39,846 bases of DNA from Candidatus Curtissbacteria bacterium RIFOXYA1_FULL_41_14 (GCA_001775095.1 MFCA01000001.1:1-39846), one strand, 5' to 3'. Shown: positions 1-39,846, numbered from the stretch's first letter. Notes: generated by a model from the sequence alone, not told the origin. Numbers and translations: made by a program.

Positions 1-110
1 TGAAGCACAAATGAACTATATCAGAATTTCAGCGGAAGGTTTACGGCCACCCAAATTGCGGTCAGTTTTTTCACTTGAATTTAAATTTGATAAGTGATAT
101 AAAAACGACT

Positions 111-575
111 ATGACTCCAGACAGGCAACATGAAACCAGATACAATTGGGACTGGTTATCTGACCATGCCAGATCCGCATTAATGTTTGCCAAAGGAGCA
201 GCAGAAGCAACCGGTTCAGACAGGGTTGAGCCACAGCACTTGTTTTTTGGCCTGGATAGAGAAACACATGGTATTGCAGCCAGCATTTTGGAAAGAAATG
301 GTTTGACAACTAAAATAGACGGGATGAATCTAGAGGGAGCAAATTCGCTAGAAGTTAACGAGTCTGATTTGGATGATGTTACAGGAATTATAATTCAAGA
401 GGCTTTTAAGGAATCCGCGAGATTAGGTGATCGTGTTGCCGGCACAACTGAATTGCTTTTGGGATATCTAGCTTATATTCAGGCCGAGGCGAGATATCAA
501 CTAACGCATGAAATTGATCTTTATGGCCCATTTGCTAAAATTTTACAGGCCCAATCGCTAGGCGGAAAGGCCTAA
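111..575 (+). CDS. Clp N-terminal (ClpA/C N-domain) repeat protein
   Basis: ORF 75..575; residues LSDHARSALMFAKGAAEATGSDRVEPQHLFFGLDRE resemble the Clp_N repeat. The start at MTPDRQ (111) is a choice. Confidence 0.7.
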   Translation: MTPDRQHETRYNWDWLSDHARSALMFAKGAAEATGSDRVEPQHLFFGLDRETHGIAASILERNGLTTKIDGMNLEGANSLEVNESDLDDVTGIIIQEAFKESARLGDRVAGTTELLLGYLAYIQAEARYQLTHEIDLYGPFAKILQAQSLGGKA

Positions 576-682
576 AAATTTCCGGCCCCCAGCAAAAATC
601 GAGGACTTATAAACACTTTTCCAAAATATCCAAGCCCGTCTTTAAGTGTTTTGTTGTCTTTGGGACATGCAGTCGCGTAATT

Positions 683-1114
683 CTACACTCGATATTTATG
701 ATACAAAAGCTTGTGGTTAATTAAGTGAAGTAACTGGTCAGGGTTTTCTATGAGGTTTACCACAATCCAGGAATCGTAATTGTCATGTTGCTTTAATGTA
801 TTCGCCTCAGAAGCAAAAATATCATCATCCAGCCAAAAAAATTTTCTGGTAAAATCTATGGCTTCAGTTTTATCGATTCGAAAATTCGTCGGCTTAATGT
901 TCTTAAGTAAAGCAACTGTTTCGGGAAGTAAAAATTGGGACAGGTAATTAACCGTATACTGACAATCTCCATGGCAGCGTGAAGTTAGCCAAAAAACAGA
1001 ATAGTTTCCCAAAATATAATTAAGGAATTTATCCAGATGTAATGCGGGCACTGCACCCCTAGTTAAAATTACTCCATCGATATCAATATAAATATTTGTT
1101 GGCAAAACTCTCAT
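683..1114 (-). CDS. HAD-like small phosphatase-type protein
   Basis: N-terminal YIDIDGVILTRG resembles HAD motif I; FWLDDDIF resembles a late acidic motif. Confidence 0.6.
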   Translation of the reverse strand: MRVLPTNIYIDIDGVILTRGAVPALHLDKFLNYILGNYSVFWLTSRCHGDCQYTVNYLSQFLLPETVALLKNIKPTNFRIDKTEAIDFTRKFFWLDDDIFASEANTLKQHDNYDSWIVVNLIENPDQLLHLINHKLLYHKYRV

Positions 1115-1133
1115 ATTTTAACGCGTGTATACC

Positions 1134-2318
1134 TTATCCTACGAATGTTAAAGCGACGCCTTTTTTGTTTGCTCTGCCTGTCCTGCCTATTCTATGAATG
1201 TAATCATCATAAGACGCCGGTAAATCATAGTTAATAACATGACTTACATCTTCAATGTCAAGCCCTCGCGAAGCAAGATCTGTAGCCAACAGTATCTGGA
1301 TTTGACTCCTGCGAAACATCCCGAGCATTTTCTGTCTTTGACTTTGGCTTTTGTTCCCATGAATCACTCCCGCCTTAAATCCCCGGCTAGTAAGCTCGTT
1401 TGTAAGTTTTTGGACACCGCGCTTTGTTCTTCCAAAGATAAGTACTTTATTAAATCCATCCTGAATAAGTAAATCGTGGAGTTTATCCACTTTATTCTGG
1501 CTGCGATCAACTTTAACCACATCTTGATTTATATTTTCAATAGCATCACTCTCTTTTACAGAAATGGTGACGGGGTTTTTTATAAATGTTTCTATAATTT
1601 CTTTCACCTTTGGCCCAACCGTTGCAGAAAAGAAAAGCGACTGGCGATTTACGGGAAGAAGAGAAATAAAATACTTAATATCATCAATAAAGCCGATATC
1701 GACCATTCTGTCTACTTCATCCAATACGACATTGCCAAATTGCGACAAATTTAAGCACCTTTGTCCAATCAGATCCTTTATTCTTCCCGGGGTACCTATT
1801 ACAAAACTGGGATTTTGCGAAAGGTCTCTTTTCTGTCCAAGCAAACTTGTCCCACCAATACATAAAGCACTTCTAATTGCCAGTCCTTGCGAAAATTGTG
1901 CAAGCTCGTCATAAATTTGCAGCGCCAGTTCCCGCGTCGGTGTAATAATAAGTGTTTTTTGCGACCTATCCATGAAGACTTTATTGATTAAGGGAATTAA
2001 AAATGCAGCTGTTTTGCCCGTACCGGTATTTGCAACACCAATAATATCCTCACCGGCAAGAATTGTCGGAATTGCCCTATCCTGAATCGGGGTTGGAGAA
2101 GTATACTTTTTGCTTGCGATATTTCTTTTGATTTCGGGAACAATAGCAAAATCTTCAAACTTATGTTCGGGAATATAAGGATCTTTAACAGTTACATTGC
2201 TGGTCGCATTTAGCTGCCTGCCTGCTGTGATTGCCCACATAAGATCCTGGTTGTTGGATTTCACCGCAGGGTAAAAACGCCTTTTTGAATTGGTTCTCGG
2301 TCTAAATCTTCGCCACAT
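1134..2318 (-). CDS. DEAD-box ATP-dependent RNA helicase
   Basis: ANTGTGKTAAF, PTRELA, VLDEVDRM (DEVD variant), SAT, and HRIGRTGR motifs. Confidence 0.95.
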   Translation of the reverse strand: MWRRFRPRTNSKRRFYPAVKSNNQDLMWAITAGRQLNATSNVTVKDPYIPEHKFEDFAIVPEIKRNIASKKYTSPTPIQDRAIPTILAGEDIIGVANTGTGKTAAFLIPLINKVFMDRSQKTLIITPTRELALQIYDELAQFSQGLAIRSALCIGGTSLLGQKRDLSQNPSFVIGTPGRIKDLIGQRCLNLSQFGNVVLDEVDRMVDIGFIDDIKYFISLLPVNRQSLFFSATVGPKVKEIIETFIKNPVTISVKESDAIENINQDVVKVDRSQNKVDKLHDLLIQDGFNKVLIFGRTKRGVQKLTNELTSRGFKAGVIHGNKSQSQRQKMLGMFRRSQIQILLATDLASRGLDIEDVSHVINYDLPASYDDYIHRIGRTGRANKKGVALTFVG

Positions 2319-2568
2319 AAAATTAATGATTGTTGCTTAAAAAAAGTTAAAGCAAGGAATCTACTTAATTAAGAAATTGTATATGAATAGGGGAAAAAGA
2401 TACTTATGTGAGATCAATATAAAACAGACTATCTTTATCTTGTCTAATCAAAAACTATTCAAAGTTAAGCAGATTTACTGCTTTAACCCATTTATTTACA
2501 ATTCAGTATAGCAAAAAGTACGGTTAAAGTCAATAAACTATAAGTTACTCCCAAAGAGTCAAGTCATC

Positions 2569-3750
2569 TCACAAGCACTCTTCCAAAATATCCAGTCCTT
2601 TTTTGAGCGTTTTGAGGTCTATATCCAGTGCCGGGAACATGACAAGCTTAGTTGGACCAGTGTCTGCCAGAAGAAGTCCTTTTTGAAGTGCCTTCAGGAT
2701 AATCCCTTTTACATATCTCTCATTTTTAACTTCCACGCCGATCGCCAAGCCTTTTGCCCGAATTGTCGCGGGATAACGGAATTTCACACTGTTTAGCCTT
2801 TTCTGTATATACCGACTTGATTTATCAGCATTGGCAAGCAGCTTCTTTTTGTTTTTAAGAAGATATTTGATGTTTGCAATTGCAGCCTGGACATTCAAAG
2901 GATGCCAGCCAAAGGTCGAATAAAAGCTAAAGCTAAACTCAAATGATTTGGCCACCTCCTCAGTCATAATTGTTGCGCCTATCGCCCCATAACCACCCGA
3001 TAGCCCTTTGGCCAAACACATAATATCCGGCTCCAGACTATAATGTTCACAGGCAAACATTTTTCCGGTCCTCCCAAAACCAGTCGCTACTTCATCAGCA
3101 ACAAACAGTGTGCCATATTTTTTACATGCCTTTTGGACAATTCCGTAATAAATTTTGTCTGGAATTTCTACGCCGATATTACAAACGATGGGTTCAGATA
3201 TGTATGCTGCAATATCTCTTTTACTTAACAGTTGTTCTACTTTCACTGCAGCTTGTTCATTCAAAGGAGGCGTAATCTTATTGCAGTGAAAAAGCAAATT
3301 TTTGTACCAACTTCTAAAATCTGAAGAGCCAATGCTCATTGCCCCGATTGAGTGTCCGTGATAGCTTCCCTCGATGGAGATAAACTTTTGGCGCTTTGTA
3401 TGGCTCATTGCGGCCTGAAGTGCGATTTCGACAGCTTCTGTACCTCCGGTTGCTCGAAAGCTTTTTACAAGACCTTTCGGAGTGACCTTGGCAAGCAGTT
3501 CTGCAAGCTGCGACCACCCCTCATAATAATAACTGGGAGCTACATAAGTCGGCCCCTTAAATTTTCTAATTTCTTTATCGATTTCGGGAATATTCCAACC
3601 AACTTCTCCCACACACCAACCCATGAAAAAATCAATATACCTTTTGCCTTTATCATCGTAAACATAAAAACCATCGGTCTTTTTTACCACCAGAGGACGC
3701 GGCGTTCCTCCCCGCCCCAAATACTTTTCATCTTTTTGCACAGTGTTCAC
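2569..3750 (-). CDS. Class III (PLP) aminotransferase
   Basis: RATGGTEAVEIALQAA, SYHGHSIG, VADEVATGFGRTGKMFACEH, and AKGLSGGYG motifs. Confidence 0.9.
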   Translation of the reverse strand: MNTVQKDEKYLGRGGTPRPLVVKKTDGFYVYDDKGKRYIDFFMGWCVGEVGWNIPEIDKEIRKFKGPTYVAPSYYYEGWSQLAELLAKVTPKGLVKSFRATGGTEAVEIALQAAMSHTKRQKFISIEGSYHGHSIGAMSIGSSDFRSWYKNLLFHCNKITPPLNEQAAVKVEQLLSKRDIAAYISEPIVCNIGVEIPDKIYYGIVQKACKKYGTLFVADEVATGFGRTGKMFACEHYSLEPDIMCLAKGLSGGYGAIGATIMTEEVAKSFEFSFSFYSTFGWHPLNVQAAIANIKYLLKNKKKLLANADKSSRYIQKRLNSVKFRYPATIRAKGLAIGVEVKNERYVKGIILKALQKGLLLADTGPTKLVMFPALDIDLKTLKKGLDILEECL

Positions 3751-3823
3751 AGGGGGATTATACCAGAGTTAAATATTGAAGCTATATCAGTCAGGCTCAA
3801 AATTTGGTAAAATATTCACATAT

Positions 3824-3838
3824 TGCCGGGTCGTCTAA
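3824..3838 (+). pseudogene. tRNA-Gln 5' fragment (TGCCGGGTCGTCTAA)
   Basis: Identical to the first 15 nt of the intact tRNA-Gln at 4105; followed directly by CTTGCCCCGCCAATTT and a GIY-YIG ORF. Confidence 0.8.
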
Positions 3839-3854
3839 CTTGCCCCGCCAATTT
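3839..3854. repeat. Left arm of inverted repeat bounding GIY-YIG + tRNA-Gln unit
   Basis: CTTGCCCCGCCAATTT; CCCCGCCAATTT is the reverse complement of AAATTGGCGGGG at 4193..4204. Confidence 0.7.
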
Positions 3855-3859
3855 TTTAA

Positions 3860-4207
3860 ATGAGATGTTACGTCTACATCTTGAAGAATGAAAAGGATAA
3901 AAGATACATTGGAATTACCAAGCTGCTACCTAACGAAAGACTTAATAAGCACAATAAAGGTGATGTGAAATCTACTAAGTTTGGTAGGCCTTGGAAATTA
4001 GTTTACGTCGAAGAGTACGATAGTTATAATCAAGCACGCAATAGAGAAAAGCAGATCAAGAGTTGGCACGGTGGCAACGCTTTAAAAAAACTCATCTCCA
4101 AATCTGCCGGGTCGTCTAATGGTAGGACAACAGACTTTGGATCTGTTTATCTAGGTTCGAATCCTAGCCTGGCAGCTTTGGAGATGAAGAACAAATTGGC
4201 GGGGTGA
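3860..4207 (+). CDS. GIY-YIG nuclease #1; ORF reads through the intact tRNA-Gln
   Basis: N-terminal CYVYILKNEKDKRYIGITKLLPNERLNKHNKG and PWKLVYVEEY..ARNREKQIKSW. C-terminal SAGSSNGRTTDFGSVYLGSNPSLAA is the translation of the tRNA. Confidence 0.85.
   Translation: MRCYVYILKNEKDKRYIGITKLLPNERLNKHNKGDVKSTKFGRPWKLVYVEEYDSYNQARNREKQIKSWHGGNALKKLISKSAGSSNGRTTDFGSVYLGSNPSLAALEMKNKLAG
4105..4175 (+). tRNA. tRNA-Gln (anticodon TTG)
   Basis: TGCCGGG/CCTGGCA acceptor, loop CTTTGGA, T-arm CTAGGTTCGAATCCTAG; no encoded CCA. Confidence 0.93.
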
Positions 4208-4209
4208 AG
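4193..4209. repeat. Right arm of inverted repeat bounding GIY-YIG + tRNA-Gln unit
   Basis: AAATTGGCGGGGTGAAG; the nuclease #1 stop TGA lies inside it. Confidence 0.7.
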
Positions 4210-4303
4210 TAGGACAACGGACTTCACGCCTATGGCGTGATAAATTGGATCTGTTTATCTAGCTTGTCCCGCTTTTGCGGGGGTCCGAATCCTAGCCCGG
4301 CAG
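4210..4303 (+). pseudogene. tRNA-Gln 3' portion, interrupted by two hairpin-like insertions
   Basis: TAGGACAACGGACTT + [CACGCCTATGGCGTGATAAA] + TTGGATCTGTTTATCTAG + [CTTGTCCCGCTTTTGCGGG...] + TCCGAATCCTAGCCCGGCAG. The CCCGGCA 3' strand pairs perfectly with TGCCGGG at 3824. Confidence 0.8.
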
Positions 4304-4408
4304 CCATTCGATTCGTCATTCAATTACACTCATGACTCACTCAGGGCTATAGCCCGGCTCTAGAATCGAAGGTCTTGAGCGAGTGAAACGAGTCGAAAGA
4401 TCTTCATC

Positions 4409-4678
4409 ATGTACCACTTTTACATTCTTCGATGTTCCGATAATTCCTTTTATTGCGGGATGACGACCGATATAGATAAAAGGTTAAAAGAACATAATTC
4501 AAATTCATCAAGAGGCGCAAAATATTTGCGAGGCAAAACACCAGTAAGTATTGTTTACACAGAAAAGTATCTAGACATAAAATCTGCAATGAATCGAGAG
4601 CTTCAAGTAAAAAAATTGACAAGAGCTAAAAAAGAGGCTTTGATAAAAGGGGAGTTGGAATTACTAAAGAAGCTTTAG
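4409..4678 (+). CDS. GIY-YIG nuclease #2 (YhbQ/COG2827-like)
   Basis: MYHFYILRCSDNSFYCGMTTDIDKRLKEHNS...AKYLRGKTPVSIVYTEKY...MNRELQVKKLTRAKKEALI. Confidence 0.9.
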   Translation: MYHFYILRCSDNSFYCGMTTDIDKRLKEHNSNSSRGAKYLRGKTPVSIVYTEKYLDIKSAMNRELQVKKLTRAKKEALIKGELELLKKL

Positions 4679-4735
4679 TGAAAGATTTTTCTGATGGCGT
4701 ATTCCATGGTATTCTGAAGTTCGAAGAACGAAAGA

Positions 4736-4750
4736 TACCTAGCCCGGCAA
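4736..4750 (+). pseudogene. Second tRNA-Gln 3'-end remnant
   Basis: TACCTAGCCCGGCAA matches ATCCTAGCCCGGCAG of the interrupted tRNA-Gln; just downstream of GIY-YIG #2. Confidence 0.6.
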
Positions 4751-4786
4751 CTGTTCGGCTCGCTTCGCTCGCTCATCAAACAAAAT

Positions 4787-4981
4787 ATGGGCTTTTTAAC
4801 TTATTTAGTAATAATCGCAGTACTCATCACGTCACCTGTTTTGGCAGCAGTTTTGCCTAAACCTTGGTGGAAATTGAATAGAGAACAAAAAAAGAAAAGG
4901 CTGCCTTTTATATTCGCCGGAGTAGTACTAGCAAGCTTAGGAATCATCAATTTAATAACCGTAATCTTTTTTGGCAATTGA
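4787..4981 (+). CDS. Small membrane protein, hypothetical
   Basis: 64 aa with two hydrophobic segments; no recognised family. Confidence 0.45.
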   Translation: MGFLTYLVIIAVLITSPVLAAVLPKPWWKLNREQKKKRLPFIFAGVVLASLGIINLITVIFFGN

Positions 4982-5233
4982 AAGGTCCAATCGATCAACA
5001 CTTCGAGAAATTTATACTGAGCGCAGCCGAAGTACTCAGTGCAATAGCCAGCACCAGCTGTTAATGTCTTTCTTCCGAGCACGGAATAATCTTACTAATA
5101 AAAGATTTTAATCACTTCAAAATATTAGATATTCACAAGGATAAAGGTAATCACTATTGCTTGCTTGGAAGATTAAGGAGTAACGTCGCCATTTTTTGAC
5201 AAAAACGAAATATGTAAGTACAATGTAATTACC

Positions 5234-5473
5234 ATGATTACCACACTAGTACCCATAGGAAACTCAAGAGGGATACGAATACCTAAACCATTACTTAACG
5301 AAAGCGGAATCAGCGATCAGGTGGAGTTGAAGGTAAAAAGGGGCGAAATACGTATCATTGCAGTCCCCAAAAAAAGCCGCTTGGTCACAGCAACTCTGCT
5401 TCTTTCAGAAAAAACTCTTGCAACAGACTGGAATAAAGCTGAAGAGGACGAGGCATGGGCAAGTTTGCAGTAG
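5234..5473 (+). CDS. AbrB/MazE-like antitoxin
   Basis: MITTLVPIGNSRGIRIPKPLLNESGISDQVELKVKRGEIRI; overlaps the downstream MazF-like ORF. Confidence 0.9.
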   Translation: MITTLVPIGNSRGIRIPKPLLNESGISDQVELKVKRGEIRIIAVPKKSRLVTATLLLSEKTLATDWNKAEEDEAWASLQ

Positions 5474-5787
5474 GCGAAGTTGTCTTAGTTTCGTTTCCCT
5501 TCTCAAATTTACAAGGCCAGAAGATAAGACCGGCGCTGATTTTGGCAAAAGTTGAGTTTGGTGACCTGATCTTATGCCAAATAACCTCAAAATCTTATTC
5601 AAGTAAACTCGCAATCCGTATCAGCCCCAATAATTTCACAAAAGGAAGTTTACCGATCATAAGCTATGTAAGACCGGATAAATTATTCACAGCGGATTCG
5701 TCGATTATTAAAAAAACTGCAGGCCAATTAGGACCTATTGCCACTAATTCAATTTTGAAAAGCGTTCGCAAGCTCTTTACGTCTTGA
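5455..5787 (+). CDS. MazF/PemK-like toxin
   Basis: FAVGEVVLVSFPFSNLQGQKIRPALILA; overlaps the antitoxin gene. Confidence 0.9.
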   Translation: MGKFAVGEVVLVSFPFSNLQGQKIRPALILAKVEFGDLILCQITSKSYSSKLAIRISPNNFTKGSLPIISYVRPDKLFTADSSIIKKTAGQLGPIATNSILKSVRKLFTS

Positions 5788-5855
5788 GAATTACCACCTT
5801 CTCCTTACAATTAACTTTACAATACTCATTACAATTCCAATACTTTACAATAAAC

Positions 5856-5884
5856 TTGACAAATATGTTTACAATTGATATAAT
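5856..5884 (+). promoter_or_regulatory. Consensus sigma70-type promoter for the fic gene
   Basis: TTGACA - 17 nt - TATAAT, exact consensus; -10 ends 7 nt before the GTG start at 5892. Confidence 0.8.
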
Positions 5885-5891
5885 TTAGTCA

Positions 5892-6938
5892 GTGTTTGAG
5901 CCTAAGTTCAGCTTCACAAGCAAAATAGTCAATAGTTTAGGCACAATTGAGCGGCTTTACGGCTCTCTTTTGGAACAGGATCTGATACCATCTTTGGCGC
6001 TTAGTCTTTCGCAAGAGAACCAGATTCTGGCAACCCATCACTCGACAAGTATTGAGGGGAACCCCCTGTCTCCACGAGATGTCACAAATATAGTTTTGGG
6101 TGACCAAATTCCGACAACCAAAAGCGAAAAAGAAGTCAAGAATTACTTCGCAGTTCTCAATAAAATTGCCGTACTTGCCAAGAAAACTGAGCCTATTACG
6201 ACAAGCTTAACACTGGACCTGCACAAACAGTTAATGTCAGGCCTTATTACAAACGGCTTAGGCCAGTTCCGCGAAGGCGAAGTCTTTATTGGACACAAGA
6301 CAAAAGTTGAAATTGTGGTCAAGCACTCTCCTCCTTTCCATACGCGCAGCGAGATCGAAAAAGCCCTGCAGGAACTCTACCTATGGCTTGATAAAGATTC
6401 TCAGCTTCATCCTCTAATCAGAGCAGGGATTTTACACCACCAGTTTGCTTATCTTCATCCTTTCTTTGACGGAAACGGCCGTCTGGCCAGACTTCTAACC
6501 TCATACTTTCTGCTCCTGAAAAAATACGATGTTGTCAGATTTTTTATTCTGGATGATTATTACGATATAGACAGAGAGCAGTATTCCAATATGCTTCATA
6601 GCGCGGACACAGGCGACAAAACCCAGTGGCTCCAGTATTTTCTGGAAGGTATCGGCTATTCACTGCAAGCGGCTCTAGCCAGGATTAACGATTTCAAAAG
6701 AAAAGGCCTCGACCAAATTGAAGGCGAGAAAAGGGTTCTGGTAACCAATAGGGAAGAGGACGTGATCCAGATTGTAATTGATAAAAAAGCCGTCAAAAGT
6801 AGCGACATAGTAGACGAACTTAGTGTCACCAGACAGCAGGCGCATGCTCTTTTGGCATCTCTAGTTAAAAAGGGGATATTGAAAAAATTCGGCAGGACAA
6901 AAACAAGCTATTACAAACTTAAAAATCCCAAATATTAA
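5892..6938 (+). CDS. Fic family protein with C-terminal winged-helix-like domain
   Basis: HPFFDGNGRLARLLTSYFLL matches the Fic motif HPFxDGNGRxxR; HHSTSIEGNPLS; C-terminal HTH-like segment. Confidence 0.95.
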   Translation: MFEPKFSFTSKIVNSLGTIERLYGSLLEQDLIPSLALSLSQENQILATHHSTSIEGNPLSPRDVTNIVLGDQIPTTKSEKEVKNYFAVLNKIAVLAKKTEPITTSLTLDLHKQLMSGLITNGLGQFREGEVFIGHKTKVEIVVKHSPPFHTRSEIEKALQELYLWLDKDSQLHPLIRAGILHHQFAYLHPFFDGNGRLARLLTSYFLLLKKYDVVRFFILDDYYDIDREQYSNMLHSADTGDKTQWLQYFLEGIGYSLQAALARINDFKRKGLDQIEGEKRVLVTNREEDVIQIVIDKKAVKSSDIVDELSVTRQQAHALLASLVKKGILKKFGRTKTSYYKLKNPKY

Positions 6939-8383
6939 AATGAATTCCAGAGGACCTGATTGGTGACCTCGTGGTGGTAGATTACTTCTGAAACCTTTAT
7001 CGATTTTCCCAACTCCCTTGGGCTTCTGTCGGCAACGGCGCTTTTAAAAGAAAGATATTTTTCTTTATTTTCTTCGCCTAAAATCTTGCCGGTAAACGTA
7101 CTGGACCTAAAAAGCCTGATGGCATCATTTATATTTCCGGGTAAGAACCTCAGCCTTTCCCTCCTGTTGCTGTTTACAGGTAACCTTTTTCCATTGAGTC
7201 CGATTTTTAAAATTGCAAAGATAACAAGATACGGATTGGCATCAGGAGCAACTGCCCGGATTTCAAGCCTGGTAGTTTTATCATTGCCTACCGGAAGTCT
7301 AACCATCGCACCGCGGTCAATTGCCGATGCCTTTATTTGGTTTGGCGCTTCAAAATGCGGATCCAGTCTTCTATAAGCGTTTACGCTAGAGGAGAAAATC
7401 AAGGAGAGTTCCGGAGCGTGGTTCAAAAGTTTGGAAACATAATCCCAGCCAAGAGCCGAAAGGCTGTCTTTTCCTTTTTTGTCGTAAAACAGATTTTTGC
7501 CGCCCTTAAACAGGGAAAAATTAGTATGCATTCCGCTTCCGTTAATACCAATCACCGGCTTTGGCAAAAATGTAGCGGTCATTCCCATGCTTGTAGCTAC
7601 CTGCCGGCAGACTAATTTGTAAAGCTGTATCTGATCGCAAGCTCTCAGGGCTTGCGTATAGGAGAAATTAAGTTCGAATTGAGAAGGTGCAACCTCCGGG
7701 TGGTCTTTTTCGTTTTTATAACCCATTGCCCGCTGTGCTTCAGCACAAGCATCAATAAACTGCCTGAGTTTATCCAAGGGAAGCGAGTGAAAATAGCCGC
7801 CGGTTGAAATAAGTTTAAAATCCTCTTCTTCGTAATTTTGTTCGGCGTTAACCCCGTCCATCAGAAAACCCTCGATCTCGGCAGAAACGTAAGCTTCAAT
7901 TTTTTCCTCCCTCTTCAACTGCCTGGTAAAATCCTGCAATTGTCCGCGCAAGTCAGATTCATATAAAGATCTGTCCCTATTTAAAATATTGGCAAACATA
8001 ATAACTTTCCCGGGCCCAAAAAGGTCCGCCGGTAACCACATAAAGCTGGTCCAGTCAATATCAAGGCGCAAATCAGATTCGCTTTGTACTGTAAAACCCC
8101 TGATTGATGAACCGTCGAATGTTAAATTTGCAGCTGATGCCAGCAAGAATTTCTTGTCGTAATCCAGCATATGCAATTTTCCTTCTATGTCAGAAAAACA
8201 AAGAGTAATCGCCTTTATCCTTTTCTCACTCTCTAAATATTTTCTGTACTCAACTTCCTGGTCTTTCGGATCAACACTGTCCCTTTTTTCTTTAGCCTTT
8301 AAATTCATCTCTTCTAATTTATCGTAAGGAATTTCAAGGAAATTTTTCAAAGAGGATTCGGAATTATTATAATTATTTTTCAT
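6935..8383 (-). CDS. glnA: Glutamine synthetase
   Basis: FDGSSIRGF, SAEIEGFLM, GINGSGMHTNFSLF, RLEIRAVAPDANPYL. Confidence 0.95.
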   Translation of the reverse strand: MKNNYNNSESSLKNFLEIPYDKLEEMNLKAKEKRDSVDPKDQEVEYRKYLESEKRIKAITLCFSDIEGKLHMLDYDKKFLLASAANLTFDGSSIRGFTVQSESDLRLDIDWTSFMWLPADLFGPGKVIMFANILNRDRSLYESDLRGQLQDFTRQLKREEKIEAYVSAEIEGFLMDGVNAEQNYEEEDFKLISTGGYFHSLPLDKLRQFIDACAEAQRAMGYKNEKDHPEVAPSQFELNFSYTQALRACDQIQLYKLVCRQVATSMGMTATFLPKPVIGINGSGMHTNFSLFKGGKNLFYDKKGKDSLSALGWDYVSKLLNHAPELSLIFSSSVNAYRRLDPHFEAPNQIKASAIDRGAMVRLPVGNDKTTRLEIRAVAPDANPYLVIFAILKIGLNGKRLPVNSNRRERLRFLPGNINDAIRLFRSSTFTGKILGEENKEKYLSFKSAVADRSPRELGKSIKVSEVIYHHEVTNQVLWNSF

Positions 8384-8467
8384 GTATTAAAGATAATTAA
8401 AAAGGTATTTATTATAAATGTCAAGATATTTAATATTAATACGTGGCATTTAATTCTTCCTCTTAAT

Positions 8468-8585
8468 TGTCATTGCGAGGAGTCCCGAGTTTACCGAGGG
8501 ACAACAAAGCAATCTTTATGAAATTTAATAGATTGCCACGCTCATTTCATCGAGTCAGACTCGATTTCATTCGCTCGCAATGACA
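8468..8585. repeat. MITE/REP-like palindromic repeat (TGTCATTGCGAG...CTCGCAATGACA)
   Basis: Perfect 12-bp terminal inverted repeats with internal GCAATCT/AGATTGC pairing. Confidence 0.85.
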
Positions 8586-8659
8586 GATGAGGATTATCTT
8601 AAAGATTCCGCTTTTTGACCGAATCCTGCCAAACTGGAAAGCTGATATAATTTCCCCTA

Positions 8660-9634
8660 ATGGAATTTCAATATCAACACGTCGCCTGCGGTGGTACTTT
8701 CGATCTTTTACACAAAGGCCACAGGGCTTTTCTTCTTTTGGCCTTTAAAAATGCCGAATTTGTCACAATCGGCGTTACTACTGACGTATTTAACAAAAAA
8801 CTAAAAAAAACTCCCTTCCAAAACTACGATCAAAGAAGAAAGGAACTTCTATACTTTCTAAAATTAAAAGAAATGGACAAACGATCAAAAATAATGCCCC
8901 TCTATGATATCTATGGAACAACTCTCACTGATAAAACTATCGAAGCCCTAGTCGCTTCAAAAGAAACTTTAGACGGCGCAGTAGAAATTAATAAGACAAG
9001 AATACAAAGGGAACTCGTTAGACTCCCCCTTATCATCTGTCCGAGAGTGTTAGCCCAAGATAATAAAATACTGTCATCAACAAGAATTAGGGATGGAATA
9101 ATAAACAGGAACGGCCAGAGTTATTCAATGTTTTTAAATGGAGTCGCCAATAAAGCTTTGGCTAACAAAATTCGAAAGAGATTAAAAAAACCTTTAGGTC
9201 CGCTTGTGAAAATAACCAAAGCTTACGCGTCAAAAAATCCCCCATCAATCGCAATCGGCGACATGACAGTCGCAACCTTTCTAAAAAATAAAACTGTACC
9301 GAAAATTTCGATTATAGACTTAGTTGTCAATCGTCAAAAGAAATATGACTGCCCAACCCAGTTAGGATTTGAAAATAAAAATGTTGATTTCACGCTCAAA
9401 AATCCGGCGGGTGTGATTACACAACAATTGGTGCAAATTATGAAAAAAGCAATCAAGGAAAAGAGGCAAAAACTGGTCATTAGAGTTATCGGGGAAGAAG
9501 ATCTGGCAACAATTCCGGCAATTCTTTTAAGCCCTCTCGGTTACTCAATATATTATGGCCAACCTGCTTTAGGTACAATTAAAGTTACAGTAGACGAAAA
9601 AATCAAACAAGACATTTGTGGCATTCTCCTGTGA
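8660..9634 (+). CDS. Fused archaeal-type phosphopantetheine adenylyltransferase + DUF359 (GTP-dependent dephospho-CoA kinase-like)
   Basis: N-terminal ACGGTFDLLHKGHRAFL and ILSSTRIRDG; C-terminal IAIGDMTVATFL..IIDLVVNRQKK, NPAGVIT, GEEDLATIPAILLSPLG..YYGQP. Confidence 0.85.
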   Translation: MEFQYQHVACGGTFDLLHKGHRAFLLLAFKNAEFVTIGVTTDVFNKKLKKTPFQNYDQRRKELLYFLKLKEMDKRSKIMPLYDIYGTTLTDKTIEALVASKETLDGAVEINKTRIQRELVRLPLIICPRVLAQDNKILSSTRIRDGIINRNGQSYSMFLNGVANKALANKIRKRLKKPLGPLVKITKAYASKNPPSIAIGDMTVATFLKNKTVPKISIIDLVVNRQKKYDCPTQLGFENKNVDFTLKNPAGVITQQLVQIMKKAIKEKRQKLVIRVIGEEDLATIPAILLSPLGYSIYYGQPALGTIKVTVDEKIKQDICGILL

Positions 9635-9646
9635 CCGCTCACTTTC

Positions 9647-9677
9647 CCCTATGCGCACTCCCGGAGTGCGCATAGGG
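9647..9677. terminator. 31-nt perfect palindrome, possible terminator or palindromic element
   Basis: CCCTATGCGCACTCC C GGAGTGCGCATAGGG: 15-bp arms, single central base. Confidence 0.5.
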
Positions 9678-9754
9678 TTTGACTTTGCTCACTCCGGGAG
9701 TGCGCTCAGAGCAAGATACCAAATTTCACAAATTCATCTTTCTCTGTTAAACTT

Positions 9755-10189
9755 TTGACTAACTTGAAAATATTAATCAGTTTTTTAGGAAAATACGCAC
9801 TTTACCTGGCTCTTTTGCAAGCTTGGGTCGCCACCTTAGGGAGCCTTTATTATTCAGAAATCCAAAAACTTGAACCCTGTGTACTTTGCTGGTGGCAAAG
9901 AATCTTTATGTACCCGATAATTATCATCTTGGCCGTCGGCATGCTCCGCAAGGATAAAAACGTTGTCTTCTACGTGCTTCCAATGGCAATTATTGGTGCC
10001 GCAATAGCCTTTTACCAATATCTTTTACAGTTCACACCACTTGCTGAAGTTAACCCGATAGTGTGTACCACGGTATCATGCGAAGAAATCCAGGTCGCTT
10101 ATTTTGGCTTTATCACAATTCCATTTCTTTCCTTTCTGGGTTTTGTTGCAATCACGGCACTGATGCTGATAAAATTACGAACTAAATGA
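9755..10189 (+). CDS. dsbB: Disulfide bond formation protein B
   Basis: TTG start; four TM-like segments; LEPCVLCWWQRIFMYP (CxxC) and second Cys pair. Confidence 0.88.
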   Translation: MTNLKILISFLGKYALYLALLQAWVATLGSLYYSEIQKLEPCVLCWWQRIFMYPIIIILAVGMLRKDKNVVFYVLPMAIIGAAIAFYQYLLQFTPLAEVNPIVCTTVSCEEIQVAYFGFITIPFLSFLGFVAITALMLIKLRTK

Positions 10190-10833
10190 GTGCTGAAAAG
10201 AAATTTCTTATCGGAATCGGCCTGGTAACTCTCATTCTGGTTGCTTTCGGCGTTTTCTTTCTTGGCAAACAGGGTGCGACCCCACAGGTTGAATCGGCAA
10301 CAGTCCAAAGCGTGCTTGAACAACAAGCCCGCTGGACTAAAGGCAACCCCGATGCTCCTGTTAAAATTATCGAATTTGCTGATTTTGAATGCCCTGCGTG
10401 CGCTACGGTCAATCCAATTGTCCAGCAGGTAGTCGCCGAAAATCAAGACAAAGTCTATTATTCTTACAGAAATTATCCTCTTCCTTCGCATATAAATTCC
10501 AAGATTGCCGCTCAAGCCGCCGAAGCGTCAGGACTCCAGAGTAAATATTGGGAAATGACTGATCTTCTTTTCAAAAAACAAAATGACTGGATTACTTCTA
10601 CAAATCCGAAAGATTTATTTACTTCTTACGGCCAAGAATTGGGCCTCGACATTGAAAAATTTAAAAGCGACCTTGAAACGTCGATAGCTGTGGTTAATCA
10701 GGATTATGCAGACGGTAATAAGATTGGAATTCAAGCAACTCCGACCTTTTTTATTAATGGAGAGAAATATGAAGGCGCAATGCAAAAATTACAGTTTCAG
10801 GAAATAATTAACAAGGCTAGTACTTCAGAATAA
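10186..10833 (+). CDS. DsbA-family thioredoxin-fold oxidoreductase
   Basis: N-terminal TM; FADFECPACATVNP (CPAC); GIQATPTFFINGEKYEGA. Confidence 0.93.
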   Translation: MSAEKKFLIGIGLVTLILVAFGVFFLGKQGATPQVESATVQSVLEQQARWTKGNPDAPVKIIEFADFECPACATVNPIVQQVVAENQDKVYYSYRNYPLPSHINSKIAAQAAEASGLQSKYWEMTDLLFKKQNDWITSTNPKDLFTSYGQELGLDIEKFKSDLETSIAVVNQDYADGNKIGIQATPTFFINGEKYEGAMQKLQFQEIINKASTSE

Positions 10834-11101
10834 CCTTTCCTACAATTTGGCTGAATTTAATAGACCCCATCCTTGAGCTCATTTGTTTATTATCCCCGTT
10901 GACAAAAAAGTACCCGCGTTTACTTTCCGCAACTCTTTTTATATAGAATGTTCCCTGCTTTTGAAAAACGACCGCATCTCCGGCTTTAGGAACTATCCAA
11001 TTAAAAGTCATCACATGATCGCCGGTATGATAACTCGGCTCCATACTTTTGTCATGAACAATAAAGCGGGAAATGGGGAAAAATTTACTTGGGATAGACA
11101 A
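10817..11101 (-). CDS. S24/S26-type peptidase, putative Ni-SOD maturation protease
   Basis: VHDKSMEPSYHTGDHVMTF...GDAVVFQKQGTFYIKRV, VNGDN; likely TTG start overlapping the sodN 3' end. Confidence 0.75.
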   Translation of the reverse strand: MSIPSKFFPISRFIVHDKSMEPSYHTGDHVMTFNWIVPKAGDAVVFQKQGTFYIKRVAESKRGYFFVNGDNKQMSSRMGSIKFSQIVGKVILKY

Positions 11102-11582
11102 TTTCACCTTCGGTCGGGTAACCTGACTTAACTCGGATGGTTTCGCGGCCCTTTGTTTCCCAGAAAATCTGGGCAAATTTTTGGACAGATGCGAGTAACT
11201 GATTGGCTGCGTCCAAATCAACCTCTTGCCTGGCTTTTGAGGCTTGCTTCATGATATTAAAAACCAAATCGTGAAGGTCTTTATAGTTATCAATATGTTC
11301 CGGCTTAAAATAATCGCCCCAGATAATACGTACCTGATGCTTTATTAGCTCTGCATGTTCCTCCTTAACTTTTTGAAGTCTTGATACCTGATGTACAAAC
11401 TTCTTCCGATCCTCAACTTTTTCTGACGCGAGTTCTAACTCGTTTATCATGCTAGTCATCCTGATTACAGTATGAGCCGCCATTTGAGCCTCATGAGGAT
11501 CATAAATGCCGCAGGGAATATCGCAGTGAGCGTAAGCAATAGCAGGTTTAAAAATTAAATCAGCAAGTCTTAATAAATACAT
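11085..11582 (-). CDS. sodN: Nickel-dependent superoxide dismutase
   Basis: AYAHCDIPCGIYDPHEAQMAAHTVIRM carries the Ni-hook HCxxPCGxY; helical remainder. Confidence 0.92.
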   Translation of the reverse strand: MYLLRLADLIFKPAIAYAHCDIPCGIYDPHEAQMAAHTVIRMTSMINELELASEKVEDRKKFVHQVSRLQKVKEEHAELIKHQVRIIWGDYFKPEHIDNYKDLHDLVFNIMKQASKARQEVDLDAANQLLASVQKFAQIFWETKGRETIRVKSGYPTEGEIVYPK

Positions 11583-11664
11583 AGGCTGAAATTTATACCA
11601 AGTGGAAAATTAATTTGCAATAGGCAAAATCAGGTAACACCCCCGGGGGTGAGCCATATGCTAA

Positions 11665-12327
11665 CTAGGAGCCCAGGAGATAATTCTTGGCAATTTTAAT
11701 ACCAGTTGGCAAAAGCTTCTTTACAGACAGAAATCCCAAAACATTATTCATTAAAAGATACGAAGCGCTGATTCCTAAAGTAAATATTGACCTTTCAAAA
11801 ATGACTACCGGAATCAGTGAAATCCAAACACTAGAAGGCAAATTAAATGCGTATAGAAAGGCAATACTGCCTACAGAGTGCATCGTAAAGGTTGTACCCA
11901 AACTTTTGGCTATCAAAAAACGGTCACGAAACCGCCAAGCTAAAAAGGGAATCAGCCAAAAAGAACTGTAAAACCAGGCAGCCCGACCTTCAGGATGCAG
12001 ATTAAAAGCAAGTATCGCCAAAGCCGGAACAATTAAAACTTGGCGGTCTTTTCTGGCAAAAAACCAAATCCCAAACATGATTGGAAAAAGGCGGATAATT
12101 GAGGCTCTATCAATTGAGGAAAAACCATGAACTGCCAAATTCAAAATCTGCATCAAAAAAACCGAGATAATGCCAAGGGGAGTACCTAGAAAAGCTCCTG
12201 AAACAGGCGCAAGCAAGTCAAAAAGAGTAAACCTCGCATCTGACCCGACAATCTCGTTAACAGGAACCTGAAGTGCCCCAAACCCTAAGACTGTGAATAA
12301 AACTATAAAAACAAGTTTACTTTTCAT
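11665..12327 (-). CDS. Multi-pass membrane protein, hypothetical
   Basis: Several hydrophobic segments; start placed at MKSKLVF. Confidence 0.6.
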   Translation of the reverse strand: MKSKLVFIVLFTVLGFGALQVPVNEIVGSDARFTLFDLLAPVSGAFLGTPLGIISVFLMQILNLAVHGFSSIDRASIIRLFPIMFGIWFFARKDRQVLIVPALAILAFNLHPEGRAAWFYSSFWLIPFLAWRFRDRFLIAKSLGTTFTMHSVGSIAFLYAFNLPSSVWISLIPVVIFERSIFTLGISASYLLMNNVLGFLSVKKLLPTGIKIAKNYLLGS

Positions 12328-12460
12328 GAGCTTGTCATTTATATAATACCAGGCTGCGGAAAACAACCCCAATTGAGCAGAAGACGATGGCCTCGCCAAA
12401 GGCGGGCGAGCTTTACAGAAACTAGCCTTATGAAAACTTTTTTAAAGCTGTTAATCATAT

Positions 12461-13807
12461 TTATACGTGTTGAATTTTTGAAGAAACTCGCTCTTCAGTA
12501 ATCCGTTTTGCTGCAATAAAGCGATTTACTACCTTATATTGTGATATCACAATGAAAACAATGAATGCAATCAGTATTTGATTTGTAATCGCTCCAAGCG
12601 CAAGTAGTAAAAGTCGAGCATCTCTTTTAAAAGAAACATCTCTCGTTTTTAATTTTACTCCAGTGATTACGGCAAATTTACTTGACATATAGTCTTGAAG
12701 AATATCAGCAAGTAACACAAAAATTGCTATCGGTAAAATAAAATTATTACCGGTAATAATCCAATATCCATACGCCATACCCGCAATTACTATTGCATCC
12801 ACATACCTATCCAATATCGGATCTATCCATTTACCCCAATTAGTGCCCATGAACTTAAGCCTGGACAGTTCTCCATCAATTCCGTCGACTATTGACAAAA
12901 GTTGGATCATCAATCCGCCAAAAACAAACCAAGGATAACCGCCTTTAGCTAAAATGAAAAATGTAAATATCGCCAAAAAGGGAATTATAAATGAAATTAT
13001 ATTAGGGGTAAGAGGGGTGTGTATAAGAAATTTCGTCATAAAAGTTGAAACTTTTCTGTTTAACAATTTTGAAATATTTCCATCTGCGGCTTTAGTTAAA
13101 CTTGCCAAAAGTTTTTTCTCGGCAAATTTTATGTCTTTATAAGTATCACAATCCGCCCAGAAGTTACCCCTATTATTAAATGTTCTTAAATTACCTTTTT
13201 GAACAAAAACGTTTACGCCATTAGTTAAGGAATTTTTACCTATGCTTGTGGTTTTTTCGAGGGCTTTAAAAATATGGGGTGAGCAAAAAAACATGCCTGT
13301 ATCAAAGGCATTATAATTTACAATATGCTTTCCAATATTTGTTACTTTACCCATTTTAACCATAACTTTTGTTGTATCTTTAATATCAAGCGAAGATTTT
13401 AAATTATGATCTATTGCAAGTGCGCATTCATTCTTTTTCAATTTTAATCTTTGAAGTTTTTTCAAGGTTGAGGGATCAAAAACATGATCGCTCATAAGTA
13501 GTACAAAATTTTCCTTAAAATATTTTTTGGCAAGGAGCGCGGAAATTCCGTTTGCTTTTTCCCAATTGTTATTGTGGACGTAAGAAATGAAAACATTATA
13601 TTTTTTTCCGTTGCCTAGGAATCCCCGAAGATCCTTACCTTTGTACCCGGTAACTATTACAAATTCGTTGATACCTGCTTCTTTTGCACCTAAGATCACC
13701 CGCTCAATAATCTTTAAACCCAAAAGCGGCATAAGCGACTTATGTCGCCCCCGTGTCACCGGCTGCATTCGTGTGCCGTTTCCGGCTGCTAAAATTAACG
13801 CTTTCAT
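12461..13807 (-). CDS. Bifunctional nucleotidyltransferase / CDP-alcohol phosphatidyltransferase (IPCT-DIPPS-like)
   Basis: MKALILAAGNGTRMQPVTRGRHKSLMPL plus DGIDGELSRLKFMGTNWGKWIDPILDRYVD (CDP-alcohol transferase motif). Confidence 0.85.
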   Translation of the reverse strand: MKALILAAGNGTRMQPVTRGRHKSLMPLLGLKIIERVILGAKEAGINEFVIVTGYKGKDLRGFLGNGKKYNVFISYVHNNNWEKANGISALLAKKYFKENFVLLMSDHVFDPSTLKKLQRLKLKKNECALAIDHNLKSSLDIKDTTKVMVKMGKVTNIGKHIVNYNAFDTGMFFCSPHIFKALEKTTSIGKNSLTNGVNVFVQKGNLRTFNNRGNFWADCDTYKDIKFAEKKLLASLTKAADGNISKLLNRKVSTFMTKFLIHTPLTPNIISFIIPFLAIFTFFILAKGGYPWFVFGGLMIQLLSIVDGIDGELSRLKFMGTNWGKWIDPILDRYVDAIVIAGMAYGYWIITGNNFILPIAIFVLLADILQDYMSSKFAVITGVKLKTRDVSFKRDARLLLLALGAITNQILIAFIVFIVISQYKVVNRFIAAKRITEERVSSKIQHV

Positions 13808-14031
13808 ATTTTTTTTATATGTTAGTAATAAAAAACTGACATTCAAAAATGCCCAATTTTTCAATTCCTGGCAGGTAATAATTTAAGAGTTACTCTATTC
13901 TAAAAAGGAGATTGCTATGAAAGAGTAAATATAAATCCTTTTATTAATGATCTATGAAATTAAAGTTGGTGTATTATAACAGAAATGAGCACAGCGACCA
14001 ACTATAGGCTTGAGTGTGCGATGGTATTCGG

Positions 14032-14146
14032 GTCGGACTCCGAAAATTGTTTAATGATAACAATGAGGAGGTCATCGACTCTGAAGAGTCCCAGACTCTG
14101 AAGAGCTAAATTGCTAGCGTTTCAGCTTGAGGCGTTAAATAATTAC
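14032..14146 (+). repeat. Cassette-boundary repeat copy A
   Basis: TTTAATGATAACAATGAGGAGGTCATCGACTCTGAAGAGTCCCAGACTCTGAAGAGCTAAATTGCTAGCGTTTCAGCTTGAGGC; shared with B, C and D. Confidence 0.85.
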
Positions 14147-14198
14147 TTAAAAGTAAATTTCCTTATAGCCATTGACAAATAAACCTCATGAATTTATT

Positions 14199-14218
14199 AT
14201 ATGAATATAAGTTCATAT
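14199..14218. promoter_or_regulatory. Candidate ArsR operator
   Basis: ATATGAA-TATAAG-TTCATAT inverted repeat overlapping the arsR start region. Confidence 0.6.
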
Positions 14219-14527
14219 AAGTGTTGTCAATCTGAAACAGTTAATAAGAAAAAAATTTCTTCACTTTCTTCTATATTAAAACTAGTCGGAGATGAAAGTA
14301 GATTAAAAATCTTGTGTATTCTACGGCAGGGTGAGCATTGTGTTTGTGAGATTATTCAGCATTTAGAGCTATCTCAAACTCTAATTTCCCATCATCTAAA
14401 AGACTTAAAAGATGCAGGCTTGGTAAGTAACCGAAAAGATAACCGATGGAACCATTATTCATTAACAGAAGAAGGGCAAAAAATAGTAAATCTGATTTTC
14501 CAAATTGAAGAAAGGAGGAATAAATGA
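14201..14527 (+). CDS. ArsR-family transcriptional regulator
   Basis: DESRLKILCILRQGEHCVCEIIQHLELSQTLISHHLKDLKDAGLV; CVC metal-binding box. Confidence 0.93.
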   Translation: MNISSYKCCQSETVNKKKISSLSSILKLVGDESRLKILCILRQGEHCVCEIIQHLELSQTLISHHLKDLKDAGLVSNRKDNRWNHYSLTEEGQKIVNLIFQIEERRNK

Positions 14528-14820
14528 CTATACAAGTCTTAGGTTCTGGTTGCCCGACATGTAAAAAGTTACACCAGCTAACTCAACAAGCAGTTAAAGA
14601 GCTCGGATTAAAAGACGATGTGGAATACATTACTGATGTAGCAAAACTGATTGAAATGGGCGTCATGCAAAGTCCGGTACTTGCAGTAGATAGCAAGCCA
14701 GTACTGGTTGGCTTTGTGCCAAGTATTGAAAAGATAAAAGAAACTATTAAAACCGGGCAAGCTAATAATCAGGATTGTTGTAAAGATAAAGATTGTGACT
14801 GCAACCCAGGTTGTTGCTAG
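14524..14820 (+). CDS. Thioredoxin-fold redox-active disulfide protein with Cys-rich tail
   Basis: GSGCPTCKKLHQLTQQAV; MQSPVLAVDSKPV; tail DCCKDKDCDCNPGCC. Confidence 0.9.
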   Translation: MTIQVLGSGCPTCKKLHQLTQQAVKELGLKDDVEYITDVAKLIEMGVMQSPVLAVDSKPVLVGFVPSIEKIKETIKTGQANNQDCCKDKDCDCNPGCC

Positions 14821-14830
14821 TCAGTAAATT

Positions 14831-15796
14831 ATGGATATATTCTACCCAGTTGCGTGGTTTACTCACTGGTTTAATTTCAGTGTACTTAGATTAGAAGAAA
14901 GCTCCTTATTAGGTGAAGCAGTTAATTTCTTTATTTATGACAGTATAAAGATATTTATTCTTCTTTTCGGAATTATTTTTTTAGTGACTTTTATCCGCTC
15001 ATATTTACCTCCTGAAAAAATTAAAAAGATCTTGGCCAGAAGATTTGAATTTATCGGCAACATCTTAGCTGCCCTCTTTGGTATTATCACTCCGTTTTGT
15101 TCATGCTCTGCCGTACCCTTATTCATTGGATTTGTAGAAAGCGGTGTGCCTTTAGGAGTTACTTTTTCCTATCTTATCTCTGCGCCAATGGTTAATGAAG
15201 TAGCAGCAGTAATGCTCTTGGGGCTTTTTGGACCTACTATAGCCTTTCTTTATATAGCTTCAGGAGTAACTATTGCTATTATTGTTGGCTTTATCTTAGG
15301 AAAGCTAAAACTTGAACATCTAGTTGAAGATTATGTCTGGAAAATTAAAGCAGGAGATGACAATCAGGTAATTAAACTGACAATTAAAGAAAGGGTTGTG
15401 GACTCGCTTCGTTATACCAAAGACTTAGTTAAAAAGGTTTTTCCTTATGTACTTCTGGGAGTTGGGTTGGGTTCTATTATTCATGGCTATGCTCCTGAAA
15501 ATTTGCTTACTCAGATTGCAGGAAAGAATAATTTGTTTGCTGTCCCCATAGCCGTGGCAATTGGAGTACCACTTTATTCTAATGCTGCCGGAACAATTCC
15601 TATCGTTAAATCCTTAATTGAAAAAGGATTACCTCTTGGTACTTCTCTGTCTTTTATGATGGCTGTTACGGCTCTTTCCTTGCCGGAAATGATTATTTTG
15701 AGAAAGGTCTTAAAGCCAAAACTACTTGCTATTTATATAACAATACTTACTTTAGGGATAATGTTTACAGGATTTGTTTTTAACACTATTTTGTAA
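14831..15796 (+). CDS. Permease (UPF0718/ArsP-like)
   Basis: TPFCSCSAVPLFIGFVESGVPLGVTFSYLISAPMVNEVA; second half VPLYSNAAGTIPIVKSLIEKGLPLGTSLSFMMA. Confidence 0.9.
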   Translation: MDIFYPVAWFTHWFNFSVLRLEESSLLGEAVNFFIYDSIKIFILLFGIIFLVTFIRSYLPPEKIKKILARRFEFIGNILAALFGIITPFCSCSAVPLFIGFVESGVPLGVTFSYLISAPMVNEVAAVMLLGLFGPTIAFLYIASGVTIAIIVGFILGKLKLEHLVEDYVWKIKAGDDNQVIKLTIKERVVDSLRYTKDLVKKVFPYVLLGVGLGSIIHGYAPENLLTQIAGKNNLFAVPIAVAIGVPLYSNAAGTIPIVKSLIEKGLPLGTSLSFMMAVTALSLPEMIILRKVLKPKLLAIYITILTLGIMFTGFVFNTIL

Positions 15797-15873
15797 GAAG
15801 TTAGAACTTCTTTTTTCTTTTATATAAAGGCAGGATACCGAATCTTGCCGTCCCTGATAGACTATAGGATTAT

Positions 15874-16083
15874 GAGCGAGTGATGTCTTCGACTCTGAGG
15901 GATGAGTCCTCAGGTCTTCGACGGTGAGCTCAGTCGAATCGCTCAGACTCGAATGAGGTACGGGGCTCGAACCTACACGAGCTTTTTAATGATAATTCTA
16001 AGGAGGTCATCGACTCTGAAGAGTCTCAGACTCAGAAGAGCTAAATTGCTAGCGTTGCAACTGGAAACTCTTAACAATTACCT
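15874..16083 (+). repeat. Cassette-boundary repeat copy B (long form)
   Basis: Shares about 76 identical nt with copy D (GATGTCTTCGACTCTGAGGGATGAGTCC...CTCGAATGAGG), then the common core. Confidence 0.88.
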
Positions 16084-16138
16084 GAGCAAACCTACTTTTG
16101 TTATATGACAAAATATATGCTTATATGGTAATATACCA

Positions 16139-16420
16139 ATGAGCACTTTCGAATGGGACGAGACTAAAAATGATGAAAACTTACGCAAGCACGGAGTTGA
16201 GTTTGAAACTGCACAATATGCGTTTATAGATAAAAAACGAGTAATTGCAAAAGATATTGCTCACAGCAAAGGCGAGAAACGCTACTATTGTTTCGGAAAA
16301 GTGAAGGGAGGTGTTTTAACTGTCCGATTTACATACCGCCAGAACCGCATTCGGATAATCGGAGCAGGTTTCTGGAGAAGGGGCAAAAATATTTATGAAA
16401 AAAGCAATCAAATACAGTGA
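16139..16420 (+). CDS. brnT: BrnT-family toxin
   Basis: FEWDETKNDENLRKHGVEFETAQYAF...RFTYRQNRIRIIGAGFWRRGK. Confidence 0.92.
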   Translation: MSTFEWDETKNDENLRKHGVEFETAQYAFIDKKRVIAKDIAHSKGEKRYYCFGKVKGGVLTVRFTYRQNRIRIIGAGFWRRGKNIYEKSNQIQ

Positions 16421-16622
16421 CGAACCGCTAGAAGCACGTGTTATAAACGACTTCCTACCAAGCCCTGAAAATCTAATCCTTAGGGAGAAAAAAAGGAGAG
16501 TAACGATAACTCTCACGGAGAAAAGTCTGGACTTTTTTAAAGGTGCTGCCAAAAAACACGGTGCATCTTATCAAGCTATGATACGACGCCTGATCGACTA
16601 CTACGTTGCAAATCAAGCTTAA
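16395..16622 (+). CDS. brnA: BrnA-family antitoxin
   Basis: Overlaps brnT; VTITLTEKSLDFFKGAAKKHGASYQAMIRRLIDYYV. Confidence 0.9.
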   Translation: MKKAIKYSDEPLEARVINDFLPSPENLILREKKRRVTITLTEKSLDFFKGAAKKHGASYQAMIRRLIDYYVANQA

Positions 16623-16680
16623 ATTCACCGTATTAACAAACAAGACGATATTCAGGTTTCAATCCTGAGTTTGTCAAAAG

Positions 16681-16802
16681 ATCGGACTACAAGATTTGTT
16701 CAATGATAACAATGAGGAGGTCATCGACTCTGAAGAGTCTCAGACTCAGAAGAGCTAAATTGCTAGCGATGCAACTTGAGACATTGGAAAATCACCTAAA
16801 TA
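16681..16802 (+). repeat. Cassette-boundary repeat copy C
   Basis: TTCAATGATAACAATGAGGAGGTCATCGACTCTGAAGAGTCTCAGACTCAGAAGAGCTAAATTGCTAGCGATGCAACTTGAG. Confidence 0.85.
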
Positions 16803-17948
16803 CTATTCTTGTTTAGCGACATTATCTTCAAGTACATTCCTCAGCTCATCTTCGCATACCTCTATAGAGGTATGCCCTTCGACCTTTGATGATTCTACAC
16901 CAAAAGGCAAAACTAGCTTTATTCCTGAGACTCGCTTTTTGTCGTGTCTCGTGTTAGCTATTACTTGTTCCAAATCGATATTTGTTGGAACTTTTGTTCT
17001 CAAACCTGCTCTTTCTGTTAAGGATATTAAAGACTGGCGTTCTTGCTGTGTCCAAATTCCCATTGCGACACCGATTTGTGTTTCAATACACATTCCAATA
17101 GCTACAGCTTCGCCGTGAGAAATTTCATAACTCGATGCTTCCTCAACGCCATGTCCTATTGTGTGTCCAAAATTTAACACTTGCCTTACACCAAAATCTT
17201 CAGGGTCTTCTTGAACAAGCTCCACTTTGATCGCGACGCAATCTGCTATAACCTCGCTTAGCTTATCAATATTCAAAGCTAAAAGAGCGTCTAAGTTACG
17301 GTTAATTTTTTCAAAAAGTTCATGGTCTATTGCACCATACTTAATTATTTCTCCTAAACCGCTTCTAATTTCACTCTCCGGCAAGGTTCTTAATAGCTGG
17401 GGGTCAACAAAAGTGGCAAACGGGTGATAAAAAGTCCCCAACATATTCTTTACAAATCTTATATCAATGCCAACTTTTCCCCCGATAGAACTATCGACTT
17501 GGGCTAACAGAGTCGTCGGGACTTGTACGTAAGCAATTCCTCTCCTATAAGTTGCGGCAACAAAACCGGCCAAATCGCCTATTACACCCCCGCCTAACGC
17601 AACAACAACCGTATGTCTTGTATATTCACCTTCCTCCAGTTGAGAAGCAACCTCTTCATAAGATTGAATACTTTTTGAACCTTCACCCTCTTTAATCGGT
17701 GGCAGCACTGCTATATTTAGACCAGACGCCCTGAATCTTTCAACCAAATCCTCTCCATACAACCCTGCTACGGTTTCATCGGTAACGATAGCAAATCTCC
17801 ACCCTTTACCATGCAGATTACGATAAATTTCTTCTCGTCCTTTTAGATAATCAGGCATTTGCTCTAAAATGTTAGCTCCCACAAAAATCTCCGGTGTTTG
17901 AGTTTTTGTAAGATCCAATTCAAAATGTCTTTCTTTGTCTGGAGACAT
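16803..17948 (-). CDS. aroB: 3-dehydroquinate synthase
   Basis: VVALGGGVIGDLAGFVAATYRRGIAYVQVPTTLLAQVDSSIGGKVGID; GLGEIIKYG; NFGHTIGHGVE. Confidence 0.95.
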   Translation of the reverse strand: MSPDKERHFELDLTKTQTPEIFVGANILEQMPDYLKGREEIYRNLHGKGWRFAIVTDETVAGLYGEDLVERFRASGLNIAVLPPIKEGEGSKSIQSYEEVASQLEEGEYTRHTVVVALGGGVIGDLAGFVAATYRRGIAYVQVPTTLLAQVDSSIGGKVGIDIRFVKNMLGTFYHPFATFVDPQLLRTLPESEIRSGLGEIIKYGAIDHELFEKINRNLDALLALNIDKLSEVIADCVAIKVELVQEDPEDFGVRQVLNFGHTIGHGVEEASSYEISHGEAVAIGMCIETQIGVAMGIWTQQERQSLISLTERAGLRTKVPTNIDLEQVIANTRHDKKRVSGIKLVLPFGVESSKVEGHTSIEVCEDELRNVLEDNVAKQE

Positions 17949-18064
17949 ATTTGGGAATTATACTAAAAAGGAGTCCAATCAGCAAACTATGGGGTAATTA
18001 TTGCGTCAATTGGTCGGACTTTTTTGAACTTGGAGTTACATTGCCAGTAACCGGTTTAGCTTCG

Positions 18065-18243
18065 TGAGCGGGTGATGTCTTCGACTCTGAGGGATGAGTC
18101 CTCAGGTCTTCGACGGTGAGCTCAGTCGAATCGCTCAGACTCGAATGAGGTTCTGGGCTCGAACCTGCACGAGCTGTTTAATGATAGCAATGATGAGGCT
18201 AAATTACTAGCGTTTCAGCTGGAAGCTTTAAGCAGCCACCTCA
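18065..18243 (+). repeat. Cassette-boundary repeat copy D (lacks the internal ~36-nt insert)
   Basis: GAGCTGTTTAATGATAGCAATGATGAGGCTAAATTACTAGCGTTTCAGCTGGAAGC = ELFNDSNDEAKLLAFQLEA in frame. Confidence 0.85.
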
Positions 18244-18254
18244 ATGAAAGAAAA

Positions 18255-19019
18255 TTAAAAGATTTGGAAAGTCTTTAGAATCTTTACAAATTCATTATAA
18301 GTTTCTTGGACTTCGCCATTATACTTTCCTTTAGAAATTTCGTCCGAAATTTCTGCTAAGTCCCTCACTTTAATATTACCAGACTGCTTTGCTGTCAAAT
18401 ATAAGTCAAGACTAACACGCGTATCCTTAGTAAAGGTTAAAGCCATAAAAGCAAAAGTGCCAGGATCATCGTTACCAACATTACCCTGGCATATAGAAAT
18501 ACCATAAGCAATTTTAACTCCTCTATCGCTTTTAATAACTTTTGGATTTTTTACTTCGCCTGTTAAATCAAATCCATTAAAATTTTCACCAGGATTTGTC
18601 TTTTCAAATAATTGTTTTTGCTCTTGAATAGATTTTGGGTCAATATGCCCACAAGGTCCGTCTGCATAGGGAGCTTCGGAAACAATGATTGTTTCTAAAT
18701 TTAGGTTAAATTTCTCTTGGTCATAGTTTTGCGAAGGCTTGGAGGACAGATCTGTAAAATCATGCAAAATGTAATTCGTAAGATATTGAAAACCAAATCT
18801 ATACTTTATATTTTTATACTCGCTTAATCCATTCGTAGAAAGCGTTGTTGTCGCAATTGGTGATTGCTCCATATTTGGAGTTGGTGAAGCGGTAACAGTT
18901 GAAGTTACAGGTTGAGATAAAGAACTTCTAAACCTAGCCAAAGCAATAACACTGGCTATAACTATAACGATTAGAATACCTCCGATGACAAGAGGAACTA
19001 TAAACCCTTTTTCTCTCAC
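18255..19019 (-). CDS. Hypothetical membrane-anchored protein
   Basis: N-terminal TM followed by Ser/Thr/Pro-rich linker; no recognised family. Confidence 0.6.
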   Translation of the reverse strand: MREKGFIVPLVIGGILIVIVIASVIALARFRSSLSQPVTSTVTASPTPNMEQSPIATTTLSTNGLSEYKNIKYRFGFQYLTNYILHDFTDLSSKPSQNYDQEKFNLNLETIIVSEAPYADGPCGHIDPKSIQEQKQLFEKTNPGENFNGFDLTGEVKNPKVIKSDRGVKIAYGISICQGNVGNDDPGTFAFMALTFTKDTRVSLDLYLTAKQSGNIKVRDLAEISDEISKGKYNGEVQETYNEFVKILKTFQIF

Positions 19020-19069
19020 ACTTTCAGTTTAGCAATATTTGGGGACTTACACAAAACTGAGGCTACTTT

Positions 19070-19082
19070 GAGCGGGTGATGG
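19070..19082 (-). pseudogene. tRNA-Gly 3'-end remnant (CCATCACCCGCTC)
   Basis: 13-nt match to the 3' end of the intact tRNA-Gly, downstream of GIY-YIG #4. Confidence 0.65.
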
Positions 19083-19091
19083 TGCCCTACG

Positions 19092-19117
19092 CTGTCCGTA
19101 ACTTTAGTGCAGGACAG
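19092..19117. repeat. Small hairpin element CTGTCC-GTAACTTTAGTGCA-GGACAG
   Basis: Same fold and core as 19417..19442 and 31680..31705. Confidence 0.7.
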
Positions 19118-19128
19118 CTTCGGAACAC

Positions 19129-19404
19129 TTATTCATTACCCTTTACGTCTTTCACTAAAGCTACGTCTACCAATCTCTTGTATACGAATGCTTTACCAGA
19201 TCCTGATTTGAGATAAAGTTCAAAATCCTTTGCTTTTTGTTTATTTACAAACGCACAATAGAAAACAAGTTTCCACGGAAGATGGCCCTTTGTAAATTTA
19301 GATTTACCGTTGTTATGTTCATTAAATCTTTTCTTAAGATCTTCCGTATAACCGTAATAAAGAATGTTGGATTTTGAACTTCTGAGGATATAAACGTAAT
19401 ACAT
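19129..19404 (-). CDS. GIY-YIG nuclease #4
   Basis: MYYVYILRSSKSNILYYGYTEDLKKRFNEHNNGKSKFTKGHLPWKLVFYCAF. Confidence 0.93.
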   Translation of the reverse strand: MYYVYILRSSKSNILYYGYTEDLKKRFNEHNNGKSKFTKGHLPWKLVFYCAFVNKQKAKDFELYLKSGSGKAFVYKRLVDVALVKDVKGNE

Positions 19405-19416
19405 ATAGCTAAGCTA

Positions 19417-19442
19417 CCGTCTGTAGCTTTAGCGAAAGACGG
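19417..19442. repeat. Small hairpin element CCGTCT-GTAGCTTTAGCGAA-AGACGG
   Basis: Immediately at the 3' end of tRNA-Gly; same family as 19092 and 31680. Confidence 0.7.
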
Positions 19443-19443
19443 G

Positions 19444-19515
19444 AGCGGGTGATGGGGATCGAACCCACGCTCTTCCACTTGGCAAGCGGACGTTTTACCA
19501 CTAAACTACACCCGC
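19444..19515 (-). tRNA. tRNA-Gly (anticodon GCC)
   Basis: GCGGGTG/CACCCGC acceptor; loop CTTGCCAAG; T-arm GTGGGTTCGATCCCCAT. Confidence 0.94.
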
Positions 19516-19781
19516 GCGGATTTTAAATAATTTGCAAGTCTTCTCTCTATATATCCTCGACCGAAACCCGTTTTTAATTGTAATTCCCTTTTACGCGCAT
19601 CCGTTTTATTTAGACACATTTCTAGATATACTAACTCGATCTGATCGTAACTTTTTGTCGTTTTTACGAGTTTATTTTTATGTTCAATTACTCTTTTTAC
19701 GTAATTATCAGTAGAACCCATATAAAACTTTCTTCGATTACGTTTTGTATCTACACAATAAAGAACGTAAGTATAATACAT
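19506..19781 (-). CDS. GIY-YIG nuclease #3; stop codon lies inside tRNA-Gly
   Basis: MYYTYVLYCVDTKRNRRKFYMGSTDNYVKRVIEHKN...ARKRELQLKTGFGRGYIERRLANYL; C-terminal SARV* comes from TCCGCGCGGGTGTAG. Confidence 0.92.
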   Translation of the reverse strand: MYYTYVLYCVDTKRNRRKFYMGSTDNYVKRVIEHKNKLVKTTKSYDQIELVYLEMCLNKTDARKRELQLKTGFGRGYIERRLANYLKSARV

Positions 19782-19787
19782 CAGTTA

Positions 19788-19910
19788 GGACGTTTTACCA
19801 CTATCAGCCAAAAACTTTGTATTTACGCTGATCCGCCATAATTCTTGCCCGAAAATGCTACGCATCATACGTTGCAGGCGGGCGAAGCTTTAGGCGGAAA
19901 CTACACCCGC
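19788..19910 (-). pseudogene. tRNA-Gly 5' part interrupted by a 94-nt hairpin-rich insertion
   Basis: GCGGGTGTAGTTT (19910..19898) + 94 nt + TAGTGGTAAAACGTCC (19803..19788), both matching intact tRNA-Gly. Confidence 0.8.
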
Positions 19911-19960
19911 GCGAAGCATATTTTAGCACAAATTTGGGAAAATGAGGATTCTTCTTTGGT

Positions 19961-20491
19961 TTACTGATTGTACAGTTTGTAGGTAACAGCAAGCTGGATC
20001 GCAGATATTTTATTTTGGCTATCTATAGTAAAAGCAGCCAGTTGTTCGCCGTTTTTAGAAATACCTATAAAAGTATCTGCAAGCTGGGAATTTTTTTCTT
20101 TTAGATTTTTGACTAAATCGGCCTCCTGATTAAAATCCAGCGGGATCCCCTTGTCGATATAGCTTAGTTGATCGGAAGCCTCCTGAGGAGTCATCGGTTC
20201 GCAGCACTCAGATGACATTAGGGAAAAGTCAATTTTGGGTGTGAGCATATAAGGAATAAGCCCTTGGTAATTTTTGTCGTTGATATTTTCTTCAATAGCT
20301 TTCCGGGTTAGAGCGAGATTTTGTATTGGCGTGGGAGTTGGTTGTTCAGATGGTGAGGATTGAACTATAGCGGTTGGTGAAGGTGTCGAGTTTTGCTTTG
20401 TTAACTGCCCAGTTAGGTATAATAAATAGATACTCACTGCCAGTAAGACAGCGAATATAGTAACTAAAATAATCAGAAAATTTTTGCTCAC
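19961..20491 (-). CDS. Hypothetical membrane-anchored protein
   Basis: N-terminal TM and Pro/Ser/Thr linker. Confidence 0.6.
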   Translation of the reverse strand: MSKNFLIILVTIFAVLLAVSIYLLYLTGQLTKQNSTPSPTAIVQSSPSEQPTPTPIQNLALTRKAIEENINDKNYQGLIPYMLTPKIDFSLMSSECCEPMTPQEASDQLSYIDKGIPLDFNQEADLVKNLKEKNSQLADTFIGISKNGEQLAAFTIDSQNKISAIQLAVTYKLYNQ

Positions 20492-20522
20492 ATGGCCAGC
20501 ATAGTTGAAAAATCAAGCAAGA

Positions 20523-21197
20523 TCAAGATCTATCAATTCCTTCCCCAATATTAGAAACCACATACAGATTTGGGTAGAGACGAAGTTGGCTCCTAGGTAT
20601 TATCAAACCAGTACTTGTGTGATGAACTAAATATACTTTCACATTGGGAAATAAATCCGCGATTACTATTGCAGTCCTTGGATCATCGTCATAATGCTCA
20701 ACGTCATTATCATCGCGAGTTAACAGTCTAATAACATCTACCTTACTTTCTGTACTACTGACACAATCAGGTTTAAAAGCGAATCCTTGTTTAAAAATGG
20801 ACTCGCTTTCGATATATTCATCTATGTGTGCTCTGTAAAACTGTCCTATTGTCATCTCAACCCACTCCTGTTTATTTGATCGGCCGCTGTTAACAACATT
20901 TCTACTATTCTCGTTCGAAGTAGTCCTTGATAGCGCATAGCGAACACCATCCAAGAGTCTCCTCCGTGCGTGAAGCGCTAAGGACAATTTCTCAAGCGGG
21001 CTTCTGATAGGAATGTTAACAGGATCATGGTTCACATTAGGAAATGAGTCTAAAGAAACAACTCTATAATGTTCGCGTCTTAATCTTGAGCCAGCAAGCC
21101 CAATTACACGAAGAGTTCGTCCGCGATCAATCAATGTATCGTCTACGTCGAGTGAACGAAAAAGTATTCGTTCAGCCATAGGCAAGAATTGTAGCAT
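20523..21197 (-). CDS. HAD-like hydrolase, divergent
   Basis: FRSLDVDDTLIDRGRT; late DDDPRTAIVIADLFPNV. Confidence 0.6.
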   Translation of the reverse strand: MLQFLPMAERILFRSLDVDDTLIDRGRTLRVIGLAGSRLRREHYRVVSLDSFPNVNHDPVNIPIRSPLEKLSLALHARRRLLDGVRYALSRTTSNENSRNVVNSGRSNKQEWVEMTIGQFYRAHIDEYIESESIFKQGFAFKPDCVSSTESKVDVIRLLTRDDNDVEHYDDDPRTAIVIADLFPNVKVYLVHHTSTGLIIPRSQLRLYPNLYVVSNIGEGIDRS

Positions 21198-21265
21198 TAG
21201 GGAAGTCTAAACACCAAATCAACAGGAAAATGGAAATTTAACCTCGTCTGAATTATGATTAGACG

Positions 21266-22390
21266 ATGTTTAAAAGACTTATTATTGTCCTTTTTCTACT
21301 TTTAATAATCTTCATCTCCCACGCCTTTGTTAGTCCAATTCCTTCGCGAAAGGTTGGCCCAGACTTTAGACCTGTCTACGGAGTTTCTTACAGTTTTGAA
21401 CAAGCCGGGTGGTACGGACTTGATCCGAGGGAAAGTTACATAGAAATGCTTGACGAGTTTCAATTTGACTGGGTGAGGTTTCCGCTTTTCTGGGATCAGG
21501 CAGTTGACAGAGGGACAGAGGGACAAAGGGACAAAGAGACAAAGGATATAGAGTTACGGGTTGATGATCTGAGATTTGCGATTGAAGAAGCGGAAGAAAG
21601 AAACGTCAAGGTAATTATCGCACTGGGAGCCAAAACTCCTTACTACCCGGAGTACCACTGGCCAGAGAGTATTGCTTCCCAAGTCAAGTTCGGCGAAGTA
21701 ATAACAGCCTATCATCCCGTTGCCAAAGAGATTTTGGCAATTGATCAAAAAGTAGTCGAAGAACTTGCCGTTTATGACAATATTGCCTACTGGCAGGTTG
21801 AAAACGAGCCGCTTATTGGTAACGTCAACCGCTGGAAAATCGATGCCTCTTTTGTTAAAGCTGAAGTTGAGACTGTTAGGTCGGCAGATCCTAACGACAG
21901 ACCGGTTATTCTTAATCACGCGGCAACCGGTTTTTATGATAATAGCTGGAAAGACCTTCTTCCAATCCTAAATCAAGAAGATATTTTCGCGGTCAACGCT
22001 TTTTTCAAAACAAAAGGTACTGATCTCATTACATCCAATATCCTCGGACGGCAAATCCACATATTGTGGCCCGATCATTTAGTCTGGCCGGTTCATTCAT
22101 GGTTGTTTTTGTCGCCGAATTTTGAATCTATTAAGAAATCGGTTGAGACAAACGGTAACGAGTTCTGGATTTTAGAAATGCAGGCTGAACCTTATATTAA
22201 AAAAATCGAACAAGCCCAAGACCCCTTACTTACATTTACTCCTGATGATATGATTACAGCGGACAAGTTTCTCAGGTCATACAAAATCCAAAACGTTGGT
22301 TTCTGGGGAATTCATTTTTGGCAATATAGGCAGCAAAAAGGGGATAGCACCTGGATAGAAACCGCCAAAACTATAGTTAACCAAAAGTAA
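21266..22390 (+). CDS. Secreted/anchored glycoside-hydrolase-like TIM-barrel protein
   Basis: Signal/TM; FDWVRFPLFWDQA; VKVIIALGAKTPYYPEYHWP; IAYWQVENEPLIG; FWILEMQAEPY. Confidence 0.75.
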   Translation: MFKRLIIVLFLLLIIFISHAFVSPIPSRKVGPDFRPVYGVSYSFEQAGWYGLDPRESYIEMLDEFQFDWVRFPLFWDQAVDRGTEGQRDKETKDIELRVDDLRFAIEEAEERNVKVIIALGAKTPYYPEYHWPESIASQVKFGEVITAYHPVAKEILAIDQKVVEELAVYDNIAYWQVENEPLIGNVNRWKIDASFVKAEVETVRSADPNDRPVILNHAATGFYDNSWKDLLPILNQEDIFAVNAFFKTKGTDLITSNILGRQIHILWPDHLVWPVHSWLFLSPNFESIKKSVETNGNEFWILEMQAEPYIKKIEQAQDPLLTFTPDDMITADKFLRSYKIQNVGFWGIHFWQYRQQKGDSTWIETAKTIVNQK

Positions 22391-22544
22391 TAAGAGCTTG
22401 TTTGAAAACCCTTGTTGTTCGAGTCCTTCGTTAAAACTCAGGGCTCGAACAACATGCTTTGCATATTGTTCGAGCATAGCGAGAACTATTAGACTTCTCA
22501 CTCTGTTCGAAGAATAACAAGGTTTTTAATAGACTAATAACAGA

Positions 22545-22760
22545 ATGTGCCTTGCATTACCTTTAAAAGTTACATCTCTATCCAAAAATCAAGCTGTTAT
22601 GGAAGACGGTAGAATGGTCAACTGTTCACTAGTCAAAAAGGTCAAAATGGGAGACTGGCTTATGGTAAAATCAAATTTGGCAGTAGCAAAGTTGACGCCC
22701 TCCGAAGCAAAGTCAATGTGTTCTGCTCTGAGAGAAATTTCGAATGGAATCAAAGCTTAA
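22545..22760 (+). CDS. hypC: Hydrogenase assembly chaperone HypC/HupF
   Basis: MCLALPLKVTSLSKNQAVMEDGRMVNCSLVKKVKMGDWLMV. Confidence 0.88.
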   Translation: MCLALPLKVTSLSKNQAVMEDGRMVNCSLVKKVKMGDWLMVKSNLAVAKLTPSEAKSMCSALREISNGIKA

Positions 22761-23667
22761 AAAAGGTATTTATTTGGCTTTAATAGCTGCAGTTTTCTCC
22801 GGTGTCGCCAACTTCACCAACCAATTCACCGTCCGCTACGTAGGCGATGCACTGGTTTTTACGACAATCAAAAATTCTCTCGTTGCTCTTCTTATCATAA
22901 GTCTATTAATTTTTGTCAAAAAACTTGCAAAAGTCAGGAAACTTTCCGGACGAAATCTCTTACTGCTTCTATCAATCGGCGTAATCGGCGGTAGCTTGCC
23001 TTTTTATCTATTCTTTACAGCTCTTGCCCAAATGCCGGCTATCAACGCCTCTTTAATTCACAAATCACTCGTAATTTGGGTAACAATACTTGCTGTTCCA
23101 TTTCTTAAAGAAAGATTATCTATCCGGCAGATGTTTGCAATCATTGCCGTTTTTTGGGCTAACCTTTTAGTTGGCGGGTTTGGCGGTTTCGCAGTTAATG
23201 GACCCGAATTTATGGTACTTGCCGCCACTATTCTTTGGTCTGTTGAAAGCGTCATTGCCAAGATTACCCTCAAGCAAGTTGATCCGGATATCGTGATTGC
23301 TTCGCGTATGGGAATCGGTTCGGTAATCCTTCTTCTTGCAGTGCTTGCCTCAGGTAAAAGTCCCATGCTTTTTACCCTGAATTCCAGCCAGTTTTTTCTG
23401 ACCTTTTTGACTACACTAGTCCTTTTTGGCTATGTCTCAACATGGTACAGAGCCCTATCCTATGCTCCAGTAACATTAGTCGCCACAGTTTTAACTCTAG
23501 CTACGCTAGTTACAAACGGGCTTTCAGCGGTTTTCGTCACGCACAAACTGACTATGACTCAGGTCGCCCAGTTTATTCTGCTTCTCGCTGGCACATCACT
23601 ATTCATTAATGCGGCTGGGAAAATAAAATCGGTCAGTCAGAAGTTGACTCCAAAAAGTGCAATCTAA
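22744..23667 (+). CDS. EamA/DMT-family transporter
   Basis: About 10 TM; LPFYLFFTALAQMPAINASLIHKSLVIWVTILAVPFLKERLS. Confidence 0.88.
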   Translation: MESKLKKGIYLALIAAVFSGVANFTNQFTVRYVGDALVFTTIKNSLVALLIISLLIFVKKLAKVRKLSGRNLLLLLSIGVIGGSLPFYLFFTALAQMPAINASLIHKSLVIWVTILAVPFLKERLSIRQMFAIIAVFWANLLVGGFGGFAVNGPEFMVLAATILWSVESVIAKITLKQVDPDIVIASRMGIGSVILLLAVLASGKSPMLFTLNSSQFFLTFLTTLVLFGYVSTWYRALSYAPVTLVATVLTLATLVTNGLSAVFVTHKLTMTQVAQFILLLAGTSLFINAAGKIKSVSQKLTPKSAI

Positions 23668-24397
23668 TAACCTTTCAGGAATTCTAACCTGCGCCCGTTA
23701 TTCATTCGCTCCGAACTATTACAAATACTGCGGGCCGGACGCCAACAAAAAGATATCATCATATCTCCAAAATTCCCATGCCGACCCTAATTTGGTCGAA
23801 ATTCTGGATCAGTTCGACGTACTTTTCCGTTATTTATCTTTGATAGCCCATTCAAATAATATTGCTGACCCGTTCGATCAGCGAGTGGTTGAAGCCTACT
23901 GGATAGGCAATTCTCTGCTTGAGAAGGTGAAACCCTCTCAACTTGGGAACCATCTACTTTATGATCAGCAGTTAAAAAAAAGACTTCCTCCAAAAATGCT
24001 TAAATGGGTTGTCGAAAAAATCCCCAAAGGTGTAAAAGTTCATCACAGCTTCCATGTTTTCAACATATTTATTCGGACTGGGCACCTCATTGCTCCGCAT
24101 ACGGTCGACACTATGGATCAATGCAGGATCGGTTGGGGAAAGGTAATTAAAGTTCACAGTTCACAGTTCACAGTTCACAGTCAAAAACTGATATCTCAGA
24201 ATAAAAAATTAGTCTTTATTGATTCAGTCCGTGAACTGTCAACACCGATTGACAGATCAATCAAGAACAAATTAAAACCCGGCGATCTTGTCTCATTCCA
24301 CTGGGGTTTTATCTGCGACAAAATCACCCCGCAACAGGCAAAAAATCTAGCATTTTATACAAACCAGAACCTAAAACTTGCCAATGAAACCATCTAA
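23657..24397 (+). CDS. Hydrogenase-associated protein (DUF6390-like)
   Basis: ARYSFAPNYYKYCGPDANKK..; located between hypC and hydrogenase genes; family name from memory. Confidence 0.65.
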   Translation: MQSNNLSGILTCARYSFAPNYYKYCGPDANKKISSYLQNSHADPNLVEILDQFDVLFRYLSLIAHSNNIADPFDQRVVEAYWIGNSLLEKVKPSQLGNHLLYDQQLKKRLPPKMLKWVVEKIPKGVKVHHSFHVFNIFIRTGHLIAPHTVDTMDQCRIGWGKVIKVHSSQFTVHSQKLISQNKKLVFIDSVRELSTPIDRSIKNKLKPGDLVSFHWGFICDKITPQQAKNLAFYTNQNLKLANETI

Positions 24398-24767
24398 AAT
24401 TTTAGTCTTCGGCAACCCGCGCGTAAAAGCAGATTCCATCCCTCTTAAAATATTACCCGGACTTAGAAAACAGTTTCCTGACATTAAATTTGACGTAATG
24501 GATCCGACAGAAATAATTAGCCAGAATGACAAAGAATTGTGGATACTGGATACGGTCCAGGGAATCGATGAAGTTAAAATAATCGATAATCCCTCAATAT
24601 TCGAAAACCAGCCAAATCTTAGTGTCCATGACTATGATCTCATCTTAGACCTGAATCTTCTTTTAAAACTCGGCAAGTTTAAAGAAACCAAGATAATCGC
24701 TATTCCTCAAAATATGTCAAAGGAAGCCGCGCAAGATAGAGTATCTAAAATTATTAGTGAAAATTGA
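24384..24767 (+). CDS. Hydrogenase maturation protease-like
   Basis: KILVFGNPRVKADSIPLKILPGLRKQFPDIKFDVMDPTE; adjacent to the NiFe large subunit. Confidence 0.75.
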   Translation: MKPSKILVFGNPRVKADSIPLKILPGLRKQFPDIKFDVMDPTEIISQNDKELWILDTVQGIDEVKIIDNPSIFENQPNLSVHDYDLILDLNLLLKLGKFKETKIIAIPQNMSKEAAQDRVSKIISEN

Positions 24768-26043
24768 TTTTAAGAAAATGAGTGGCACAGGAAATACAAG
24801 GGTCGTAGGCTCTAACGAATTTTTCAATTTCATGCGAAAGCTGTTCTTTATCTAAATCAATATTCTCCTCAACTAGCCTCACCAAGTTCTTCTCAATACT
24901 TATCTGATTTTGTCCTGTCGGTACTATGATTTCCGCCCTAGCTACCTTGTTATCTTTAATTTCAAGCATGTGGTAGAGAGTTCCTCTGGGCGCCTCAATT
25001 ACCCCAACTCCCACACCGTCTTTTTTTTGAGTTGACGCGGGTTTTTCAGGATTAAACTGATTGCTGCCAAGCAGCAACAGCGAGTCATCAATGCAATGCA
25101 AAATCTCAATTGCCTGGGCCAGATTATTGTCAAAAACATTTGTCGAAGGAAATCTAGAAAGTACATAGCCCACATTCTTTATTGTGTTTTCATTCAGTTT
25201 TTCCTTAGCTAGGTTAACTCTTGCAAGAGCGCCTACCATGTAAGTTTCCCTTTTGAATTTGTAACCTGAGGCTTGCGAATAGGGGATTACCTGATGTTCA
25301 AGATGTTGCCTAAAATTGGCCTCCTCGATTACTCCGTCTTTTGAGGTTTTAATTTTTCCTTCAAGAAAATCGTATCTATTCTCGCCAATTAGTCCTACAA
25401 AATTAGTCTGATCATAAAATTTAAATTGAGAATCAGAAAACAATTTAACAAGTCTTTGTGCCGCAGGCCTGGCTTTGATAAGAAAATTTTTGCAACCAGT
25501 TAAATCATCAGCCGATGGAAACTTCAAAAAGCCCCCGATTGTCAAATACGGTGCATGGACGCTTCTACCGCCAAAGGCTACCGAAAGCATATTACCTGCT
25601 TTCTTGACACAAAAAGTGTCTTCAAGAAATTGCTTTTCTTTCGGATTATTCTCATCAAGTTCCAAAATTGAGTCTTTACCTAAAAGATCAGGTAAAGCAA
25701 AAACATATAAATGGAGACCATGGTCGCGGATCATTAGTCCGTTGATGGCCAGTCGGCGCATAATCATAGTTTGGGCAGACGGAACAATTCCCAGAGCTTT
25801 TTCGCAAGCTTCAATACTGCAAAGAATGTGGGCGTTTGAACAGGTTCCGCAAATTCGCGCCAAAAGTTGTGGAACAGCCGGAACACTTTTACCCCTAACT
25901 CCCTGTGTGTAAAAGCGTTTATACTCGGAAAGTTTCAACCTCAGATCAACAACTTTTCCCCCGCGGACAGAAACATCCAGACCCGCCGCACCTTCAATTT
26001 TGGTTATTTGATCGAGTGTTAAATCGAAACTTGAATTATGCAT
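24754..26043 (-). CDS. NiFe hydrogenase large (alpha) subunit
   Basis: ARICGTCSNAH and C-terminal DPCISCATH followed by cleavable FLKINFH. Confidence 0.95.
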   Translation of the reverse strand: MHNSSFDLTLDQITKIEGAAGLDVSVRGGKVVDLRLKLSEYKRFYTQGVRGKSVPAVPQLLARICGTCSNAHILCSIEACEKALGIVPSAQTMIMRRLAINGLMIRDHGLHLYVFALPDLLGKDSILELDENNPKEKQFLEDTFCVKKAGNMLSVAFGGRSVHAPYLTIGGFLKFPSADDLTGCKNFLIKARPAAQRLVKLFSDSQFKFYDQTNFVGLIGENRYDFLEGKIKTSKDGVIEEANFRQHLEHQVIPYSQASGYKFKRETYMVGALARVNLAKEKLNENTIKNVGYVLSRFPSTNVFDNNLAQAIEILHCIDDSLLLLGSNQFNPEKPASTQKKDGVGVGVIEAPRGTLYHMLEIKDNKVARAEIIVPTGQNQISIEKNLVRLVEENIDLDKEQLSHEIEKFVRAYDPCISCATHFLKINFH

Positions 26044-26110
26044 ATTACTCTTCGAGCGGTGAGCGAGAAGTTCGCTCATGGGTAAGTTCTCGCTTTCGCT
26101 CGAACAATAT

Positions 26111-26605
26111 TTAACCGACTATCACGTTAAACTCAACAAGTAACGTATCCAAAACCTCCAAAAATTTCTTCTCATCCATTGGGCAACCCGCAACATAGAC
26201 ATCCACCTTAACTACTTCATCAACTTTTAAAACCTTAGGAGTGTATGAAAAACGCTCCAGTATCGGCTTTATTTCGGAAAGTGTCGCCTGGTCAAAAAGA
26301 TTCCTCTGCGCAGAGGGGAATCCGGAGACTGCACAAGACCCGATTGCCACAAGTTTTGTAGAGAGTCCGCGGATTTTTTTCAATTTTTCCGCTTGATTCT
26401 GGCTGGAAATTGCACCTTCCACAAATGCGACATCCAATTGGTCCAAAATGTTTTTAGTCCTTAAAGCTTTAGCATAACGTATGTCCAATAAATTTTTCCA
26501 TCTAAAAAAATAATCGTTGAGAAGCTCGGTAAAAATAATTGTCGAATCCTCGCAGCAGGTAAAAGAAAACCAACCGACCCTAAGTTTTTTTGGAGTGTCC
26601 GGCAT
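26111..26605 (-). CDS. NiFe hydrogenase small (delta) subunit, NADH:ubiquinone 20-kDa type
   Basis: VGWFSFTCCEDSTIIFTELL; VAFVEGAISSQ; LVAIGSCAVSGFPSAQRN; VYVAGCPMDEKKFLE. Confidence 0.92.
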   Translation of the reverse strand: MPDTPKKLRVGWFSFTCCEDSTIIFTELLNDYFFRWKNLLDIRYAKALRTKNILDQLDVAFVEGAISSQNQAEKLKKIRGLSTKLVAIGSCAVSGFPSAQRNLFDQATLSEIKPILERFSYTPKVLKVDEVVKVDVYVAGCPMDEKKFLEVLDTLLVEFNVIVG

Positions 26606-26786
26606 TAAAATAAACTACACACGGCCTGAAGGCCGTTGTATTTTCTTCCTTCGCTTCGCGAGATTCAATCTTTATCCATGGTCGAAGGCCATGGATTTCG
26701 CTCGCTCGTAATAAGTATAGCAAAGACTAATTGATGGAATCATGCAAACTATGCTAGAGTAAACTAGTAGCCTCGGTTTCAGTCAC

Positions 26787-28538
26787 ATGGACACTGGTTT
26801 AATCAAAAAAAAGCTCTCCGATTTCAAAATCCCTCCTAATCTAGATGATTATGAAAAGGTCAGGCAGTCATTCTCATACCAAGATGCCAAGAAAGAAATA
26901 GACTTTGTCGGCGGGAAGCTTAACGCAGCCGAAAACGCCATCGAAAGAAATGCCAAAAACTTCAGAAAGAATAAAATCGCTCTCTACTGGAAAGGAGCAG
27001 ACGGAAATGAGCAAAAATTTACTTTTTTGGAACTTAACGATGCGGCCAATCAATTCGCCAATCTTCTCCATGAATTCAATGTCGATCAGGGCGATCGTGT
27101 TTTTTTCTTCCTGTCGAGAGTCCCCGAACTCTATTTCGGATTCCTGGGTACTTTAAAACGCGGTGCCATTGCCGGAACGATGTTCGCGGCCTTCGGTCCT
27201 CAGGCAATCGAAGATCGGCTAGGAAACAGTCAAGCACGAATTCTGGTAACTGAGCCGGAGCTATTCGACCGAGTCGAAAAAGTAGCCCACAAACTTACTA
27301 ATCTTGAAACTGTTTTTGTTACCGGTGAGCCTCAGAAGGTCAAGCATCTGAAAATTCACGGCAAAAAAGTTTTTAGCTTTACCGAAACTCTATCGAAAAT
27401 GTCCAAAAACTATAAAACCCGAATGATGAATCCTGAAGATCCTGCCTTTATGCTTTACACTTCCGGAACAACAGGTAAACCCAAGGGCGTAGTTCATGTT
27501 CACAAGGCAATTATTCACGAACACATCAGTGCAAAGTTCGTTTTGGATCTTCGGGATGATGACGTTTACTGGTGTACGGCCGATCCTGGTTGGGTGACCG
27601 GTATTGCATATGAAATTTTGGGATCCTGGAGTAACGGATCATCAACCGTTGTCACCAATGGCAGATTTGACCCGGGGGAGTGGTACTCAATTCTTCAGGA
27701 TTATAAAGTGACAGTCTGGTATACAGCTCCAACTGCAATTAGAATGTTAATGGCAGCAGGCAATGATCTTGTAAAAAAATATGATCTCTCCTCACTTAGG
27801 CATTTGGCCAGTGTAGGCGAACCTTTAAATCCGGAGCCGATCCGCTGGGGCCTCAAAGTTTTTGGCCTGCCGTTTCATGATAACTGGTGGCAAACAGAAA
27901 CCGGCGGAATCTTAATCGCCAACTACCCGGCAATGGATATTAAACCTGGCTCAATGGGTAGACCCCTTCCTGGAATCGAGGCGGCAATTGTTGATGATAA
28001 AGGCAAAAAACTTAGCCCAAACCAGGAGGGTAACTTGGCTATTAAACCCGGCTGGCCGTCAATGATGCACACAATTTGGCGAAGACCGGAAAAATACAAA
28101 TCTTATTTTACGGGCGGCTGGTACATATCAGGTGATAGGGCTTATCGTGATAAGGATGGCTATTTTTGGTTTATCGGACGGGCAGACGACGTCATTAAAA
28201 CTTCCGGTGAAAGGGTCGGACCCTTTGAAGTTGAATCAGCACTAATTGAGCACCCGTCAATTATCGAAGCTGGAGTTATCGGCAAACCGGATCCCTTGCG
28301 CGGGGAAATTATCAAGGCTTTTGTTAAACTAAAAGAGGGAGTTAAACCTTCCGAGAATCTAAAGGAGGAAATTGCCCAATTTGTCAAAAAACACCTGGCT
28401 GCACACGCATTTCCCCGCGAAATAGAATTTATTGATAAACTTCCAAAAACCCGCTCGGGTAAAATCATGCGCCGCCTCTTAAAAGCGAAAGAACTAGGGC
28501 TGCCAGTTGGCGACACTTCAACCTTAGAGGAGTTTTAA
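26787..28538 (+). CDS. AMP-forming acetyl-CoA synthetase-like
   Basis: MLYTSGTTGKPKGVVHVHKA; CTADPGWVTGIAYE; DNWWQTETGG; GDRAYRDKDGYFWFIGRADDVIKTSGERVGPFEVES; TRSGKIMRR. Confidence 0.95.
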   Translation: MDTGLIKKKLSDFKIPPNLDDYEKVRQSFSYQDAKKEIDFVGGKLNAAENAIERNAKNFRKNKIALYWKGADGNEQKFTFLELNDAANQFANLLHEFNVDQGDRVFFFLSRVPELYFGFLGTLKRGAIAGTMFAAFGPQAIEDRLGNSQARILVTEPELFDRVEKVAHKLTNLETVFVTGEPQKVKHLKIHGKKVFSFTETLSKMSKNYKTRMMNPEDPAFMLYTSGTTGKPKGVVHVHKAIIHEHISAKFVLDLRDDDVYWCTADPGWVTGIAYEILGSWSNGSSTVVTNGRFDPGEWYSILQDYKVTVWYTAPTAIRMLMAAGNDLVKKYDLSSLRHLASVGEPLNPEPIRWGLKVFGLPFHDNWWQTETGGILIANYPAMDIKPGSMGRPLPGIEAAIVDDKGKKLSPNQEGNLAIKPGWPSMMHTIWRRPEKYKSYFTGGWYISGDRAYRDKDGYFWFIGRADDVIKTSGERVGPFEVESALIEHPSIIEAGVIGKPDPLRGEIIKAFVKLKEGVKPSENLKEEIAQFVKKHLAAHAFPREIEFIDKLPKTRSGKIMRRLLKAKELGLPVGDTSTLEEF

Positions 28539-28540
28539 AT

Positions 28541-30274
28541 ATGGACAGAGACAGTTTGAACTGGAAAGTGGCTGGTTACGCTGGTGAAGGGATAATGACT
28601 ACCGGACTCCTGTTTTCTAAAACCGCGAGCCGTCACGGCTGGTATATTTTCGACTATCCTGAATATCCATCGTTAATTCGAGGAGGTCATAATACTTACC
28701 AGGTTCATGCCGGTAAGAATCACATCCATAGTCAAAAAATAGCCCTCAATTTGTTAGTGGCTTTAAATCGAGATGCGCTAGAATTTCACCGCGACGAGTT
28801 AGATGAAAACTCCCTAATTATTTATGACCAAGAAGACGACAACATTGACATAGAAAAATACAATCTGCCTGGAAAGTCAGCCAATTTACCAATGATTCGT
28901 TTAGCTTCTGAAGTCGGGGGAGAAAGGGTTATGGGTAATAACGTAGCTCTTGGCGCATCAATATTTGCCTTAGGGCTTGACCTTGGTATCTTAGATCAGG
29001 TTATTGCCGATGTTTTCGCTGGTAAAAAAGAAATTATTAATCTTAATCAAAAAGCCGCAAAAGCCGGATATGACTATATCCAAAAATCAGGGGTCCGACC
29101 CCTAATAGGGGTTGAACCCCTAAAGCCAACTGCTGATTTGGCACCAATGACTGGTAACGAGGCAATTGCTCTAGGTGCCCTTGCCGGCGGCCTTCAATTT
29201 TATGTCGCTTACCCAATGACGCCTTCAAGTTCAATCCTACACTTTTTGGCAGAAACAGCTCGCATGACAAAAATAGTTGTTAAGCATGCCGAAGACGAAA
29301 TATCAGCAGCCAACATGGCGCTTGGTGCTTCTTTCGCCGGAGTAAGAAGTATGGTGGCAACATCCGGTGGCGGATTTTGTTACATGGTCGAAGCATTAGG
29401 AGAATCGGGAGTTAGTGAATTACCTTTGGTGATTGTTGAATCGATGAGGCCGGGTCCGGCTCTAGGAATGCCAACTTGGACTGCCCAGAGCGACCTCAAG
29501 TTCTTAATAAACGCCAGTCATGATGAATTTCCCCGTTTTATTTTTGCTCCCGGAGACGCACAAGAGGCATTTGAACTTTCAAAAAAAGCTCTTGTACTTG
29601 CTGAAACGTATCAAGTGCCTGTCATTTTACTTTCTGACAAATATCTTTCAGAAAGCCGATATAGTCTAAAACTCCCTGAGACTGTCTTTAAAAATAATCG
29701 ATTTGGATTTGAAAATAACCCGAAGCCCGATACCAATAGTTTTTATCCCAGATATCGGCTAACCGAAACTGGTGTAAGCGAAAGGTCAGTCCCGGGGCAA
29801 TCTGGCGGGATTCACATTACAACAAGTTACGAACACGATGAATATGGTTTCACAGCCGAAGATACAAATGCCAGAAAATCTCAAGTTGAAAAGCGTTTCA
29901 AAAAAATTGAGTCCATGAAACAGGAAATACCATCCCAGTTCTGGGAAGAAGAGCCTCAAGCTAAACTAACTTTTATTTCCTTCGGATCGACAAAGGGCCC
30001 AATTCGGCAAGCAAGAGAGGAGTTGAAAAGGCAAAGAGTAGCAACTAACATGCTTAATCTTTCCTGGCTCTGGCCGTTTCCGAAAGACCAGGTCAAAAAG
30101 TCAGTCGAAAGTTCAAAGAGTGCTGTTGTTGTCGAAGGTAATTATCAAGGACAATTAGCGTCACTTATTACTCAAGAAACGGGAATTGTTGTCAAAAACA
30201 GACTTAATCGCTATGATGGACGTCCGTTCTACCCTGAGGAAATTGTCAATTATGTTAAAAACCTATCCATTTAA
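28541..30274 (+). CDS. 2-oxoacid:acceptor oxidoreductase, fused gamma-alpha subunit
   Basis: GYAGEGIMTTGLLFSKTASRHGWY...YPSLIRGGHNTYQV; GNEAIALGALAGGLQFYVAYPMTPSSSILHFLA. Confidence 0.94.
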   Translation: MDRDSLNWKVAGYAGEGIMTTGLLFSKTASRHGWYIFDYPEYPSLIRGGHNTYQVHAGKNHIHSQKIALNLLVALNRDALEFHRDELDENSLIIYDQEDDNIDIEKYNLPGKSANLPMIRLASEVGGERVMGNNVALGASIFALGLDLGILDQVIADVFAGKKEIINLNQKAAKAGYDYIQKSGVRPLIGVEPLKPTADLAPMTGNEAIALGALAGGLQFYVAYPMTPSSSILHFLAETARMTKIVVKHAEDEISAANMALGASFAGVRSMVATSGGGFCYMVEALGESGVSELPLVIVESMRPGPALGMPTWTAQSDLKFLINASHDEFPRFIFAPGDAQEAFELSKKALVLAETYQVPVILLSDKYLSESRYSLKLPETVFKNNRFGFENNPKPDTNSFYPRYRLTETGVSERSVPGQSGGIHITTSYEHDEYGFTAEDTNARKSQVEKRFKKIESMKQEIPSQFWEEEPQAKLTFISFGSTKGPIRQAREELKRQRVATNMLNLSWLWPFPKDQVKKSVESSKSAVVVEGNYQGQLASLITQETGIVVKNRLNRYDGRPFYPEEIVNYVKNLSI

Positions 30275-31094
30275 CCCAACCTGGTGTCCCGGTTGCGGAA
30301 ACTTTGCAATTTGGGCAAGCTTAAAACAAGGAATTGCGGATACGAAATATCCAAAGGAAAAATTTGCTCTTTTTTACGATGTCGGTTGTTCGGGAGATAT
30401 GGCTGATTTTAACCAGTACTACGGATTTCACACGCTTCACGGCCGGGCCCTACCGACAGCAGTCGGTGCCAAACTTGCCAATCACGAATTAAAAGTGATT
30501 GTCATAATCGGTGATGGCGGCTGTTACGGGGAAGGCGGGACTCACTTTTTGAATTTAATGCGGGGCAATCACGACGTTACTCTTCTAGTCCACGACAACC
30601 ACCGTTATAGCTTAACCACCGGCCAGATGAGTCCGACAACCGAAAAGGGGACTAAAACGAAATCTACCCCCGAGGGGAGTATCGAGGAAGCGTTAAATCC
30701 AATCGCCATCGCAATCAGCAATCATGCCACTTTCATTGCCCGGGAATTTGCGCCTGATATTCCACGACTGACTCAGAGAATTACCCAGGCGATAAATCAC
30801 ACCGGATTTTCTATAATAGACATCCTGCAGCCTTGTCCGATTTTCAATCCCAAGCAAAGTCACGAGTGGTACAGACAAATGTTGGTAAAGCTGGAAGATG
30901 AAAATCACAAACCAAATAGCCGTGAGGACGCTTGGAAGCAATCAGTCAGAATCGATAAACTACCGATTGGTCTTTTCTTTCAGGAAACAAAACCTGCCTA
31001 TCACGAGCAAGTCTCAGAGCTGAAAGAAGGCCCTCTAGTTAATAAATCGATAGAAACTATTGACATCGGAAATCTTATAAAGAATTTTAGATAA
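30252..31094 (+). CDS. 2-oxoacid:acceptor oxidoreductase, beta subunit
   Basis: TWCPGCGNFAIW; FYDVGCSGDMADF; GRALPTAVGAKLAN; IIGDGGCYGEGG; start at MLKTYP overlapping the alpha gene. Confidence 0.94.
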   Translation: MLKTYPFNPTWCPGCGNFAIWASLKQGIADTKYPKEKFALFYDVGCSGDMADFNQYYGFHTLHGRALPTAVGAKLANHELKVIVIIGDGGCYGEGGTHFLNLMRGNHDVTLLVHDNHRYSLTTGQMSPTTEKGTKTKSTPEGSIEEALNPIAIAISNHATFIAREFAPDIPRLTQRITQAINHTGFSIIDILQPCPIFNPKQSHEWYRQMLVKLEDENHKPNSREDAWKQSVRIDKLPIGLFFQETKPAYHEQVSELKEGPLVNKSIETIDIGNLIKNFR

Positions 31095-31116
31095 CCGCTC
31101 CGAAGAAAAATCTATT

Positions 31117-31605
31117 CTACTGTTTAAATAATAAAACCTTCAGTGGTTTGAGGCCCGCATAGTCATGGTGTCTCAGATCCGGTTTATATGGTGTATTATT
31201 TAGACCAATCGGTTTAGTCAGCTTTAACGCGACCTGAATTTTTTCGGTAAGCGGTAAAGTATTATCTGTAATACTTTCCCAGCCGGAACAAGTTTCAGGG
31301 TTCGAAAAGCTCACTCCTATGCTTGTACCATCAGAAATTACTTTAATCGCATTACCAACAACTAATGGTCTATTCAAAACGTGATCCCATCCTAGTGTAA
31401 TTCCATTCCAGTACATTGAAGCTGTATATTTTTTATCTGCCGTCTCCCCGACTAACATGATGTGTTGTGCCCCATGCTTCTTTAAACCTTCCACCGCCTT
31501 TTTGAGAAGTCTAAGCCCACCTTCCTTCACAATAAGTCTTCTTGCTTGGTCCGTCGGGAAAAATGGTTCCAATGATCTGAAAAAGCTTTCAATTATTACT
31601 GGCAT
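31117..31605 (-). CDS. Hypothetical protein
   Basis: Single ORF without a recognised family. Confidence 0.55.
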   Translation of the reverse strand: MPVIIESFFRSLEPFFPTDQARRLIVKEGGLRLLKKAVEGLKKHGAQHIMLVGETADKKYTASMYWNGITLGWDHVLNRPLVVGNAIKVISDGTSIGVSFSNPETCSGWESITDNTLPLTEKIQVALKLTKPIGLNNTPYKPDLRHHDYAGLKPLKVLLFKQ

Positions 31606-31679
31606 AATTGTCAGGTTACCAATGGGCAGTCAAAAATCAACATCAGGCAGTTTACTGTCCGAAAATTGCAGATAGTTTA

Positions 31680-31705
31680 CTATCCGGAACTTTAGTGAAG
31701 GATAG
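31680..31705. repeat. Small hairpin element CTATCC-GGAACTTTAGTGAA-GGATAG
   Basis: Third member of the GTAACTTTAGTG hairpin family; compensatory arm changes. Confidence 0.7.
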
Positions 31706-31723
31706 TGCCGCTACGTAGACGTT

Positions 31724-31742
31724 GTTAGAACTTTTTGGGTTC
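31724..31742 (-). repeat. Gene-end repeat R1 (GAACCCAAAAAGTTCTAAC)
   Basis: Encodes EPKKF* of the upstream gene; same sequence as R2-R4. Confidence 0.8.
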
Positions 31743-32840
31743 AACAAGCCTTGCAACTGCCGACAAGTTTGTAACTTCCATGTCAACTTCTCTTATATCT
31801 GCAGATACTTTTTCCGAAGACCTTTTAGAACCCTGCCGTTGGGCATGGAGTGGAGTTACTCTGTCAATTCCGCGGACACTTTCTACTTGTCTTGGACTAT
31901 CATCTACATACACAAATGGAACCTCTGGAATTTCTTTAACTAGTTTCTCAATGATGGGGTTCTTCCTGCCTCTCGTATAAAGCAGTATTTCGTCAGGGAT
32001 TCGTCTCCCTTTTGCAGAGACTGCCTCAATTCCTCTTAGTACTTTTTCTAGCTGAAATCCCGCTTCTCCGAAAGTTGCAACAATAAATCTAACGTTTTCG
32101 GATAAATCAAAATGATCAATCTCGTCAGCTGGTATATTTGATCCTGTCATTGTTCGCATATAAATAGACCATACTTCTTCATCTACACCGCTAGGTTTCT
32201 CATTAAAGCGGACACTTGTAGATTGATTGGCAAGTTCGACAAAATATTTCTTCGGAGAACCGTTTTTGGTTTTTTCTTTGACGCCGATCTGGTCTTGTAG
32301 CTTTGGCAGAACAGTTTCGATCAAATAAGTACGAGCAAGACTTTCATCTTCTTGACTACCAGTCAAAGCATTTAAGAAATCAGGTGTTTTTGATTTCTGA
32401 ATAGACTTGACCAGTATGGAAGTTGCAACAAGTTCCAGTAATGGCGAATAGTGTTCTGGGTGTGTTCCGTTGACCGGGAGCACTCTTGCAGCTGCGTTTA
32501 AGGTTTTACAGGCGTTTAAAAATTTCTCACGAAGAGTTGGATTAACGTTAGGAATCAAGGATAAATATGATTTGTAGAGCCTAGGTTTTCTTTCTGTATA
32601 GGGCTCCAAAGTATCATCCCAGTCAAAAATCGCGCAAGATTCCACCTTACCAGGTGGCTTAAAAATAATTCTCCACGCTCGGGATATATCTCCCTCGTGT
32701 TCGCCAGTTATGCCTTTTATTTCTGGCAACTTTCCTTGATTAAGTTTCTCGAAAGCAGGAAGGTAAGTCCTTATAATCTCCGCTTCATTCTTAAATTGCG
32801 GCTCAGCTTCCTGGCTCTCCATAACTGAATTATAAGTCAT
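31725..32840 (-). CDS. HAD-like protein, hypothetical
   Basis: SCAIFDWDDTLEPYTERKPRLYKSY; VPFVYVDDSPRQVES. Confidence 0.65.
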   Translation of the reverse strand: MTYNSVMESQEAEPQFKNEAEIIRTYLPAFEKLNQGKLPEIKGITGEHEGDISRAWRIIFKPPGKVESCAIFDWDDTLEPYTERKPRLYKSYLSLIPNVNPTLREKFLNACKTLNAAARVLPVNGTHPEHYSPLLELVATSILVKSIQKSKTPDFLNALTGSQEDESLARTYLIETVLPKLQDQIGVKEKTKNGSPKKYFVELANQSTSVRFNEKPSGVDEEVWSIYMRTMTGSNIPADEIDHFDLSENVRFIVATFGEAGFQLEKVLRGIEAVSAKGRRIPDEILLYTRGRKNPIIEKLVKEIPEVPFVYVDDSPRQVESVRGIDRVTPLHAQRQGSKRSSEKVSADIREVDMEVTNLSAVARLVEPKKF

Positions 32841-32848
32841 TTAAATAG

Positions 32849-32861
32849 AAAAAGTTCTAAC
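32849..32861 (+). repeat. Partial gene-end repeat (AAAAAGTTCTAAC)
   Basis: 13-nt match to the 3' part of R3. Confidence 0.5.
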
Positions 32862-32929
32862 TCTTCAATTAATTCAGAGTCATGACCTCCGACTTTGGGT
32901 AGTCAAAAACTGAGGCTAAAATTGGTCTG

Positions 32930-33002
32930 TGCCGGGAGTCGGAGTCGAACCGACATAGCCCGTTTTTCAGACGGGTGCGTTGACCACCTCTGCCATCCCG
33001 GC
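32930..33002 (-). tRNA. tRNA-Phe (anticodon GAA)
   Basis: GCCGGGA/TCCCGGC acceptor; CCCGT-CTGAAAA-ACGGG anticodon arm; GTCGGTTCGACTCCGAC T-arm. Confidence 0.92.
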
Positions 33003-33123
33003 TCAATGCGGCCTCCCAAATTATACAATTTTACCCAATCACAATCTAGGACTGCGCTAATCACTTGAGTCTTTTGGAAAAAGCGCTAACATCATCATTC
33101 TACGTATCGGTACTGACCCATAG

Positions 33124-34065
33124 TTGAATATGAGTAGGGCTGGGATTACAATTCTCCTTATGAACGAAAATCAGCCGACACCGTTCGAACACGTAGACAC
33201 CCCGGATGAATTGCAATATTGGCAATTTGTTGCGGGTGATTATAGCAGACACCTAACTCTTTATTCTGCAAGACCTCCCTTTATCGGATCCAGTGGTATT
33301 CACCCCGATGCCAACTTTGAAGAACTGAGAAAATGGCTTAATGATGAAGCAAAATACAGGAAAGAAATAGCAAATTCGCCTGTTCATGAACTGCGGAGCT
33401 GTGAATTAAGTTTTAAAAAAATCATTGATTATTACTTAGAAAGAAACAAAGCCGCAGAAAGACCAACAATCGCTATGGACGTTGGAGCAATGGCGGCAAC
33501 TTCATGGATTAGGTTAGGGTGTGCTTTTCGGGAACAAATCGAGAGAGGGCAACTTTTGCTAATTGCTACAAATCGTACCTATTCTCCATACGATCAAGGA
33601 CTTGATATTCCTAAAATGCCTGATGAATTGAAAGAATTTGTTAGAGAAAACTAAGATCTAGTCCATTTTCTGGTAGCCGATGCAGATTCTTTCCCTTCCC
33701 TTGCTGTTACATTACCTGCTGGTGAATCGCTAAGAGTTATGGGGAATATAGATTTTGCCCATGAATCTGAGTCTCTTAGTAAATATTCTCCAGATCCAGA
33801 AAGAGATATACGGATTCTGGGAAGAATGATTTCCAAAAATGGGATTTATCTTTCTCACGGTGGTTTCCCGTACTCTGATCACTTGCCCGAAGATGTATGG
33901 CTTGATAATCCTCGCTTTGTAGCTGTTCGGAATGCTCACAGAAAACTAGTAAATGATTTAGAATTTACGTTAGTGACAGAAGTTGAGGAGGGTGTAAAAA
34001 GAGGGGCAGATTTGATTTATGCAGTTTTCAAAAAGCCTTGTGCGCCACCTATTGCGTTCGATTGA
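33124..34065 (+). pseudogene. Hypothetical protein gene split by one in-frame TAA (33652..33654)
   Basis: ORFs 33124..33654 and 33739..34065 share a frame, and the bases between remain open (DLVHFLVADADSFPSLAVTLPAGESLRV-M). Confidence 0.65.
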
Positions 34066-34079
34066 ACCCAAAAAGTTCT
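34064..34079 (+). repeat. Gene-end repeat R2 (GAACCCAAAAAGTTCT)
   Basis: Overlaps the TGA stop of the upstream ORF. Confidence 0.8.
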
Positions 34080-34083
34080 CCTA

Positions 34084-34680
34084 TTGTATACTTCAGGTGT
34101 GATTGAGATAAAGACAATCATTGCTGTCACAGCAGTAGGACTATCGATTATTGGTTACGCACCCTATATCCGTGACACGCTAAAGGGGAAAACAACACCA
34201 CATGTATATACGTGGTTAGTATGGGGTTTAAACGCTTCAATCGTCTTTGCACTTCAAGTGAGCGCGGGTGCAGGGGTTGGCTCATGGATTACATTAACAG
34301 TTGCGATACTTAACTTTATTGTGATCTTGCTTGGGATGAGAATAGGCAAAAAAGATATCACGAAATCAGACAAAATTTTTCTTCTTCTATCCTTTGTTGC
34401 TATATTTTTGTGGCTAATTATAAAGCAGCCCGTATTATCCGTTATCCTAGTTGTCACAATAGGTATGCTAGGTTTTGCTCCTACAATTAGAAAATCATGG
34501 AATAAACCACATTCTGAAACACTATTCTTATATGGACTCAACACGTTCAGGCATACACTGGGCTTATTTGCCCTTCAGCAGTACAGCATAGTCACATGGT
34601 TGTATCCAGCTACTTGGGTTGTCCTGAATGGATTATTTAGTCTGATGCTGATAGTTAGGCGAAAGCAACTGCAGAAGTAA
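34084..34680 (+). CDS. PQ-loop-like membrane protein
   Basis: Two-fold repeat GYAPYIRDTLKGKTTPHVYTWLVWGLN / GFAPTIRKSWNKPHSETLFLYGLN. Confidence 0.6.
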   Translation: MYTSGVIEIKTIIAVTAVGLSIIGYAPYIRDTLKGKTTPHVYTWLVWGLNASIVFALQVSAGAGVGSWITLTVAILNFIVILLGMRIGKKDITKSDKIFLLLSFVAIFLWLIIKQPVLSVILVVTIGMLGFAPTIRKSWNKPHSETLFLYGLNTFRHTLGLFALQQYSIVTWLYPATWVVLNGLFSLMLIVRRKQLQK

Positions 34681-34698
34681 GAATGTTATTTTGATTTT

Positions 34699-34717
34699 GA
34701 ACCCAAAAAGTTCTAAC
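34699..34717 (+). repeat. Gene-end repeat R3 (GAACCCAAAAAGTTCTAAC)
   Basis: Exact match to R1 over 19 nt. Confidence 0.8.
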
Positions 34718-34789
34718 GCCGTCTACAGTTCGGCACAAAACTAGACCTATAGTTGATATTCGGACTTCAATTTTGTATAATCCTCTTCT

Positions 34790-35596
34790 ATGTCTAATGC
34801 TGGTATAGAAAGAGAGTCAGAGCGTGTCGAGCAAGAACATTTTGCTACTCGGATAATTGTAGTAAAGATTGGCAGCAGCACAATCACTGAAGGTGCTACA
34901 AAAGAAAACCCGCTTAATATCCAACTCATAGAAAATATTGCTAGACAATGCAGTCACCTTTATCAAAACGGTGTCAATGTAGTAATTGTAAGTTCAGGAG
35001 CTGTGGCATGTGGACACAATCTATTGTCATCAGCTGAAGAACAAAATACACCGGACAGACAAGTAGAGGCAGTCTTTGGACAACCCACTTTAATTGGTAC
35101 TTGGGTTGGAGCTTTTAGAAAATTTGGGGTCGTTGCTGGACAAGCACTTATTACAGAAAACGACCTAGAAGAGGCAAGAAAAGTTTTGCAAAGATCATTA
35201 AAAAGCGGCGTAGTTATTGTAAATGCGAATGATGCCGTTAGCACAACAGAAATGGAGGCGTTCTTACGTTTAGCGGATAATGATAGAATGGCAGCCGAAG
35301 TTGCAGATGCCGTAGAAGCAGACACTATTTTAATACTGACTGATGTAGACGGTGTTCTTGACGAAAAAAGGCAGTTAATCGAAGACGGTTTATTGATAGA
35401 TAGCAACACAAAATTTTTTAAAGGTTCTGGTGTGGGAACTGGAGGAATGGAGTCAAAAGTTGAAGTATTAGACAATTCCGCTAAAAAGGGAATAAGAGGA
35501 ATTATTGCGAGCGCTAAGCGTGGAGATATAGTCTTAGAAATTGCAAGAGGAAAAACTCAAGGTTGCACTGTTTTTAAACCAAAACAGGATTCCTGA
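34790..35596 (+). CDS. Glutamate 5-kinase-like amino acid kinase
   Basis: IIVVKIGSSTI; VVIVSSGAVACG; VNANDAVS; LADNDRMAAEVADAVEADTILILTDVDGV; GTGGMESKVE. Confidence 0.88.
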   Translation: MSNAGIERESERVEQEHFATRIIVVKIGSSTITEGATKENPLNIQLIENIARQCSHLYQNGVNVVIVSSGAVACGHNLLSSAEEQNTPDRQVEAVFGQPTLIGTWVGAFRKFGVVAGQALITENDLEEARKVLQRSLKSGVVIVNANDAVSTTEMEAFLRLADNDRMAAEVADAVEADTILILTDVDGVLDEKRQLIEDGLLIDSNTKFFKGSGVGTGGMESKVEVLDNSAKKGIRGIIASAKRGDIVLEIARGKTQGCTVFKPKQDS

Positions 35597-35610
35597 ACCC
35601 AAAAAGTTCT
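35595..35610 (+). repeat. Gene-end repeat R4 (GAACCCAAAAAGTTCT)
   Basis: Overlaps the TGA stop of the kinase gene. Confidence 0.8.
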
Positions 35611-35780
35611 CCTTCGACTTCGCTCAGGACAAGTAGCTGTTCGATTCTCAATCAGTCTACCCTTCGACTTTGCTCAGGGTTAATAACAGTTCGGCACAAA
35701 GTTCACTAAATTCTAGGTATTGTTTAACCTTGATTTTCGGCTTCTTGACACATGATTTCAATAAAACCATAATGTAATCC

Positions 35781-36137
35781 ATGGCCGATTTAACCCTGAA
35801 GAAAATTGGAGATCTTCTTGGTAAAAAACTTAAACCAATTAGTGCCAAGCTTGATAGCCACGATGGTCAGTTTAAGTCAATTCATGCTAAATTGGACGAA
35901 CATGATAACCAGTTCAAGTCAATCCGTACCAAACTAGATAGCCATGACGGTCAGTTCAAGTCAATCCGTACCAAGCTTGATGAACACTCGGAGAAACTTG
36001 ATTCTCTTACATTAGACATGATTATGGTTCAAAAGAAAACCGATTTACTTCCCGATCTTCACAGTCTAATCAAAGACACAAAGGTAAAGGTCGATGAATT
36101 GGAGGAAAGAGTAGAGAGACTTGAGACTGCAGCCTGA
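35781..36137 (+). CDS. Coiled-coil repeat protein, hypothetical
   Basis: 14-residue repeats (S/E)HD(G/N)QFKSI(H/R)(A/T)KLD. Confidence 0.7.
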   Translation: MADLTLKKIGDLLGKKLKPISAKLDSHDGQFKSIHAKLDEHDNQFKSIRTKLDSHDGQFKSIRTKLDEHSEKLDSLTLDMIMVQKKTDLLPDLHSLIKDTKVKVDELEERVERLETAA

Positions 36138-36162
36138 AGTCTTTTTAAGGATATGGCTAGGT

Positions 36163-36522
36163 TTAATCTACAGCAACTCCTAACCCTATAAATTTTAACT
36201 CAGTTTTTCCTAAATTTCTAACTTGATGCATTTGGCCTGCCGGCACAATGATTCTATCTCCTGGATTTATTTTTTCTACCTCATTATTAATTTCTATTTC
36301 GCCGTTTCCTTCTGTAAAATAAAAAATTTCATCCATCGTTTGATGTGTATGGGCAACATGGGTAGTTTTAGGGGGAATTTTACAAAGCTGGAACATCATT
36401 AGTTTTGATTTAGGATCTGCTTCTTCTCGCCGGATCAAGACCTTTTTATATACCCCAGGATTTTTGGGATCCTCATGACTTCCTGGTTCCCATTCACGAT
36501 CTTTTTGGTTGACCTTTTTCAT
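36163..36522 (-). CDS. Cupin-domain protein
   Basis: THVAHTHQTMDEIFYFTEGNGEIEIN...GDRIIVPAGQMHQVRN. Confidence 0.9.
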   Translation of the reverse strand: MKKVNQKDREWEPGSHEDPKNPGVYKKVLIRREEADPKSKLMMFQLCKIPPKTTHVAHTHQTMDEIFYFTEGNGEIEINNEVEKINPGDRIIVPAGQMHQVRNLGKTELKFIGLGVAVD

Positions 36523-36725
36523 TTTGTGCTTTTATTCGGAGAGATTGGTATTACTAACAGGGCTAATAAATAAAATAAAATCCCCGGAAATACTCCGGTA
36601 AAGACTGTTAGTGCTAAAAAAATTACTCTAATAACCACAGGATCGATGTCTAAATACTCACCGATACCCCCGCAAATCCCGGCAATCACTTTATTTTTAC
36701 CAGATCTGTATAGTTTTCTATTCAT
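36519..36725 (-). CDS. PspC-domain membrane protein
   Basis: KLYRSGKNKVIAGICGGIGEYLDIDPVVIRVIFLALTVFTG. Confidence 0.92.
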   Translation of the reverse strand: MNRKLYRSGKNKVIAGICGGIGEYLDIDPVVIRVIFLALTVFTGVFPGILFYLLALLVIPISPNKSTK

Positions 36726-36746
36726 AGCTTTATATTCTACCAGAAG

Positions 36747-36820
36747 TGGACTCGTGAGGATTCGAACCTCAGACCTTCGCAGTGTAAATGCGACGCTCTA
36801 ACCAGCTGAGCTACGAGTCC
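36747..36820 (-). tRNA. tRNA-Val (anticodon TAC)
   Basis: GGACTCG/CGAGTCC acceptor; TCGCA-TTTACAC-TGCGA arm; GAGGTTCGAATCCTC T-arm. Confidence 0.93.
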
Positions 36821-37247
36821 CTAGCTTAAAATATTCTTCTAGCACTCTGTAATACTGCGTGTTTTCTTTCCATTTCTTATAAGTATTTTTATTTACCCAT
36901 TCAAAAAGATCATGCTCGTTGGAAAGTTTAACTGTGCCTGATTTATATCTACATAGAAACCCGACCAATACTACATGTGCATTTTTAGTTTTTCTCTTTA
37001 GACCCTTCGTAGTCCAAACATAAAAGGGCTTACCAATTTCAATCTCCAAGCCAGTTTCATCTTTAACTTCCCTTTTAAGATCTGTTTCCAGGGACTGCCC
37101 CCATCTATATTTACCGCCTGGAAAATCTAATCCCGATTGCCCATGTACTAAGCTTTTGGGATCCCGCAATACTAAAACCTTCCCATCTTTTTCGATAAAT
37201 GCTTTTTGACTAAAGAAAAGTCTGGTATCAAGTTTATCAACTGCCAT
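36798..37247 (-). CDS. NUDIX hydrolase; 3' end overlaps tRNA-Val
   Basis: GGKYRWGQSLETDLKREVKDETGLEIE resembles a Nudix box; C-terminal LGTRSSAG* is read from the tRNA. Confidence 0.88.
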   Translation of the reverse strand: MAVDKLDTRLFFSQKAFIEKDGKVLVLRDPKSLVHGQSGLDFPGGKYRWGQSLETDLKREVKDETGLEIEIGKPFYVWTTKGLKRKTKNAHVVLVGFLCRYKSGTVKLSNEHDLFEWVNKNTYKKWKENTQYYRVLEEYFKLGTRSSAG

Positions 37248-37300
37248 TAGTTTACCCTGAGCGATTCGACTGAGCTCATCGTCGAAGTCTTGTCGAAGGG

Positions 37301-37383
37301 TGCGGACGAGAGGACTCGAACCTCCAACCCTTGCGGGATACGCACCTCAAGCGTACGCGTATACCAAATTCCGCCACGTCCGC
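37301..37383 (-). tRNA. tRNA-Leu (anticodon GAG)
   Basis: GCGGACG/CGTCCGC acceptor; TACGC-TTGAGGT-GCGTA arm; long variable arm. Confidence 0.92.
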
Positions 37384-37443
37384 ATCTCACTCCGTTCGAT
37401 GTAAACTCCAACTTTCCATTTGTTTACACTGAGCGAAGCTAAG

Positions 37444-37527
37444 TGCCGAAGAGAGGACTCGAACCTCCATGAGCTAATGCCCACAGCGCCCTGAACGCTG
37501 CGCGTCTACCAGTTCCGCCACTTCGGC
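37444..37527 (-). tRNA. tRNA-Leu (anticodon CAG)
   Basis: GCCGAAG/CTTCGGC acceptor; CAGCG-TTCAGGG-CGCTG arm; long variable arm. Confidence 0.92.
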
Positions 37528-37750
37528 GCCCATAAACTTCCGAAAGCTAAGAGCCCTCGGTATTGTCCTAACAAGTTTACATGAGCGAGCAGAATATTTC
37601 CAGAACTCGTTCTCGCATTCACCCGTGGACTGATAGCCCAGGGGGATTCTGCGAGCAAATGTAAATTTTAACATATTTGAGCCTCAAAAAAAGTCCTTTG
37701 CGCCATTGACAGAGCAATTTTCTTATGTAATAGTAAGGGTATTAAGCCTT

Positions 37751-38320
37751 ATGTTTAAAAAACTCGGGCTAATTTTTGTTTGGTTTCTAATAACTCCATC
37801 TGTTCTGCTTACATCAGGACTTTTTATGCACCAAATTAACAAGAACAGCCAAGCTGCCATTGTCGGAATCCCACAAATGTCTGCGCAACTAAGCTTGGAA
37901 AATCAGATGCGGGGTGAAGTTCTGGGCACTCAAATAGAAGATTTGCGCCCGTATTATGTTACCAATTTCCTCAAAGATACTAAGCTCGAACCATATTCCG
38001 GCTACATGGTTGAGGTATCTGATAAATACGGCATCGATTATCGTTTAATCCCTGCAATCGCTATGAAAGAATCAGGCGGGGGAAATGCTATAAAAGAGGT
38101 CACTCACAACGCTTGGGGCTTTGGAAACGGCAGAACTGTCTTCGAATCATGGCCAAATGCTATTGATACGGTAGGTAAAACTCTTAAAGAAAAATATATA
38201 GCAAGGGGCCTGACTACCCCGGAAGAAATTATGCCTGTCTATGCTCCTCCCCAGGTTGAGACCGGTGGAAAATGGGCAAAGGATATTAACTTCCTTTTTT
38301 CAAAACTTGAATCCCTCTAG
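37751..38320 (+). CDS. Lysozyme/glucosaminidase-like cell-wall protein
   Basis: Signal/TM; GIDYRLIPAIAMKESGGGNAIKEVTHNAWGFGNG; WAKDINFLFSKL. Confidence 0.75.
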   Translation: MFKKLGLIFVWFLITPSVLLTSGLFMHQINKNSQAAIVGIPQMSAQLSLENQMRGEVLGTQIEDLRPYYVTNFLKDTKLEPYSGYMVEVSDKYGIDYRLIPAIAMKESGGGNAIKEVTHNAWGFGNGRTVFESWPNAIDTVGKTLKEKYIARGLTTPEEIMPVYAPPQVETGGKWAKDINFLFSKLESL

Positions 38321-38356
38321 GTTTATATCTCTAATTTAGGGTAGAATCACATCGCG

Positions 38357-39736
38357 ATGGATTTTAGATTGCAGACAGCACTATTTGTCGGGAAACTGAC
38401 CGCCGGGCTTATTCGAAAACTTGGCAAAAGCGGGGCAACAGCTGCCCCTGGCCTTTATGCTCTTAAAATTGACCCAAACTTAGTTAAAAAACTTTCGCAG
38501 CGAATTAAACTCTATTCAATCGTTATTTCAGGAACTAACGGCAAAACCACAACAGCGAGAATGCTTGCCTCTATTGTTGAACAGGAAGGACTTAAAGTAA
38601 TTCACAATCGGGCGGGATCAAATTTACTTCGAGGAATTGCCTCAGCTCTAGTTGATAAAGCAGGCTGGTTTGGAAAGATAGAAGATGATATTGCCATCTG
38701 GGAAACTGACGAGGCGGTAATGCCCATTGCAGTCTCTCAGACTGACCCAAAGGTTTTAGTTATATCTAACCTTTTTCGTGATCAACTCGATCGCTATGGC
38801 GAAATAGATAAATTGAGAAAAATTTGGACCAAAACAGCCAGTAAACTCGATAAGAAGAAGATATTAATAATAAATAGCGATGATCCTCAGGTGGCTAATC
38901 TAGGAAATAAAACTTCTGCAAAAGTCTACTACTTTGGAATCACTGATCAAAGCACGGGTCAACAGAGTCTACCGCCCGTTACTGACGCCAAATTCTGCCC
39001 AAACTGCCAAACCCCATTAGTTTATCAAGCTGTTTATGTTTATCATATGGGAAAGTATCAATGTCCAAAATGCGCATTTAAACACCCTAAGGTGACAGTT
39101 ACAACTGATAAAATTACTAAAATTTCCCCTGAGTCGGCCCAGTTCGAGCTAAAAACGCAAGAAGGCTCAACGAAAATAGACCTGATGGTTGGCGGACTTT
39201 ACAATATTTACAATGCTTTAGCGGCTGCAACAACATCTCAAAGCATCGGAATTAGTCTTGATAACATCAAAAAAGGACTTGCGAAATTTAAAGCGGTCTT
39301 TGGCAGAATTGAAAAATTTAATATTGACGGCAAAGTTATATCTCTCTACCTTGTAAAAAATCCTGCGGGATTTAGCGCGGTTATTAATACTCTATTTACC
39401 GAAAAAGATAAAAAAGACGTTTTGATTGCCATCAATGATTTAATTGCGGACGGAACGGACGTCTCCTGGCTTTGGGATGTGGATTTTTCAATAATGCGCA
39501 CCAAAACTAACAAACTTTTCTTAACCGGCAAAAGAGCAGATGATATGGCATTGAGGTTAAAATATGATCGAGTAGATAATTTCTCCTTAATTGATAATGA
39601 CTTCCAAACAACAATTATAAAAGGGGTTAAAAATTGTTCAAAAAAGCTTTATGTACTGCCAACTTACACCGCCATGCTTGAAATTCGAAAAATCCTAAAC
39701 CAAATGGGTCATGGTGTTAAATTTTGGGAAGACTGA
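38357..39736 (+). CDS. murT: MurT-like Mur ligase (lipid II isoglutaminyl synthase subunit, DUF1727)
   Basis: VISGTNGKTTTARMLASI; four-Cys insert FCPNCQTPL...YQCPKCAF; LVKNPAGFSAVINTL. Confidence 0.88.
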   Translation: MDFRLQTALFVGKLTAGLIRKLGKSGATAAPGLYALKIDPNLVKKLSQRIKLYSIVISGTNGKTTTARMLASIVEQEGLKVIHNRAGSNLLRGIASALVDKAGWFGKIEDDIAIWETDEAVMPIAVSQTDPKVLVISNLFRDQLDRYGEIDKLRKIWTKTASKLDKKKILIINSDDPQVANLGNKTSAKVYYFGITDQSTGQQSLPPVTDAKFCPNCQTPLVYQAVYVYHMGKYQCPKCAFKHPKVTVTTDKITKISPESAQFELKTQEGSTKIDLMVGGLYNIYNALAAATTSQSIGISLDNIKKGLAKFKAVFGRIEKFNIDGKVISLYLVKNPAGFSAVINTLFTEKDKKDVLIAINDLIADGTDVSWLWDVDFSIMRTKTNKLFLTGKRADDMALRLKYDRVDNFSLIDNDFQTTIIKGVKNCSKKLYVLPTYTAMLEIRKILNQMGHGVKFWED

Positions 39737-39752
39737 AAATCAGGTACTAGCC

Positions 39753-39846
39753 ACTAGGAACTAGGAACTAGGAACTAGGAACTAGGAACTAGGAACTAGG
39801 AACTAGGAACTAGGAACTAGGAACTAGGAACTAGGAACTAGGAACT
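39753..39846. repeat. 7-bp tandem satellite (ACTAGGA)n running off the window end
   Basis: About 13 uninterrupted ACTAGGA units. Confidence 0.97.

Follow-up and report, generated by a model that had tools for sequence, protein, structure and literature searches.

The window, a stretch of 39,846 nucleotides from Candidatus Curtissbacteria bacterium RIFOXYA1_FULL_41_14, contains what we read as a small chromosomal gene-cassette array whose units are exchanged within the core of a short repeat by a tyrosine recombinase acting in trans, a reading to which we give a probability of roughly 0.6. Little is known of how CPR bacteria, whose genomes are tiny, acquire genes. If the reading is true, integron-style shuffling has evolved more than once, or the use of host Xer enzymes extends beyond Acinetobacter plasmids. 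The site would then also be a simple marker for mobile cargo in CPR genomes, such as toxin-antitoxin pairs and resistance-like genes, and its 16-bp core is a testable substrate.

The repeat and the units that it bounds

Exact copies of GAACCCAAAAAGTTCT lie at 31727-31742 on the minus strand (R1) and at 34064-34079 (R2), 34699-34714 (R3) and 35595-35610 (R4) on the plus strand, at all four places where an earlier note on this DNA had put the repeat. The 1,148,276-base genome (G000; 99.7% complete, 1.15 Mb) has no other exact copy, all four are inside 3.9 kb, and the reversed control gave none; a search of the whole window with up to three mismatches, for which about one chance match is expected, returned no further copy. 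The extended identity claimed for R1 and R3 was found as well, with a length of 21 nt rather than the stated 19 (TTGAACCCAAAAAGTTCTAAC, 31724-31744 minus and 34697-34717 plus). The second motif reported 3' of R3 and R4, CAGTTCGGCACAAA, is present at 34726-34739 and 35687-35700, and the partial repeat noted at 32849 is AAAAAGTTCTAAC (32849-32861, plus), an inverted half-site in the interval between the HAD-like open reading frame (ORF) and a tRNA-Phe gene.

The claim that the repeat stands at or just after the 3' ends of successive genes was borne out, with stop codons that overlap, follow or closely precede the core. TGA stops overlap the start of the core at 34064, in the split ORF, and at 35595, in the kinase gene, as had been noted for two of the genes, and the stop of the PQ-loop ORF is 18 nt upstream of the R3 core. 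The HAD-like ORF (31725-32840, minus, 371 aa) is translated through the R1 core with its TAA immediately beyond, and R1 encodes the C-terminus EPKKF* that the earlier note had read there. Since this copy sits at the 3' end of a minus-strand gene, the HAD-like unit is opposite in direction to the other three. The kinase label agrees with a PF00696 match. For "HAD-like" Pfam returned nothing at E<0.1, and the sole match behind "PQ-loop" is a weak one to DUF7536, below the threshold; we use both names here purely as labels.

On the minus strand, the HAD-like cassette with R1 at its end is followed directly by a conserved block 2 (AACAACGTCTACGTAGCGGCACTAT, 31702-31726) and then by a 162-aa ORF with no Pfam hit (31117-31605), possibly a second unit of a minus-strand array. 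On the plus strand, the split ORF (33124-34065) has an in-frame TAA at 33652-33654, after which the same frame stays open to the TGA that overlaps R2; no homologue was found in the fetched loci. Next comes the PQ-loop-like membrane-protein cassette (34080-34698, ORF 34084-34680), which ends in the best-conserved full site of the window: a conserved 17-nt upstream part (AATGTTATTTTGATTTT, 34682-34698), the R3 core and a conserved block 2 (AACGCCGTCTACAGTTCGGCACAAA, 34715-34739). A promoter-like TTGATA-17-TATAAT (34753-34781) belongs to a leader, CCTATAGTTGA, that recurs elsewhere, and is predicted to be the own promoter of the amino acid kinase cassette (gene at 34790-35596), which ends in R4. 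Beyond R4 lie a variable insert with two copies of CTTCGACTT..GCTCAGG and the block-2 end CAGTTCGGCACAAA (together 35611-35700), followed by a coiled-coil ORF (35781-36137) whose homologues in G002 and G012 end at sites.

Comparison of 53 copies gives the anatomy of the site. At 15-16 positions the core, GAACCCAAAAAGTTC(T), hardly varies, while the flanks drift, and its layout is GAAC-CCAAAAA-GTTC, in which short inverted arms (a 4-bp inverted repeat) surround a 7-nt spacer. A weaker 17-nt part with the family consensus AAAGTTATTTTGATTYT lies upstream, and block 2 (AACATCGTCTACGTGTCGGCACAAA) occurs in about half of the copies, either directly after the core or beyond a variable insert of palindromic CTTCGACTTCGCTCAGGACAAG-type sequence; the promoter-like leader CCTATAGTTGA...TATAAT often comes next. 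A full site would be AAAGTTATTTTGATTYT-GAACCCAAAAAGTTCT, to which AACATCGTCTACGTGTCGGCACAAA is often added on the far side of a variable palindromic insert.

The position of the sites at gene 3' ends could mean that the repeat is a shared 3' regulatory signal of co-regulated genes, either a terminator or an RNA-processing site. No terminator-like structure (hairpin and U-run) was found at the sites, and with only four copies in a 1.15-Mb genome, all in arrays, this is no general transcription signal. The repeat is not a terminator. A regulatory signal would also leave the swapping of units with breaks at the core unexplained, and the recurrence of cassettes contradicts it, so that we give this explanation hardly any weight.

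Distribution and probable exchange of the units

At up to one mismatch the repeat was found in 8 of the 15 family genomes, with 47 hits where the reversed control gave 1. A 33-nt site profile gave about 3-14 significant sites in each of the eight positive genomes; in the remaining seven no convincing site came up. The named positives are Candidatus Curtissbacteria (Microgenomates/CPR). Outside the family, 2 of 359 genomes of the class had a single hit each (374 genomes in total). Among the named records beyond Curtissbacteria, a Roizmanbacteria metagenome-assembled genome (MAG) has one array and a Portnoybacteria MAG has one full site. All of these genomes are assemblies, mostly MAGs, and many come from one aquifer site. 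The copies are not scattered, as the earlier note's proposal of a genome-wide search had left room for, but restricted to arrays and mostly at gene 3' ends; within the arrays the sites are clustered and co-oriented, with a core-to-core spacing of 443-1859 nt (median 678, n=32). The plasmid and phage collections held no match to the site. Five viral contigs with a 20-mer have identical flanks and miss the rest of the site, and were taken together as one match by chance; the lone matches in KSB1, Desulfobacterales, Desulfobacteraceae and Desulfofundulus were likewise put down to chance. A role as an uptake sequence was rejected, the copies being too few and restricted to arrays.

Each interval between sites holds one gene or one toxin-antitoxin pair, and at 39 of 54 sites a co-oriented ORF, 60 aa or longer, ends between -90 and +22 of the core. 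The cargo includes HicA, Phd/YefM-ParE, RelB-YafQ, a zeta toxin, MqsA/DUF4258, NYN, methyltransferases and an AadA_C-domain protein, and no transposase or recombinase was hit inside the units among the ORFs scanned, a subset of all ORFs.

Homologous intervals in different genomes have both of their boundaries at the core and differ in their neighbours. The PQ-loop unit recurs in G003 (L041, 7017-7667), bounded by sites, with 81.6% identity and different neighbours on both sides, and site-bounded kinase homologues with other neighbours occur in G012 (68% aa) and G014 (61% aa). A HicA unit has three different left neighbours in G014, G003 and G012, and a RelE/DUF2283 unit three different right neighbours in G014, G011 and G012. 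In the array zones, 8 of 18 HSP ends fell near the core against 8.7% expected, in a small sample. At the dnaB/tRNA-Leu locus, G002, G003, G004, G012 and G013 differ in the site-bearing units that they carry, and G000, G007-G011 and G014 have no sites; in G001, G005 and G006 the neighbourhood differs or is cut by a contig end and is of little information. The gene content between repeats thus differs between relatives while single units recur with their repeat boundaries, which is the comparison that had been proposed for this repeat. The DNA of some cassettes is more similar than dnaB (92.8 versus 75.1 for G004/G002, 82.2 versus 70.1 for G014/G003 and 80.9 versus 73.6 for G000/G003), whereas others are no more similar (kinase, 70.8 versus 76.5; coiled-coil, 75.4 versus 76.1), which suggests a mixture of recent transfers and old residents. 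These breakpoints come from divergent sequences with few cassette families common to several genomes, and, judged by sequence, the repeat-bounded units seem to behave as mobile gene cassettes. The earlier suggestion that the repeat is a recombination site, or a 3' terminus common to the units, through which modules are swapped fits these data, in that the repeat occurs only in arrays and the units recur bounded by it.

Alternatively, natural transformation might spread the units, with RecA-dependent homologous recombination acting on the 33-60 bp ends that they share and with the repeat as a passive participant that supplies homology. One array (L034) does lie beside type IV pilus genes, as judged by the ORF sequences. 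The invariant part, however, is not long enough to provide homology, and passive homology would not hold a 16-bp core nearly invariant between genera while the cassettes are about 80% identical, and we therefore regard this route as quite improbable. The near constancy of the core against cargo that is only about 80% identical argues for recognition by a protein, and we infer site-specific rather than homologous recombination.

Candidate enzymes and known cassette systems

In the proposed array, a cassette would consist of one gene or toxin-antitoxin pair, often with its own promoter on the 5' side and with the recombination site on the 3' side. Cassettes would be gained, lost and reshuffled through recombination within the invariant GAAC-CCAAAAA-GTTC core, probably by conservative site-specific exchange through a tyrosine recombinase supplied in trans, presumably with a circular cassette intermediate and with strand exchange between GAACC(C) and AAAAAGTTC. 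Half-sites reduced to AAAAAGTTCTAAC occur at 32849 in the window and in G004 and G014, and fit a crossover inside the 7-nt spacer of the core. The core itself resembles that of a tyrosine-recombinase site as far as its layout goes, though the arms are short. Against this explanation we count the 4-bp inverted repeat, short for such a site, the lack of block 2 at about half of the junctions, and the fact that the assemblies showed neither circular cassettes nor rearrangements between strains.

Two Xer-type tyrosine recombinases are conserved in nearly every family genome and are the only candidates in the genome studied here, which has no serine recombinases. That they are the only tyrosine recombinases conserved across the family is why we read the enzyme as a putative tyrosine recombinase acting in trans; it could be one of these two or one on an element absent from these assemblies. 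No recombinase or transposase was seen adjoining any array, and no recombinase was specific to the site-bearing genomes. In G002, which has sites and is 80% complete, no tyrosine recombinase was seen, possibly because of that incompleteness.

The same two enzymes bring to mind the dif modules of Acinetobacter, which are small, include many toxin-antitoxin pairs and are recombined in trans by host Xer enzymes (PMC13141974). The units here could be a divergent form of such modules, in which a host XerC/XerD-type pair recombines dif-like sites that flank one-gene modules. Module size and cargo agree with those of dif modules (PMC13141974), and on both sides Xer-type enzymes are involved or, here, are the only conserved recombinases, in the genome studied the sole candidates. 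Dif modules, however, alternate with inversely oriented sites (PMC13141974), and the pdif sites of Acinetobacter plasmids are 28 bp with XerC/XerD arms, whereas the sites here are chromosomal direct repeats that do not alternate, the inverted half-site by tRNA-Phe excepted, and have no recognisable dif arms. The core lacks ATAA-N6-TTAT arms, and ATAA-N6-TTATGTNAA is absent from this genome and no commoner than the control in the family, so that this search did not locate a host dif. Furthermore, the Xer-type pair is vertically inherited and is also present in genomes without sites. We are not dealing with dif modules of the alternating, inverted-site type, and a divergent Xer-dependent module seems unlikely to us, if still worth serious consideration.

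The overall organization resembles that of integrons, with tandem one-gene cassettes in the same orientation, a site at the 3' end, toxin-antitoxin and AadA-like cargo and no adjoining integrase. Clusters of attC sites without an integrase beside the array are known as CALINs (PMC8618304, PMC9668308), and a degenerate or divergent integron of this type, with attC-like sites and an integrase lost or located elsewhere, would also account for a site with conserved ends and a variable palindromic centre. An attC is folded and has R and L boxes, whereas the site here is a short, sequence-conserved core of a double-strand type. Seven sites folded on both strands gave no attC-like fold better than shuffled sequences (mostly z 0 to -1.7), and no RYYYAAC...GTTRRRY pair flanks the site. 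One neighbouring hairpin in L041 was an exception in the folding test. Four representative recombinases scanned for IntI all scored below the TIGR02249 cut-off (best 108.7 versus 265 bits). The cassettes here also differ from those of integrons in frequently having their own promoter and in their CPR host, a group that is not among the phyla listed for integrons (PMC8618304). Without an attC fold, R boxes or an integron integrase, this is not a known integron, and descent from one is very doubtful.

The combination of integron-like behaviour, a site of another kind and the lack of an integron enzyme points to a gene-shuffling system that is so far undescribed. For Patescibacteria, CPR, Curtissbacteria and Microgenomates, the openly available journal full texts searched contained no description of an integron or a cassette system. 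Tentatively, and with somewhat less than even confidence, we suggest that CPR bacteria have a system for the capture of gene cassettes that is separate from both integrons and dif modules, with a new class of short site (GAAC-CCAAAAA-GTTC), a dedicated or co-opted tyrosine recombinase and cargo that includes toxin-antitoxin pairs and aminoglycoside-adenylyltransferase-like genes, passing between Curtissbacteria genera and occasionally to Roizmanbacteria or Portnoybacteria.

tRNA genes beside the arrays

The tRNA-Phe (GAA) gene of the window (32929-33002, minus) is a landmark of the arrays, which lie beside tRNA-Phe in five genomes (this one, G003, G004, G011 and G012) and at tRNA-Leu(CAA) in at least two. 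Inverted sites equivalent to the half-site of the window are found 3' of tRNA-Phe in G003 and G004. Block 2 ends in CGGCAC, like the ends of tRNA-Phe and tRNA-Leu, and in G004 the tRNA-Leu gene directly joins a cassette leader (CTCGGCAC-AAGACCTATAGTTGA), with a block-2-like AACATCGTCTAAAAACCGGCAG at the opposite end. The CGGCAC end and the G004 junction suggest that tRNA 3' ends may be entry points for cassettes.

These junctions, together with the tandem tRNA 3'-end fragments found beside tRNA-Phe and tRNA-Leu, could also be the product of tandem accretion, in which mobilizable elements integrate into the CGGCAC termini of the two tRNA genes, with the GAACCCAAAAAGTTCT core as an accessory to their attachment site. 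The likeness is limited to the two tRNA loci and the tRNA-like junction sequence: the units here are single genes with no integrase gene, no integrase adjoins the tRNA genes, no tRNA lies in the DNA fetched for the arrays at gyrB, por and ftsZ, and for several cassettes homology begins right after the core, without block 2. We consider accretion improbable, and retain the reading of cassettes exchanged at the core, for which tRNA 3' ends may be one place of entry. Within the window, only the tRNA reached the Rfam threshold; it lies between the minus-strand array and the plus-strand array, with the inverted half-site on its 3' side.

A second repeat family and other short repeats

A repeat distinct from the cassette core, GGTCATCGACTCTGAAGAGTCTCAGACTCAGAAGAGCTAAATTGCTAGCG..., occurs in the window at 14033-14151, 15873-16086, 16682-16800 and 18065-18231. 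The genes that it separates are unrelated to one another and include a pair resembling BrnT/BrnA and a 3-dehydroquinate synthase gene, and these repeats possibly form a second array that is unrelated to the core-site array. Directly after a permease gene ending at 15796 lies GTTAGAACTT (15799-15808), which is similar to the inverted half-site beside tRNA-Phe. A 7-bp tandem repeat, AGGAACT, occupies 39742-39846 and extends up to the window end.

Cassette cargo and toxin-antitoxin relatives

The protein of one site-flanked cassette in another family genome (G002, L040 8103-8897) contains AadA_C, the aminoglycoside adenylyltransferase C-terminal domain (59 bits). The MazE/MazF-like pair at window 5234-5787 has a close relative on the contig that holds the Roizmanbacteria array (L055, 723-1276 of the oriented sequence).

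Recombinase copies and tRNA 3' ends

On contig C28 of the source genome (G000), a truncated second copy of the conserved Xer-type recombinase and the full copy, which share their C-terminal sequence, lie 3 kb apart (57839-58090 and 60804-61292; L101, L088). In five loci (L153, L155, L161, L041 and L038), tRNA-Leu and tRNA-Phe are followed by tandem pieces similar to tRNA 3' ends (..TTCGACTCCCACC..GGCAC), which look as if several elements had integrated successively at these tRNA genes.
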